Below are positions 1-48,389 of a stretch of 48,389 bases of DNA, in pieces. Under the pieces are notes generated by a model. That model was not told the origin of the DNA and did not search any database. It was given only the letters and a program-made list of their open reading frames with translations. Numbering within the stretch: the first letter of the stretch is position 1; each line of letters begins with the position of its first letter. Made by a program: the position numbers and the translations under genes. The stretch spans positions 1 through 48,389 of the IMG/VR virus record IMGVR_UViG_3300048924_000212; one strand, given 5' to 3'. The stretch comes from a virus.

Positions 1-117
1 CACGGCATTCCCGTTTGCGAACGTGTCGCACTCGCCATTCCGATGCGCGAAGAGAACGAACGCTATATCCGCACCAAGCAGGTGAAGTTCGGGCATTACT
101 TCGACGAAAACGAATAG
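1..117 (+). CDS. ribA: GTP cyclohydrolase II, C-terminal end (partial, chromosomal)
   Basis: The 38 residues that remain open from the window edge fit the last part of RibA, the first enzyme of riboflavin synthesis (GTP to a diaminopyrimidine). The pattern ERVxL, then NExYxxTK, then KxGH matches the family C-terminus. The gene begins outside the window. Its last codons (FDENE-stop) are repeated at the far end of the prophage at 48264-48284, so this 3' end is probably phage-supplied DNA that keeps the protein intact. The name rests on a short stretch only. Confidence 0.68.
97..117. other. Left attachment site (attL core region)
   Basis: This 21-bp stretch matches 48264-48284 at 17 positions. 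It includes an uninterrupted 9-bp CTTCGACGA (99-107) followed by AACGA. The differences are at wobble positions or in the stop codon (gaa/gag, tag/tga). The same residues in the same frame at both ends of the integrase-led element make this the likely crossover region. The exact strand-exchange points cannot be read from sequence alone. Confidence 0.7.
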
Positions 118-338
118 CCGAAAAGCGCACCTTCGCGAGATCCTTGTCTGGTAAGGCTTTCGCGTATCAAAGCCTTATCCAGCAAGGCAGACCGCCAGAT
201 CGAGCGTTTTCAGAATCAAGTATCTTCACTTTTTCTCACCTTGCCAAACTTGCGCGATTGGCGTAACTTTTCGCTCCGTCGTTAATAAAACTTACGCCGG
301 GGGAGACGCACCGGCGAAAACCTACGCCGGAGCAATCC
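118..338. repeat. Attachment-arm region with large hairpin and ACGCC repeats
   Basis: This gene-free 221-bp stretch between ribA and the integrase holds an extended inverted repeat at 142-187. Its arms are 19 bases, with a perfect inner AAGGCTTT/AAAGCCTT stem (153-160 and 169-176) and one bulged base per arm. It also has three short related boxes: GGCGTAA (260-266, inverted), TTACGCC (292-298) and CTACGCC (322-328). Such repeats beside an integrase gene are candidates for arm-type integrase or excisionase sites. No T-tract follows the hairpin, so a terminator is less likely. Confidence 0.45.
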
Positions 339-1613
339 ATGCGATTTGACGCGCGCGTTGCCAGCAAACTCGCTGCTGGTGACCATCTGACATTCGAAGG
401 CTTTCCGGGGTTGCGCTTGCAAGCATCGGCGAGTCGCCGCTCGTGGACCTATCGATACAAGTCGCCGCTCGATGGCGTGATGCGCCAGGTGAAGCTCGGT
501 GAATTCCCAGCGTTGTCGTTCACCGCGGCGATCGTCGAGTGGGAGAAGCTTCGCACTGCACGAGACGCCGGCGCAGATCCGGCAGCAGCGAAGAGGCAAG
601 CGAAGGGCGGCAAGTTGCCTATAAAGGCATCCCCGTCGACGTACACAGTGAAGCAGCTGTGTCGCGACTATCTAGAAGGCCACATCGAGCACCAACGCAA
701 AAGCAAAGGTGCCGTCGAAGTGAAGCGCATGTTTGCGGGTATGCTCAACCCCATCAATGATCTGCCTGCCGCGTCCATCACGCGCTCTATGGCGTTCGAC
801 TTTCTTGAATCGTTGCGCGGGACACCATCTCTCGCGAAGCGCCTTCGATCGGAGCTCGGCGGCGCGTGGGATTACGCGCTCGATGCCGGCCGACTTAACG
901 ACGACACGCCGAACTGGTGGCGTTCAGTGATGCGCGGACGGTTGCAGAGCAAGGGCCGCAAGATTGAGGGTGTCTCGCAGGGAACTTCGAAGCGTCTGTT
1001 GGGCGATGATGAGTTGGGCGTCCTGTTGCGCTGGCTCCCCAACTTCAGCTTGACGGTATCGGACGGCATCACGTTGTACCTGTGGACCGGTACGCGTGGC
1101 GGCGAGATCGTCAGCATGGAATCGGCCGAGATCTCGGAAGAAGCTGACGGTCTGTGGTGGACCATTCCTAAGGACAAAACGAAGAACCACCGCCGCAAAA
1201 ATGCGACCGATCTACGAGTGCCGCTGTTTGGCCGCGCAGAAGTGATCGTGCGCAGGAGGTTGGAAACGGCGGTCGACGGGTTCCTGTTCCACACGGCCGG
1301 CGGCCATATCGATCAGACCGTGATCGGGCATGGCATCTACTATCATCAACCGTATTGCAAGATCAAACCCGAGCACAATCGCCTTCGCTTACCGGTTACG
1401 CACTGGGCCGCTCACGATCTGCGACGGACAGTTCGAACCATGCTGGCGGCTATGGGTTGTCCGAATGATGTTGGCGAGGCGATCCTCGGGCATGTGTTGC
1501 CTGGCATCGTCGGCGTATATAACCGGCACACATACGACAAGGAACGCCGTGAATGGCTCATGCTGCTGTCTCAGCGTCTTGAAGAGCTGGCGGCACGCTA
1601 TCCTTCGAAGTAG
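339..1613 (+). CDS. int: Tyrosine-type site-specific integrase
   Basis: This 424-residue phage integrase catalyses recombination between attP and attB. The N-terminus (about residues 5-65, with FEGFPGLRLQ and WTYRYKSP) resembles the arm-binding DUF4102 domain of P4-type integrases. The catalytic domain shows Arg253 in TGTRGGE, HDLRR at about 359-363, LGH near 385 and the nucleophile candidate Tyr394 in GVYNRHTY. The length fits P4-like integrases. The ATG is preceded by GGAG at a good distance. The gene sits directly inside attL, and its end overlaps the convergent excisionase-type gene by 56 bp, which could make the two transcripts interfere. Confidence 0.93.
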   Translation: MRFDARVASKLAAGDHLTFEGFPGLRLQASASRRSWTYRYKSPLDGVMRQVKLGEFPALSFTAAIVEWEKLRTARDAGADPAAAKRQAKGGKLPIKASPSTYTVKQLCRDYLEGHIEHQRKSKGAVEVKRMFAGMLNPINDLPAASITRSMAFDFLESLRGTPSLAKRLRSELGGAWDYALDAGRLNDDTPNWWRSVMRGRLQSKGRKIEGVSQGTSKRLLGDDELGVLLRWLPNFSLTVSDGITLYLWTGTRGGEIVSMESAEISEEADGLWWTIPKDKTKNHRRKNATDLRVPLFGRAEVIVRRRLETAVDGFLFHTAGGHIDQTVIGHGIYYHQPYCKIKPEHNRLRLPVTHWAAHDLRRTVRTMLAAMGCPNDVGEAILGHVLPGIVGVYNRHTYDKERREWLMLLSQRLEELAARYPSK

Positions 1614-1848
1614 CACGACGTCGGTTGCTATGGCCGGTGTTCGGCGGCGGCGCGAGGTCTGATACGGGCCGGGATTCAGCCCATTCCTCGACCTCGCGCG
1701 TGAGCCAGGCAACGCGCTTGTCCGACAACAACCGTGGCTTAGGAAATCGGCTTTCGCGCACGAGCTTTTGTACGCTCGCCTCCGACAGCGATACATACTC
1801 CGCGATCGTCGGCAGATCCATATAGATGGGCTTGATAGACGCTGGCAT
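1558..1848 (-). CDS. AlpA/excisionase-type HTH protein
   Basis: A 96-residue protein with a MerR/AlpA-like helix-turn-helix at about residues 12-58. It has the motifs TIAEYVSLSEASVQKLV, then FPKPRLLSDKRVAWLTREVEEW, typical of prophage AlpA regulators and small excisionases. It is the last gene of the leftward early operon; its ATG overlaps the preceding stop (TAATG). Its position opposite the integrase 3' end and its expression with early lytic genes fit a recombination directionality factor. A transcriptional role cannot be excluded. The C-terminal 35 residues are basic and probably disordered. Confidence 0.72.
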   Translation of the reverse strand: MPASIKPIYMDLPTIAEYVSLSEASVQKLVRESRFPKPRLLSDKRVAWLTREVEEWAESRPVSDLAPPPNTGHSNRRRATSKDSVPPALQDAETAA

Positions 1849-2828
1849 TACCGCGTACCCCTTGGGAATTCATCGTGTGTGCGGCCGTCGAGCATTCGAC
1901 CTGATACATTCTTGCCGCAGCGATAGACCACAGGTTCGTCATCGCGATGCATGCCATTGGCAGCGCCCGGCGTCATGGTGCTGAACTCCCATTCGCCGTC
2001 CCACCAGTCGGCGACGCGCTCAGTCCGCTTCAAAGGGCCGGCGCAGTTCTCGCCCGGAGCCCACTCGCCCCATTGCTTGAACAGGAACGGCACGCCGTGT
2101 TCTGCGCATTGATCGCGCAGTGCCCGGGCCCACTCAGGATGCATCGGACGCGCGCCATGACCGCTTTCGCCACCAACGATTACCCAGTCAATGCCGCGCA
2201 GGCCCTCAAGGTGATTCACCTTGCCGTCGCGCTTGGAGACTGCGTCATGGTCGATCCAGCTTGCCCACCGGAACGTCACTGGCCCGAGAAGTGGCTCCAT
2301 CGAGAGGAAACGGATGCGCGCCGGCACCTCAAGCAACTTCGGGATGTCGCGGTCAAGTTCGAGCTGATTGACGATCGTCGCGCCGAGCCAGACGTTGTCG
2401 CGGCCGGCGAGCCAGTCATGCGATCGCGCGCGTGCGACCATCTCAAATACATTGCCGATGCGCTTCGTAAGCAGCAGCCAGTTGAGGTTCGGCGTCAGCT
2501 CGATGAGATCGAATAGATCGCGGCGCCATACCGGATCGACGGCATTGTCGAACACGTCGGCGAGCGAGGCGCAGAACACGCGCTGGCGGCGACCGTGCTT
2601 CGCAAAGAACTCCGCATGCGTTTTATTCCACTGCAGCGGCTTGCGCCAGTTAGAGGCCGACGTCCGGCGGCGCGGTGCTCCCGGCCCCCAGTTGATCGCG
2701 GTGCCGCCGGCGAAGCGCGCGTTGCGCGTCTCGGCATAGCAGTTATCGCAACCGGGGCCGACCTTCTGGCAGCCTTCCCACGGATTGAACGTGTGGTCGG
2801 TCCACTCGATTTTGCTGTTCTCGCTCAC
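1848..2828 (-). CDS. Phage Gp37/Gp68 family protein (DUF5131)
   Basis: A 326-residue member of the phage Gp37/Gp68 family, whose fold is related to radical-SAM/SPL-type proteins. The N-terminus carries IEWTDHTFNPWEGC and three cysteines in CX6CX2C spacing (Cys20, Cys27, Cys30, ending NCYAE), a candidate Fe-S ligand set. Later motifs include VFCASLADVFD, LLLTKR, FLSMEPLLG and WVIVGGESG, all characteristic of the family. The biochemical function is unknown. The start is GTG at 2828, forming a GTGA overlap with the upstream stop, so translation is probably coupled. Confidence 0.9.
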   Translation of the reverse strand: MSENSKIEWTDHTFNPWEGCQKVGPGCDNCYAETRNARFAGGTAINWGPGAPRRRTSASNWRKPLQWNKTHAEFFAKHGRRQRVFCASLADVFDNAVDPVWRRDLFDLIELTPNLNWLLLTKRIGNVFEMVARARSHDWLAGRDNVWLGATIVNQLELDRDIPKLLEVPARIRFLSMEPLLGPVTFRWASWIDHDAVSKRDGKVNHLEGLRGIDWVIVGGESGHGARPMHPEWARALRDQCAEHGVPFLFKQWGEWAPGENCAGPLKRTERVADWWDGEWEFSTMTPGAANGMHRDDEPVVYRCGKNVSGRMLDGRTHDEFPRGTR

Positions 2829-3304
2829 GCCTTATCTCCGCTGTTTCTGCTTTTTTCCCAGTCCGATCTAGAGAACGACGTGCCGTCCGGCGCTATGACG
2901 AATATCGGCGGATCGCCAAGTTGCTTCGCATCCCAGTAGGCGTGCGCGCCGTCTCGGAACGGGACGTCATAAAAGCGGCCGCCGTCGAACTGGCACGGCA
3001 CGCGTTCTCCATCACGCAGACTCGGTGGCTTCATTGGGATTACCAGTTCCTTCAGAGAAGGCAAAGGTTCGCCGTCTGAGCCCTCCCGCTCGGCGCGGAT
3101 GTCGCCGGGATTGAGTGGCAACACTAGTTCGTAGTGGCACTCCCATCTGTATTCGCAGCGGATTGTGCTTGGTGCCCACCGAAGCTGCAGGCGCGGCGCT
3201 GGAAGTGCTGCGCTGGTGCGATTCTTCTGTCGCATGCACCCCTGCGCAAGGCATCCCTCGATGCATGTATCTCGCGTTTCCGGGCAGATTGAGCGGCTGC
3301 TCAT
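2825..3304 (-). CDS. Hypothetical phage protein
   Basis: 159 residues, no family recognised. The first third is cysteine-rich ([22 protein letters not shown]), which could bind metal; the rest is polar, with a tail ending SRSDWEKSRNSGDKA. The ATG overlaps the upstream stop (ATGA at 3301-3304), and the gene's own stop overlaps the next start, so it is embedded in a coupled operon. Function unknown. Confidence 0.7.
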   Translation of the reverse strand: MSSRSICPETRDTCIEGCLAQGCMRQKNRTSAALPAPRLQLRWAPSTIRCEYRWECHYELVLPLNPGDIRAEREGSDGEPLPSLKELVIPMKPPSLRDGERVPCQFDGGRFYDVPFRDGAHAYWDAKQLGDPPIFVIAPDGTSFSRSDWEKSRNSGDKA

Positions 3305-3891
3305 ACCGCACCTCCGTTGGCTGTAGCGCTACAAGAGGCGCCGAGAATCGCTTTAAGCTCAGCCGCGAGTCGTCGAGCCTGCTTGTCACCTGCGAAAATG
3401 TGCCCGATATTTTCGAGCTTGATCTGTGCCTCTTCGATGGTGGCAATCTGACCGTCCGTCAGCTTCTGCCCACTAGTGGCATGACATGCATCGCACTGAT
3501 GCAGATGTTTCCGCGTTGCGTCGCTGGTGTGCCAAGGGTCGTCAACCTGCGCGCCGCAGAAGTCGCAGATAACCGGCTCAAACGCCTCCCGCTCTGCAAT
3601 GGCCGCTGCATCAGCGACTGCATCACTCTCCACAGGGTTATCCACCGTTTCTGTGGATAACTCCGCGATAGCCGCAGAGTCGTACGCGTCGCACGTGCAC
3701 TTCAGCCCTCGTCTATTGGTGAGCGAACACGCGATCTGATCGTGCTTGACGGTGCCGGCCGGCGGTGCGATCGCGATGCCTGTCATGTCGATGGCGCCGT
3801 CGACATACGCATAGCCAGCCTGAATCAGCTTGCTGCGAATCTCGACGTACGCGGCAAACGAGATCTCGAGCTCGGCGACTGTATGGGTCAT
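3301..3891 (-). CDS. Hypothetical protein with zinc-finger-like cluster
   Basis: 196 residues. Around residues 108-140 there is ICDFCG, then [17 protein letters not shown], giving two CxxC pairs flanking histidines. That is consistent with a zinc ribbon or treble-clef finger. A helical C-terminus follows ([15 protein letters not shown]). It could bind nucleic acid or a host protein; nothing more specific can be supported. It has ATGA overlaps with both neighbours in the leftward operon. Confidence 0.72.
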
Positions 3892-4487
3892 TGTTGTTTC
3901 CCTGCGGTGTCGGTTTCGTCAGCCATGCGGATTTCCCAATAGCGTTCGACGAACCGCTCGCAGGCATATCGCGATTGCCACGCTGCGATCGCCTCGCTCA
4001 TCGGTACGACGCCCGCGATCGTTGCCCATTCGTCGTCGTGGTGCGGCATCAGATCGCGCTGTTCGGTGGCGAGCATCACCAGATCTGCATGCTTCACTTC
4101 GGGCGGCAATGGGAGGCTTAGGCCGAACCGTCCCAGCACCGAGGCCTCGATGCGCTTCTCGATCGCCTGGTAATCCGGGAGCAGGCGCTTGAGCGGACGG
4201 CTGACGTCACCGATGAACGCCTCGGCGGCGTCATGCATCAGGCCAGCCATGGCGAACTGGGGCGGCACAATCTGGCTAACGAGCACGGAATGCTGTGCAA
4301 CCGAATAGAAGTGCGACGTGTGCCCAGCAAAGCGGCAAACGTGCGAGAGCGCGTGCGCGATATCGTTGATCCCGAACTGGTTGCAATCGAGGTCGACGAA
4401 ATTGAAATAGCGGCCGCTGCGAAGCAGGATGTCCGGCCGGGTCTTCGCGTTGTCGCGTTCGGCGACGAAGGCTTCGAGCGTGCTCAT
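3888..4487 (-). CDS. HD-domain phosphohydrolase (YfbR-like)
   Basis: 199 residues. HD superfamily signatures are clear: an early histidine in [15 protein letters not shown], the metal-binding HD pair in [13 protein letters not shown], and a later Asp. These proteins are metal-dependent phosphohydrolases; close types act on deoxynucleoside monophosphates, which would fit an early phage operon managing nucleotide pools. The substrate is inferred only. The chosen ATG (4487) overlaps the upstream stop as ATGA; the longer reading frame upstream has unlikely composition. Confidence 0.85.
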
Positions 4488-5005
4488 TGCGTGGCTCCTG
4501 ACGGTTTCTTGTCGGTGGCCGCCTTCATGAAGCCGTCGACGGCAATATTGAGCTGGTGGGCGTTCGAAGCGTGCGTTGCGGCCCACTGCAGGAACGCGAC
4601 GACACCGCCATTCGGATTCCGATCAGCAACCTGTTCGAGGAAGCTCCAGCGGAGATACTTGATGTAGTACGACGCGATCAGGATGCGCAGCTCCTCGAGC
4701 TGCTCATACATCTCCAGCGCGGCGTCGCGCGCGGGACCTTCAGGAAAGGCTGCACGGATTCCAGCGATCTGGATCGCTTCGCGCGCGCCCGCCTTGTACG
4801 GGCCGGCGAGGGTGAGCGTTTCCAGGAAGCGCTCCGGGTCTAGCTGCTCGTCGACCTTCGTGCTGAACACCTTGCCGTCGCGCACTACGAGCACCGTGGT
4901 GACGTCTTTCGCGTTCGCATCGCCCGCGATGTAGACGCCGGGGCGCGCGAGCATTTCGGTGAGGCGCTTTTGCAGCTCAAAGGATTGTCGGGTCTGTTCA
5001 GTCAT
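4484..5005 (-). CDS. Hypothetical phage protein
   Basis: 173 residues starting [20 protein letters not shown] Shine-Dalgarno lies about nine bases before the ATG, which is why I prefer it to the upstream in-frame start. It is predominantly helical, with a mixed beta segment ([23 protein letters not shown]). No catalytic motif recognised. It overlaps the 3' end of the upstream gene by 8 bp and the next start by ATGA. Confidence 0.68.
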
Positions 5006-5573
5006 TCTGTGCCTCGGGAATTTCGTTACGGGTGGAGGAGATGCGTTCCTGCATTGCATTGAGCTCGTCGGATCCGACAGTCCACCAATCCGGGCCATGC
5101 CGCAGAACGAGCCTTACCATCCAGTGCAGGACGGCTGCCTGCTCGTCTTCAGCTTTATGCTTGATATCTGCGCCGGCGGCGCGCATCAGATGTGCGATCG
5201 GGGCACACTTGAAGTTCGGCCAGCCGAGTACTTCGCGCAGATCGTCCGTCAGCTCGGAGGGGAAGGGGTGCGCAAGCCGCGGATGGAGTTCGACCACGTC
5301 GGAGTCCGGGTCGAGCACGTTGTTATCCATGATCGTGCAGAAGCCGCCGACGACACGGAACAGGCCGCCGGACGCGCGATTCATCAGCTCCATCACGCGG
5401 TCATAGAAGAACCGCAAATGCTGGTGATCGTCTTCGTCGAAGAACGTTGGGCTGCTCTCGTCGTCGGTCGCCGGGTAATAGCCGTCCTGGACATTCGAGA
5501 GCAGGCCTGCCAGATCAATCGCGGCGTTAATGTCGTCGCGATCCGCTTTTGCCATTTTCATATGCACCTTCAT
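4998..5573 (-). CDS. Hypothetical acidic phage protein
   Basis: 191 residues, acidic and helical, with the stretch DDESSPTFFDEDDHQHLRFF near the N-terminus. A region around residues 60-150 is reminiscent of small globular phage proteins of unknown function. No family recognised. The ATG at 5573 forms ATGA with the upstream stop, so it is part of the coupled leftward operon. Confidence 0.7.
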   Translation of the reverse strand: MKVHMKMAKADRDDINAAIDLAGLLSNVQDGYYPATDDESSPTFFDEDDHQHLRFFYDRVMELMNRASGGLFRVVGGFCTIMDNNVLDPDSDVVELHPRLAHPFPSELTDDLREVLGWPNFKCAPIAHLMRAAGADIKHKAEDEQAAVLHWMVRLVLRHGPDWWTVGSDELNAMQERISSTRNEIPEAQND

Positions 5574-5872
5574 GCCGTTTGCTCCTTTGCCTCGGCGGCT
5601 TCGCGAGCCATGGAGACGTAGTGATCGCGAGTCAGCACGCGCGCTGCTTCGCGCATCACGCGCGCATCGTTGTCGTCGATCTGCAGGGCGGCGCGGTTAA
5701 GCAGCGATTCGATCAGCGCCTTGTTATCGCCAGCCGGTTCATAGAACGCCATGGCGAACCGCTCAAGCGCCGCGAGCGATCCGGTGATGCTCTGGTATTC
5801 CTGACGGCCGATCTTGCCGTCCAGGAGCACCGTGAGGCCCGCATCGCGGGCGAGTTTGGCGAGGTCTTTCAT
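5570..5872 (-). CDS. Hypothetical small helical phage protein
   Basis: 100 residues, mostly alpha-helical (LAKLARDAGL, LAALERFAMAFYEP, MREAARVLTRDHYVSMAREAAEAKE). It lies directly after the ParB-like gene with an ATGA overlap (5869-5872), so the two are probably translated together, and it may be a partner or accessory of that protein. No family recognised. Confidence 0.68.
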   Translation of the reverse strand: MKDLAKLARDAGLTVLLDGKIGRQEYQSITGSLAALERFAMAFYEPAGDNKALIESLLNRAALQIDDNDARVMREAARVLTRDHYVSMAREAAEAKEQTA

Positions 5873-7515
5873 TCGTCGTCTTCCTCTCCGAGCACCTCGG
5901 TTACCGGGACGCGCTTGATCGGGCGCGGCGTGGACTTCTTCGCCGCCGGCGCTTTGGGTTTGGCTTTCGGCTTGGCGGCTGCCTTGCGCTCTGCGTCGAC
6001 CGCCTTCCGGATCTGGGCGGGATCAAGTCCGCGGCCGCGCGCGATCGCCTCGAGGAAGTTCGGCTTGGCGGTCGAATAGGTCGCGGATACCAGCTCGTCG
6101 ACCAGAGCGATCTCCATCACCAGCAGGGCGAGCGCGCCCGGCGTGCCGCCGGCTGCGATCTCGTCGACCCTCTTCGCGAAGTCGGCTTCACTGATGGCGG
6201 TTTTCGAATCCCAGCCATACAGCTTGCAGATGCGCTTCTGGTTCTCGTTCCATAGGCGGCGGTAGAACGACGTCGCGACGATCTTCAGGTCGAACTCGTC
6301 GAGTCCGTGCGTGCGGTGGATCTCGCGCACCTGTTCGAACAGCGCGGCGCGGTATGCATCCTCAGCGCGCTTTTTCTCCACCTCACGCGACTCTTGCGAC
6401 GCCTGCGGGCGCGGCGCTTCGATGCCTTTGTCAGCGAGCAGCTTTTTGACGTCATCTTCCTTCATGACGTCGCGCAGCTTGCCGTTATGGGGATCATCGA
6501 GCACGGCCGCTGCCTTTGCCGCCTTCACGCCGATGATCTCGCGAAACGTTCGCTGCTTCGGATCATCGCGGCATCGATCGTCGAGATCGATCCAGCCTCC
6601 TTTCAGCGGGCTGTAGTCTTTCGGCTTGACCGATTTAGCCTCTTGCCCGGTGATGACCGTACGACCAGAAGCTTCGGCCGCGGCGACCTTCTGCGCGGCA
6701 GCTGCAGCGCGCTTCTGTTGAAAGCAGCTCGGATCGGTGCAGGTTTCAGCACTCTGCACGTCGCCGAAGAGTTCCGTCTGGTTGCCGGTTCGCTTCGGGC
6801 ACGGGCCGCATGCGCCGGCCGACGGCACGAGCTCGGCATCGTCAGTCTTGAACGGTGCATGGTCGAGCCGGAGCATGTAGGTTTCTTGGATGTGCTCCGA
6901 CGCCTCGCGCACCGACATCGGCTCACCCCAGCCAAAACGGTCCTCGTCAGTGATCTCGTCAGCCGCCTTTTGCTGCAGCTCGGCCGGCAGTCGCGCGATG
7001 AGGAGCGCGGTGCTCGACGTCAACTTGCCATCGAAGAACAACTGACGGCACGGCTCGATAAGCGACGCGAGCTTGAGGCGTTGCGTCACGTATGTACGCG
7101 ATTGGCTGACCTCTTCGGAGATCTGCTCGATCGTGTGACCGCGATCCTGCAGCAGCTTGAACCCATCGGCTTCTTCGAGCGGGTGCACGTCCTTACGCTG
7201 CAGGTTCTCGATGATCTGGATGTGCAGCACTTCGTCATCACTGAGATCACGCACAAGAGCGGGAATGTCGGCTTTCCCGGCTGCTTCGGCGGCGCGGTGG
7301 CGGCGTTCGCCCGCGACGAGCTCGTATGCCTCCTCGCCGGCAGCGCGGCCCGGCCACGGGCGAACGAGCACCGGCTGCAGTACATCGTGCTTGGCGATGC
7401 TGGCGGTCAGTTCGAGGTGCTCGGCCTCGGGGAAGCGCTTGCGCGGGTTTGTCGGCGATCGCAGGATGAGGGCGATCGGCAGCCGCGTCTGGACAGCAAT
7501 AGTGTCTGGTGTCAT
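5869..7515 (-). CDS. ParB/RepB/Spo0J-family protein (orphan, with Cys cluster)
   Basis: 548 residues. The N-terminal ParB domain is clear: the box NPRKRF, then ELVAGERRHRAAEAAG (the CTP/nuclease-like box II), IIENLQRKDVHPLEEADG, then a KorB-type HTH (TIEQISEEVSQSRTYVTQRLKLASL). About residues 240-280 hold a cysteine cluster (ACGPCPKRTGN, then CTDPSCFQQK), probably metal-binding. The C-terminus is a lysine-alanine-rich tail (AAAKPKAKPKAPAAKK). ParB proteins load at DNA sites and usually work with ParA. No ParA is present here, so plasmid-style partition is unlikely; a regulatory or DNA-protecting role is inferred. Confidence 0.88.
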   Translation of the reverse strand: MTPDTIAVQTRLPIALILRSPTNPRKRFPEAEHLELTASIAKHDVLQPVLVRPWPGRAAGEEAYELVAGERRHRAAEAAGKADIPALVRDLSDDEVLHIQIIENLQRKDVHPLEEADGFKLLQDRGHTIEQISEEVSQSRTYVTQRLKLASLIEPCRQLFFDGKLTSSTALLIARLPAELQQKAADEITDEDRFGWGEPMSVREASEHIQETYMLRLDHAPFKTDDAELVPSAGACGPCPKRTGNQTELFGDVQSAETCTDPSCFQQKRAAAAAQKVAAAEASGRTVITGQEAKSVKPKDYSPLKGGWIDLDDRCRDDPKQRTFREIIGVKAAKAAAVLDDPHNGKLRDVMKEDDVKKLLADKGIEAPRPQASQESREVEKKRAEDAYRAALFEQVREIHRTHGLDEFDLKIVATSFYRRLWNENQKRICKLYGWDSKTAISEADFAKRVDEIAAGGTPGALALLVMEIALVDELVSATYSTAKPNFLEAIARGRGLDPAQIRKAVDAERKAAAKPKAKPKAPAAKKSTPRPIKRVPVTEVLGEEDDE

Positions 7516-7525
7516 GGCGATCGGA

Positions 7526-7954
7526 TTAGTGGACGGGATGGGGGGCGTCAGCCGGCTCGGCGCCTAGGAAACTGAGAACGGTTTCCGCGAGCGCAGCCTT
7601 TCGCGCAGCGATACGTGCATCAAGCGCGGCGTGCGACGCGCGAAGCGCATCGAGGCAGGCCGGATCAGTCTTCGGAGTGTCGATCCATACCGCGACCCAT
7701 TCGCCGGCGCCGAAGACGCTGTTGTAGGCCGCAAGTACGTCGGTGCGCGTCTGATTGACGAGCTTCATCGTGTGCGCGTCGGCTGGCTCGCTGGTGTCGT
7801 CGATACACATTGCGTAACGGCGGTTGGGCATGGTCCAGTCGTCGAACTTGATCAGCGCCACGCCCTCACCGGTCTCGCCGAGCGCGATGACGTGATAGAG
7901 GCGATCGGTGACGCGCGAGTCGTCGAATACGAAAATGGTTTTCACGATATTCAT
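7526..7954 (-). CDS. Hypothetical phage protein
   Basis: 142 residues starting MNIVKTIFVFDDSRV. The ATG overlaps the upstream stop as ATGA (7951-7954), which decides the start. A beta-rich first half (IFVFDD, YHVIALGETGEGVALIKFDDW) is followed by helices. No family recognised. It lies 10 bp before the ParB-like gene in the leftward operon. Confidence 0.68.
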   Translation of the reverse strand: MNIVKTIFVFDDSRVTDRLYHVIALGETGEGVALIKFDDWTMPNRRYAMCIDDTSEPADAHTMKLVNQTRTDVLAAYNSVFGAGEWVAVWIDTPKTDPACLDALRASHAALDARIAARKAALAETVLSFLGAEPADAPHPVH

Positions 7955-8103
7955 CCTTTGCGTTGACGCCGCGCACAGCGCGCAATAGCGCGTTGCTGGG
8001 CCTTCAGAAGTCGGTGGGCGTCGCGGAGTTCGAGATTGCGCTGATAGAGGTCCGTGAGGATCTGCCACAGGGTCGGTAACTGATTGGAGCGGCGGATCTT
8101 CAT
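7951..8103 (-). CDS. Small basic hypothetical protein
   Basis: 50 residues from the ATG at 8103, basic and helical (LWQILTDLYQRNLELRDAHRLLKAQQRAIARCARRQRKG). A longer form starting with TTG at 8217 would overlap the upstream gene, but its extra 38 residues look non-coding. No convincing Shine-Dalgarno precedes the ATG, so the start is uncertain. The 94 bp upstream hold an imperfect hairpin (GCTGGT/ACCAGC). Confidence 0.5.
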   Translation of the reverse strand: MKIRRSNQLPTLWQILTDLYQRNLELRDAHRLLKAQQRAIARCARRQRKG

Positions 8104-8197
8104 GGGTCGAAACGAATCCTTCAAAAAACGGGGCGCCTTACAGGCCGCCCGCCAAAGCACGCTGGTGACGGGGGTACCAGCGCGAGACCACCAAAAA

Positions 8198-8857
8198 TCA
8201 GGTTTGGAGCTCGGCAAGCACGAGCAGCGCGCGGGTCTGCGCGGGGTCGAGCTCGACGGTGAGATCCTCGTGTTGAATCGAGACGCCGCCGGATGGCCAC
8301 GCGAGCAGCTGCAGGCCTGCGACGAAGATCACGAAATCAGGCTTGCGGCCTTCGATGTCGACGCGCGGCGCATCTTCTGATTTCGCATCTGCAGGTGCCG
8401 TCGCCATGAGCTTTTCAGCCTTCGGCGCCTTCGGTACCAGCGGTGCCTTCGGTGCGGGCTCGGGTGATTCGAGCACTTCCTGCCCAGGGAGGGCATAGAC
8501 GCTCCGGCCATGCTTGACGATCAGACCGTCGTTGATCGCCTTGGATATGAACGGATGAATTCCCTGGCCGCGCTTGCCCATGTGAAGGGCGGTCATAATC
8601 ATTGAGCCAGTCGAAGGGCCATGCTCCCGCAGATACGCGATGACGCGTTCCGGCCATTTCAGCTTCTTTCCGGCTTGATCCGGTTCAACTGGCCTAAACA
8701 CGGTCAGCTTCGAAGGATTCGCCCACGCGCTAGCAGACGCCGTGATACCTGCGACATCAGCATCAGTGACGATTGGTGCCTGCTCGGCCGAGGCGGATTC
8801 CGGCTCGTTAGCGGCGGAGACGCCCGGGAACATGTTCGGATGTGCGATGTTCTTCAC
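8198..8857 (-). CDS. Hypothetical protein with winged-helix-like segment
   Basis: 219 residues from a GTG at 8857 that overlaps the upstream stop as GTGA; a GTG nine bases earlier is possible. Residues about 70-125 (WPERVIAYLREHGPSTGSMIMTAL, then HPFISKAINDGLIVKHGRSVYAL) look like a winged helix-turn-helix. A proline-alanine-lysine linker and a small beta-rich C-terminal domain follow. A DNA-binding or regulatory role is possible. No named family recognised. Confidence 0.68.
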   Translation of the reverse strand: MKNIAHPNMFPGVSAANEPESASAEQAPIVTDADVAGITASASAWANPSKLTVFRPVEPDQAGKKLKWPERVIAYLREHGPSTGSMIMTALHMGKRGQGIHPFISKAINDGLIVKHGRSVYALPGQEVLESPEPAPKAPLVPKAPKAEKLMATAPADAKSEDAPRVDIEGRKPDFVIFVAGLQLLAWPSGGVSIQHEDLTVELDPAQTRALLVLAELQT

Positions 8858-9099
8858 AGTGCGCACTCCGCAGCTGCCAGACGGCGCATTGCAGCCTCGC
8901 GTTCCGCCTGGGTAAGCACCTGCACGGTACGAACAATGCGCGCGCCTGCGCGCTCGGGAATCACCTCGTAGACAGCACCAGTATCGGCGCGGGTTGCGGC
9001 GGCATCGTCGAATGCGGCGTGCGCATCCGTCGTGATCGCGGGCTGGAGGACGATCTGATCCTTCTGGAGATGGCCAACGCCACCGTGGTAGTAACGCAT
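8854..9099 (-). CDS. Small protein resembling the Arr-type ADP-ribosyltransferase fold
   Basis: 81 residues starting MRYYHGGVGHLQKDQIVLQP. This opening (Y-H-G, then L-x-x-x-D-x-I) and the central TTDAHAAF, AVYEVIPE pattern recall Arr-type (rifampin) ADP-ribosyltransferases, which start with a YHG strand and have a VYxVEP strand. Arr proteins are about 140 residues, so this would be a minimal or degenerate member and activity is unproven. The ATG follows the upstream stop by one base. Confidence 0.6.
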   Translation of the reverse strand: MRYYHGGVGHLQKDQIVLQPAITTDAHAAFDDAAATRADTGAVYEVIPERAGARIVRTVQVLTQAEREAAMRRLAAAECAL

Positions 9100-9100
9100 G

Positions 9101-9274
9101 TCACTGCCCCTTACGGAGCGCGCGCCGCGACTGCGCCTCCGAATGATCCCGATCATCGTTCGCGGGGGTGGACGAATTCATGTGCGCATCGAACTGCGCA
9201 GCTACGCGGCAAGACGCCCAGGCAGCGGCGCCGGCGACCAGGAACGAGAGGAACAGCCAGCTGGAGAAAGACAT
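9101..9274 (-). CDS. Small single-pass membrane protein
   Basis: A 57-residue reading frame starting MSFSSWLFLSFLVAGAAAWA, one hydrophobic N-terminal segment followed by a polar tail (NSSTPANDDRDHSEAQ). GAGGAG in the end of the upstream gene lies seven bases before the ATG, and the stop is one base before the next start. Position, spacing and ribosome site argue for a real coupled gene. It may act at the inner membrane. Confidence 0.62.
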   Translation of the reverse strand: MSFSSWLFLSFLVAGAAAWASCRVAAQFDAHMNSSTPANDDRDHSEAQSRRALRKGQ

Positions 9275-9277
9275 GGC

Positions 9278-9544
9278 TTACTCCTCATCCAGATCGTTAG
9301 CGGCGCGGCGCTTGTTATCGACGGGCGGCGGCGCGAGTTCGAGCTGCGGATAAGCCGATGTGGCGTGGCGCGACGGCGCACGGCGGAGCGCGCGAGGATT
9401 CGGATTCATCTGCGCGCGCACGGCCGCTTGCACGGCGGCGCGCAGAGCCGGATTCGAGAGCGCGGCATCGGGAGTGCCGGCGCCGAGCGTGAGACATGCT
9501 GGCGCGAGCAGCTCGTCGGGAAGGCGGACCGGTGTCGGACGCAT
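9278..9544 (-). CDS. Hypothetical phage protein
   Basis: 88 residues starting MRPTPVRLPDELLAPACLTL. The chosen ATG (9544) has GAAGG about ten bases upstream; a GTG at 9553 is too close to it. The middle is Ala/Arg-rich (LRAAVQAAVRAQMNPNPRALRRAPS), ending with an acidic DLDEE. No family recognised. The GAGGAG serving the next gene lies in its last codons. Confidence 0.58.
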   Translation of the reverse strand: MRPTPVRLPDELLAPACLTLGAGTPDAALSNPALRAAVQAAVRAQMNPNPRALRRAPSRHATSAYPQLELAPPPVDNKRRAANDLDEE

Positions 9545-9545
9545 A

Positions 9546-9809
9546 TCAATCACCCTTCTTCGGCGAGGCGAGGAGCCGGCTGATATCGGAGTCCTCCAGC
9601 CAGTGCTGGAACACCATCATCACGGTGTTTTCGCTACCGCCGTTGTCTTTGCCATCCATGCTCTTCGACAAAACATGGCCTCGGCCTTCGGCACGGTTGT
9701 CGTGCTCAAGAGCTGTCAGCGGAATGTCGTCGAATTTCTTGCGATCAGCGATCAATACAAAAATGATCTTTGAGTCGCCATGGACATGAACCGAGTCTCT
9801 GTTGGTCAT
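9546..9809 (-). CDS. Hypothetical phage protein
   Basis: 87 residues from the ATG at 9809, preceded by GAGG. Beta-strand-like start (VHVHGDSKIIFVLIADRKKFDDIPL) and a helical C-terminus (VMMVFQHWLEDSDISRLLASPKKG). No family recognised. It sits between two small membrane or regulatory genes of the leftward operon. Confidence 0.62.
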   Translation of the reverse strand: MTNRDSVHVHGDSKIIFVLIADRKKFDDIPLTALEHDNRAEGRGHVLSKSMDGKDNGGSENTVMMVFQHWLEDSDISRLLASPKKGD

Positions 9810-9816
9810 GGCGGCC

Positions 9817-10014
9817 TCAGATGCAGCGCGTGAGACCGCAGGTGATATCGCCATTTGCCAGACGGTCCTGATACTGCTGATAGCCCGTGTACAGCAGGTA
9901 CACGAACAGCACACCGCAGACGGCGAGCAGGTTGCGCGTGAAGCGGAAGAACGTCATTGCGACGCGCGTGGCGCGCTTCGGCGCCTTCGCGGTCTTTTGC
10001 TTTTCGATCGACAT
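9817..10014 (-). CDS. Small membrane protein
   Basis: 65 residues starting MSIEKQKTAKAPKR, a basic cytoplasmic start. A hydrophobic helix follows (NLLAVCGVLFVYLLYTGY) and a short tail with two cysteines (DITCGLTRCI). Topology by the positive-inside rule is N-in, C-out. It is the second gene after the leftward promoter. Function unknown; small early membrane proteins of phages often act on the host envelope or in exclusion. Confidence 0.66.
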   Translation of the reverse strand: MSIEKQKTAKAPKRATRVAMTFFRFTRNLLAVCGVLFVYLLYTGYQQYQDRLANGDITCGLTRCI

Positions 10015-10027
10015 CACAGTCCCCTGG

Positions 10028-10216
10028 TCAGTGTTTGCGCGGCGTAACGCACTTGCCGGCGGAATAGGCTGCGATGACGTCGATGCGGGAACCGCGAGTC
10101 GTTGCCACCGCGCGGAGATCGAGCACTTCAATCGACCTCGTCGTCGCAACAACGAAACGGACATGACCATCAAGGGAGTGGCGTGCTGCTTTGCGGCTGG
10201 CCTTTCTCGCGTTCAT
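10028..10216 (-). CDS. First gene of the leftward operon, small basic protein
   Basis: 62 residues starting MNARKASRKAARHSLDG, with GGAG properly spaced before the ATG. The N-terminus is strongly basic, followed by strands (HVRFVVATTRSIEVLDLRAVATT). It lies 32 bp downstream of the leftward promoter's -10 box, so it is the first message translated after derepression. Antitermination (an N-like role) would fit the position and the basic start, but no arginine-rich boxB-binding motif can be proven. Confidence 0.6.
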   Translation of the reverse strand: MNARKASRKAARHSLDGHVRFVVATTRSIEVLDLRAVATTRGSRIDVIAAYSAGKCVTPRKH

Positions 10217-10247
10217 GTCGTGCTCCGAATCGGGCTGCGATGGAGCA

Positions 10248-10276
10248 ATAATACGAATGTATTTGGAAAGCGTCAA
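10248..10276 (-). promoter_or_regulatory. Leftward early promoter (PL-like)
   Basis: Read on the minus strand: -35 TTGACG (10276-10271), a 17-bp spacer, then -10 TATTAT (10253-10248). The strength and spacing are those of a good sigma-70 promoter. It points into the operon ending at 1558. Two operator palindromes overlap the two hexamers, so repressor binding should block it. Confidence 0.8.
10250..10263. promoter_or_regulatory. Operator O1, AATAC-N4-GTATT palindrome
   Basis: AATACGAATGTATT, a perfect 5-bp inverted repeat with a 4-bp centre, overlaps the -10 box of the leftward promoter. It is one of three copies in the control region. Confidence 0.75.
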
Positions 10277-10288
10277 TACGTTTGTATT
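10275..10288. promoter_or_regulatory. Operator O2, AATAC-N4-GTATT palindrome
   Basis: AATACGTTTGTATT, overlapping the -35 box of the leftward promoter. Its centre lies 25 bp from that of O1. It is identical to the copy at 12087-12100 in the Cro-like promoter. Confidence 0.78.
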
Positions 10289-10372
10289 TGACACGTGTAG
10301 ATTTTTTCGATGAAAAATACCGTTCTAATAGGGATGTAGTTGGGCGGCGTAGGAGAACGCCGCCAATGACCG

Positions 10373-10594
10373 TCATCGTCGAGCGCGTCGATTCAGTTCG
10401 CGTGCGTCCTCTGTGAGGTCGAGAAGGGTGTCCAAAAATCCTTCCTGCCAGTCGTCACCCATGTTCTGAAAGTGGCGTTGTCCGTCGCCGGATAGCATAA
10501 GGACAAGGCTGCTTGCTCCGCGTAGCTTGCGTGCGATGCGATCGCGAATCCCCGATTCGGTTTCTGACGGGCGTTGGTCTTCTGGCGCTTCCAT
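10373..10594 (-). CDS. Hypothetical phage protein
   Basis: 73 residues starting MEAPEDQRPSETESGIRDRI. The ATG at 10594 has GGAG about 10 bases upstream. It is helical and polar, with the segment ASSLVLMLSGDGQRHFQNMGDDWQEGFLDTLLDLTEDARELNRR. No family recognised. It lies between the leftward promoter and the ribbon-helix-helix gene on the same strand, so it may be expressed in the lysogen rather than from PL. Confidence 0.6.
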   Translation of the reverse strand: MEAPEDQRPSETESGIRDRIARKLRGASSLVLMLSGDGQRHFQNMGDDWQEGFLDTLLDLTEDARELNRRARR

Positions 10595-10714
10595 TACAAA
10601 TCTCCGTTCAGTGTGAGTTCTGACGGTCGGCGCCCCGGCCATGGCGCGCACTTGTCACGACCGCCAAGAAGGAAGATGCCGCAAGTCGTTAAATCCCATA
10701 CTGAACGTACACTT

Positions 10715-10897
10715 TCACTGCTGATCAGGCGGTCTGGCTTCGTTAGGCTCGGAGCCCAAACTCGTCAGCCGAAAACGCTCTTTCAAGATGGCGATGAGCT
10801 GCCCATTCATCGATCGTTCGTTGTTGCGTGCGTCCGCCGCAAGGGCGTCACGGATCTCAACAGGTAACCGCACCTGCATCTTCACTTCTTGCCTCAT
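10715..10897 (-). CDS. Arc-like ribbon-helix-helix repressor
   Basis: 60 residues. MQVRLPVEIRDALAADARNNERSMNGQLIAILKERF is, in two parts, the beta strand and the two helices of the Arc/Mnt DNA-binding fold. The ATG at 10897 has an excellent GGAGGTGAAA leader; an ATG 12 bases earlier would lack it. It is transcribed divergently from another ribbon-helix-helix gene at 11012. Such dimeric repressors bind short repeated boxes, and candidates lie in the shared intergenic region. Confidence 0.8.
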   Translation of the reverse strand: MRQEVKMQVRLPVEIRDALAADARNNERSMNGQLIAILKERFRLTSLGSEPNEARPPDQQ

Positions 10898-10909
10898 TTT
10901 CACCTCCAT

Positions 10910-11011
10910 ACCGCTTTCACAATTCGAGCAAATGAAGCATAAGATGCCTTCAATTTAAAGGCAACACTGGCGTAGTGGCAGAATAGTGGCACGCTCGGTA
11001 GAATCCGCTGC
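10910..11011. promoter_or_regulatory. Divergent promoters with direct-repeat operator
   Basis: Leftward: TTGCCT, 17 bp, TATGCT (minus strand, about 10965-10937). Rightward: TGGCAG, 17 bp, TAGAAT ending seven bases before the ATG at 11012, so that transcript would be leaderless or nearly so. TAGTGGCA occurs twice in direct orientation (10973-10980 and 10984-10991), 11 bp apart, about one helical turn. This suits cooperative binding by ribbon-helix-helix dimers. A TGCCTT/AAGGCA inverted repeat lies in the leftward promoter. Confidence 0.6.
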
Positions 11012-11377
11012 ATGGCCACCCAAGACGATTTTGTGAAGACGGCGCTGCGCCTGCCGCGCGAACTGCACGCCGAAATTCAGGCTGCAGCGCTGGCGGCTGG
11101 ACGTTCTATGAATGCCGAGATCATCGGACGGCTTCAGACGAAGGACGATGCCGCTAGCTTATTGCTGGAGCGCCTAAGGACTAGCGAAGACGAGCTGCTG
11201 AAAACGACAAAAAAACAGATCGAGGTCTTGTGGGGTGTAATCGATCGAACCGGCAGAGTGCTCGATCAGATGGACGTCGCTCTAGCCCGAGCCGAAACAT
11301 CCGCCGAGAGTGAGGCGCTTCAACAGAACATCGTGTTCTTGCGGGAATTGATCGAGACGATCAAGGCTCATCGCTAG
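11012..11377 (+). CDS. Arc-like ribbon-helix-helix protein with coiled-coil tail
   Basis: 121 residues. The Arc-type DNA-binding unit is at residues 5-45 (VKTALRLPRELHAEIQAAAL, then GRSMNAEIIGRLQ). A long helical tail (residues 50-121) probably forms a coiled coil for oligomerisation. No Shine-Dalgarno is visible and the -10 box sits just before the ATG. Its 3' end overlaps the convergent CI-like gene by 17 bp. It is a candidate regulator of the lysogeny decision, analogous in position to Arc/Mnt genes of the P22 immI region. Confidence 0.78.
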   Translation: MATQDDFVKTALRLPRELHAEIQAAALAAGRSMNAEIIGRLQTKDDAASLLLERLRTSEDELLKTTKKQIEVLWGVIDRTGRVLDQMDVALARAETSAESEALQQNIVFLRELIETIKAHR

Positions 11378-12038
11378 AACGCGGCAGCCGCCCATGCACT
11401 TTGACGAATTCGGAGATTCGGATCTTCCGGCGGGGAACGAAGCCGGAGACGTAGTACATCGACTCCAGTTCCGATTCGGCAAGCGTGACAATTAATTGTT
11501 CGTTCCACGCGCCAAGGCGGACGCCATTGCGGCGCGAAAGTAAGCGATAGAGCCCAAGCTCACCGGTCGTCCGTTTTACAAGGACGTCGTCTTCGATATC
11601 GGGATCGACGCTGGGCTCCACGATCGCAAAATCACCACGCATAAAGCGAGGCGCCATTCTGTCGTCCGGAACCGGAAACAGAAATTCATTTCCATTTGCC
11701 GGATCGATCTCATAGGCGTGCTCGCCGTCGACGCTGGGATCCCCCAACCGGCTGACCACATACCGTCGCGTCGCCTGGATATCTTGGAAGCGCTCAACGC
11801 GCTCAATTGTCCCGTCGAAGTTGGTCGTATAAATCTTGGGCGGCTTTAGTCCCATCAGCTCTTCGACGGTCGAATCTAGAGCAGCTGCGATCTTCGGCAA
11901 GAGGGTGGAGCTCTTGTTCCGCCCGCTTTCCAAATGGCCGATCGTCCCCTGGCTTACGCCGGAGTGCTTCGCGAGCTCTTCCTGTGACCAGCCTTTGCCG
12001 ATCCGAAGGGCAGTGATGTTCTTCCCGATATTACTCAT
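11361..12038 (-). CDS. CI-like repressor, XRE HTH plus inactive S24/LexA-type domain
   Basis: 225 residues, the likely prophage repressor. Residues 5-60 are an XRE helix-turn-helix (ITALRIGKGWSQEELAKHSG, then SQGTIGHLESGRNK). Residues about 118-215 align with the LexA/CI peptidase fold: PVPDDRMAPRFMRGDFAIVEP and DVLVKRTTGELGLYRLLSRRNG. The usual catalytic Ser before Met is Arg127, and the usual Lys is Tyr164. No Ala-Gly or Cys-Gly cleavage dipeptide is seen in the linker. Self-cleavage is therefore not expected. It is divergent from the Cro-like gene, and no Shine-Dalgarno precedes the ATG. Confidence 0.88.
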   Translation of the reverse strand: MSNIGKNITALRIGKGWSQEELAKHSGVSQGTIGHLESGRNKSSTLLPKIAAALDSTVEELMGLKPPKIYTTNFDGTIERVERFQDIQATRRYVVSRLGDPSVDGEHAYEIDPANGNEFLFPVPDDRMAPRFMRGDFAIVEPSVDPDIEDDVLVKRTTGELGLYRLLSRRNGVRLGAWNEQLIVTLAESELESMYYVSGFVPRRKIRISEFVKVHGRLPRSSDEP

Positions 12039-12075
12039 GTATTAGATTGTGCAGGAAAAGCCAACTACGTCGGTA

Positions 12076-12102
12076 TTGACATTGCAAATACGTTTGTATT
12101 AG
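12076..12102 (+). promoter_or_regulatory. Rightward early promoter (PR-like)
   Basis: TTGACA at 12076-12081 and TATTAG at 12097-12102 with a 15-bp spacer (TTAGTC at 17 bp is the alternative). The start of transcription would fall at or just before the ATG at 12112, so the Cro-like message may be leaderless. The operator at 12087-12100 lies inside the promoter. Confidence 0.65.
12087..12100. promoter_or_regulatory. Operator O3, AATAC-N4-GTATT palindrome
   Basis: AATACGTTTGTATT, identical to O2 at 10275-10288, placed between the -35 and -10 boxes of the rightward promoter. Shared operators at both early promoters indicate one common regulator (CI-like, Cro-like or both). Confidence 0.78.
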
Positions 12103-12111
12103 TCTGTGCGC

Positions 12112-12327
12112 ATGGACGCTATCGACGTAATACGCGAACTCCGCAAGCGCGGTCTCTCGCAACAGACCATCGCCGCGCGCACTGGACTTTCCCAAGGCGC
12201 GATAAGCCACATCGAGACTGGTCGGCGAAAGAACGTGTTCGCGACGACCAGGGACAAGCTCGTCGACCTCTACAAAGAGGTGTGCGAGGAGAGTGCATCT
12301 GCGCCTGCCGAACAGGAGACAACCTGA
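12112..12327 (+). CDS. Cro-like XRE-family regulator
   Basis: 71 residues. A single helix-turn-helix unit: VIRELRKRGLSQQTIAARTG, then LSQGAISHIETGRRK. It is divergent from the CI-like repressor and is the first gene of the rightward early operon, the classical Cro position. ATG 12112 is preferred over GTG 12106. No ribosome site is visible, in line with a leaderless start. The stop overlaps the next start (TGATG). Cro-type proteins bind the same operators as CI with a different order of preference. Confidence 0.85.
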   Translation: MDAIDVIRELRKRGLSQQTIAARTGLSQGAISHIETGRRKNVFATTRDKLVDLYKEVCEESASAPAEQETT

Positions 12328-12683
12328 TGCAACTTCCGACAACGTGGCCCGGCGAACAGATCGTGGCTGTGCCGGTGCCCAAGCGAGCGCCGCTTCTGCA
12401 TACCGTCATCGACCAGTTGCTCGACGCCATCGAACAGCGCCCCGAGCTGACGGACGCCGTCATGTACTTCGTGTTCGACGACGAAAACGAGGTGCGGGCG
12501 GGCCTGTGCGATGTGCGCGTTCGAGAAGGTCGGCACACGCGCCACGCTGATGGGTCGGTCGGCTTTGGTTTCGGTGTCGAACTGCGCGCTAGCGAGCGGC
12601 TGATCCAGTTCGCGTCCGCGATCGCACAGGGTTTTGTTCCACACATGCCGCTCGCTGGCGGCGCGCTGACGAGAGGTGCTTGA
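12327..12683 (+). CDS. Hypothetical phage protein
   Basis: 118 residues starting MQLPTTWPGEQIVAVPVPKR. A TGATG overlap with the Cro-like gene decides the start. It has a mixed alpha/beta pattern (LLHTVIDQLLDAIEQRPELTDAVMYFVFDDENEVRAGLCDVRV). No family recognised. It is the second gene in the rightward early operon. Confidence 0.66.
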   Translation: MQLPTTWPGEQIVAVPVPKRAPLLHTVIDQLLDAIEQRPELTDAVMYFVFDDENEVRAGLCDVRVREGRHTRHADGSVGFGFGVELRASERLIQFASAIAQGFVPHMPLAGGALTRGA

Positions 12684-12684
12684 G

Positions 12685-12924
12685 ATGGCAACCGAAATTG
12701 GAAGCACCTTGATCGATCTACCGGGTAGTGCCGACAAGGTGCACACCGCTGTGCAGGCCAGCACGGCCCGCGCGGACATCTTGGAGGTTATTGCGCAGCG
12801 GGAGGCAGAGACTCGTGCCATCTCGAGATCATCTGCACCGCCGCGTCGAAGGCTACGAGATATGCCTCCGTGGGCATTGTTGAGTAGAGCGCTTTCACGC
12901 TTGAGATGTCGAGGCTCGCGGTGA
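12685..12924 (+). CDS. Possible truncated small protein
   Basis: A 79-residue frame starting MATEIGSTLIDLPGSADKVHT, right after the previous stop with a GAGAGG leader. The first 40 residues look coding. From about 12790 onward the frame runs antisense to the gene at 12788-13066 and becomes Arg-rich, so the original C-terminus may have been replaced when that gene was acquired. It may be a remnant or a short functional protein. Confidence 0.4.
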   Translation: MATEIGSTLIDLPGSADKVHTAVQASTARADILEVIAQREAETRAISRSSAPPRRRLRDMPPWALLSRALSRLRCRGSR

Positions 12925-13066
12925 TCGCATCGAGTACGCGACTCGGCTCGGGGCTGTTGATGATCGCTCGCTTGAGTGCGATCGACAGGACATCGCTGCG
13001 AGCTCGAAGCATGTCGAGTTCGGCATACACGTTTTTGAATTCTGCTTTCAGTTCTTCTTCTGTCAT
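12788..13066 (-). CDS. Hypothetical protein, antisense insertion in the early operon
   Basis: 92 residues starting MTEEELKAEFKNVYAELDML, with AGGAA before the ATG. The first half is helical and coiled-coil-like; then NSPEPSRVLDAITASLDISS. It is the only leftward gene within the rightward early operon, so it may be a moron with its own promoter, expressed in the lysogen. Function unknown. It overlaps the presumed truncated frame at 12685-12924. Confidence 0.66.
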   Translation of the reverse strand: MTEEELKAEFKNVYAELDMLRARSDVLSIALKRAIINSPEPSRVLDAITASLDISSVKALYSTMPTEAYLVAFDAAVQMISRWHESLPPAAQ

Positions 13067-13238
13067 GAGGGTTCCTTTTCGTAAAGAAACGGTTGGTGTG
13101 GGAGCCACCGATTCTAAACGGGTTGTGAACCCTCACCAGTAATACGCGCGCTGCGGCGCGTGAGTTGTTTGGGGTTTGCATGTTTTCCATGCAAAAAATT
13201 TTCCGTTCCGGGCGACAGGTGTCGCAACAGGTGTATCG
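13067..13238. promoter_or_regulatory. Intergenic region with two palindromes
   Basis: No gene is seen here. TTTGCATG/CATGCAAA (13175-13182 and 13188-13195) is a perfect 8-bp inverted repeat with a 5-base loop. GCGACA-gg-TGTCGC (13212-13225) is a perfect palindrome, and its ACAGGTGT core recurs 15 bp further on, just before the ATG at 13239. These are candidate operators for the next transcription unit. Confidence 0.5.
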
Positions 13239-13646
13239 ATGACATTTCTCTATCACGCTGACCCTCCGCGCCGCGCGCCGGACAACGGCGGCGCGCATCC
13301 AGAAAGCGATTCGCGTCCGCCCGGCAAACGTGTCCTTCCCTCTGCAGAGATCGACGCCTGCAAGACCTATCGCGAAGCCTGTGTGCTCGCCTGGAAGAAC
13401 AGGCGCTATCCGGACATGAGCGAAACGTATCTCGCGATGCGCGCCGGCCTGATCCAGCAGCACGTGTCCGACTACTTCCATCCCGACGAGCGCGATCAGA
13501 GCGGCCGCAAGCGTCGCGAGCTGCCGGCGAAGAAGGTGGGCGCGGTGCAGGACGAACTGGGCAACACGGCGATCGCGCAGTGGCTGGCGCGCGATTGGAC
13601 GTTGCGCCTCGTCGAGGAATTCTTCGCGATGGAGAAGATCCGGTGA
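13239..13646 (+). CDS. Putative HTH phage protein (CII-like position)
   Basis: 135 residues starting MTFLYHADPPRRAP. A disordered, proline-rich start of about 35 residues is followed by a helical unit: CKTYREACVLAWKNRRYPDMSE, then TYLAMRAGLIQQHVSDYFHPD. This reads like a helix-turn-helix, with AGLIQQHVSDYF as recognition region. Position after Cro and before the replication genes is that of CII in lambdoid phages, but homology to CII is not shown. Palindromes directly upstream suggest autoregulation. Confidence 0.62.
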   Translation: MTFLYHADPPRRAPDNGGAHPESDSRPPGKRVLPSAEIDACKTYREACVLAWKNRRYPDMSETYLAMRAGLIQQHVSDYFHPDERDQSGRKRRELPAKKVGAVQDELGNTAIAQWLARDWTLRLVEEFFAMEKIR

Positions 13647-13831
13647 CAGAGAGCGAGGCTGTACGGCGCGCGACCAAGGCATTGATCGAGGCGCGCGACC
13701 GGGTGGGGGATGACAAACAAGCTGTACGGACCGAACTGCTGGAAATGATGGACGAAGATCCGCTGCTGCATGAGGCGATGGCGACATATGCCCTGCAGGT
13801 GTTGGCGGACCAGCAAAGCACCCGTCACTGA
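13643..13831 (+). CDS. Small hypothetical protein
   Basis: 62 residues from a GTG at 13643 overlapping the previous stop (GTGA). Entirely helical and acidic: SEAVRRATKALIEARDRVGD, then KQAVRTELLEMMDEDPLLHEAM. No family recognised. Confidence 0.58.
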   Translation: MTESEAVRRATKALIEARDRVGDDKQAVRTELLEMMDEDPLLHEAMATYALQVLADQQSTRH

Positions 13832-13841
13832 AGGATCCGCC

Positions 13842-14006
13842 ATGTCACTGACCGACATCCTGAACGCGCTGATACGCGCGTTTGTCATTGCGCTGCTGTT
13901 CTGCGCTTTCTTTCCTCCGCGCGCCCGTCTGTGGGTGCGTTTTACGTTCAGCTTCGGCGGCGCGTTTTTTGGCGCGCTGGCAGTCCTTTTCTGGGGCCAC
14001 CCGTGA
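13842..14006 (+). CDS. Small two-helix membrane protein
   Basis: 54 residues starting MSLTDILNALIRAFVIALLF, with two hydrophobic segments (AFVIALLFCAFF and FTFSFGGAFFGALAVLFWG) separated by a basic turn PPRARLWVR. The reading frame ends in a GTGA overlap with the next gene. Function unknown. Confidence 0.58.
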   Translation: MSLTDILNALIRAFVIALLFCAFFPPRARLWVRFTFSFGGAFFGALAVLFWGHP

Positions 14007-14332
14007 ACGTCAAGAAAGGCGATCGCGCGCGGATCGTGCGCACCAACACCCCCAACGATGGCGCCATCGTCGACGTGATCGACTTCGACGAGCACTGGTC
14101 TGCCATGGCGAAGAAGCCTATCTGGGTCGTGAAGGCCGCGAAGCTGCTCGGCTTCAAGGGCGTCGTTCCCTACACGGTGATCGACGAAGGCGTCGTTCCC
14201 GATGCCAATCTGCGCCGGATCCGCGACGACGACCCGGCCATCGACAAACGCGAACGCGTCGATCTCGACGAGCCTGAATCGCTGGGCGACGCCGTGCGCA
14301 AAGCCACGGAGACCCTATGTCCCACCACCTGA
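14003..14332 (+). CDS. Hypothetical phage protein
   Basis: 109 residues from a GTG at 14003 (GTGA overlap). It starts NVKKGDRARIVRTNTPNDGAIV and has a beta-barrel-like pattern (KGDRARIV, GAIVDVIDF, PIWVVKAAKLLG) resembling small SH3-like phage proteins, then a charged tail. Its end overlaps the next start by 16 bp. Function unknown. Confidence 0.64.
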   Translation: MNVKKGDRARIVRTNTPNDGAIVDVIDFDEHWSAMAKKPIWVVKAAKLLGFKGVVPYTVIDEGVVPDANLRRIRDDDPAIDKRERVDLDEPESLGDAVRKATETLCPTT

Positions 14333-14592
14333 CCAATCACGCCTGGGAGATCGAGCTGCGCGGCCTGCAGAAGCTCGTGTTGCTGGCGCTATCGCATCTT
14401 GCAGTCCAGTCGAGCGGCACGTGTCACCCGACCGTGCGCCGTCTCGCATTCATGTGTGGCGTTTCGGATAGCTGCGTACGCGACCAGTTGGACCGCCTCG
14501 ATGAAGAGGGTTATGTGGAACGCCTCGCGGACCCGGACGGCAAGACGGTCGGATACCGCGTGCTCGTTCTGCCGCCGCCGGGTGACGCATGA
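14317..14592 (+). CDS. Winged helix-turn-helix protein
   Basis: 91 residues. WEIELRGLQKLVLLALSHLA, then HPTVRRLAFMCGVSDSCVRDQLDRLDEEGYVERL and GYRVLVL form a winged-helix DNA-binding domain of the type at the N-terminus of phage replication initiators. It directly precedes the replication genes and may be an accessory origin-binding or regulatory protein. Confidence 0.74.
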   Translation: MSHHLTNHAWEIELRGLQKLVLLALSHLAVQSSGTCHPTVRRLAFMCGVSDSCVRDQLDRLDEEGYVERLADPDGKTVGYRVLVLPPPGDA

Positions 14593-14954
14593 CGCGCGCG
14601 CAGCCGAGCTTGCCACCCTTGATCTCATCGCAGCGATATCTGGACGAAAGGAAGGTCGCCGATAAGGCCGCGCGCTTTCGTGTGTTCGTCGTGCGCGTCG
14701 CAGGCGTAACCCTGCGCGGGAAGCCATACCGCGTGCTGACGGACGGACATCACAATCTCGCCGCTGCGCGTCGCGCAGGCGTTGAGCCGACGTGGCGCGG
14801 TCCGAGCGAGAAGTGGATGCGGATCCAGTCGAAGATCCCAGCCGGCCGATTCGAAGCGTTTCTGATCAACAACCTCACCGACGCCGACTGGTACTTCGTC
14901 GATACCGGCGAAGTCGTGCTCGATCTGCTGCATCCGGAGATAGCCCAATCATGA
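14589..14954 (+). CDS. Small ParB/sulfiredoxin-like protein
   Basis: 121 residues. The motif DGHHNLAAARRAGVEPTW near residues 57-75 matches box II of the ParB/sulfiredoxin superfamily (usually DGHHRLAAA), preceded by strands FRVFVVRVAGV and YRVLTDG. There is no HTH. Proteins of this fold bind nucleotides, and some are nucleases. Overlaps: ATGA with the previous gene and with the replication initiator. Confidence 0.7.
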   Translation: MTRAQPSLPPLISSQRYLDERKVADKAARFRVFVVRVAGVTLRGKPYRVLTDGHHNLAAARRAGVEPTWRGPSEKWMRIQSKIPAGRFEAFLINNLTDADWYFVDTGEVVLDLLHPEIAQS

Positions 14955-16078
14955 GCACCAACGCAGTCACATGGGCACGCGCGCAGCTCGTCGGCGACAG
15001 CACTGCGAAGGCCGTGCTGAAGGAGTACGCGCACTGGGCCAGCGAAGACTATTCGACGTGGGTCAGCAATCCCACGCTGAAGGAAGCGCTGGAGATGGAC
15101 ATTAAGACGATCCGGGCGGCGCGTGATCGCCTTCTCGACCAGGGTTTCCTGATCGAGACGAAGAAACGCACGGGCGGCACGGGCAACATCGTCGTCTATC
15201 AGATGCTGGCGCCCGAGGGCTCGTCGATGGTGCAGGCGCTCGATCGCCGCACTGGCGAACCGATCTCGCTCAGCCCGCCGTCTCTGGCCGAATACAAGTC
15301 CAAGCAGGACCAAAAACGGAGCCCCTCCAAATCTGGACCCCTTAAGGGGAACCAAAAACGGAGCCCCTCCAAAAACGGAGCCCCTCCGGATTCGGATCAA
15401 AGGGGTACCAAATCCGGATCTCAAGGGGTACCAGATTTCCCTCAAGGGGTACCAAATCTGGACCCCGATTTTAATGATTTAGGTTCTGAGTTTAGTGAGT
15501 TGGGTGAGACGCGCGCGAACGACGCCGACAAAACCGACAAAACCTCACCCACACCCGACGACGAAAACCAGAACCCCGGAACCCCGGTGACTGCGTTCGA
15601 TCGCTTCTGGACTGCATGGCCGTCGGCCAGCGGCCGCAAGCAGGCGATGTCGGTCTGCCAGTCGCACTGGGCGGCGAACGGGCTGGATGCCGATGCCGAG
15701 CTGATCATCGCGCACGTCGAGGCGATGAAGCGCACGCAGCATTGGAAGACGGGCGGCGATCCGACGCCGATCCGCTACCTCGAGCAAAAGCGCTGGCGCG
15801 ACGGCGCACCCGAAGACACCCCAGCTGGGGACGATGACGACACGAACTGGTTCGAGTCCGCATCCGGGATCGAGCGGCAGGGCGAGCGTAAGGGGTTGAC
15901 GAAGAAGCCCACCGAGCCCATGCCCGATTACCTCGTTCGCGTTGCGGCGGCGAGCGGCCGCGGCCCATGGATCGATCACGTGCTGCGCGATGCGAAGCGC
16001 GGCAACTCCGAGCGCTACCAGCGCATCGTCGCGTTCTTCGCCGAGAACGATCTGCTGTCAGCGGAGTACTTCGCGTGA
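14951..16078 (+). CDS. Replication initiator (lambda O-like organisation)
   Basis: 375 residues. Residues about 1-95 form a winged helix-turn-helix (TWARAQLVGDSTAKAVLKEY, then DIKTIRAARDRLLDQGFLIETKKR). Residues about 118-175 form a repetitive linker (QKRSPSK repeated, GVP repeats). Residues about 200-375 carry a second domain (FDRFWTAWPSASGRKQAM, PTPIRYLEQKRWRDG). The DNA encoding the linker consists of iterons followed by AT-rich sequence, as in lambda O, so the gene probably contains the origin its product binds. No DnaC- or helicase-type loader gene was recognised nearby. ATGA overlap decides the start. Confidence 0.84.
   Translation: MSTNAVTWARAQLVGDSTAKAVLKEYAHWASEDYSTWVSNPTLKEALEMDIKTIRAARDRLLDQGFLIETKKRTGGTGNIVVYQMLAPEGSSMVQALDRRTGEPISLSPPSLAEYKSKQDQKRSPSKSGPLKGNQKRSPSKNGAPPDSDQRGTKSGSQGVPDFPQGVPNLDPDFNDLGSEFSELGETRANDADKTDKTSPTPDDENQNPGTPVTAFDRFWTAWPSASGRKQAMSVCQSHWAANGLDADAELIIAHVEAMKRTQHWKTGGDPTPIRYLEQKRWRDGAPEDTPAGDDDDTNWFESASGIERQGERKGLTKKPTEPMPDYLVRVAAASGRGPWIDHVLRDAKRGNSERYQRIVAFFAENDLLSAEYFA
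15309..15510. repeat. Putative replication origin: iterons plus AT-rich segment
   Basis: Two perfect 23-bp direct repeats (15309-15331 and 15351-15373), with a third 19-bp partial copy at 15369-15387, share the core AAAACGGAGCCCCTCC. Three copies of AAGGGGTACC(a/g)AAT-type repeats start at 15400, 15423 and 15444, spaced 23 and 21 bp, in opposite orientation of the GGGG/CCCC core. CCAAATCTGGACCCC occurs at 15327-15341 and 15452-15466. An AT-rich stretch follows (about 15467-15505), a candidate unwinding element. Confidence 0.72.
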
Positions 16079-16296
16079 AAACGACCATCCTCGCCAACGG
16101 CACGCTAAGCATTACACCCGAGACCGATATCGAGGCGTACGCATTGTCACGCTGGAGCAGCGAAAACATCACCGCCGATTGGTACGACGCGAGGCTCCCC
16201 CAGCTAAAGATCGTCCTCGACCTGTCTGCATACGCGGATCAAATGGCGGCCGGGATGTTCGTCACGCTAGAGCAGTCAGGGATATTCCAAAAATGA
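16075..16296 (+). CDS. Small hypothetical protein
   Basis: 73 residues from a GTG at 16075, overlapping the initiator's stop (GTGA). It starts KTTILANGTLSITPETDIEAYAL. A beta-rich start is followed by helices (SRWSSENITADWYDARLPQLKIVLDL). No family recognised. It is coupled to the nuclease gene downstream by an ATGA overlap. Confidence 0.6.
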   Translation: MKTTILANGTLSITPETDIEAYALSRWSSENITADWYDARLPQLKIVLDLSAYADQMAAGMFVTLEQSGIFQK

Positions 16297-16856
16297 GCAA
16301 GGGCACCATCCGCCTCCCAGAGAGCGCGATCGCCGACGGCCGTGTCGGTACCGCTCGGATCCGCGAGGAGATCGCTGGCGCGGCGGCGCGCTTGGCATCC
16401 ACTGAGCCGACACCCATGGATGCCGTGATGCGTTCACTCGCCGGGGCAATGGCGCTACCGGCCGATCTCATTACAGCCGACTGGCGGCGCGCGGAGTACT
16501 CCCCGATCGAGCGCATGCAGCAGCTTGGCCGAGGCAAGCGAGGCAAGCAGAACAAGACCGAGACCGCGTACGAGACCGAAGTGCTCAAGCCGCAGCTGCA
16601 CATCGGCGAGATCCTCTGGTACCGCTTCGAGGCAATCAAGCTGCGCCTCGCGGACAACACGTTCATCACCATCGATTTCCCCGTCATCACCGCCGCTGGC
16701 CAGCTCGAATTCCGAGAGGTGAAAGGCCGCTGGACCGATGACGCGCGCGCGAAGACGAAGGTCGCGGCCGCGCAATACCCATTCCGATTTCTCGCCATTC
16801 AACGTGACGGCCGCCATGGCTGGCGCGTCGAAGATCTCACCAGCCGCAACTGGTGA
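16293..16856 (+). CDS. DUF1064-type endonuclease
   Basis: 187 residues. The C-terminal half has the DUF1064 pattern of a PD-(D/E)xK nuclease: an early Glu in HIGEILWYRFEAIKL, then FITIDFPVITAAGQLEFREVKG, then KTKVAAAQYPFRFLAI. The Asp in DFPV and the ExK in REVKG are the expected metal-binding and catalytic residues. The family is thought to resolve phage recombination intermediates, by analogy with RusA-type genes in this operon position. The N-terminal 90 residues are helical and unassigned. Confidence 0.8.
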   Translation: MSKGTIRLPESAIADGRVGTARIREEIAGAAARLASTEPTPMDAVMRSLAGAMALPADLITADWRRAEYSPIERMQQLGRGKRGKQNKTETAYETEVLKPQLHIGEILWYRFEAIKLRLADNTFITIDFPVITAAGQLEFREVKGRWTDDARAKTKVAAAQYPFRFLAIQRDGRHGWRVEDLTSRNW

Positions 16857-16879
16857 TCAATTCAACCTTGGAGCATTAC

Positions 16880-17164
16880 ATGTCGATCGCCGAACACCTC
16901 AACGACGAAGAGCAAGCGGTTCCTAGCGTACGTGCCAAATTCACGGTCACGCGCATCAGCCAGACACCCCATTGGGACAAACAGAAAGGCCCGATCTGCG
17001 AGATCGAGCTGCGCCCGGTGTCGTCGGGTTCGCCGGAAAACGAGAAGTTCTACGCTTCGACGCCGTGCGGCGACGTGAAGCTCGGCACCATCAATGCCGA
17101 AGCCGCCAAGCTGTTCGAGCTGGGCAAGGAGTACTACCTGGACTTCACGCCGGCCAACGCCTGA
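16880..17164 (+). CDS. Hypothetical phage protein
   Basis: 94 residues starting MSIAEHLNDEEQ. The ATG at 16880 has GGAG ten bases upstream and is preferred to a GTG at 16853. A mainly beta-strand pattern (KFTVTRISQTPHWDKQ, ICEIELRPVSSG, EYYLDFTPANA) suggests a small single-domain protein. An OB-like fold is possible given the replication context, but no nucleic-acid motif is visible. Confidence 0.65.
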   Translation: MSIAEHLNDEEQAVPSVRAKFTVTRISQTPHWDKQKGPICEIELRPVSSGSPENEKFYASTPCGDVKLGTINAEAAKLFELGKEYYLDFTPANA

Positions 17165-17178
17165 CGGGATCTCGAAGC

Positions 17179-17532
17179 ATGCGCATGACGTTCATCATCC
17201 CGCCGCGCTTCACGGTCTACGGCATTCCCCAGCGCGAGCGGCCGCCTTGCGTGCTTGAGCTGGAGGTTGTTGAGCTCGTGCGCATGCACGTCAATCCGGG
17301 CTGGAAGTTTCGCAATATACGGCGGCGCGGTGTCCGCACTGCCTACGTCGCTTACGTGCGTCTGCCTGGTTGGATCTCGGCGCCGGACGACTGGGATCGG
17401 CTCGCAACAGGCGAAGTACTTCTCACGGTGCCGCTGCACTTCAATCAGAAAGCGCCGTTCCCGCAGTTCCCCGAGGGCACCGATCGCATTCGCGTCGACA
17501 ACGTCCTGCAGCTGCGAGGCGAACCGGCATGA
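17179..17532 (+). CDS. Hypothetical phage protein
   Basis: 117 residues starting MRMTFIIPPRFTVYGIP (a second ATG lies two codons in). Beta-rich and compact, with LELEVVELVRMHVNPGWKFRNIRRRG and DDWDRLATGEVLLTVPLHF. No family recognised. The stop overlaps the start of the DUF1364 gene (ATGA). Confidence 0.63.
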   Translation: MRMTFIIPPRFTVYGIPQRERPPCVLELEVVELVRMHVNPGWKFRNIRRRGVRTAYVAYVRLPGWISAPDDWDRLATGEVLLTVPLHFNQKAPFPQFPEGTDRIRVDNVLQLRGEPA

Positions 17533-17957
17533 AGCGCACGGGCTTCAAACGCAAGCCGCATTCGCCATTCAGCAGCCTGACACCGCGCAAGCAGTGGCTG
17601 CGCAACGGCGAGATCAAGCGCCGCACCCGAAAGAAGCGTGCATGGCACGACGCGAAGATGCGCAACGCGTGCCGGGATCAGATCTGTTACCTGCGTGTGC
17701 CACTCATTTGTCCGCTTCGCGACCCCGAAGAGACGATCGTCCCCGCACACAGCAACGAGAGCGCACACGGGAAGGGCGGCGCGCGGAAAGCCGATGACAA
17801 ATACACGGTGCCTGCGTGCTTCTGGTGTCACGCATGGCTTGACCAGGGCGATGCACCGCGCCCGCTCAAGTTTTCGACGTGGCGGCGCGGTTACAGCGAA
17901 TGGTCGCTCGTACGCGACGGCGTCGTTGATGAATCAGTGGAGGAGATCGATGGGTAA
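17529..17957 (+). CDS. DUF1364 putative nuclease (YbcO-like)
   Basis: 142 residues. A basic N-terminus is followed by the DUF1364 core: CRDQICYLRVPLICP, then IVPAHSNESAHGKGGARKADD, then VPACFWCHAWLDQG. The Cys pairs and the AH/CH histidines fit an HNH-like zinc nuclease, as proposed for lambdoid YbcO and for P1 Ref (a RecA-dependent nuclease). It lies in the nin-like region between replication and late regulation, where recombination genes cluster. Confidence 0.82.
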   Translation: MKRTGFKRKPHSPFSSLTPRKQWLRNGEIKRRTRKKRAWHDAKMRNACRDQICYLRVPLICPLRDPEETIVPAHSNESAHGKGGARKADDKYTVPACFWCHAWLDQGDAPRPLKFSTWRRGYSEWSLVRDGVVDESVEEIDG

Positions 17958-18549
17958 CCCACAACAACCGGCGGCGCGCATGCCGGATTGGAGCGCGGAA
18001 GAGGACGCGATTCTCACCCAGCGCTGGAACGAAGGCTGGACCGCGAAGCAGATCCTGCGCGAATTGCCGCTGCGGACCGAGCCGGCGCTGCGCAAGCGGC
18101 GCGACGTCCTTCAGCTGCCAGTGCGACGCCTATTCGGCTCGGGCATCGTTATCCGAGCCACGGAAAAAGCCATATGGGCGGCTCTGAGGGGCAAACAATC
18201 CACGCGCGATGAATTGGCGGCGCGTGCTGGCGTGTGTTCCCAATCCATCTCCAATTTCATCAAGGAGAACCGGTCGCAGATCCACGTGAGCAAATGGAAG
18301 CGATCGCCATCGGGCAAATACGTCGAGGTGTTCAAGGCAGGTAAAGGCGACGACGCACCGAAGCCGCCACCGAAGCCGCGGGCTCAGACCTATGCGGACT
18401 GGTGGCAACGCCTTAAACGCGAGCGCCCAGATGTCGCCGGTCACCGAATCGCGCGTGACAACCATCGTCGCGACATGCGGGCGGGCAAATTGATTCGCCG
18501 GGATCCGGCGGCCGAAGCTGTGTTTGGGCCAGCCTCGCACATCGCATGA
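17950..18549 (+). CDS. Putative DNA-binding protein with Myb/SANT-like and HTH parts
   Basis: 199 residues starting MGNPQQPAARMPDWS; GGAGGAG precedes the ATG. Residues 13-45 (WSAEEDAILTQRWNEGWTAK) resemble a Myb/SANT helix bundle. Residues about 78-110 (KAIWAALRGKQSTRDELAARAG, then VCSQSISNFIKENR) are a helix-turn-helix. The C-terminus is basic (YADWWQRLKRERPDVAGHRI). It may regulate late genes together with the neighbour at 18733. Function inferred from domains only. Confidence 0.72.
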   Translation: MGNPQQPAARMPDWSAEEDAILTQRWNEGWTAKQILRELPLRTEPALRKRRDVLQLPVRRLFGSGIVIRATEKAIWAALRGKQSTRDELAARAGVCSQSISNFIKENRSQIHVSKWKRSPSGKYVEVFKAGKGDDAPKPPPKPRAQTYADWWQRLKRERPDVAGHRIARDNHRRDMRAGKLIRRDPAAEAVFGPASHIA

Positions 18550-18740
18550 CGGACGAGCTCGAGCAATGGCAATTCGACGATCCTGCCGACGTGCTCGAGC
18601 AAAAGCGGGGAGAGCGGTGCGTCGGATGCATCCACGCTGTGCTGCGCAAGGATGCGTTCGATGCCCCAAAGAGAGTTTGTAGAAAGGGCCGGAAATACGG
18701 CAAGCGATGCGCGCAATACAAGGAAACCACAAATGACTGA
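18546..18740 (+). CDS. Small protein with four cysteines
   Basis: 64 residues. An acidic start (MTDELEQWQFDDPADVLEQK) is followed by CVGCIHAV and, later, CRKGRKYGKRC: two Cys pairs that could hold one zinc. Similar small Cys-rich proteins are common in lambdoid nin regions. ATGA overlap upstream, and its end overlaps the next start. Confidence 0.64.
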   Translation: MTDELEQWQFDDPADVLEQKRGERCVGCIHAVLRKDAFDAPKRVCRKGRKYGKRCAQYKETTND

Positions 18741-19350
18741 AACGATCGAAAAGCTGTTCCGCACGCCGCAGGAAGCGCTCATCTTCGCATTCAACTATTC
18801 GATGCAGCAGCAGGATCGTCCCTTGATGGATCGTCTTGCGTCGCCGGCGGCGCGAACTGGAAAAGGCCTGTCGGGAAACGACGGCGCTGCACAGGCCGGA
18901 ATGATCCGCCGGGAGATGGAGGAACTCAGCGAGCTGCAGCGCGCGGCGCTGATCGCGCGCTACGCTCCTCGATCGATGCCATGCAGTTGCCGTCGCCCAT
19001 GCTGCTCCGGCTACCAGATCAACCAAGAATGGGATGCCGCGATCCGTGTGCTTGAGCAGGGGGCATTAACGATGCTGGCAGGGCGCGTTTCGCAATACCG
19101 CATGCGCCGGAAACTGGTCGAGCAGATATTCGGTGTCAAAGTCGTGCTTAAAGATCTAGCCGAGCAATGCGGAGTACATCAGAACACTGCGACCGAGCAT
19201 CGAAAGATCATCCGCTTATGGATCTGCGGGCAGAAGGCTCAGCATGCCAAGGGCGGCCGAGAAGCGGTATCGGCTGTCGACGGGATCGAATCGTCAGCAC
19301 GCAAAAAAATCGACAACCTCTTGTCATGCTTGGATTTTGTGGGTGCATAG
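18733..19350 (+). CDS. Late-gene regulator candidate (Q-like antiterminator or activator)
   Basis: 205 residues. Centre: MEELSELQRAALIARYAP, then CSCRRPCCSGYQINQEWDAAI, a cysteine cluster like the zinc motif of Q proteins. C-terminal half: VVLKDLAEQCGVHQNTATEHRKIIRLWI, a sigma-4-like helix-turn-helix. As last gene of the early operon before the late block it is in the Q position. The two strong terminators at 19978-20178 that must be passed to reach the late genes fit antitermination. Direct homology to Q is not shown. Confidence 0.72.
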   Translation: MTETIEKLFRTPQEALIFAFNYSMQQQDRPLMDRLASPAARTGKGLSGNDGAAQAGMIRREMEELSELQRAALIARYAPRSMPCSCRRPCCSGYQINQEWDAAIRVLEQGALTMLAGRVSQYRMRRKLVEQIFGVKVVLKDLAEQCGVHQNTATEHRKIIRLWICGQKAQHAKGGREAVSAVDGIESSARKKIDNLLSCLDFVGA

Positions 19351-19411
19351 ACGGTGCGCGGCGATGCCGAGTGCTACTATGCACGCCATCGTCATCAGCT
19401 GATACGCCGTT

Positions 19412-19897
19412 ATGAATCTCCCCCCAGACAATCAACAGCCTTTCATAAACGATTTGATTCCTGAGGCTCGGGATCTCTTCAGCGCGAGGCTGCGCGCGAC
19501 GGCGGAAACGCTGATGGAGGGCGTGATCAACTGGGGCTTCGAAGTCATCAAACACCTTGCGATTTTCAACGGTGCCGGCCTCGCAGGTGCGACAGCTATC
19601 GCACAAGCCGCTGGCACAGACTTGATTGCGCATGGTCTTGCCTTGAAGGCAGCGCACTTCTTTGTGTTTGGGTTGATGATCGCACTAGTTGCGATGATCT
19701 CCGTCTATTTCACGGGCATCAGATATCTGCGCTATTTCATGGTGCGTTCGACCCATATCCTGCTCAACAAAGCGAGGCTCGACGCGGCCAACCCCGGTAG
19801 ATGGTTCTGGATTGCAGTAGGCGTCAATTGGACGCTCGCTGGCATCTCGATCATTCTCTTTTTTGTCGGCGCTTTCTGCATCATGAGGATCGCCTGA
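19412..19897 (+). CDS. Multi-pass membrane protein
   Basis: 161 residues with an amphipathic N-terminus and hydrophobic helices at about 75-100 (AAHFFVFGLMIALVAMISVYF) and 130-158 (WFWIAVGVNWTLAGISIILF); residues 48-72 are weakly hydrophobic. It stands between the late regulator and the terminase, where lambdoid phages carry holins, but the lysis cassette here lies elsewhere. A terminator follows. Holin remnant, exclusion protein or unknown. Confidence 0.65.
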   Translation: MNLPPDNQQPFINDLIPEARDLFSARLRATAETLMEGVINWGFEVIKHLAIFNGAGLAGATAIAQAAGTDLIAHGLALKAAHFFVFGLMIALVAMISVYFTGIRYLRYFMVRSTHILLNKARLDAANPGRWFWIAVGVNWTLAGISIILFFVGAFCIMRIA

Positions 19898-19977
19898 TCA
19901 CACAAACCGCTTGACGACTGTGATTTTCCATCACAGAATGGGCGCCATTCTGACACTGTGAATAAGTGCGACCAAGA

Positions 19978-20008
19978 AGCCCCGCCAAGAAATTGAGCGG
20001 GGCTTTTT
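19978..20008 (+). terminator. Rho-independent terminator of the early operon
   Basis: AGCCCCGC (19978-19985) and GCGGGGCT (19997-20004), a perfect 8-bp stem with an 11-base loop, running into TTTTT. Confidence 0.88.
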
Positions 20009-20151
20009 GCTTTCACGGCTGCCCTTCGTCGAGGTTAGCCGTGAAGGCGAAGCAACCGGTCGCGCGCGTCGATTGACGGCCACAGCGCCATGCGGACTGC
20101 GCGCATTAGCCTTCACCGTGTCTCCTCCATGCCATGAAAATGGCGGGATTT

Positions 20152-20178
20152 GCCCCGCTGGTCAGTCGGGGCGTTTTT
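20152..20178 (+). terminator. Rho-independent terminator before the late genes
   Basis: GCCCCG (20152-20157) pairs with CGGGGC (20167-20172), followed by GTTTTT. It lies 14 bp before the first late gene. Confidence 0.8.
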
Positions 20179-20191
20179 ATTCGAGCGCTCG

Positions 20192-20863
20192 ATGATCGAG
20201 ATCTCCGTCAAAGCCAACGTTGATCAGATCGAGCGCAGCCTCAACACTTTCGTTCGCGATCAGATTCCGTTCGCCACTGCGAGCGCTATTAACTCGATCG
20301 CACGCCTCGTGCAGCAGGGCGAGGTTGAGAACATGAGGCAGACGTTTCGCAACCCGTCACCATTCACCCTGCGATCGATCAGGATGACGGCAGCGCGCAA
20401 GAGCGCGCCTGAGGCGACGGTATTCGTGATGGACAAGGCCGCCCAATATCTCATCCCATACGAGTATGGCGGTGTGCACCAGTTGCCCGGGCCTGCGCTC
20501 TTCAACCCGAAAGACATTCAGCTGAATGGGTATGGGCAACTGCCACGCGGCATCATGGCGCGCTTGCGGGGACGCAGCGACATCTATATCGGCGTCATCA
20601 ACACGAAGACAGGCCCGATCAATGGCGTCTGGCAACGGCTTGAGATATCGCGCAGCGGCAAGACGCTTCGCAAGCGCGCTGGCCGTGGTGGCATGTACGA
20701 CAAGCAGCTCGGCGCGTTGAAGCTGCTCATTCGATTCGGTGATGCGATGCCTGTCACGCAGCATCTGGACTACGTGAAGCGGGCGCAGGACATCGTTAAC
20801 CGGAACTTCACGCGGGAGTTCGGGCAGGCCTTGGGCAGGGCGCTCGCGACCGCCAACCAATAG
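20192..20863 (+). CDS. Virion protein, minor tail protein Z-like
   Basis: 223 residues starting MIEISVKANVDQIERSL. The N-terminal pattern (IPFATASAINSIARLVQQGEVENMR, then NPSPFTLRSIRMTAA) resembles the gpZ-type tail-completion family, in which a helical start with conserved AxAINxxA precedes a beta domain. It is unusual that it comes before the terminase genes rather than with the connector genes. Assignment is by motif resemblance only. Confidence 0.6.
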   Translation: MIEISVKANVDQIERSLNTFVRDQIPFATASAINSIARLVQQGEVENMRQTFRNPSPFTLRSIRMTAARKSAPEATVFVMDKAAQYLIPYEYGGVHQLPGPALFNPKDIQLNGYGQLPRGIMARLRGRSDIYIGVINTKTGPINGVWQRLEISRSGKTLRKRAGRGGMYDKQLGALKLLIRFGDAMPVTQHLDYVKRAQDIVNRNFTREFGQALGRALATANQ

Positions 20864-21102
20864 GGGTGGTCTATCGATCGGGGCCATCGATCGGGCGGGT
20901 CCTTCCCCGGGACCCCCCAATACGCGAGCATTGCGCGCCCCGATCTCAGCGTTCCTCTGAGTAAAAAAAACTCGTTACACGTTACACGTTCATGGCGTCT
21001 GATTCGGCTGCACCCCTTGATACATCTGGGAAGCCGAAGGGAAAGTCACGTCCGCGAAACGTTACACGTAGTGACGAGCGCGTTACACCCGAAGCGTTAC
21101 AC
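20864..21102. repeat. Putative cos/pac region with CGTTACAC boxes
   Basis: CGTTACAC occurs five times: 20973-20980, 20980-20987, 21060-21067, 21081-21088 and 21095-21102, both upstream of and inside the first codons of the terminase small subunit gene. Upstream, ATCGATCGGG is directly repeated (20873-20882 and 20886-20895), next to GGGTCC/GGACCC (20897-20915). This is where lambda has cosN and cosB. Terminase recognition is inferred. Confidence 0.6.
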
Positions 21103-21711
21103 ACCGGCACCGATGGACTGATCGGCAAGGCAGCGCTTTGCGAGGCGCTGGGTTGGTCGCGCCCGACGCTCGATCGTCGACTCGATCGCGACGCATCGTT
21201 CCCGGTGTCGAAGCGCGGCACACGTGCTGGTGGCTGGGAGTTCGATCTCGCTGCGGTGCGCGCCTATCTGAACGGCGACGCGCCACGGCCGGCAGTGCGC
21301 GCTGCGAAGGTCGAGCAGCTCTCGGTGCCGAAGTCGACGAAAGGCGCGCCGATTGCCGATGAGCCGCTCCCGGAGGAGTACTCCGGAGCGAAGTACTCGG
21401 TCGTGCCGCCGGCGGGCACGGAGCCTGTCGTGCACACGGGCGAACAGACAGCCAGGCAGCGGCGCGACGCCGTGCAGGCTGAGATCCTTGAAGACAAGCT
21501 GAGGCGCGATCGCGGGGAGCTCGTTGTCGCCGAGCAGATGCGGCATGTGCTCACGACGATGCTGGCGAAGCTCGGACAAGGCATGGACCGTCTTCCTGAC
21601 CAGCTGGTGGAGCGCCTCGGTCTGCCTGAGGCCGCCGGTGACACGATTCGCGTGGTGATCGACGATCTGCGCCGGCAGATGGTCGACGAGACGCGCGGGC
21701 TGCTGAGCTGA
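20992..21711 (+). CDS. Terminase small subunit (Nu1-like)
   Basis: 239 residues. Residues about 42-95 (GLIGKAALCEALGWSRPTLDRRLDRD, then GGWEFDLAAVRAYLNG) are a winged helix-turn-helix of the Nu1/DUF1441 type that binds packaging sites. A linker follows, then a helical part (TARQRRDAVQAEILEDKLRRDRGELV, MRHVLTTMLAKLGQGMDRL) for assembly with the large subunit. It is followed within 3 bp by the large subunit. Repeated boxes around its start are the likely binding target. Confidence 0.86.
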   Translation: MASDSAAPLDTSGKPKGKSRPRNVTRSDERVTPEALHTGTDGLIGKAALCEALGWSRPTLDRRLDRDASFPVSKRGTRAGGWEFDLAAVRAYLNGDAPRPAVRAAKVEQLSVPKSTKGAPIADEPLPEEYSGAKYSVVPPAGTEPVVHTGEQTARQRRDAVQAEILEDKLRRDRGELVVAEQMRHVLTTMLAKLGQGMDRLPDQLVERLGLPEAAGDTIRVVIDDLRRQMVDETRGLLS

Positions 21712-21713
21712 TC

Positions 21714-23828
21714 ATGTTTGAGACTGCATACGCAGATTCCTACCAGATTGCTCGCGAAGCTCTGAGCGTATTGTTGCCGCCAGAGCGGCTGACGGTCGCC
21801 GAGTACGCCGTGCAGCACCGCCATCTATCCAACCAGGGTGGCGGCTATGTCGGCCGCTGGCATCACGAGAAGGCGCCGTATCTGGTCGCGCCGATGGAGG
21901 TACTCAATAGCCTGGACTATTTGACGACGTGCGTCGTCGGGCCCGGCCAGTCCGGCAAGACGGAAATCGGACAGAACTGGTTGCTCAAGTCGGTCGCGAA
22001 CGATCCGGCCGACATGCTCTGGTACATGCAGACCGATCCGGGGCTAGAGGCGTTCGTGAAGGGGCGTATCAATCCCCAGATCGACGGGCACCCTGAAATG
22101 GCAACGCGTCTGGGAACGCGCCCCGTCGATGACTCGCTGCACTTCAAGCGATTTAGCGGGATGCACGTCGAGTTCCTTTCGGCCGCGCACAACAATCTGA
22201 TCAACAAGTCGGCACCGCGGATCATCGCTGACGAGATCGACGCATACCCGAAGGACCTCGGCGATATCAAGGCGCTGCTCGACGTGCGGCGCCAGACGTT
22301 CGGCCGGTATTCGATGCTGCTGGCGATGAGCCACCCTGACATGGCGCGCGGGCTGGTGCCCGAGCGCGATTGGACCGCCGGCGTGATGGCCATCTACTCG
22401 GACAGCGACCGCCGTGTCTGGTATTGGCCTTGTCCGCATTGCGGCGCGTGGTCGAGCCCGGCGCCTACATCTAATCGGTACATGTCGCTCGAGTATCCGG
22501 AAGACGGAACGCTGGACGACGTCGAGCGCGAAGCGCGACTGATCTGCCCGGTCAACGGATGCAAGATCGAAGACGAGCACCGGCGGGCGATGAACCTTGC
22601 GGCCTTCCGGTCTCCGTTCGGCGGCTGGATTGGCGATGGTCAGGAGATCTCGCAGGACGGACGCGTTAGCGGCGAGCTCATCGCGCGCAAGACAGCCGGC
22701 TTCTGGATCGTTGGTGTCATGTCGCCTTTCATCCTCGGCGGCATCGGGGCGCTCGCACGCGCAAAGGCGAAGGCCGAGCGCGAAGCCGAAGTGACCGGTG
22801 ATGACAAGACGGTCAGACAGGTTGTCGTGAAGCAGTACGGCTTTCCGTACGCCACGAAACCTGGCGCCGGCTCGATCGACGCGAACGATCTGGCCGATCG
22901 CGCCGAGCGTGATCTTCAGGTCGGATTTGTTCCGGAGGGAGGGAGGTTCATCACCATCTCAGTCGACTGTCAGATCGCGAACTGGGAATACCTCGTGCGG
23001 GTTTGGGGCGAGCGCGGTGAGAGCTGGGTGATCGAGAAAGGACGCATTCCCGGCGATCCGGCGACCTCTGAGGAAGATTGGGATCAGGTGCTGGCGCTGT
23101 TCCGGCGCACATGGCCGCTCGCCGACGGATCTGGTCGGCGCATGCGAGTGCGCGGTGCTGGATATGACTCGCACGGTCAGCCAGGCGTGACGCAACAGGC
23201 TTACGAGGCATGGACGCGCTGGCGGCGTGGCCGTCACATCAAATACTTCGGCAAGCTGAATGGCCGGGACGTCTTCGACATTATTCCGCTTCGCGGCGGC
23301 AAGCCTGAGTCCGCGCGACTGGCGGTGACGTATCCGGACACCACGCGGAAGTCGAACGTTGTAGCGGCGGCAGGGCAGGTGCCTGTCGCCACGTTCAATC
23401 CGAACCAGTTCAAAGACGATCTCTCCGGCCAGCTGCTCGTCGCGGAGGGCGGACCGAAGTTCGTTCACGTGCCATACGCGTTTCGGTCAAAGCAGGCACC
23501 TCACGTCTGGTTCGAGCAACTCACCTCAGAACAGCGTCTCAAGAACGGTCGCTGGGAAAAGATCATCGATTCGGCACGGAACGAAGCTCTTGACCTGATG
23601 GTGATGTCGCATGTCGTTTCCCATCTTCACGGGCTGCGAGGGATCAACTGGGAGCGCCCGCCTGAGTGGGCGCGCCCGTGGGACACGAATCCGCTGGTGT
23701 TCATGCCGGAAGACTCGCCGGCGCCTGACGCTGCGCCGACAGAATCACCTCCCGGCGTGATCGTTCAGACCGTCGAACCTGAAACAAAGGATGCTCCGCG
23801 CAAGTCGCTCGCGAGCCGCCTCGCATAG
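21714..23828 (+). CDS. Terminase large subunit (lambda gpA family)
   Basis: 704 residues, a normal length for gpA. Walker A GPGQSGKTE at 76-84, Walker B in IADEIDAYPKD at about 171-181, and the gpA-typical LSNQGGGYVGRWHHEKAPYL near the start. The C-terminal nuclease half includes FITISVDCQ, GAGYDSHG and NEALDLMVM. It cuts concatemeric DNA and pumps it into the prohead with ATP. The family choice places the head module with lambda-type phages. Confidence 0.95.
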   Translation: MFETAYADSYQIAREALSVLLPPERLTVAEYAVQHRHLSNQGGGYVGRWHHEKAPYLVAPMEVLNSLDYLTTCVVGPGQSGKTEIGQNWLLKSVANDPADMLWYMQTDPGLEAFVKGRINPQIDGHPEMATRLGTRPVDDSLHFKRFSGMHVEFLSAAHNNLINKSAPRIIADEIDAYPKDLGDIKALLDVRRQTFGRYSMLLAMSHPDMARGLVPERDWTAGVMAIYSDSDRRVWYWPCPHCGAWSSPAPTSNRYMSLEYPEDGTLDDVEREARLICPVNGCKIEDEHRRAMNLAAFRSPFGGWIGDGQEISQDGRVSGELIARKTAGFWIVGVMSPFILGGIGALARAKAKAEREAEVTGDDKTVRQVVVKQYGFPYATKPGAGSIDANDLADRAERDLQVGFVPEGGRFITISVDCQIANWEYLVRVWGERGESWVIEKGRIPGDPATSEEDWDQVLALFRRTWPLADGSGRRMRVRGAGYDSHGQPGVTQQAYEAWTRWRRGRHIKYFGKLNGRDVFDIIPLRGGKPESARLAVTYPDTTRKSNVVAAAGQVPVATFNPNQFKDDLSGQLLVAEGGPKFVHVPYAFRSKQAPHVWFEQLTSEQRLKNGRWEKIIDSARNEALDLMVMSHVVSHLHGLRGINWERPPEWARPWDTNPLVFMPEDSPAPDAAPTESPPGVIVQTVEPETKDAPRKSLASRLA

Positions 23829-23836
23829 GACACGCC

Positions 23837-24106
23837 ATGAATCGTTGGAACCCGGGCACGAGCATCTTCGCAGGCATGAGCACTGAGCAGCTGCAGACGG
23901 CTCTCGCGAATGCGCAGCAGGCGTATCTCGATCTTTCGACCGGTACGAAGGGCGTTGACTTCAGTTATAGCCAGGCTGGCGGGACGAAGCATGTCCGCTA
24001 CACCGAGACCGATCTGCCGAAGATCGTTGCTCTAATCAAGGAGCTGCAGGCGCAGCTCTGCATCGTGCCCGCACCGCGGCGCGCAATGCGTTTTGTGATC
24101 CGATAA
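23837..24106 (+). CDS. Head-tail joining protein gpW-like
   Basis: 89 residues. MSTEQLQTALANAQQAYLDL, then DFSYSQAGGTKHVRYTETDLPKIVALIKELQAQL fits lambda gpW: two helices around a beta hairpin. The family start MSTEQLQ is residue 14, and an in-frame ATG there (23876) is possible, but the 23837 ATG lies 9 bp after the terminase stop. gpW plugs the connector after packaging. Confidence 0.88.
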   Translation: MNRWNPGTSIFAGMSTEQLQTALANAQQAYLDLSTGTKGVDFSYSQAGGTKHVRYTETDLPKIVALIKELQAQLCIVPAPRRAMRFVIR

Positions 24107-25750
24107 ATGAGCGAAGGCCCACAGATTCTCGGACCCAATGGGGTCCCGCTGCCATCGCGCCAGAGCCGCCCGTCCATGCTCGCCGGTGGTTGGGATGTCA
24201 CGCCGTACGACGCAGCCGACATCTATAGCGACAAGATGTCCGGCTGGCGGCCGTTCCTTTGGTCGCCGGACAGCGAACTCAACATCTATCGCGATCGCAT
24301 CGTTTCGCGTATCCGCGATCTGGTGCGAAACGACGGATGGGCATCAGGCGCTGTTACGCGTCTGTGTGACAACGTCGTCGGCGCGAATTTCCGGCCGATC
24401 TGCAAGCCGAATTTCAAGCTGCTCGCGCTTCGAACGGGAAATAAGGCCTTCGATCACGAGTGGGCCGAAGAATTCGGTCGCGCGATCGATGCATATTTCG
24501 CCGAGTGGGCCGACGATCCCGCGTTCTATTGCGACGTGCACCGCAAACAGACCTTCGGTCAGATGATGCGGCTCGGATTCCGCCATAACGTCATCGATGG
24601 CGATGCGCTGGCGATATCGCACTGGCTTCCCGAACGGGTTGGTTACGGCCGCGCCAACTTCGCGACGGCGGTTCAGCTCGTCGATCCGGATCGACTGTCG
24701 AACCCTCAACAGCAGTTCGACAACAAATGGATGCGCGGCGGCGTGAAGATCGATGCATTCGGTGCGCCGACCGGCTACTTCATCCGCCGCGCGCATCTGG
24801 GCGACTGGTTCAACGCTGAAAAGGCATGGCAGTGGGACGAATTGCCACGCGAGACCAGCTGGGGCCGGTCGGTAACGGTCCACTACTACGACCACGATCG
24901 AGCGAACCAGCACCGCGGCGGCGCGGGCATGTTCGCGCCCGTCGTGCAGCGCCTGCGGATGCTGATCAAGTACGACAGCACCGAGCTCGACGCCGCGATC
25001 ATCAATGCGATCTTCGGCGCGTATGTCGAGAGTCCGTTTGATCCGCAGATGGTCGAAATGGCGCTCTCAGATGGCGAGCATCTGCCGCGCTACCAGCAGG
25101 AACGCTCCGAATTCCATAAGGAGCGGAAGACGGCCCTCGGCGAGGCCCGGCTCCCGATCCTGTTCCCGGGCGAGAAGATCAATGTAGTCAACGCGGCTCG
25201 CCCGAGCGGAAATTTCGAAGGATTCGAATCTGCGGTGCTGCGCAACGTTGCATCCGCAACCGGTATGTCAGCGCAGCAGATCTCGCAAAACTGGTCGGAC
25301 GTCAACTACAGCTCGGCGCGCGGCGCACTGATGGAAGCATGGAAGACCTTCGATCGGAGGCGCTGGGACTTTGGCGTCGGCTTCGGTCAGCCGCTCTACA
25401 CGAACGTCGTCGAAGAGATCTACGACACGTGCAAGCTGCCGATGCCCGAGGGCGTGGAAAAACCGGACTTCGTCAAATATCGCGGCGCATTTTCGCGCGC
25501 TCGCTGGGTTGGCCCTGGACGCGGATGGATTGATCCTGTGAAGGAGCCGCAGGGTTCAGTGCTCAAGATGGATTCCGCGCTCTCGACGCTTGACGAAGAG
25601 ACCGATGCAAACGAGGGCGGCGACTGGCGCGAGAAGGTCGAGCAGCGCGCGCTCGAAATCAAGCGCTTCCGCGAGCTTGGCATCCCGTTGCCCAGCTGGG
25701 CATCCGGCATGCCAGCAAACGAAGCAATGAAAGAGGAGCAGCCGCAATGA
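24107..25750 (+). CDS. Portal protein (lambda gpB family)
   Basis: 547 residues. Family signatures: the early WRPFLWSPDSELNIYRDRIVSRIRDLVRNDGWASGAVTRLCDNVVG region (in parts), DGDALAISHWLPE, VDPDRLSNPQQ, and GMSAQQISQNWSDVNYSSARGALMEAWKTFDRRR. It forms the dodecameric DNA channel at one head vertex. The start follows the gpW stop with no gap; the end overlaps the protease start by ATGA. Confidence 0.94.
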   Translation: MSEGPQILGPNGVPLPSRQSRPSMLAGGWDVTPYDAADIYSDKMSGWRPFLWSPDSELNIYRDRIVSRIRDLVRNDGWASGAVTRLCDNVVGANFRPICKPNFKLLALRTGNKAFDHEWAEEFGRAIDAYFAEWADDPAFYCDVHRKQTFGQMMRLGFRHNVIDGDALAISHWLPERVGYGRANFATAVQLVDPDRLSNPQQQFDNKWMRGGVKIDAFGAPTGYFIRRAHLGDWFNAEKAWQWDELPRETSWGRSVTVHYYDHDRANQHRGGAGMFAPVVQRLRMLIKYDSTELDAAIINAIFGAYVESPFDPQMVEMALSDGEHLPRYQQERSEFHKERKTALGEARLPILFPGEKINVVNAARPSGNFEGFESAVLRNVASATGMSAQQISQNWSDVNYSSARGALMEAWKTFDRRRWDFGVGFGQPLYTNVVEEIYDTCKLPMPEGVEKPDFVKYRGAFSRARWVGPGRGWIDPVKEPQGSVLKMDSALSTLDEETDANEGGDWREKVEQRALEIKRFRELGIPLPSWASGMPANEAMKEEQPQ

Positions 25751-26631
25751 GAAATCTTCCGCACATCGCGGCGCGGGTCTTCAACACGCCGTTGCTGCTG
25801 GATCCGCTGAAGGCCGAAGTGATCCTGTCGGCTGTTGGCGATCGCCTGGGTGTGAGTAGCTTTACGGACTCAAACGGCATGCTTGTGCCCGTTCGCGGAC
25901 CCATGATGGCGATCGAGGATGAGGGCTATCTCCACGCCGATCGGGACTCTGACGGCGGCTATGACGTGCTCAAGGGCATCGCGAAGATCGATGTGCATGG
26001 CACGCTCGTGCAGAAGAGCGGATACCTGCGCCCCTGCAGCGGCATGACTGGTTACGACGGCGTCCGCCAGAACTACCTCGAGGCGCTCGACGACTCGGAC
26101 GTTAAGGCGATCGCAATCGACGTGAACTCGCCGGGCGGTGAAGTGCCGGGCTGTTTTGATCTGGTCGACCTGATCTACGAAACACGTGGCGAGAAGCCAG
26201 TCTGGGCGATATGCAATGAATACGCCTACTCGGCGGCTTACGCGATCGCATCCGCATGCGACTACATCACGGTGCCACGCACGGGCGGTGTCGGTTCAGT
26301 CGGCGCGGTCTGGATACACATGGACTTTTCGCAGGCGATCAGCGACGCCGGTGTGAAGGTGACCATGGTCAAGTACGGTGACCGGAAGATGGAAGGCAAC
26401 CCGTACGAAGCAATGTCGAAGCCGGCGCTCGAGCGTTTCCAGAAGTCAATCGACATGGTCGGCGAGCTGTTTGTCGACACCGTCGCGCGCAATCGCCGCA
26501 TCAGCACAAAGAAAGTGCGCGACACCGAAGCAGGTTGTTTCCTCGCGGCCGAAGGCGTCGAGCTGGGCCTCGCGGATTCTGTAATGGCGCCCGACGCCGC
26601 CTTCCGTGCGCTCTTGAAAAAGATCGCCTAA
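25747..26631 (+). CDS. Head maturation protease, S49 (SppA/ClpP-like, gpC-type)
   Basis: 294 residues. The S49 fold shows in AKIDVHGTLVQKSGYL, IDVNSPGGEVPGCFDLVDLI, and the nucleophile region ICNEYAYSAAYAIASACDYI (Ser in AYSAAY). GGVGSVGAVWIHMD follows, then KYGDRKMEGNPYE with the general-base Lys. It processes portal and scaffold during head assembly, as lambda gpC does. It is shorter than gpC; the scaffold part seems to be a separate downstream gene. Confidence 0.93.
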   Translation: MRNLPHIAARVFNTPLLLDPLKAEVILSAVGDRLGVSSFTDSNGMLVPVRGPMMAIEDEGYLHADRDSDGGYDVLKGIAKIDVHGTLVQKSGYLRPCSGMTGYDGVRQNYLEALDDSDVKAIAIDVNSPGGEVPGCFDLVDLIYETRGEKPVWAICNEYAYSAAYAIASACDYITVPRTGGVGSVGAVWIHMDFSQAISDAGVKVTMVKYGDRKMEGNPYEAMSKPALERFQKSIDMVGELFVDTVARNRRISTKKVRDTEAGCFLAAEGVELGLADSVMAPDAAFRALLKKIA

Positions 26632-26647
26632 CTACCCGAGGAATCAA

Positions 26648-27337
26648 ATGAAGCTGACGACAATCGCCGGCGCGATCCCGTTCGCGCATCTGTTGGGCCG
26701 CGATCGGCCCGTGAACGTTACCGCCAATGTGCGCGCCGACGATGACGGCGACGGCAACGACGACGCCATGAAGGGTCGCAAGAGCAAGGCGAAGGGGTCG
26801 CGCGCCGATGACGATACGCGCGAGGACGGTGACGGCAACGAAACCGATCGCAAGGGCAAGTCGAAGTCGGCGCGCGCCGAAGATGACGAGGAGCGCGAAG
26901 ACGAGGACGAAGAAGACGAGCGTCCGGACGGCCGCAAGTCGAAAAAGGCCAAGGCGCGCGCTGAAGATCGTGAAGAGCGCGATGAAGAGGATGGCGATCG
27001 CGAATCGAAGGCGATGGCGCGCGGCGCATCGCGCGAACGCGCCCGGTGCAAGGCAATCTTCGCGAGCGAAGGTGCCGGCGTGCGTCCCGATATGGCCGCC
27101 CACTTCGCGTTCAACACGAGCATGTCGGCGGATGACGCGGTCGCCACGCTGAATGCGTTCGCCGCTGGCGCGCCGAAGGCAGAGAGCCGTCAAACGCTTT
27201 CGACGCGCATGCAAGACGTGGTTACGCCGAATCCGGGCCCGGCAGATCTGCCGCCCCCCGACATGTCCACCGCGCAGGGCACGGCAGCTGCGATGGTTGG
27301 TGTGTACAACGGCGTTCTCGGTCGCGGCGGCCAGTAA
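26648..27337 (+). CDS. Charged scaffold-like protein
   Basis: 229 residues. Residues 30-125 are almost only Asp, Glu, Lys, Arg and Ser (DDDGDGNDDAMKGRKSKAKG and similar), predicted disordered. A helical C-terminus follows (AMARGASRERARCKAIFASEG, then DAVATLNAFAAGAP). Position after the protease and before the decoration protein is that of lambda Nu3. In many relatives such a region is fused to the S49 protease. No sequence homology is claimed for the charged part. Confidence 0.75.
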   Translation: MKLTTIAGAIPFAHLLGRDRPVNVTANVRADDDGDGNDDAMKGRKSKAKGSRADDDTREDGDGNETDRKGKSKSARAEDDEEREDEDEEDERPDGRKSKKAKARAEDREERDEEDGDRESKAMARGASRERARCKAIFASEGAGVRPDMAAHFAFNTSMSADDAVATLNAFAAGAPKAESRQTLSTRMQDVVTPNPGPADLPPPDMSTAQGTAAAMVGVYNGVLGRGGQ

Positions 27338-27382
27338 CGCGGCAAGGCACTCTTCCTTTTCCGGATACCCTGGAGATTCACG

Positions 27383-28147
27383 ATGAACATGTTGAAACTG
27401 CTGATGGCCGCATTCGGCTGGAGCCGCCTCTATGCGATTCCGCCCGGCTATGAGAATCCGCAACAACCGATGGCCGTGAGCGAGACGTTCGTTCCCGACC
27501 AGCTGATCGCCGGCCGCTTCCCGCTCGTGACGATGCAGAACGTCACGCTGACGGGCGGCGCGGCATTGAACCGTGGTTCGGTGCTCGGTCAGGTCACGGT
27601 CGGCACGCCTCCCGCTACAGGTACCGCGGTAGGCGGCAACACCGGCAACGGCACGATCACGGCGGTTGCCGCTGGCAGCAAGACGCAGGTGGGCACCTAT
27701 ACGATCAAGTTCACGGGCGCGACCACATACAACGTCTTCGACCCGAACGGCCGGATGCTCGAGCCGGGTGCAGCTGCAGGTGCATACCCCGCCGGCGCCG
27801 GCGCTGCGCAGGAAACCGATCTTTCGTTCACGTTCACCGCCGGCGGTACCGCGATGGTCGCGGGCGACGGCTTCACGATCACGGTGCCGGCGGGCAGCGG
27901 CAAATTCAAGCTGGCCGCGTCGAATGCCGTCGACGGCAGCCAGATCCCGTCCGCGATCCTCGGTGACTACACCGATGCAACGGGCGGAGACGTCAACTGC
28001 GCGATCTATGCCTCGGGCGAGTTCAACTCGAACTTCCTCACGTTCGGCTCGGGCATCACCGCATCGTCGGCCGCTGCCGTGCTGCGTGACGCGGGCATTT
28101 ACCTCCGCAGCGTGCTGCCGGCGACGGGCACCATCACCAACTTCTGA
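27383..28147 (+). CDS. Head decoration protein (gpD family, enlarged)
   Basis: 254 residues against about 110 in lambda gpD. The family core is at the start (VTLTGGAALNRGSVLGQVT, near residue 55) and the end (GGDVNCAIYASGEFN, then RDAGIYLRSVLP). Between them lies an extra beta-rich domain of about 110 residues (TQVGTYTIKFTGATTYNVFD, FTFTAGGTAMVAGDGFTI). About 27 residues precede the usual MAVSETFVP start. It stabilises the filled capsid. GGAG precedes the ATG. Confidence 0.88.
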   Translation: MNMLKLLMAAFGWSRLYAIPPGYENPQQPMAVSETFVPDQLIAGRFPLVTMQNVTLTGGAALNRGSVLGQVTVGTPPATGTAVGGNTGNGTITAVAAGSKTQVGTYTIKFTGATTYNVFDPNGRMLEPGAAAGAYPAGAGAAQETDLSFTFTAGGTAMVAGDGFTITVPAGSGKFKLAASNAVDGSQIPSAILGDYTDATGGDVNCAIYASGEFNSNFLTFGSGITASSAAAVLRDAGIYLRSVLPATGTITNF

Positions 28148-28168
28148 TCCATCGGGATCGCGCTTCAG

Positions 28169-28190
28169 GCCGCCTTCGGGCGGCTTTTTT
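28169..28190 (+). terminator. UUCG-loop terminator between gpD and gpE genes
   Basis: GCCGCC-ttcg-GGCGGC followed by six T. It stands inside the late operon, 22 bp before the major capsid gene. Confidence 0.88.
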
Positions 28191-28211
28191 CATTTCTAAG
28201 GGGTCGATTTC

Positions 28212-29306
28212 ATGGATATCTTCGATACCAACGTCCTGATCGGCGTGGTGCCCAACTTGTTGACGTCGCAGAACTGGCTGCTCGACAAGTTCTTCCCGGG
28301 CATCAAGCCGTCGGATTCCGAGTATGTCTCGATCGACGTCGATATCGGTAAGCGCCGTATGTCGCCGTTCGTTTCGCCGCTGGTCGAAGGCAAGCTGGTC
28401 GAGCAGCGCACGATGCAGACCAACACGTTCAAGCCGGCATACATCAAAGACAAGCGCGCTCCGGATCTGCGCAAGCCGATCCGCCGTCAGATCGGCGAGC
28501 GTATCGGCGGCGAGCTGACCGGCGCCGAGCGCATGATGGTCAACCTGATGTTCGAAATGGCTGACCAGGTGGACATGCTGAACCGTCGTCTGGAATGGAT
28601 GGCGGCGCAGGCGCTCCAGTCCGGCAGCATCACGATCGCGGGCGATGGCTTCCCGACGCAGGTGATCAACTTCGGTCGCGACGCATCGCTCACGGTGACA
28701 CTCTCCGGCGGGGCGACGTGGGACAACGTTGCGACGACGGCGACGCCGGCATACGACATCGAGCAGTGGGCCAATCAGGTTCTGATGCTCGTCGGTGCCG
28801 TCGTGACCGATATCGTCTTCTCGCCGACGGCGTGGCAGTACTTCATTCAGGATCCGCGTGTGCGCGATGCTGTCGTTCTCGACACGGCGCGCTTCCGCGA
28901 GCTGTCGCGCAATAACCGCATGACGGCACAGGTCCAGCTCGGCGTCGAAGTCAAGAAGGGCGCGATCTACAAGGGCTGGTGGGGCGGCTACGACCTGTGG
29001 ATCTACAACGACTGGTATCTCGACGACACCGGTCTGAACCAGTTCCGCATGCTGCCCGACGGCTCGATCATGATGAGCGGACCGGATCTGATGGGCACGC
29101 GCGCGTTCGGGCAGATTCTCGATCCGGAGTTCAACTACGGTCCGCTGCCGTATGCCCCGAAATCGTGGGTCGAGAAGGATCCGGCCCAGCGTCTGATCCT
29201 CATGCAGTCGTCGCCGCTTGTCATCCCCGAGCGTCCGAACGCCTCCTTCTACGCAACCGTGACGTCGGTCGCTGGCACGAGCGCATTGCCGTCCGGCGTG
29301 TACTGA
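28212..29306 (+). CDS. Major capsid protein (gpE family)
   Basis: 364 residues, close to lambda gpE (341). Typical features: FFPGIKPSDSEYVSIDVDIGKRRMSPFVSPLVEGKLVE (in parts), YIKDKRAPDLRKP, then LNRRLEWMAAQALQSGSITI, and the C-terminal YNDWYLDD and MSGPDLMGTRAFGQILDPEF. It builds the icosahedral shell with gpD. Flanking terminators may set a short abundant transcript. Confidence 0.95.
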   Translation: MDIFDTNVLIGVVPNLLTSQNWLLDKFFPGIKPSDSEYVSIDVDIGKRRMSPFVSPLVEGKLVEQRTMQTNTFKPAYIKDKRAPDLRKPIRRQIGERIGGELTGAERMMVNLMFEMADQVDMLNRRLEWMAAQALQSGSITIAGDGFPTQVINFGRDASLTVTLSGGATWDNVATTATPAYDIEQWANQVLMLVGAVVTDIVFSPTAWQYFIQDPRVRDAVVLDTARFRELSRNNRMTAQVQLGVEVKKGAIYKGWWGGYDLWIYNDWYLDDTGLNQFRMLPDGSIMMSGPDLMGTRAFGQILDPEFNYGPLPYAPKSWVEKDPAQRLILMQSSPLVIPERPNASFYATVTSVAGTSALPSGVY

Positions 29307-29313
29307 TCTGGCC

Positions 29314-29340
29314 GCCGCCGATCGGCGGCGCGTCGTCTTT
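29314..29340 (+). terminator. Possible weak terminator after the capsid gene
   Basis: GCCGCCGATCGGCGGC (29314-29329), a 16-bp perfect palindrome, followed by GCGTCGTCTTTCTT. The stem has little loop space and the T-tract is interrupted, so termination is uncertain. Confidence 0.4.
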
Positions 29341-29367
29341 CTTCGAAAAATCTCAGGAGTCACAGAC

Positions 29368-29640
29368 GTGGCAAAGAACGATCTCGTTCGGGTGCTGGTT
29401 GCACCCGGCAAAAGCATTCAGATTCAGCACCCGGATCAACCCCTCGTGAAGGACGGCAATGGTAAGCCGTTTATCGGCGTGAAGAAAACGATTCTTCCCG
29501 GCGAATTCTTCGAGTGCGAGCGTCAGGAAGCGGAGCGTCTGAAGAGGCTCGGCGTCGTGCATATGCCTGAAGGTCAGGGAGCACCGAAGCCGCTCTTCGG
29601 ATCGTCGGACAAGCAGGAACAGACCATCGGCGCGGCCTGA
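29368..29640 (+). CDS. Small virion-assembly protein (FI position)
   Basis: 90 residues from a GTG at 29368, with AGGAG upstream. MAKNDLVRVLVAPGKSIQIQ, then KTILPGEFFECERQEAERLKRLGVVHMPEG. It lies between capsid and FII-like genes, where lambda has FI, but its composition differs. The beta start and charged helix could make a connector or chaperone. Unrecognised family. Confidence 0.65.
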   Translation: MAKNDLVRVLVAPGKSIQIQHPDQPLVKDGNGKPFIGVKKTILPGEFFECERQEAERLKRLGVVHMPEGQGAPKPLFGSSDKQEQTIGAA

Positions 29641-29981
29641 TGATCAACTGGGATCAGATGGTCGGGACGCCGTGCACCAGCGTGTTCGGACAGCCCGTGC
29701 AGTACACGTGCCAGGGCGGCCCGACACTCCCGCTCACTGGAAATTGGACCGAGGGTTACGTCGAGCAGGCTCCGATCGGTGAAGGGCCACCGCTCGATAC
29801 CACCGATCCGGTGCTCGGCGTGCAGTACTCCGCGTTCCAGCCGTACGGCAAAGAGCCCCTGCAGGGCGACACGCTGTCCACGGTCAATCCGGTTAGTGGA
29901 GTGACGGAAAACTTCGTCGTTAAGGATGTGCAGCCCGATGGGCAGGGCACGGCCTATCTGCTGCTTAACTTCGCGAGCTGA
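29640..29981 (+). CDS. Head-tail attachment protein (gpFII-like)
   Basis: 113 residues (lambda FII has 117). INWDQMVGTPCTSVFGQPVQY, then VLGVQYSAFQP, LQGDTLSTVNP and FVVKDVQPDGQGTAYLLLNF follow the family's beta-barrel pattern, with a closing DxxPDGxGxxxLxL. It forms the head side of the head-tail joint. It marks the end of the lambda-like module; the next genes are Mu-like. Confidence 0.78.
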   Translation: MINWDQMVGTPCTSVFGQPVQYTCQGGPTLPLTGNWTEGYVEQAPIGEGPPLDTTDPVLGVQYSAFQPYGKEPLQGDTLSTVNPVSGVTENFVVKDVQPDGQGTAYLLLNFAS

Positions 29982-29986
29982 TTTCC

Positions 29987-30556
29987 ATGCTTACCCGATC
30001 ACAGATCGTCCAGTACGCGACGGCCGCGCTGACCGCCGCGAATACGATGGCGGGCACGCGCATCTGGGCGCCGCGCGACTGGTCGACGAATGCCGCCGAC
30101 TATCCGGGGATCCTCGTGCAGTGCTTTCGCACGCGGAAAGAGTCGCGCGCGAAGGGCAGTCAGCTTCCCCAGTTTCTCGCGACGCCGATCCTGACCGTTA
30201 TCGGACGCCTTCAGGTGGCCGGTGCCGATGAGACCGCAGCGGCGACTGCCACGGATCAGCTCGAGGCATTCGAGTGGCAGATCGAGCAGGCGATTCTCAC
30301 GAATCAGTCGCTGTTGCAGAACATACGCCGGTTCTCGTTCGTCGACTCGGATGGTGGCGTGACGGCTAACGGCCGCTACCACATCGGCGAGATCCAGATC
30401 AATTTCGGTCTCGAGTTCGAGGTCGACATCGATCCCTTTACGCAGGCCCCTGCATCCGTCCCACCGATCGCTGTGCCCCTCGAAGAAGTCAAGGTCACGT
30501 ACGAGATGCCGGACGGCACCACCGAGCCGGGCGTCGATATCACGCTGCCCCAATAG
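29987..30556 (+). CDS. Tail terminator-type protein
   Basis: 189 residues. SQIVQYATAALTAANTMAGT, then ATDQLEAFEWQIEQAILTN and GEIQINFGLEFEVDIDPF. Position just before the DUF2635 and sheath genes corresponds to Mu gp37, whose class caps the tail tube. The C-terminal 40 residues (PPIAVPLEEVKVTYEMPDG) form an extra tail. Assigned mainly by synteny. Confidence 0.7.
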   Translation: MLTRSQIVQYATAALTAANTMAGTRIWAPRDWSTNAADYPGILVQCFRTRKESRAKGSQLPQFLATPILTVIGRLQVAGADETAAATATDQLEAFEWQIEQAILTNQSLLQNIRRFSFVDSDGGVTANGRYHIGEIQINFGLEFEVDIDPFTQAPASVPPIAVPLEEVKVTYEMPDGTTEPGVDITLPQ

Positions 30557-30567
30557 GAGCAAATCAC

Positions 30568-30771
30568 ATGAAGGTCTTTCCCGCACCGGGGCTGCTCGTA
30601 CGCGACCCGGCAACGAAGACGCACGTCCCTGCCGAAGGGCTGGATGTGCCCGACGGCGATCTCTTCTGGAATCGCCTCCTGCGCGACGGCGACGTCACGC
30701 TCACCCCGCCCGATGCGACGCCGGAAGTGATCGAGCACGCCGCGGCCGCCGATGAGGAAGAACAATCGTGA
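30568..30771 (+). CDS. DUF2635 protein (Mu gp38-like)
   Basis: 67 residues. KVFPAPGLLVRDPATKTHVPAEGLDVPDGDLFWNRLLRDGDV (in parts) is the DUF2635 signature, always next to Mu-type sheath genes. The C-terminus is acidic. The stop overlaps the sheath start (30768-30771). Role in tail assembly unknown. Confidence 0.87.
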   Translation: MKVFPAPGLLVRDPATKTHVPAEGLDVPDGDLFWNRLLRDGDVTLTPPDATPEVIEHAAAADEEEQS

Positions 30772-32258
30772 CCATTCCTTTCCAGCAGATTCCGCAGAAC
30801 CTGCGCGTGCCGCTGTTCTTCGCGGAGGTCAACAACCAGAACGCCAATACGGCGACGTTCGTGCAGCGTGCGCTACTGATCGGCAACATGATCACGACCG
30901 GCACGTTTGCCGGTACCGCGACACCGAACGTTCCTATCATTTCTCAGGGCATCAGCGACGCGAAGGTGAAGGCCGGCCAGGGCTCGATACTGGCCATGAT
31001 GACCTATGCATACCGCAATAACGACAGCTTCGGGGAGCTCTGGTATCTGCCGCTCGCCGATGATCCCAGCGCGACCGCGGCAACGGGCACGATCGCGTTC
31101 ACGGCCGCGCCGACGGTAGCCGGAACGATCTATCTGTATATCGCAGGCATTCGCGTCACGATTCCCGTCACATCGTCGATGACAACGGCGCAGATTGCGA
31201 CGGCCGTAGCCGCCGCGATCAACGCGATCAATGATCTGCCCGTGACTGCCACAGCCAGCACGAGCACTGTTACGCTCACCTCGAAGAATAAATGCCTCGA
31301 GGCGAACGATATCGACATCCGGATGAACTATCTGGGTGTACCCGGAGGCGAGACGACGCCGACGGGCCTGACCTTCACGATCACGGCGATGGCGAGCGGT
31401 GCGACGAATCCGAGCCTGACCACGGGACTCGCGAATCTCGTCGATCTGCCATTCGACTTCATCGCCTGCCCGTACACCGATACAGCTTCGATGAACGCGC
31501 TCGCGGCGTTCCTGAATGACTCGACGGGTCGCTGGAGCTGGCAGACGCAGATCTACGGTCACTGCTTCTATGCGTACCGCGGGACGTTTGCGGGGCTGGG
31601 CACGTTCGGCACGAGCATGAACGACCAACACCGGTCTGTTCTCGGCTTCTACGATTCACCGACGCCGAAATGGAACTGGGCCGCGGCTTACGCCGCACAG
31701 GTCGCTATCTCGGTGCGCGCGGATCCGGGCATCCCATTCCAGACGCTGATTCTCCAGACCGTGCTGGCGCCGCCGCTGCAGTCAAGATTCAACCTCTCGT
31801 CGCGCAACACGTTGTTGTTCGACGGGATCTCGACCTTCAGCGTCGACCAGGCCAACAACGTGCATCTCGAAGGCACGATCACGACGTATCAGCAGAACTC
31901 GTTCGGGCAGCCGGATAACAGCTACCTGCAACTGAACACGATGTTCCAGATCATGTTCGTGCTGCGCGCACTCTCGATCATGGTCACGACGAAGTACGCG
32001 CGCGTGAAGCTGGCGGCGAACGGCACCGTGTTTGCGCCGGGTTCGGCGATCGTCACACCGGACACGATCCGAGCGGACCTGATCGCGCAATACCAGCAGC
32101 TGGAATATCAGGGTTATGTGCAGAACAGCGCAGCGTTCGCCGCGGGTCTGATCGTCCAGCAGAACGCGAACAATCCGAACCGCGTCGACGTGCTCTACGA
32201 CGCGAATCTGATCAACCAGCTCGACGTGTTCGCACTGCTGCTGCAGTTCGTCCTCTAA
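30768..32258 (+). CDS. Contractile tail sheath protein (Mu gpL-like)
   Basis: 496 residues, the Mu gpL length. MTIPFQQIPQNLRVPLFFAE, RALLIGNMITTGTF, the core LPFDFIACPYTDTASMNALAAFL, and the C-terminal NRVDVLYDANLINQLDVFALLLQFVL (in parts) are typical. It shows that the phage has a contractile tail (myovirus). A domain at about 95-215 with VTIPVTSSMTTAQIATAVAAAIN is the exposed insertion. The GTG start overlaps the previous gene. Confidence 0.94.
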   Translation: MTIPFQQIPQNLRVPLFFAEVNNQNANTATFVQRALLIGNMITTGTFAGTATPNVPIISQGISDAKVKAGQGSILAMMTYAYRNNDSFGELWYLPLADDPSATAATGTIAFTAAPTVAGTIYLYIAGIRVTIPVTSSMTTAQIATAVAAAINAINDLPVTATASTSTVTLTSKNKCLEANDIDIRMNYLGVPGGETTPTGLTFTITAMASGATNPSLTTGLANLVDLPFDFIACPYTDTASMNALAAFLNDSTGRWSWQTQIYGHCFYAYRGTFAGLGTFGTSMNDQHRSVLGFYDSPTPKWNWAAAYAAQVAISVRADPGIPFQTLILQTVLAPPLQSRFNLSSRNTLLFDGISTFSVDQANNVHLEGTITTYQQNSFGQPDNSYLQLNTMFQIMFVLRALSIMVTTKYARVKLAANGTVFAPGSAIVTPDTIRADLIAQYQQLEYQGYVQNSAAFAAGLIVQQNANNPNRVDVLYDANLINQLDVFALLLQFVL

Positions 32259-32279
32259 GAGCGTTTAATCCACGACGTC

Positions 32280-32303
32280 AGGCCGCCTTCGTGTGGCCTT
32301 TTT
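32280..32303 (+). terminator. Terminator between sheath and tube genes
   Basis: AGGCC (32280-32284) and GGCCT (32295-32299) close a stem with an inner C-ttcg-G turn, followed by TTTTT. Confidence 0.72.
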
Positions 32304-32318
32304 CATTGAGGAAATGAA

Positions 32319-32693
32319 ATGGCGGACAACACAAACCGCATTGCTGGGGTCGCGACGGTCACGGTCGACGGCGTCCAGTACATGCTCGAGGGCGAGCTGG
32401 AATACAGCCCTGTCACGACGAAGCGCGAGACGAAGAAAGGCCAGGACGCAGTCCACGGCTATTCGGAGATGCCGGAAGCGCCTTATATCTCTGGCACGTT
32501 CCGCGACTCGGGACAGATCACGGTCGCGCTGTTCAACCAGATGACTAACGTCACGGTGGCGGCCAAGCTCGCCAATAGCAAGTTGGTCATCGGCCGGAAC
32601 ATGTGGACGGTCGGCGATCTGGCTGTCAAAACGCAGGAAGGCACCTTGGACCTCCGCTGGGAAGGCTTCCAGGGTGCGGTCACGGAGAACTGA
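32319..32693 (+). CDS. Tail tube protein (Mu gpM-like)
   Basis: 124 residues. AGVATVTVDGVQYMLEGELEYSP, TKRETKKGQDAVHGYSEMPE and PYISGTFRDSGQITVALFNQM, then VKTQEGTLDLRWEGFQG are the tube family's beta-sandwich segments. Many copies stack inside the sheath. It has its own leader (GAGG) after the terminator. Confidence 0.92.
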   Translation: MADNTNRIAGVATVTVDGVQYMLEGELEYSPVTTKRETKKGQDAVHGYSEMPEAPYISGTFRDSGQITVALFNQMTNVTVAAKLANSKLVIGRNMWTVGDLAVKTQEGTLDLRWEGFQGAVTEN

Positions 32694-32696
32694 TCG

Positions 32697-33053
32697 ATGG
32701 ACGAGCTGCAGATGGGGGAGACCCCGAATTTCCAGAAGATGAAGCCGGACGAACTGCCCGACGAATTCACGCTGACGCTGAAGAAGCCCATCACATTCGG
32801 TAAGGATCCGAACGTCGAGCATCACGTCGAACTTCAGTTGCGCGAACCGACGATGGACGAGATCGATGCATTCACGAAGAACGTGCGCAAGAAAGGCGAG
32901 ATCGAGGCCCTGAAGTTTTTCATCGCGGCGGTCAGCGGGGTGCCCTTTGTGATCATCGGGAAACTCGGCGCGCGCGACATGATGGTCGCGCAGGGGTACC
33001 TGCTGGCTTTTATTCAGGGCTCCCAGACGACTGGCGATACCTCGGACGAGTAA
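32697..33053 (+). CDS. Tail assembly chaperone, short form (Mu gp41-like)
   Basis: 118 residues. FTLTLKKPITFGKDPNVEHHVELQLREPTMDEIDAF (in parts), then EIEALKFFIAAVSGVPF. This is the family that binds the tape measure during tail assembly. It ends in the acidic TTGDTSDE. A longer product by -1 frameshifting is predicted (see 32697-33169). It lies directly before the tape measure gene, as required. Confidence 0.88.
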   Translation: MDELQMGETPNFQKMKPDELPDEFTLTLKKPITFGKDPNVEHHVELQLREPTMDEIDAFTKNVRKKGEIEALKFFIAAVSGVPFVIIGKLGARDMMVAQGYLLAFIQGSQTTGDTSDE

Positions 33054-33169
33054 CGGCGAGGTTTTATCGCTGGGGGCCACGAGAACTCGGTGCTCTCACG
33101 TGGAGTGAGCTGCAGGGATGGATCGTTGATGCTCAGCGCATGATCGACGAATCGAAGAAGGCGAAATAA
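32697..33169 (+). CDS. Tail assembly chaperone, -1 frameshift form
   Basis: In the -1 frame an open stretch runs past the stop at 33051-33053 to a stop at 33167-33169. Its translation contains RFYRWGPRELGALTWSEL, then QGWIVDAQRMIDESKKAK, a sensible helical domain like the T part of G-GT chaperones. It has no start codon of its own near the junction. Slippage could occur at GGGG (32993-32996), TTTT (33008-33011) or GGG (33017-33019); none is a perfect heptamer. Confidence 0.72.
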
Positions 33170-33170
33170 C

Positions 33171-34988
33171 GTGGCAAACAAGCTAAATATCGTCATCTCG
33201 GCGGTCGACAACGCCACGAAGACGATCAACCGCATCAACCGGCAATTCGCGAATGCGATGCTGCCTGTCACCCGGCTGAATCGCTCGATCGCCGGCCTCG
33301 CGCGCGCCTCCGGCGTAACGAAGCTCGCCAAAGGGTTCGCCGGCGTCGCCAAGGCTGCTTCGAATGTCGCGGAAAAGGTTGGATCGATCATGGCACCCAT
33401 GGCGGCGATCGTGGGCGTCGGTTCGATCGCCGGGGTGATCGCGCTGGCTACCGAATGGGCGAAGCTCGGACAGGCAGTGACGAACTCGGCAGCCAATATC
33501 GGGATGTCGGCCTCCCAGCTGATGGGGCTGCAGGGAACCGCGAGGCTGGCGGGTGTCAGCGCGGAGGAGCTGACCTCCAACCTCACGTCGCTCGGCAACA
33601 CGATGGAAGATGCGCTCTATGGCCGAAATCAGGGTGCGCTGATGCTCATGAACCGCCTCGGCGTCAGCATGCATCGCTTGAAGAACGGGTCCGTCGATAC
33701 GCAGCGCGCAATGCAGGATCTGGCGCGCGTAATGCAGCGTCCCGGCATCCGGGGGAATGCGCAGGTCGAGAACCTGATCGCCAGCACCTTCGGCGTGAGC
33801 GGCCTATTGCCGCTGCTGCGCAAGGGACCAGAAGCGATCGAGGAATATCAGAAGAAGGTGCGCGAGCTGGGCGGTGAAATGAGCGGTCCGGCTATCCAGG
33901 CAGCCGCCGAATTCGAGCAGCACCTCACGCTCCTGCAGACGGCTGTCGGAGGCCTGCGTAACTCGATCGGTTCGGCCTTGATTCCGGTGTTTCAACCGCT
34001 GATCGACCAGCTGACGGCGTGGATCTCCGCAAACCGCGAGCTGATCGCCTCTAAGGTCGCAGAGTACGCCCGCAAGATCGCCGATTGGGTCAAGACGATC
34101 GACTTCAAGCGCGTATTCGATGACATCACCGGATTGGTGAAGGGCGTCGCGAATTTCGTCGAAGCGATCGGCGGTTGGAAAGTTGCGCTCGGCCTCGTCC
34201 TCGCGATGATGGGGGCTCCGCTGTTGACGGCAATCGCGCAGCTCGGCAGTGCGCTAGTAAGTTTGGGCGCAGTCGTCTGGGCGAATCCGATTCTCGCTGC
34301 TTTGGGTGCAATTGGATTTCTGTCCTACGAGATCTATCAGCACTGGGACAAGATCAAATCCGTCATGGGCAGCAATGCGTCGGCTGGACTGTCGCCCGGC
34401 ACTGAAGGGGCGCTGGACCCGTCAATGTTCGATGGGTCAGATGGAGGGTCGAAGCCGGCGCCATTGGGCATCCGCAGAAACAACCCCCTGAACATGACGT
34501 TGAATGGTCATGAGCGCACCTACTCAGATCCGGTTCAAGGGATTGCAGCTGCAGTGGCGAACCTCGAACGCAATTATCGAGGCCTGTCTATCGCGCAGAT
34601 TCAGGATAAGTGGACGGGCGGCGCGCGCACCGGCAATACACCGCTGCAGATCGCGAACTACACGCGCCTGATGACCGCTGCCACGGGTCTCAAAGCAACC
34701 GACGTTCCGGATCTGAACGATCCTCGGGTCGTCTCGTCGCTTGCAGTTGGGATGATCAGAGCAGAGAACGGGCAGCAGCCGTATTCACCCGCGCAGCTCG
34801 GCAATGCGACGGTCGCCGGGATGCAGCAAGCTGGCGTGTCGCCGGGCCAATCCGGCGGCAATCCGATGGCCATCGACGTGCATGTGCATGGTTTGCCGCC
34901 CGGCGCCGGCGTCACCGTACAGCAACGCGATATGTCGTTGGGTCCGACGAAGATTGCCTATTCGATGCCGATGGGAGGGACGCCGTGA
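33171..34988 (+). CDS. Tape measure protein with C-terminal lysozyme-like domain
   Basis: 605 residues from a GTG at 33171. Helical N-terminus with AVDNATKTINRINRQFANAM, a hydrophobic segment at about 330-395 (VALGLVLAMMGAPLLTAIAQ, WANPILAALGAIGFLSY), then from about residue 433 GIRRNNPLNMTLNG, PVQGIAAAVANLERNY and WTGGARTGN. This last part resembles phage virion peptidoglycan-hydrolase domains that start RNNNPGN. It sets tail length and may help the tail tip through the cell wall. Confidence 0.85.
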   Translation: MANKLNIVISAVDNATKTINRINRQFANAMLPVTRLNRSIAGLARASGVTKLAKGFAGVAKAASNVAEKVGSIMAPMAAIVGVGSIAGVIALATEWAKLGQAVTNSAANIGMSASQLMGLQGTARLAGVSAEELTSNLTSLGNTMEDALYGRNQGALMLMNRLGVSMHRLKNGSVDTQRAMQDLARVMQRPGIRGNAQVENLIASTFGVSGLLPLLRKGPEAIEEYQKKVRELGGEMSGPAIQAAAEFEQHLTLLQTAVGGLRNSIGSALIPVFQPLIDQLTAWISANRELIASKVAEYARKIADWVKTIDFKRVFDDITGLVKGVANFVEAIGGWKVALGLVLAMMGAPLLTAIAQLGSALVSLGAVVWANPILAALGAIGFLSYEIYQHWDKIKSVMGSNASAGLSPGTEGALDPSMFDGSDGGSKPAPLGIRRNNPLNMTLNGHERTYSDPVQGIAAAVANLERNYRGLSIAQIQDKWTGGARTGNTPLQIANYTRLMTAATGLKATDVPDLNDPRVVSSLAVGMIRAENGQQPYSPAQLGNATVAGMQQAGVSPGQSGGNPMAIDVHVHGLPPGAGVTVQQRDMSLGPTKIAYSMPMGGTP

Positions 34989-35779
34989 GCTTCTGGGATT
35001 CACTTCAACAGGCCTCTTACAACGGCATTCCGTTTGGTGTGGACGCGACGTCTGGACGTTTCGGCCGTCGTGTCGCGATGCATGAATACCCATATCGCGA
35101 TAAGCCGTGGCCCGAGGATATGGGGCAGCGTGCACGCGAGCATCGGATCACAGGTTTTCTGCTCGAGAATGACGCTGTCTATGGGGGTGGCCCTGTAATC
35201 CAGCAGCTGCTCGACCTGCGTTCAGTCGTCGAAGTGGCTGGCCCGGGGCAGTTGGTGCATCCCACACTCGGAACGCTTCAGGTTTCAGTGCTCGACTTCG
35301 AGGCGGTGCAGCGTAAGGAAGAAGGCCTCGTCTACGAGCTGCACTTCCTGTTCGTCGAAGGCGGACTGCAGATCTATCCGGACGTAGCGACGGCGACTCA
35401 GGATGCAGTGCTTACGGCCGCTTCCGCAGCCGATTCCGCGGCGTCGACGGACTTCCTGACGCGTGCGGGAGCAGCGCTCAAGCAGGGCGCTGCCGTCGTC
35501 AAGCAGGCAGCAGCGACGGCATCTCTCTGGGCGGCGCGTGCGCAGGCCCTGGTGAACGATGCGCGGAATGTTTACAAGTTCGTTTGCAGCATCAAGGGTG
35601 CATACGGTCGTTATTTCAACGGGCGTCTGAGCGGATTCAACCCGAGCGCTGCACTCCAGACAATCCAGCAGACGGGCACCACCGTTACGACGCTGATCGC
35701 GCAAGGAACGGTGCTTCGTAATCGTGTTGTCAGTGCTGGCACCGATCTCATTAACGCAGCAAGCCAACTAGGCCTATGA
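34985..35779 (+). CDS. DNA circularisation protein, N-terminal half (Mu gpN-like)
   Basis: 264 residues from a GTG overlapping the previous stop. FWDSLQQASYNGIPFGVDATS, GRRVAMHEYPYRDKPWPEDMG and GPGQLVHPTLGTLQVSVLDF are the DNA_circ_N domain. A helical, alanine-rich middle follows (AALKQGAAVVKQAAATASLW). The usual C-terminal part is absent here and appears in the next gene. In Mu the protein is about 490 residues; it belongs to the baseplate hub. Confidence 0.9.
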   Translation: MSFWDSLQQASYNGIPFGVDATSGRFGRRVAMHEYPYRDKPWPEDMGQRAREHRITGFLLENDAVYGGGPVIQQLLDLRSVVEVAGPGQLVHPTLGTLQVSVLDFEAVQRKEEGLVYELHFLFVEGGLQIYPDVATATQDAVLTAASAADSAASTDFLTRAGAALKQGAAVVKQAAATASLWAARAQALVNDARNVYKFVCSIKGAYGRYFNGRLSGFNPSAALQTIQQTGTTVTTLIAQGTVLRNRVVSAGTDLINAASQLGL

Positions 35780-36342
35780 GTACTTCTCCCACGGACGTCG
35801 CGGCGGCCGCGCAGGCGCTCGCCGCGAGTCTGCTCGCATCTGCTGTTGATCCGGCAGACGGCATTCGCCTCCTGGCGCAGCTCGCCTCATTTCAGCCCAA
35901 TCAGGTGACGTCGTCTTCAGTGGTCGGCATGTCGATGGCGACGATGCAGTCGGCGTGCGGTGACGTCTTTCGTCGCGCTGCTGTAGTCGCACTCTGTCGC
36001 GCGGCCTCCACGTATCAGCCGGCGTCGACGGTCGATGCGGCGAATGTACGGTCGACAATTACGCAGCTGCTCGATCAGGAGATCCTGATCGCTGGCAATC
36101 AGGGCGAAGACAACACGTTCAATGCATTGCGCGCATTGCGTGCGGCAGTGGTTCAGGATCTTCAGACGCGTGCGGCAGGCCTGCCAGGCGTCATGACGGT
36201 CAATACGGCCGGGCCTCTGCCGGCGCCGACGCTGGCGCAGCGACTCTACGGAGATCCGACACGTGCCGACGAGCTGGTGACCGAATCCGGTGCGCCGCAT
36301 CCGGCATTTTTGCCACCTGGCTTCAAGGCACTGTCTTCATGA
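35776..36342 (+). CDS. DNA circularisation protein, C-terminal half (separate gene)
   Basis: 188 residues starting MSTSPTDVAAAAQALAASLL. The end PAPTLAQRLYGDPTRADELV, then HPAFLPPGFKALS is the characteristic C-terminus of Mu gpN-type proteins. The gene overlaps the first half by ATGA. Since it begins with its own ATG and a plausible N-terminus, it looks like stable fission into two subunits rather than a fresh frameshift. Confidence 0.75.
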   Translation: MSTSPTDVAAAAQALAASLLASAVDPADGIRLLAQLASFQPNQVTSSSVVGMSMATMQSACGDVFRRAAVVALCRAASTYQPASTVDAANVRSTITQLLDQEILIAGNQGEDNTFNALRALRAAVVQDLQTRAAGLPGVMTVNTAGPLPAPTLAQRLYGDPTRADELVTESGAPHPAFLPPGFKALSS

Positions 36343-37403
36343 GTGACGATCTCACGCTGTTAGTAGGTGGTCGGCAGCTGTCGGGGTGGTCAGACATTCG
36401 CGTGACGCGCGGCATCGAGCGCTGCCCGTCTGACTTCGCGCTGCAGCTCACCGAGAAATACCCGGGTGTGGCGGCAGATCTCGTCGTGCAACCGGGCGAT
36501 TCCTGCCAGGTGTTTATTGGTAATGACCTCGTGATCACCGGGTATGTCGACAAGTTCGTTCCCGAGATCGACGGGAACAACCATCGGATCTCCGTCACGG
36601 GCCGCAGCAAGTGTCAGGATCTGGTCGATTGTGCGGCCGAGTGGCCGGGCGGCCAGATTCTCGGCTCATCGGTGCTACAGATCGCGCAGAAGCTCGCTTC
36701 GGTCTACGGCATCACGGTCAGTGCACTCAGCGACATTGGCGCTGGCATTCCCCAGTTCAACCTGATGCTGGGTGAAACGCCATACGACGTCATCGAGCGT
36801 ATTTGCCGGTATCGCGCATTGCTGGCATATGACGACACGGATGGCAATCTGTTGCTGGCGGGCGTTGGGTCCACGAAGGCCGCGAGCGGCTTTACGCAGA
36901 GCATCAATATCGAGCGCGCGCTCGTCGTGTATTCGATGGACCAGCGGTTCTCGGAGTATGTCGCGTTCCTACAGTCCGTCGACGTGTTCACAGACCTCGG
37001 CGCCGGCGGCAATCTTCTGGGCGTCGCATATGACTATGGCGTCACCCGGCATCGGCGGCGCGTCATCATTGCCGAGGCCGGAGGAGGGGGGCAGGACATC
37101 GCCAAGCAGCGTGCCAACTGGGAGGCCGCGCGCCGATATGGACGTGGCGCAACGCTGATGCTCACGACCGACGCATGGCGCGACAGTGCGGGCACGCTCT
37201 ACACGCCGAACACTCTCGTGCCGTTGTCGATTCCGGCGTTGAAGCTCGATGGCAAGACCTGGGTGATCGGTGAGGTGACATATGCGCGCGGCGAGCGCGG
37301 AACGAAGTGTCAGCTGACGATCATGCCGCCGGAGGCGTTCAACCCCGAACCGATCCTGCTGCAGCCGTTCCCGGCCGACGTGCCGGCGGGAGTTCCTCAA
37401 TGA
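36339..37403 (+). CDS. Baseplate hub protein (Mu gpP/gp44-like)
   Basis: 354 residues. LTLLVGGRQLSGWSDIRVTRGIERCPSDFAL (in parts), then PGDSCQVFIGNDLVITGYVD, VTGRSKCQDLVDCAAEW and YDVIERICRYRALLAYDD match the gp44 hub (T4 gp27-like). It joins the tube to the spike. Overlaps on both sides (ATGA). Confidence 0.92.
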   Translation: MSDDLTLLVGGRQLSGWSDIRVTRGIERCPSDFALQLTEKYPGVAADLVVQPGDSCQVFIGNDLVITGYVDKFVPEIDGNNHRISVTGRSKCQDLVDCAAEWPGGQILGSSVLQIAQKLASVYGITVSALSDIGAGIPQFNLMLGETPYDVIERICRYRALLAYDDTDGNLLLAGVGSTKAASGFTQSINIERALVVYSMDQRFSEYVAFLQSVDVFTDLGAGGNLLGVAYDYGVTRHRRRVIIAEAGGGGQDIAKQRANWEAARRYGRGATLMLTTDAWRDSAGTLYTPNTLVPLSIPALKLDGKTWVIGEVTYARGERGTKCQLTIMPPEAFNPEPILLQPFPADVPAGVPQ

Positions 37404-38011
37404 TCTCGTTCGAGCAGCTCTACTGGCGGGTGATGCTGATGATCCGCCGCGGCAAGATCACGCTGGTGAACGATGCGGGCCCCGTGCAAATGGTGCAGCT
37501 GCCGCCGAGCGGTCTGGAGGGGCGCGACAACCTTGCACGTATTGGTGAATACGGGCTGGCGTCAAATCCGCCGGATGGGACCGACGCCTACGTCGCGAAC
37601 ATTGGCGGCGATCCTTCGAACGGCGCCGTGATCGGCACCAACCATCAGGCGACGCGCCCCACAGGCCTGCAAAGTGGCGAAACACAGATCTATAACGGGC
37701 CGGCCGGCACCAGCTTCTATCTTGCCAACGGCGAGATCGTGATCAACGCCAACGGACAGCCGGTAAACGTCAACAACGCAACCGATGTTACGTGGACGTG
37801 CACAGGCAAATTCAAGGTGGTCGCGCCCGGCGGCGTGGAGTTCGAAGCGCCGACGGTTCAGTCGACAGGCGATATGCAGGACAACACCGGCACGAACAGT
37901 CACACGATGGCGCAGATGCGAACCATCTATAACGGCCACAACCACCCTGTTCCTAACGTCCAGCTCGGCGGCCCCGGCACGACAACCAGCGCACCGAACC
38001 AACCAGAATGA
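37400..38011 (+). CDS. Baseplate central spike (Mu gp45-like)
   Basis: 203 residues. OB-fold start (RVMLMIRRGKITLVNDAGPV, QMVQLPPSGLEGRDNLARIG), a beta-helix part (AGTSFYLANGEIVINANGQ), and near the tip GHNHPVPNV. The HxH in this place binds iron in P2/phi92-type spikes. It is the membrane-piercing tip. ATGA overlap with the hub gene decides the start. Confidence 0.9.
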   Translation: MISFEQLYWRVMLMIRRGKITLVNDAGPVQMVQLPPSGLEGRDNLARIGEYGLASNPPDGTDAYVANIGGDPSNGAVIGTNHQATRPTGLQSGETQIYNGPAGTSFYLANGEIVINANGQPVNVNNATDVTWTCTGKFKVVAPGGVEFEAPTVQSTGDMQDNTGTNSHTMAQMRTIYNGHNHPVPNVQLGGPGTTTSAPNQPE

Positions 38012-38451
38012 GCGATACCACAACAGTTTGGGACACCGCCAACAGCCGCGGTGACTGGGTGCTCGCGGGTGCGCAACTGCTCGCGGGCAATGACCTCCAG
38101 ACGGCCTACCTGATCAGCCTCTTTACCGATCGTCAGGCGCAACCGGGCGACGTCATTCCCGATGGATCTAACGACGCGCGGGGCTGGATAGGGGATGCCG
38201 GCCAGAAGTATCCGATCGGCTCGCGGCTATGGCTGCTCGAGCGGGCGAAGGCTACACCGCAGACGCTCAACAACGCCAGAACCTATGTGACTGAAGCAAT
38301 TCAATGGCTGATCGACGACAAGGTCGTTGCAAAGCACGACATCACGGTTCAGTGGATAGCAAGCGGGCAGCTCGGCATCTGGATACAGGCATATCGGCCT
38401 GACGGTTCGAAGTTCCCGGCGTTCAGCTGGGTCTGGAAAGGAATTCAATAA
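38008..38451 (+). CDS. Baseplate protein GP46 family
   Basis: 147 residues. GDWVLAGAQLLAGNDLQTAYLISLFTDRQAQPGD (in parts), then RGWIGDAG and IGSRLWLLERAKATPQTL, the Mu gp46/T4 gp25-like wedge family. It initiates sheath assembly at the baseplate. The stop overlaps the next start by one base. Confidence 0.92.
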   Translation: MSDTTTVWDTANSRGDWVLAGAQLLAGNDLQTAYLISLFTDRQAQPGDVIPDGSNDARGWIGDAGQKYPIGSRLWLLERAKATPQTLNNARTYVTEAIQWLIDDKVVAKHDITVQWIASGQLGIWIQAYRPDGSKFPAFSWVWKGIQ

Positions 38452-39587
38452 TGCCGTTTGCACGTCCGACACTTTCGCAGCTGCTCACGCAGATCGAGCA
38501 GGATATTGCGGCCGGTTTGCAGGGCTCGGATCCGCTATTGAGGTTCGCCAACCTCAACATCACCGGCACGGCGCTGGCGAATCTGGTGAATCTGCACTAT
38601 GGCTACCTCGACTGGATATCGCTTCAATCCGTCCCGGTGACATCGTCCGGAGAGTTCCTAGAGGCATGGGCGGCGCTAAAGAACGTCTTCCGCAAGGCGG
38701 CTACCCAAGCCACGGGCACCGTGACCTTTCCAGGCACGAATGGCGTCGACCTGCCATCTGGAACGCCGATTACGCGAAGCGACGGGGTCGAGCTGACGAC
38801 GACCGCCGATGCCGTAGTGGCGGGGAGCGTGGTTACGGCGCCGGCGATTGTCAATGCTGATCCTACGGGTCTCACAGGTGCCTTCGGCAATTGCTCGGCG
38901 GGCGTCGTGATGAACCTCGGCACGTCGATATCGGGCATTCAGTCAAGCGGTACCGCGGCGACCGTTTTCACAGGCGGCGCGGATATCGAGCAGGACGATA
39001 GTCTGATTACGCGCATGCTTCAGGCCTACCAGAATCAGCCGCAGGGCGGCGCGCTGCAGGATTACATCGAGTGGGCTCTGGCCGTATCGGGCGTCACGCG
39101 CGCATGGGTCAATCCGAGTGGCTTCGGAGCTGGCACCGTCGTTGTCTATACGATGTTCGACAACGCTGAAGCTTCGCACGGCGGCTTTCCTCAGGGCACT
39201 AATGGCGTTGCGACCGGAGAGACTCGCGGCATTCCGACGGCAACCGGTGACCAGCTGGCCGTTGCGAATGGCATATATGCCAACCAGCCAGTCACCGCCT
39301 TGGTGTATTCATATGCGCCGGCGCAGAACGTGATCACTTTCACGATCAATGGCATTGGCGGAGCCTCGGCCGCGACGAAGGCGGCGATCGACGCGGCGAT
39401 CGACAGTGTCTTCCTTCAGTACGGTTCACCGGTACCGGCTCAATCGCCGTCTGTAGCGCTGTCGCTCATCGAGTCGGAGATCGCTGCAATCTCCGGAACC
39501 CAAGGCTTCGTTATCACTTCGCCGACGGCCAACATCGCGAATGTGCTTGGTCAGCTTCCAGTGCGCGGCGCCATCTCCTATACGTGA
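38451..39587 (+). CDS. Baseplate J/gp47 family protein
   Basis: 378 residues. PTLSQLLTQIEQDIAAGLQG, LQSVPVTSSGEFLEAWAAL, KAATQATGTVTFPGTNGVDLPSGT (in parts) and VSGVTRAWVNPSG with GTVVVYTMFD are hallmark gpJ/gp47 segments. It forms the baseplate wedge arms. The stop overlaps the next GTG. Confidence 0.93.
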   Translation: MPFARPTLSQLLTQIEQDIAAGLQGSDPLLRFANLNITGTALANLVNLHYGYLDWISLQSVPVTSSGEFLEAWAALKNVFRKAATQATGTVTFPGTNGVDLPSGTPITRSDGVELTTTADAVVAGSVVTAPAIVNADPTGLTGAFGNCSAGVVMNLGTSISGIQSSGTAATVFTGGADIEQDDSLITRMLQAYQNQPQGGALQDYIEWALAVSGVTRAWVNPSGFGAGTVVVYTMFDNAEASHGGFPQGTNGVATGETRGIPTATGDQLAVANGIYANQPVTALVYSYAPAQNVITFTINGIGGASAATKAAIDAAIDSVFLQYGSPVPAQSPSVALSLIESEIAAISGTQGFVITSPTANIANVLGQLPVRGAISYT

Positions 39588-40192
39588 CCATGACAGCGAA
39601 CGCACCTTCGTTTCAGCCGGCTGACATGCTGGCCGCATTGCAGTCGCTCATGCCGCGCGGCCGCGTGTGGCCTCGGGATCCCGATGCGGTGATGACGCAA
39701 GCGTTATCAGGGCTTGCGACACCGTTCGCGCAGCAAGCGACGCGCGCGAACTATCTCCTCGTGGACGCTTTTCCGTCAACGACAGAGGAGTTGCTTCCCG
39801 AGTGGGAAGAAACATTGGGCCTGCCGGACCCTTGCGCAGGCCCTCAACCTACGATCGCCGCACGGCAAGCGCAGGTATTGGCGCGCTTCGCCGGACTGGG
39901 AGGTCAGTCGCCGGCGTACTTCATTGGGTATGCCGCGAACCTCGGCTACACCGTGACGATCACGCAGTACACGCCTTTCCGCATGGGGCAGCAAACCATG
40001 GGATGCCAACTGGGCGGTCCCGAATGGGCCTTCACCTGGGCGATCAATGCGCCGCTCGTCACCCAGATCCCTTTCAGGGTGGGGCACTCGGCAATGGGGG
40101 ATGCTCTGGAGACATGGGGTAATGCTGTGCTCCAGTGCGAACTCAATGAAATCAAGCCGGCTCACACAATCCTGCAGTTCATCTACCACTAG
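39584..40192 (+). CDS. YmfQ/gp48 family baseplate protein (DUF2313)
   Basis: 202 residues; GTG 39584 gives a GTGA overlap, ATG 39590 is the alternative. MLAALQSLMPRGRVWPRDPD, TTEELLPEWEETLGLPDPC and IAARQAQVLARFAGLGGQSPAYFIGYAANLGY (in parts) are the YmfQ signatures. It caps the wedge and links to the fibre. Typical last baseplate gene in Mu-like tails. Confidence 0.92.
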   Translation: MTMTANAPSFQPADMLAALQSLMPRGRVWPRDPDAVMTQALSGLATPFAQQATRANYLLVDAFPSTTEELLPEWEETLGLPDPCAGPQPTIAARQAQVLARFAGLGGQSPAYFIGYAANLGYTVTITQYTPFRMGQQTMGCQLGGPEWAFTWAINAPLVTQIPFRVGHSAMGDALETWGNAVLQCELNEIKPAHTILQFIYH

Positions 40193-40201
40193 GAAGCATA
40201 C

Positions 40202-41464
40202 ATGTATCAAGTAGACGATCCGACCGCAGCCGCTTCATTCCCGACGCCGGCCGCTCCGGGGACGGCGGGATACTTCACTGATGGCAACCCGGGGAGCGGC
40301 GTCGCAGCGACGATTTTGCGCGCTGACTTCATGAACGCCGTGATGCTCGAGCTAATGAATGTCGTCTCGGCTGCAGGCATTACTCTCAGCAAGACAGCGC
40401 AGAATCAGATCCTGCTGTCGATCAAGCGACTCGTGCAAAGTCAGGTTGTTCTGACAGACACGGGCGCGGTAAACGCCTATGCGGCCGCCAACACTCCCGC
40501 GCTCGTTGGAGGCGCTTCTCCGACCTGGGTGAATGGTGTTGTTCAGCAGCTCGTCGTAGGGCACACGAATACCGGACCGTCGACGTATGCCCCTGACGGT
40601 CTGCCTGCAATTCCGATCTATGGTTTGGGGCTCCAGGCTCTTCAAGGCGGAGAGATGTTCGTGGGCGGCACGGCGATTCTGATGAAGCAGACGATCGCGG
40701 GCGTCAATAGCGGCAATCCGATCGCAGTCTTGCTGGAATGCGCCGGCGGCGCACAGCAGATTCCGCCTGGTACGCAGAGCGGGCATGCGGCTCAACTTAG
40801 CCAGGCAGGCTTCCAGCACCAGAACATCTACAAGCTCATCGCTGGCGTGTTGAACGTCTCCGTTGATGGAGGGGCGTTCACGACTACCGGTGCATCGAAT
40901 TTCGTAACTCCGCCCAGCGGAAGGTGGAAGGGCAGGGTATGGGGCGGCGGCGGTGGCAGCGGTGGGACCTTCGGTAATCCGAGTGCCTCTCAGGGCGGAG
41001 CAGGCGCCGGCTATGCTGAATTAACCGTTACTGGCCAAACTCCCGGTACAAGCAATGCAATTACGGTGGGCGCAGGCGGAACTGCTGGTGTGGGAGGCTC
41101 ATCGCCGACGAATGGTGGCACGGGCGGGACCTCCTCGATTGGCGCGCTTATGTCTGCAACAGGCGGGGTCGGCGGTAGTGCTGCAAATGGTGGCGTGGCG
41201 ACAAGTACGCCAGCAGGTGGCACAGGAGCAGGAGGTGCACTGAACGTCACCGGTGGGTCTCCCAATGGAACACTCAATGTGAGCGGGACGGTGGTATCTC
41301 AATCTGGCGGTGCGCCGTATGGCATGCCACAAATGTACTTCCACGTATCCTCTTCTAGCGACCCCGGCGTCGCCGGTGCTAACTTCGGCGTTGGCGCGAG
41401 CGGTAGTTTGCAGCAGGCAAACGGCGCTAAGGGCGGCGATGGCCTGATCATCATCGAGTACTGA
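40202..41464 (+). CDS. Tail fibre with glycine-rich C-terminal domain
   Basis: 420 residues. The N-terminus (YQVDDPTAAASFPTPAAPGT) attaches to the baseplate. The middle has helices (NAVMLELMNVVSAAGITLSK). From residue about 240 to 420 it is glycine-rich: WGGGGGSGGTFGNP, GAGAGYAELTVTG, ITVGAGGTAGVGGSS and a closing GGDGLIIIEY. Such domains (polyglycine-II sandwiches in other adhesins) bind host surface receptors. It probably decides host range. Confidence 0.86.
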   Translation: MYQVDDPTAAASFPTPAAPGTAGYFTDGNPGSGVAATILRADFMNAVMLELMNVVSAAGITLSKTAQNQILLSIKRLVQSQVVLTDTGAVNAYAAANTPALVGGASPTWVNGVVQQLVVGHTNTGPSTYAPDGLPAIPIYGLGLQALQGGEMFVGGTAILMKQTIAGVNSGNPIAVLLECAGGAQQIPPGTQSGHAAQLSQAGFQHQNIYKLIAGVLNVSVDGGAFTTTGASNFVTPPSGRWKGRVWGGGGGSGGTFGNPSASQGGAGAGYAELTVTGQTPGTSNAITVGAGGTAGVGGSSPTNGGTGGTSSIGALMSATGGVGGSAANGGVATSTPAGGTGAGGALNVTGGSPNGTLNVSGTVVSQSGGAPYGMPQMYFHVSSSSDPGVAGANFGVGASGSLQQANGAKGGDGLIIIEY

Positions 41465-41466
41465 TC

Positions 41467-41856
41467 ATGAAAACATACGCACGAATCGATAACGGCATCG
41501 TCGCCGAACTGTTCGAAACGGACGGTGATATCACCGAAATGTTTCACCCAGATCTGCAGTGGATCGACATCACCGCTATGTCGCCAGCACCGCAGCCCGG
41601 CTGGACATATTCAGGCAGTGCATTTGCCGAACCGGCTGGGCCGTCGGCTGCTGAACTCTGGGCCGTCTATCAGTCCCGCGCGCAGGCGCTGCTCAATGAA
41701 TCGGATCGCACCGTCATCCGTTGCTATGAAGCTTCGACGCCGTTGCCTGAAACATGGGTGACGTATAGGAAGGCGCTCCGCGCGATTGTCGGCGCCGAGT
41801 CGGGGGACCCGACGCAGCCACTGCCCAGCAAACCGGAATATCCGGCGGGGACCTAG
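41467..41856 (+). CDS. Tail fibre assembly protein (Tfa-like)
   Basis: 129 residues. KTYARIDNGIVAELFETDGD, then FHPDLQWIDIT, PGWTYSGSAF and NESDRTVIRCYEASTPLPETWVTYRKALRAI (in parts) match the Tfa/DUF4376 chaperone pattern. It folds or trimerises the fibre encoded just upstream. It is the last gene of the tail module; its TAG stop overlaps the stop of the antisense acyltransferase (41853-41856). Confidence 0.87.
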   Translation: MKTYARIDNGIVAELFETDGDITEMFHPDLQWIDITAMSPAPQPGWTYSGSAFAEPAGPSAAELWAVYQSRAQALLNESDRTVIRCYEASTPLPETWVTYRKALRAIVGAESGDPTQPLPSKPEYPAGT

Positions 41857-42971
41857 CCGTCCACTAGGCGGCTTCGCGATTGAGCCGTGATCAGCCTCTC
41901 AGAAACACCTTTTCCGATCGATCGGAGCGGTGTCTCGATGAAACGGTAGTTCAACTCCGCAGCCAGAATAATCGTGAGGAGTTCCGTCACGGCAAATGGG
42001 ATGACGATTGTCGGGCCAAGCACATGCCCTGCGATCGCCATCTTCCAAGCCTCAGCGACAACTGCCGCAATCGGGATGTGCACTAGATACAGGGCATACG
42101 ATCTCGTGCCGATCCACAAGGTCACACGCTCCAGGAGCGGAGTAGGTCCCAAGAGTCGACCTTCCGATGAGGCAATCCATACCAACAGAACACAGGCCAC
42201 CGAAACCATTTGTGTTGCGCCGGGAAAGATCGGCGCTTTTCCTGCGATCGAGAATCCGGGCCCGAGGCAAAGGAAGCCAATGAGCGCGATCGCGCACAGC
42301 CGGGCAACACGGATATCGAGCTTGCACGGAATATATGCGAGCGCAAGCATCACGCCAGCAAGAACGGCATCCGCGCGAACTTGCCAGAGAGGTCCCGGAA
42401 GCGGCCGGGGGACGAAATTGGAGACCGCCCACAGCACCGCGCACACAGCCAGCAGTCGCCGCCCGGATAGCCACATAACGAACGGTAGGAGCAGGTAAAA
42501 CTGCTCTTCCAGCGAAAGGCTCCAATAGACGGGATTGAATCCGCAAGAGCCGTCTTGCTGACAGGCCGTCAGTCTGAAATTGGCGAGATTTGCGATGGCA
42601 AACCCAGCATCTTTTAGATTGTTCTCAAACGATCCGAAGCTGCCGAAATGATTAAACGCGATCGTGCCGACCAGCCCGAACGCTAGCCAGAACCATGCGG
42701 ACGGCAATATTCGGAAAGCCCGTCTTACCCAAAATGCAAGAATCTCGACGAGATTGAAAGGCCGTCGAACAAGGCCCCGCATGATCACGAATCCCGAGAT
42801 GCATAGGAACAGGTCGACGCCATCCCAGAAAACGGTCCGTGACGAAAGCCATTGTCTCAACGGGCTATTCCACGGAAACAGGACATGGCTGTGAGCAATT
42901 AGCGTGAAAAGAATAGCGACGGCACGAAGGTGTTCGATACCTTCGAGTCTCTCATGGCCCGGTGTTTTCAT
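41853..42971 (-). CDS. Acyltransferase 3 family membrane protein (O-antigen modification type)
   Basis: 372 residues, about ten membrane segments. RLEGIEHLRAVAILFTLIAH carries the family His; GVDLFLCISGFVIMRG, FWVRRAFRILPSAWFWL and NPVYWSLSLEEQFYLLLP follow. These are all acyltransferase-3 signatures, as in OafA. It transfers acetyl groups to surface sugars from the cytoplasmic side. Antisense to the late genes and adjacent to a fibre, it fits lysogenic conversion that alters the receptor and blocks superinfection. Target sugar unknown. Confidence 0.93.
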   Translation of the reverse strand: MKTPGHERLEGIEHLRAVAILFTLIAHSHVLFPWNSPLRQWLSSRTVFWDGVDLFLCISGFVIMRGLVRRPFNLVEILAFWVRRAFRILPSAWFWLAFGLVGTIAFNHFGSFGSFENNLKDAGFAIANLANFRLTACQQDGSCGFNPVYWSLSLEEQFYLLLPFVMWLSGRRLLAVCAVLWAVSNFVPRPLPGPLWQVRADAVLAGVMLALAYIPCKLDIRVARLCAIALIGFLCLGPGFSIAGKAPIFPGATQMVSVACVLLVWIASSEGRLLGPTPLLERVTLWIGTRSYALYLVHIPIAAVVAEAWKMAIAGHVLGPTIVIPFAVTELLTIILAAELNYRFIETPLRSIGKGVSERLITAQSRSRLVDG

Positions 42972-43047
42972 TCGCCGCAGCTTTATTTTCGGAAAGGCGC
43001 CAGCTTACCAACATTTCCAAAAAGTTACCGCTGCGGCGAATGTATTC

Positions 43048-43779
43048 CTAATGCATAAGCGGGAGCGCGATCGGCTCCACGGCTGACAACTCTCTTTGCG
43101 CCTTGATCGCATAGAGGGCATCGCCCGGATGGACGCCATCGGTCAGCATCGTCGGCCAGCCCGGTAGGGTCTGGATATAGTCGTATTGCTGGACCAGCGA
43201 AACGCCTTTCGATTGCGCGACCGCGCGCATGATCGACAGGTAGTTCGGAAGGTTTTGGTACACCGCGGGATCAGTCGGGCTGAACGTCGCGCCGACGACG
43301 GGATTCGGTTCTTCCATCATTGGCGTCTTTCCGGCCGCCCGCACGACGTCGACGAACTGCTCCCAGCATTGCTGATACTGAGTCGGCGACTCGGTGGATT
43401 GATCACTGGAATCGTTGATGGCCCAGTTGCCGATCACGATCTGCGAGGGGTCGGCCGAGAGGTCAGCCGAAAGTGGCGCCTTGTAAGGCGACACTCCATT
43501 GACGCGCTGACAGACCGTCGTGCCGCCGATGGCGTAATTCTTCACGGTGACAGAAGACCCCAAGGCTGCCTGCAAATACTGCTGCAGCATGACGGGAGCG
43601 CTGTTGTTCGTGATCACATATTGGCCGTTGACCTTTTCGAGGCCAGCCATCGTCGAGTCGCCCTCGGCTCTGATCAAGACAGGTTTCACGACCGTTTTCG
43701 CAGGGGGAGCCGAATCGCTCGTGCCGCCCCCGCCACCACCGCATGCCGTGAGCGTTGCAGTGGCACAGCCGAGTGACAT
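43048..43779 (-). CDS. SGNH/GDSL hydrolase, probable lipoprotein
   Basis: 243 residues from the ATG at 43779. Block I AEGDSTMAG (Ser42), an IGNWAINDS block and DGVHPGDA near the end give the GDSL/SGNH signature. Near the start, TLTAC followed by six Gly is a lipobox-like site (Cys13) with an exported linker. The hydrophobic part is unusually short: in-frame codons upstream (RWRAAAVA) would complete a signal peptide but no start codon precedes them. Such enzymes remove or transfer acyl groups, possibly on the sugar modified by the neighbouring acyltransferase. Confidence 0.82.
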   Translation of the reverse strand: MSLGCATATLTACGGGGGGTSDSAPPAKTVVKPVLIRAEGDSTMAGLEKVNGQYVITNNSAPVMLQQYLQAALGSSVTVKNYAIGGTTVCQRVNGVSPYKAPLSADLSADPSQIVIGNWAINDSSDQSTESPTQYQQCWEQFVDVVRAAGKTPMMEEPNPVVGATFSPTDPAVYQNLPNYLSIMRAVAQSKGVSLVQQYDYIQTLPGWPTMLTDGVHPGDALYAIKAQRELSAVEPIALPLMH

Positions 43780-43781
43780 CG

Positions 43782-44081
43782 CTACGGCTGCTGCTCTCCA
43801 TCGTGCTCCCGGAAATCGGAGGGCGCGTTCAGGTCGATTTCCGCTCCGGCTTCGCGCATCTTTTCGAGGACAGCTTCGATGTCCTTCTGCTTGAGCACGA
43901 GTCGCGCCATGGCGAAAAACAGCATGTGCGCACTGACTTCCCGAGGTTGCGCTCCTCCGGTGTACTTCCGCCACTGCTTGTCGCTGGATACACCGAACAG
44001 ATCTGCCATCTGCGAGCCTTTGTACCCGAGCGTCTCTTTCAGCCTGGCGAGACTTTCGGTTGACGGCGGCGCGTAGCGCAT
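43782..44081 (-). CDS. Small HTH regulator of the conversion island
   Basis: 99 residues starting MRYAPPSTESLARLKETLGY. STESLARLKETLGYKGSQMADLFGVSSDKQWRKYTGG (in parts) is an XRE-like helix-turn-helix, followed by a helical C-terminus. A TTG further upstream is possible. It is the first gene behind a TTGACA/TAAATT promoter whose spacer holds a perfect palindrome, so autorepression of the island is likely. The stop lies 2 bp before the SGNH ATG. Confidence 0.78.
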   Translation of the reverse strand: MRYAPPSTESLARLKETLGYKGSQMADLFGVSSDKQWRKYTGGAQPREVSAHMLFFAMARLVLKQKDIEAVLEKMREAGAEIDLNAPSDFREHDGEQQP

Positions 44082-44179
44082 AAGAGGTCCCAATATTCTG
44101 CGCAGACGCGCGAAATGAGTATTTCATGATCTTCCTTTCGGAGGTGACTGGATGCGCGGCGCGCCTCCATGTTCCGTGA

Positions 44180-44208
44180 AATTTAGCCCCCTTTGGGGCT
44201 AGTGTCAA
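44180..44208 (-). promoter_or_regulatory. Promoter of the conversion island with operator
   Basis: Minus strand: TTGACA (44208-44203), 17 bp, TAAATT (44185-44180). The spacer contains TAGCCCC-cttt-GGGGCTA (44184-44201), a perfect 7-bp inverted repeat. A repressor there would block the polymerase. Confidence 0.78.
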
Positions 44209-44230
44209 GTGTCATAGAACACCAATCGAC

Positions 44231-44257
44231 AGCCACCTTTGCGGGTGGCTTTTTTTA
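44231..44257 (+). terminator. Terminator before the lysis genes
   Basis: AGCCACC (44231-44237) and GGTGGCT (44244-44250) with a 6-base loop and a run of T. It separates the conversion island from the lysis cassette. Confidence 0.87.
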
Positions 44258-44271
44258 TTTCCGGGGATCGC

Positions 44272-44673
44272 ATGTCAGAAACGAAGGCAGCTGTGCCGGT
44301 TCGGGCCAGCACTGAAGAACGGTTGAAGGCGGGAGAGAAGCGCTTCTCTCGGCTCGAACAACGCATCGATCGGAGTGACCAGGCAACGAAGCAGCACCTT
44401 CAGCAGCAGGACGACAAGATCGAGGCGATCAAGGTGATCGTCGATCGCATCGACCAAAACACCAGCTCAATCATCGAGACATGGAACGACGGCGCGCGCG
44501 CTGTGCACTTTTTCTGCCGACTCGCCCAAGGGTGGCGGTTCGTTCTGCGGCAGGTGATGTTCCCCGTAGTGATCCCCTGTTTTGCCCTTTATGCCGTCGC
44601 CTATTACGTGGCGCACGGTCACTTCCCGCCGTGGCTGGCGGACACCGTAAAACTCCTTCTGGCGATCATATGA
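44272..44673 (+). CDS. Putative holin/lysis membrane protein with coiled coil
   Basis: 133 residues starting MSETKAAVPVRASTEERLKAG. A coiled coil (FSRLEQRIDRSDQATKQHLQQ, DDKIEAIKVIVDRIDQNTSS) is followed by one or two hydrophobic segments (VMFPVVIPCFALYAVAYYVA, WLADTVKLLLAII). The ATGA overlap with the endolysin supports a role in lysis timing, but the layout is not a classical holin. It could also be an envelope tether. Confidence 0.68.
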   Translation: MSETKAAVPVRASTEERLKAGEKRFSRLEQRIDRSDQATKQHLQQQDDKIEAIKVIVDRIDQNTSSIIETWNDGARAVHFFCRLAQGWRFVLRQVMFPVVIPCFALYAVAYYVAHGHFPPWLADTVKLLLAII

Positions 44674-45125
44674 ACCCGAACGACTTCATTTCGGCCGTCG
44701 CGCTGGCGGCGCGCACAAGCGCCGCGAAAACGAAGATACCTGCGAGCTTTACCGTTGCGCAGGGTGCGCTCGAATCAGGGTGGGGGACGTCGCAGCTCGC
44801 GCTTCAGGGTTTCAACCTCTTCGGCGTGAAAGCGGATCCGAGCTGGCACGGCGACACGATGAAGCTGCCGACGGCCGAGTATGTGAACGGGCAGCGCGTC
44901 ACTGTCGTCGCGACGTGGAGAAAGTACGGCAGCTGGCTGGAGGCGATCAGCGATCGCGCGAACTTTCTGCTGACCAACCCGCGATACAAGGGCGCTTTCG
45001 CTTACACCAGCGGCTCGACGTTCGCGCTGGCGATCGCGGCCGCAGGCTACGCGACCGATCCGCAGTACGGCCAGAAGATCGTCTCGATCATCAAGGCTCA
45101 CAACCTCTCAACGCTCGACGTATAG
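44670..45125 (+). CDS. Endolysin, glucosaminidase (GH73/FlgJ-like)
   Basis: 151 residues. PNDFISAVALAARTSAAKTK, then IPASFTVAQGALESGWGTSQLALQGFNLFGVKAD (in parts) is the glucosaminidase motif, with the catalytic Glu in ALESGWG; AAAGYATDPQYGQKIVSII closes the domain. It cuts the glycan strands of peptidoglycan. There is no signal peptide, so it depends on a holin. A terminator follows. Confidence 0.92.
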   Translation: MNPNDFISAVALAARTSAAKTKIPASFTVAQGALESGWGTSQLALQGFNLFGVKADPSWHGDTMKLPTAEYVNGQRVTVVATWRKYGSWLEAISDRANFLLTNPRYKGAFAYTSGSTFALAIAAAGYATDPQYGQKIVSIIKAHNLSTLDV

Positions 45126-45149
45126 CAGCTTCCCGCTGAATCCACCCAC

Positions 45150-45171
45150 AACCCGCTTCGGCGGGTTTTTT
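45150..45171 (+). terminator. UUCG-loop terminator after the endolysin
   Basis: AACCCGC-ttcg-GCGGGTT followed by further T. Very strong form. Confidence 0.9.
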
Positions 45172-45182
45172 CGTTTACGCAC

Positions 45183-45539
45183 ATGACGATCATCAAACAC
45201 CTCGTCGACGTCGCGAAGGGGAAACACCCGATCGCGGCGAAGCGCTCGTCGCATTGGCCGAGGGTGCGCAAGCATCACATCGAGCTGCATCCGACATGCG
45301 CGGTCTGCGGCGGTACAGAGAAGCTCGACGTGCATCACATCCGTCCGTTCCACCTGCACCCGGATCTCGAGCTCGACCCGTCGAATCTCGTGACTCTGTG
45401 CGAGGCGGACAAGGGCGGCGTCAATTGCCATCTGCTGTTCGGCCACCTCGGCAATTTCAAGAGTTTCAACGTCGACGTCGTCGCGGACGCCGCGCGATGG
45501 AACGACAAGATCTCTCACCGGCCGTTGGCCGACACCTAA
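45183..45539 (+). CDS. HNH endonuclease
   Basis: 118 residues. CAVCGG, then KLDVHHIRPFHLHPDLELDPSNLVTLCEADKGGVNCHLLFGHLGN (in parts) is an HNH/treble-clef nuclease: two CxxC-like zinc pairs, the catalytic HH, then N and H. HNH proteins near terminase help packaging in many phages; here it sits in the lysis region, possibly as a homing-type passenger. Its role is open. Confidence 0.86.
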   Translation: MTIIKHLVDVAKGKHPIAAKRSSHWPRVRKHHIELHPTCAVCGGTEKLDVHHIRPFHLHPDLELDPSNLVTLCEADKGGVNCHLLFGHLGNFKSFNVDVVADAARWNDKISHRPLADT

Positions 45540-45550
45540 AGGAGAAATCC

Positions 45551-45763
45551 GTGAACGACCTCATAAAGCCCGTTTCGGTCGGCCTGCTGTTCGTATTTCT
45601 GGCCGTCTGCGACTACCTGAAGCTCAACGATCCGACCTTGCGCGAGGCTGCATTCGGGATGATCGGTCTGATCACCGGCTGGCATGGCGTACTGCAACTT
45701 CCATTCAGCCTCGGCAAGAGCACTCCGACTCAACCTCAACCGGCAGCACCCACCCAGCAGTAA
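45551..45763 (+). CDS. Small membrane protein, second holin candidate
   Basis: 70 residues from a GTG at 45551 with AAAGGAG eight bases upstream. NDLIKPVSVGLLFVFLAVCDYLKLN, then EAAFGMIGLITGWHGVLQLPF: two hydrophobic segments, then a Pro/Gln-rich tail. Size and topology fit a class II-like holin better than the protein at 44272. Not proven. Confidence 0.68.
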   Translation: MNDLIKPVSVGLLFVFLAVCDYLKLNDPTLREAAFGMIGLITGWHGVLQLPFSLGKSTPTQPQPAAPTQQ

Positions 45764-45805
45764 ATCCCCGCCGCGATCGCGGCACCATCTGAAGGAAATC
45801 CGGAA

Positions 45806-46270
45806 ATGAAGAAGCTCATGCTGCTCGCGGCAGGCCTTGTCGCGTCTGTCGCCATCCTCGCCGGCTGTTCGACGGCACAGCAACAACAGGTCGCAACCGT
45901 GGCGACGAACGTCCAGACGCAGGTCAATAAGGCCTGCGGATTTTTCGTGCCGATCGCTCTCGATGCAGAGACGCTGTACACCCTCGATCCGAAGGTGGAT
46001 CTCGCGATCGACGGGCTCAACGCGCTCTGCGACGCGAATGCTGCCGTCGATGCGAGCACGCTCCAAACGCTCGCGAAGACCACTATCCCTGCCGCGGTCA
46101 AGGCGCTCGCTGCTGTCCAGGGCATCCCGCCTGCCCTTGTGAAGGAGATCGGCGGCGCGCTCACGCTGTCGAATGTCGCCCTCAATAGTGCGGTAGCGAC
46201 GTATGCGCCTGCCGTCCCGACGGTGCCAGCATCGGCGCCGGCTGCCGCTTCTGGGGCGTCGACGCAATGA
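45806..46270 (+). CDS. Putative lipoprotein
   Basis: 154 residues. MKKLMLLAAGLVASVAILAG followed by Cys21 (LAGC lipobox) is a classical lipoprotein signal. The mature part is helical and alanine-rich, with two further Cys and a Pro/Ala/Ser tail (APAVPTVPASAPAAASGAS). It could be an outer-membrane spanin subunit by position, though no inner partner was found, or an exclusion factor. The end overlaps the phospholipase start. Confidence 0.78.
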   Translation: MKKLMLLAAGLVASVAILAGCSTAQQQQVATVATNVQTQVNKACGFFVPIALDAETLYTLDPKVDLAIDGLNALCDANAAVDASTLQTLAKTTIPAAVKALAAVQGIPPALVKEIGGALTLSNVALNSAVATYAPAVPTVPASAPAAASGASTQ

Positions 46271-47094
46271 GTAAGCCGATCCGTGTTGCACTGAGCGGAT
46301 CGGGCTTTCGCCTCGGCGCGCATCTGGGCGCGCTGCAGGCGATCTCCGATGCCGGCTACGAGGTGGTCGAGCTCGCGGGCACGTCGGGCGGCTCAATCGT
46401 GGCAAGCCTGTACGCGAGTGGTATGTCGCTCGAGGCGATGCGCGAGATGTGCATGACGCTCGACTGGTCGCCGATGATGAGCTTCTCGCCGTGGGCGCTC
46501 GTAACGAAACAGGCGTTGAGCTCCGGGAACGCGTTGCTTCAGTTCCTGCAAAAGCTCACCGATGGGAAGACGTTCGCGGATCTCGCGATCGACCTGAAGG
46601 TGATCGCATCCGATCTGCTGACAGAGAAGGAATACGAGTTCAGCAAGGCATCGACGCCGGCGGCTCCAGTGGCGCTCGCGGCTCGGGCTTCGGCATCGAT
46701 TCCGATCGTATTCGCGCCGGTTGCCTATGGTGAGGTTCTGTGTGTCGACGGTGGATGCACGGACAACCTGCCGGCCAGCAACCTGACGGTCGACGACGTG
46801 CCGCGAATCGGGATCTATCTCGAATCGGATGACGCTCCGTTGCTCCCGGGTGCCTATGGCCTTAAAACGCTCGCGCCGCGGATCATCGATCTGCTGCTGG
46901 CATCGAATGAGGCCTCGCATATCGCGCTTGACTCGAAGGATGGCGCGACGATCATCCGGGTGCCGACAGGCTACGCTAGCTCGCTGGACCGGAACATGGC
47001 GGCGTCGACACGTCAACGCCTCTTCAATGATGGCTACAGCTACACCATGGCCGTGCTCGAGCAGCTCACCGCTTCGGCGGTATCCCTCCCATAG
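46267..47094 (+). CDS. Patatin-like phospholipase
   Basis: 275 residues. Oxyanion loop SGSGFRLG (10-17), nucleophile elbow GTSGG with Ser40, and the dyad Asp161 in CVDGGCTDNLPAS. The fold is RssA/YchK-like. These enzymes remove fatty acids from phospholipids. It has no signal peptide and would act in the cytoplasm or at the inner leaflet. ATGA overlap with the lipoprotein gene suggests a lysis-associated or host-membrane effect. The 3' end overlaps the convergent SOS gene by 29 bp. Confidence 0.9.
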   Translation: MSKPIRVALSGSGFRLGAHLGALQAISDAGYEVVELAGTSGGSIVASLYASGMSLEAMREMCMTLDWSPMMSFSPWALVTKQALSSGNALLQFLQKLTDGKTFADLAIDLKVIASDLLTEKEYEFSKASTPAAPVALAARASASIPIVFAPVAYGEVLCVDGGCTDNLPASNLTVDDVPRIGIYLESDDAPLLPGAYGLKTLAPRIIDLLLASNEASHIALDSKDGATIIRVPTGYASSLDRNMAASTRQRLFNDGYSYTMAVLEQLTASAVSLP

Positions 47095-47344
47095 CGCCCA
47101 GTCGCACCTTCTCGGCTAGCATCCGGTCTGTGACCGTTTGCAACGCCTCCCGGACGTTCCCCTCCTGTTTCTGCCACAGGGCATACTGAGCCCTCAGTGC
47201 GTCGGCGTGCGCGGCGTTCATTACCTCGCGCGCGCGATGCACCTCGAGGATCAATCGGCGGACGTCCGGATCTCGATATCTCTTCCACAGTTCGCGCAGC
47301 TCCCCGTTCATCACAACAGGGAAATCGTCGGGCTTCAGTTTCAT
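47066..47344 (-). CDS. LexA-controlled small protein, antirepressor candidate
   Basis: 92 residues starting MKLKPDDFPVVMNGELRELW. Then WKRYRDPDVRRLILEVHRAREVMNAAHADALRAQYALWQKQEGNVREALQ (in parts): a mostly helical, charged small protein without a recognised domain. A near-consensus LexA box lies 12 bp upstream of the ATG. No clear Shine-Dalgarno is visible. Isolated, leftward and SOS-controlled at the end of a prophage, it fits an antirepressor such as Tum or Ant, or another induction factor. Function inferred from context. Confidence 0.72.
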   Translation of the reverse strand: MKLKPDDFPVVMNGELRELWKRYRDPDVRRLILEVHRAREVMNAAHADALRAQYALWQKQEGNVREALQTVTDRMLAEKVRLGAMGGIPPKR

Positions 47345-47355
47345 CGCGGGGTGAT

Positions 47356-47375
47356 TACTGTATATACGTACAGTA
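47356..47375. promoter_or_regulatory. LexA (SOS) box
   Basis: TACTGTATATACGTACAGTA, matching the enterobacterial consensus at 18 of 20 positions and containing CTGT-N8-ACAG with 7-bp perfect arms. It is placed to repress the leftward gene at 47344. Possible -10 hexamers (TATACT, TATACA on the minus strand) lie in or next to the box. Confidence 0.88.
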
Positions 47376-47422
47376 TAGCTGCCGCCTAGCAAAATACTTA
47401 TACACACTAGTACACATTTTTC

Positions 47423-47458
47423 TGGACATCGATCGATTTCGTGTGTATAAATACACAC
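47423..47458 (+). promoter_or_regulatory. hicAB promoter and operator
   Basis: -35 TGGACA (47423-47428), 17 bp, -10 TATAAA (47446-47451). The palindrome GTGTGTAT-aa-ATACACAC (47441-47458) covers the -10 box and the start of transcription. HicB-type antitoxins repress by binding such repeats. Confidence 0.75.
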
Positions 47459-47476
47459 AAGACATGCGGAGGCTCG

Positions 47477-47659
47477 ATGAACTCATCAAAGCTAATCCGG
47501 ATGCTTGAGGAAGATGGCTGGGAGTTGGTTCGGATAAGCGGCAGCCATCATCACTTTAAACACCCCAAGAAGAAAGGCCTTGTGACGGTGCCACACCCGA
47601 AAAAGGACCTCCCGATTGGGACTGTCAAAAGCATCCAGAAGACCGCCGGTCTGTACTGA
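47477..47659 (+). CDS. hicA: HicA toxin (mRNA interferase)
   Basis: 60 residues, the usual HicA size. SKLIRMLEEDGWELVRISGS, then HHHFKHPKKKGLVTVPHPKKDLPIGTVKSIQKTAGL (in parts) is the double-stranded-RNA-binding-like fold with the catalytic His24 in GSHHHF. It cleaves mRNA when free of HicB. GGAGG precedes the ATG. Linked to hicB in one transcript. Confidence 0.93.
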   Translation: MNSSKLIRMLEEDGWELVRISGSHHHFKHPKKKGLVTVPHPKKDLPIGTVKSIQKTAGLY

Positions 47660-47715
47660 TCGGCGGTTTTTCGACGCAGGATGCGACGGAGCTAGGCTGC
47701 AGAGAGAGGACGAGC

Positions 47716-48117
47716 ATGGAATTTCCCATCGCAGTTCATAAGGACGATGGGAGCGTCTACGGAGTAACCGTACCGGATATCGCGGGCGTTCACTCCTGGG
47801 GCGACACCATCGATGAGGCAATGCGCAACGCAAAGGAAGCAATTATTGGCCACGTATCTACCTTGGTCGAATTGGGCGAAAACGTCGATTTCACCTGTTC
47901 GACCGTGGAAGAGCTGGCAGGTAAGCCGGAGTTTGTAGGTGCAGTTTGGGCGTTGGTTGACGTGGATCTCTCAAAGCTTGATTCAAAGCCGGAAAGGATC
48001 AACATCAGTCTTCCCCGTTTTGTGTTACATAAGATCGATGCGTACGTCGAGGAGCGTCATGAGACGAGGAGCGGATTCCTTGCTCGTGCAGCCCTGGAAG
48101 CGTTAGCGCACAATTGA
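47716..48117 (+). CDS. hicB: HicB antitoxin
   Basis: 133 residues. The RNase-H-like N-terminus (FPIAVHKDDGSVYGVTVPDI, AGVHSWGDTIDEAMRNAKEAI) neutralises HicA. The C-terminus (RINISLPRFVLHKIDAYVEE, then TRSGFLARAALEAL) is a ribbon-helix-helix DNA-binding unit that can repress the operon at the upstream palindrome. It lies 56 bp after hicA. Confidence 0.93.
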   Translation: MEFPIAVHKDDGSVYGVTVPDIAGVHSWGDTIDEAMRNAKEAIIGHVSTLVELGENVDFTCSTVEELAGKPEFVGAVWALVDVDLSKLDSKPERINISLPRFVLHKIDAYVEERHETRSGFLARAALEALAHN

Positions 48118-48175
48118 CACGCGCCACGAGCGGTTAGAAGAGCTGCTTGCCGTAATCAATCAACAGTAGGATCCA

Positions 48176-48205
48176 GGCCCGCCATCCCGGCGGGCCTCTT
48201 AATTT
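48176..48205 (+). terminator. Terminator at the right end of the prophage
   Basis: GGCCCGCC-atccc-GGCGGGCC (48176-48196), a perfect 8-bp stem, followed by TCTTAATTT. It ends rightward transcription before attR. Confidence 0.78.
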
Positions 48206-48289
48206 AGGCGTTGGTCTAGGCGTCACTTTCGAATCCGAGCCTTTCCAGCAAAGGCACCGCCAATTCTTCGACGAGAACGAGTGACGCCT
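48205..48289. repeat. Right attachment arm repeats
   Basis: TAGGCGT occurs at 48205-48211 and 48217-48223. AGGCGTCAC (48218-48226) and GTGACGCCT (48281-48289) are a perfect 9-bp inverted repeat flanking attR. A GCCTTT-ccagc-AAAGGC hairpin lies at 48239-48255 and resembles the right half of the left-arm hairpin. These are candidate integrase/excisionase sites. Confidence 0.42.
48264..48284. other. Right attachment site (attR), residual ribA tail
   Basis: TTC-TTC-GAC-GAG-AAC-GAG-TGA encodes F-F-D-E-N-E-stop and matches 97-117 at 17 of 21 positions. It is the original chromosomal end of ribA, cut off from its gene by the prophage. No ribosome site or start serves it, so it is not translated. 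Confidence 0.7.
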
Positions 48290-48319
48290 GTCGCCCGGAC
48301 GCAATGAATCATGTGCAAT

Positions 48320-48350
48320 GGCCTCGCGAAAATGCGGGGCCATTTGCTTT
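48320..48350. terminator. Chromosomal terminator originally behind ribA
   Basis: GGCCTCGC-gaaaat-GCGGGGCC (48320-48341), an 8-bp stem with one G-T pair, then ATTTGCTTT. It lies between the displaced ribA end and the convergent gene, so it may have served both. Confidence 0.7.
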
Positions 48351-48356
48351 GCAACG

Positions 48357-48389
48357 TCAGAAGATCATGAAGTCGTCGTTGCTGTCGGG
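48357..48389 (-). CDS. 3' end of a convergent chromosomal gene (partial)
   Basis: Ten residues, PDSNDDFMIF, open to the window edge and ending in TGA. The acidic-hydrophobic tip resembles protein-interaction tails such as that of SSB (DDDIPF), but the fragment is too short to name. The terminator just upstream on the plus strand supports a real gene end here. Confidence 0.45.
   Translation of the reverse strand, partial: PDSNDDFMIF

What the first reader, a model, noticed from the sequence alone, without database searches (positions are those of the whole stretch)
47066..47375. SOS-controlled small protein as proposed antirepressor of a non-cleavable prophage repressor
Seen: a LexA box at 18 of 20 consensus positions stands 12 bp before a lone 92-residue leftward gene, while the CI-like repressor at the other side of the phage lacks the self-cleavage dyad. 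Known: phage 186 Tum and Gifsy Ant are small LexA-controlled proteins that inactivate non-cleavable repressors. Inference: this unrelated small protein is the SOS sensor of the phage, giving a new antirepressor type.
Basis: partly seen in the sequence, partly recalled or inferred. Interest (0 to 1): 0.82.

Follow-up and report, generated by a model that had tools for sequence, protein, structure and literature searches.

The report
SOS-switched small protein, not phage antirepressor
A small phage gene that is switched on by DNA damage belongs to an unnamed protein family found on chromosomes, plasmids and phages of Burkholderia-type bacteria, usually beside a known DNA-damage gene, so it is more likely a general DNA-damage-response protein than a specific switch for waking this prophage.

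Summary
A LexA box (47356-47375, 18/20) ends 11 nt before a 92-aa leftward ORF (47066-47344). It is the only such box in the window, and none is expected by chance. The CI-like repressor (11361-12038) has lost the S24 Ser (to Arg), the Lys (to Tyr) and the Ala-Gly site. The antirepressor reading is not supported. The protein belongs to an unnamed helical family found on Burkholderiaceae chromosomes (syntenic 122-aa and tandem 215-aa forms), Pseudomonas and Caballeronia plasmids, and many phages. The LexA box is family-wide: 116/133 family ORFs against 16/1447 other ORFs in the same loci. The usual neighbour is SRAP (SOS response-associated peptidase). SRAP is present in 45/53 phage records with the gene and 5/29 without. 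ImuA, LigD or an AlkB-like enzyme flank other copies. There is no link to repressor type: S24 repressors occur in 3/53 records with and 1/29 without the gene, and the three have intact dyads. The closest prophages keep the gene but have unrelated repressors. Best explanation: a LexA-controlled DNA-damage-response protein linked to SRAP and carried by mobile elements; its biochemical activity is unknown. A Tum-like antirepressor role is not excluded (about 12%).

The parts
47066..47344 (-). 92-aa LexA-controlled ORF (P0001), core motif ELRxLW-x3-RDPxVRRLILE; predicted helices at residues 13-22, 26-57, 61-81
47356..47375 (.). LexA (SOS) box, 18/20 of consensus, ending 11 nt before the ATG; no Shine-Dalgarno sequence in the gap
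   Evidence: family-wide box
46267..47094 (+). patatin-like phospholipase gene, convergent with and overlapping the 3' end of the ORF; same arrangement in Paraburkholderia prophages
   Evidence: PF01734
47477..47659 (+). hicA toxin gene, neighbour on the far side of the box
   Evidence: PF07927
47716..48117 (+). hicB antitoxin gene
   Evidence: PF15919
11361..12038 (-). CI-like repressor with degenerate S24 domain (Ser to Arg, Lys to Tyr, Ala-Gly to Ala-Thr)
12112..12327 (+). Cro-like HTH gene divergent from the repressor
   Evidence: (phrog_6831)

Best explanation
The ORF is one mobile copy of an unnamed family of LexA-repressed, all-helical small proteins of the Burkholderiaceae/Pseudomonas DNA-damage response. 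Undamaged cells keep it off because LexA sits on the box just before the start codon; DNA damage and LexA cleavage switch it on. The protein then most likely works in DNA-damage tolerance or repair together with the SRAP (HMCES/YedK-type, abasic-site cross-linking) enzyme, probably as an adaptor or regulator. The window phage lacks its own SRAP, so its copy would work with the host's. Shown: family membership, family-wide LexA box, SRAP linkage, chromosomal and plasmid copies, no link to repressor type. Inferred: activity in damage tolerance, direct partnership with SRAP, and actual LexA binding.
For: Box 0-25 nt before a start codon in 116/133 family ORFs versus 16/1447 other ORFs of at least 200 aa in the same loci; box-to-start gap 7-20 nt in 118 family ORFs, 56 different box sequences. 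SRAP in 45/53 phage records with the gene versus 5/29 without; one box in a roughly 80-bp divergent intergenic region in KS9, Mana and Magia. Chromosomal SRAP/box/homologue, with LigD alongside, in Paraburkholderia sp. NMBU_R16 (L010); AlkB-like gene downstream with SRAP divergent (L162); ImuA next door. Core syntenic 122-aa and 215-aa forms. Plasmid copies, 89 records. PMC3765255 links SRAP to SOS operons, Ku/ligase and phages; PMC9436759 describes YedK SRAP acting on abasic sites; PMC3323433 predicted two LexA-controlled hypothetical genes in multi-chromosome beta-proteobacteria.
Against: The window phage has no SRAP, and about half of the chromosomal loci show none within 1.5 kb. The fold matches nothing, so the biochemical role rests on gene context. 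LexA binding was not measured. The loci are related to one another, so the association statistics overstate independence. Most phage relatives examined carry the longer 155-aa form, only 23-34% identical to P0001 in the core.
Confidence: 0.6

Rival explanations
1. Tum/Gifsy-Ant-like antirepressor: P0001, made on LexA cleavage, binds the non-cleavable CI-like repressor and lifts it from DNA, so that this prophage can be SOS-induced.
For: It is the only LexA-controlled gene of the phage and the repressor is predicted non-cleavable. Most phages carrying the family lack S24 repressors: 47 of 50; KS9 and Magia have 133- and 114-aa HTH repressors. LexA-controlled antirepressors outside the immunity region are known (PMC3121763).
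Against: Lack of S24 is the background in related phages without the gene (28 of 29). Three family-bearing phages have intact-dyad S24 repressors. Closest relatives have unrelated repressors while the small protein stays 49-65% identical. Copies on plasmids and at core chromosomal loci have no phage repressor nearby. No profile similarity to Tum.
Confidence: 0.12
2. SOS modulator analogous to DinI, RecX or PsiB: a small LexA-controlled protein that tunes RecA filaments or LexA cleavage, carried by chromosomes, phages and plasmids alike.
For: Same kind of distribution and control as DinI, which also rides on phages (Gifsy-2 dinI; Tum of phage 186 ends in a DinI-like domain, and PMC3121763). Small and all-helical, with no enzyme-like features.
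Against: No sequence relation to Tum's DinI part or to Gifsy-2 DinI; the SRAP linkage is more specific than this idea predicts.
Confidence: 0.2
3. SOS-induced moron with another role (for example defence, counter-defence or growth arrest) that only shares mobile islands with SRAP.
For: In the window the neighbours are patatin and hicAB, not repair genes; the gene sits at the variable end of the prophages.
Against: Core chromosomal copies with conserved synteny and a conserved LexA box; repair genes dominate among recognisable neighbours elsewhere.
Confidence: 0.08

Closest known systems
Tum of phage 186, GfoA/GftA of Gifsy prophages, AntC of N15 (LexA-controlled antirepressors)
   Same: Small phage protein under direct LexA control, far from the immunity region, in a phage with a repressor predicted not to self-cleave
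   Different: No profile similarity to Tum, no PHROG match better than E 0.018; the family is not phage-specific and is not tied to one repressor type
SRAP (SOS response-associated peptidase; YedK/HMCES, PF02586) SOS islands described by Aravind et al. 2013 (PMC3765255)
   Same: Same genomic islands; divergent gene pair sharing a LexA box in Burkholderia phages; imuA, LigD and AlkB-like neighbours
   Different: The small helical family is not SRAP; the cited paper's text, where searched, does not mention it
hypA / hypB, hypothetical genes predicted to be LexA-regulated in beta-proteobacteria with multiple chromosomes (PMC3323433)
   Same: LexA-controlled hypothetical genes of Burkholderia-type chromosomes; may be the 122-aa or 215-aa forms
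   Different: Identity could not be checked (supplements not readable here); phages, plasmids and SRAP are not linked to them in the passage read
DinI / YebG / PsiB (small LexA-controlled SOS proteins on chromosomes, phages, plasmids)
   Same: Size, LexA control and spread over chromosomes and mobile elements
   Different: Different sequence (DinI tested); predicted all-helical whereas DinI is alpha/beta (own knowledge); YebG and PsiB not compared

Membership tests
LexA-controlled antirepressors (Tum / Gifsy Ant type) | Gene under direct LexA control | tested here: met
   18/20 box, 11 nt before ATG, family-wide conservation; LexA binding itself not testable
LexA-controlled antirepressors (Tum / Gifsy Ant type) | Cognate repressor is not self-cleaving | tested here: met
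   Ser to Arg, Lys to Tyr, Ala-Gly to Ala-Thr
LexA-controlled antirepressors (Tum / Gifsy Ant type) | Sequence relation to a known antirepressor | tested here: not met
   hhalign with Tum: probability 0.3%; no PHROG hit better than E 0.018. Gifsy GftA itself was not compared with certainty
LexA-controlled antirepressors (Tum / Gifsy Ant type) | Co-occurrence with a matching, non-cleavable repressor type | tested here: not met
   S24 3/53 with the gene vs 1/29 without; the three dyads intact; unrelated repressors in closest prophages; plasmid and chromosomal copies
LexA-controlled antirepressors (Tum / Gifsy Ant type) | Binds the repressor and releases it from DNA | not testable with these tools
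   Needs protein binding or genetics; complex prediction not available
SRAP-linked LexA-controlled helical family (defined here) | Core motif ELRxLW...DPxVRRLILEV | tested here: met
   Alignments A6, A7; profile match E 1.9e-32 with own sequence in the profile
SRAP-linked LexA-controlled helical family (defined here) | LexA box ending 7-20 nt before the start codon | tested here: met
   11 nt
SRAP-linked LexA-controlled helical family (defined here) | SRAP gene adjacent | tested here: not met
   No SRAP in the window; typical of relatives but not universal
DinI family | DinI sequence | tested here: not met
   hhalign with Gifsy-2 DinI and with Tum's DinI part finds nothing
Named protein families (Pfam, NCBIfam, PDB) | Match over curated cut-off or significant E-value | tested here: not met
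   no fold match

The most novel reading that the evidence does not exclude
A previously undescribed, dedicated partner of the SRAP/HMCES abasic-site enzyme: a LexA-controlled two-gene damage-tolerance module, with a small helical protein and SRAP sharing one bidirectional SOS operator, that is core to Burkholderiaceae chromosomes and is repeatedly captured by phages and plasmids, sometimes without SRAP as in this window.
Probability: 0.35. Interest if true: 0.68.

Novelty: new variant of a known kind. Interest (0 to 1): 0.5.

Why it matters
LexA regulons outside E. coli still hold hypothetical genes with no assigned role. This one has a conserved operator-to-start geometry, a consistent neighbour of known chemistry (SRAP acts on abasic sites) and copies on chromosomes, phages and plasmids, including about 50-kb Pseudomonas aeruginosa plasmids. 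It gives a directly testable handle on how SRAP is used in bacteria, and it shows that 'LexA box plus small phage gene plus non-cleavable repressor' is not enough to call an antirepressor.

Tried and rejected
Single-protein scans with P0001 in viral contigs and genome contigs found nothing; the family only opened up through weak tblastn hits in phage Magia and plasmids. Fold searches for the short and long forms gave no significant match. Repressor-type association as support for the antirepressor idea was rejected after controls: S24 is rare in related phages whether or not they carry the gene. A Gifsy-2 ORF near dinI was compared, but it was not verified to be gftA, so nothing is drawn from it. 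hypA/hypB of PMC3323433 could not be tied to this family. No paper found in seven literature searches describes the family. tRNA, att-site and sigma-70 promoter scans around the gene gave nothing useful.

Full report
1. Observation. The window is a 48,389-bp IMG/VR virus record. The box TACTGTATATACGTACAGTA lies at 47356-47375 and matches the LexA consensus at 18/20 positions. It is the only match with up to 3 mismatches, and shuffles gave none. It ends 11 nt before the ATG of a 92-aa minus-strand ORF, 47066-47344, which overlaps a convergent patatin-like phospholipase gene by 29 bp. hicA and hicB lie beyond the box. The CI-like repressor 11361-12038(-) is an HTH_3 plus S24 protein. Aligned with a host LexA and three phage repressors that keep the dyad, it has Arg for the catalytic Ser and Tyr for the Lys. 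It also has Ala-Thr in place of the Ala-Gly found in LexA and two of those repressors.

2. What the protein is. It has no Pfam, NCBIfam or PDB match, and only insignificant PHROG hits. tblastn against phages found a 29-residue match in Burkholderia phage Magia, next to a gene annotated as SOS response-associated peptidase (SRAP). tblastn against plasmids found 89 records, mostly Pseudomonas, plus Caballeronia, Burkholderia and Paraburkholderia. Alignments gave a core motif ELRxLW...DPxVRRLILEV. Profile searches then found the family in 78 of 148 genomes of the Paraburkholderia-containing genus and in 89 of 350 genomes of the family Burkholderiaceae. Samples of the wider order and class gave only 3 of 399 and 1 of 274. 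Forms seen: short (82-110 aa, as in the window); long (about 155 aa, with an extra N-terminal domain), the usual phage form; a syntenic chromosomal 122-aa form; and a 215-aa form with two copies of the core.

3. Control by LexA is a property of the family. 116 of 133 family ORFs have a CTG-N10-CAG box 0-25 nt before a start codon, against 16 of 1447 other ORFs of at least 200 aa in the same loci. Over 118 boxed family ORFs the gap is 7-20 nt, with modes at 8 and 11-16, and there are 56 distinct box sequences. Many loci are related, so the counts are not independent events. Even so, the box persists across proteins that share only about a quarter of their residues with P0001 in the core.

4. 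Neighbours. In phages KS9, Mana, Magia and BgManors32 the gene is divergent from SRAP, and a single box lies in the intergenic region of about 80 bp. Among IMG/VR records, 45 of 53 with the gene have SRAP against 5 of 29 related records without it. In Paraburkholderia sp. NMBU_R16 the 67%-identical homologue sits on the chromosome between SRAP and LigD. Elsewhere it is followed by an AlkB-like dioxygenase with SRAP divergent (PF13532), or lies beside imuA. The 122-aa and 215-aa forms sit at conserved chromosomal places without phage genes. Prophages related to the window (L013, L164) keep the same convergent patatin arrangement, and L163 has patatin, SRAP and the homologue close together. The window itself has no SRAP.

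5. Test of the antirepressor reading. 47 of 50 family-bearing records have no S24-type repressor. That looked supportive, but related records without the gene are the same: 1 of 29 has S24. The same search does detect the window's degenerate S24 domain, so it is sensitive enough. The three family-bearing phages with S24 repressors have intact Ser/Lys dyads, and one of them (L154) is the closest match to the window repressor's C-terminal domain. In the five related prophages examined the homologue is retained: 58-65% identical in G003, G002 and G726, 49% in G1080, and a more distant copy in G934. The repressors differ: a 226-aa HTH protein without S24 in G003 and a 241-aa one in G002; a KS9-type repressor in G934; a KS9-like Cro in G726; short HTH proteins in G1080. 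No profile similarity to phage 186 Tum or to DinI was found. A protein tied to one repressor should not keep its core while repressors change, nor live on plasmids and at core chromosomal loci.

6. Structure. AlphaFold2 predicts three helices (residues 13-22, 26-57, 61-81; mean pLDDT 83) with no significant match in the PDB or viral libraries. The long form adds a small alpha/beta N-terminal domain, also without a match.

7. Mechanism. Most likely: LexA represses the gene by sitting on the operator next to the start codon; damage induces it; the helical protein works in damage tolerance with SRAP, the enzyme that cross-links to abasic sites (YedK: PMC9436759). Steps shown by sequence: operator, family, linkage. 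Steps inferred: LexA binding, SRAP partnership, activity. A RecA/LexA modulator in the style of DinI is the main rival. The Tum-like antirepressor remains possible in this phage because it is the only LexA-controlled gene there. Tum itself fuses an antirepressor to a DinI-like part (PMC3121763), so a dual role is conceivable.

8. Prior knowledge. Aravind and co-workers described SRAP islands and noted SRAP in Burkholderia prophages, suggesting a damage-sensing role (PMC3765255). Two LexA-controlled hypothetical genes, hypA and hypB, were predicted in multi-chromosome beta-proteobacteria (PMC3323433); they may be chromosomal members, but this could not be checked. No description of the family as such was found.

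Noticed in passing
47345-47355 and relatives L002-L147: LexA box lies 7-20 nt before the start codon in nearly all family members; no Shine-Dalgarno is visible in the gap of the few members read by eye, suggesting very short-leader or leaderless SOS mRNAs.
   Followed up: partly
L014-L083: Long form in Burkholderia phages has a conserved N-terminal domain (WxYxWEY...RT...IExTxxDRN) of unknown fold fused to the core.
   Followed up: partly
L159-L161: 215-aa chromosomal protein with two tandem copies of the core domain at a conserved locus.
   Followed up: partly
window 10715-10897 (-) and 11012-11377 (+): Two Arc-like (ribbon-helix-helix) small genes beside the repressor; this kind of protein has acted in other phage switches and could be an alternative control element.
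   Followed up: no
window 47395-47453: Inverted copies of TATACACAC around a GTGTGTATAAATACACAC palindrome before hicA, a likely HicB operator, about 65 bp from the LexA box.
   Followed up: no
window 43782-44081 (-): 99-aa protein of phrog_20491 (unknown function), conserved in related Paraburkholderia prophages (37-55% identity).
   Followed up: no
L005 3989-4240 and about 75 similar Pseudomonas plasmid records: LexA-boxed family member on roughly 47-60 kb P. aeruginosa plasmids near parB, korC and radC genes.
   Followed up: partly
L013 34-684: In P. piptadeniae the prophage end carrying the homologue lies about 9 kb from the host lexA gene.
   Followed up: no
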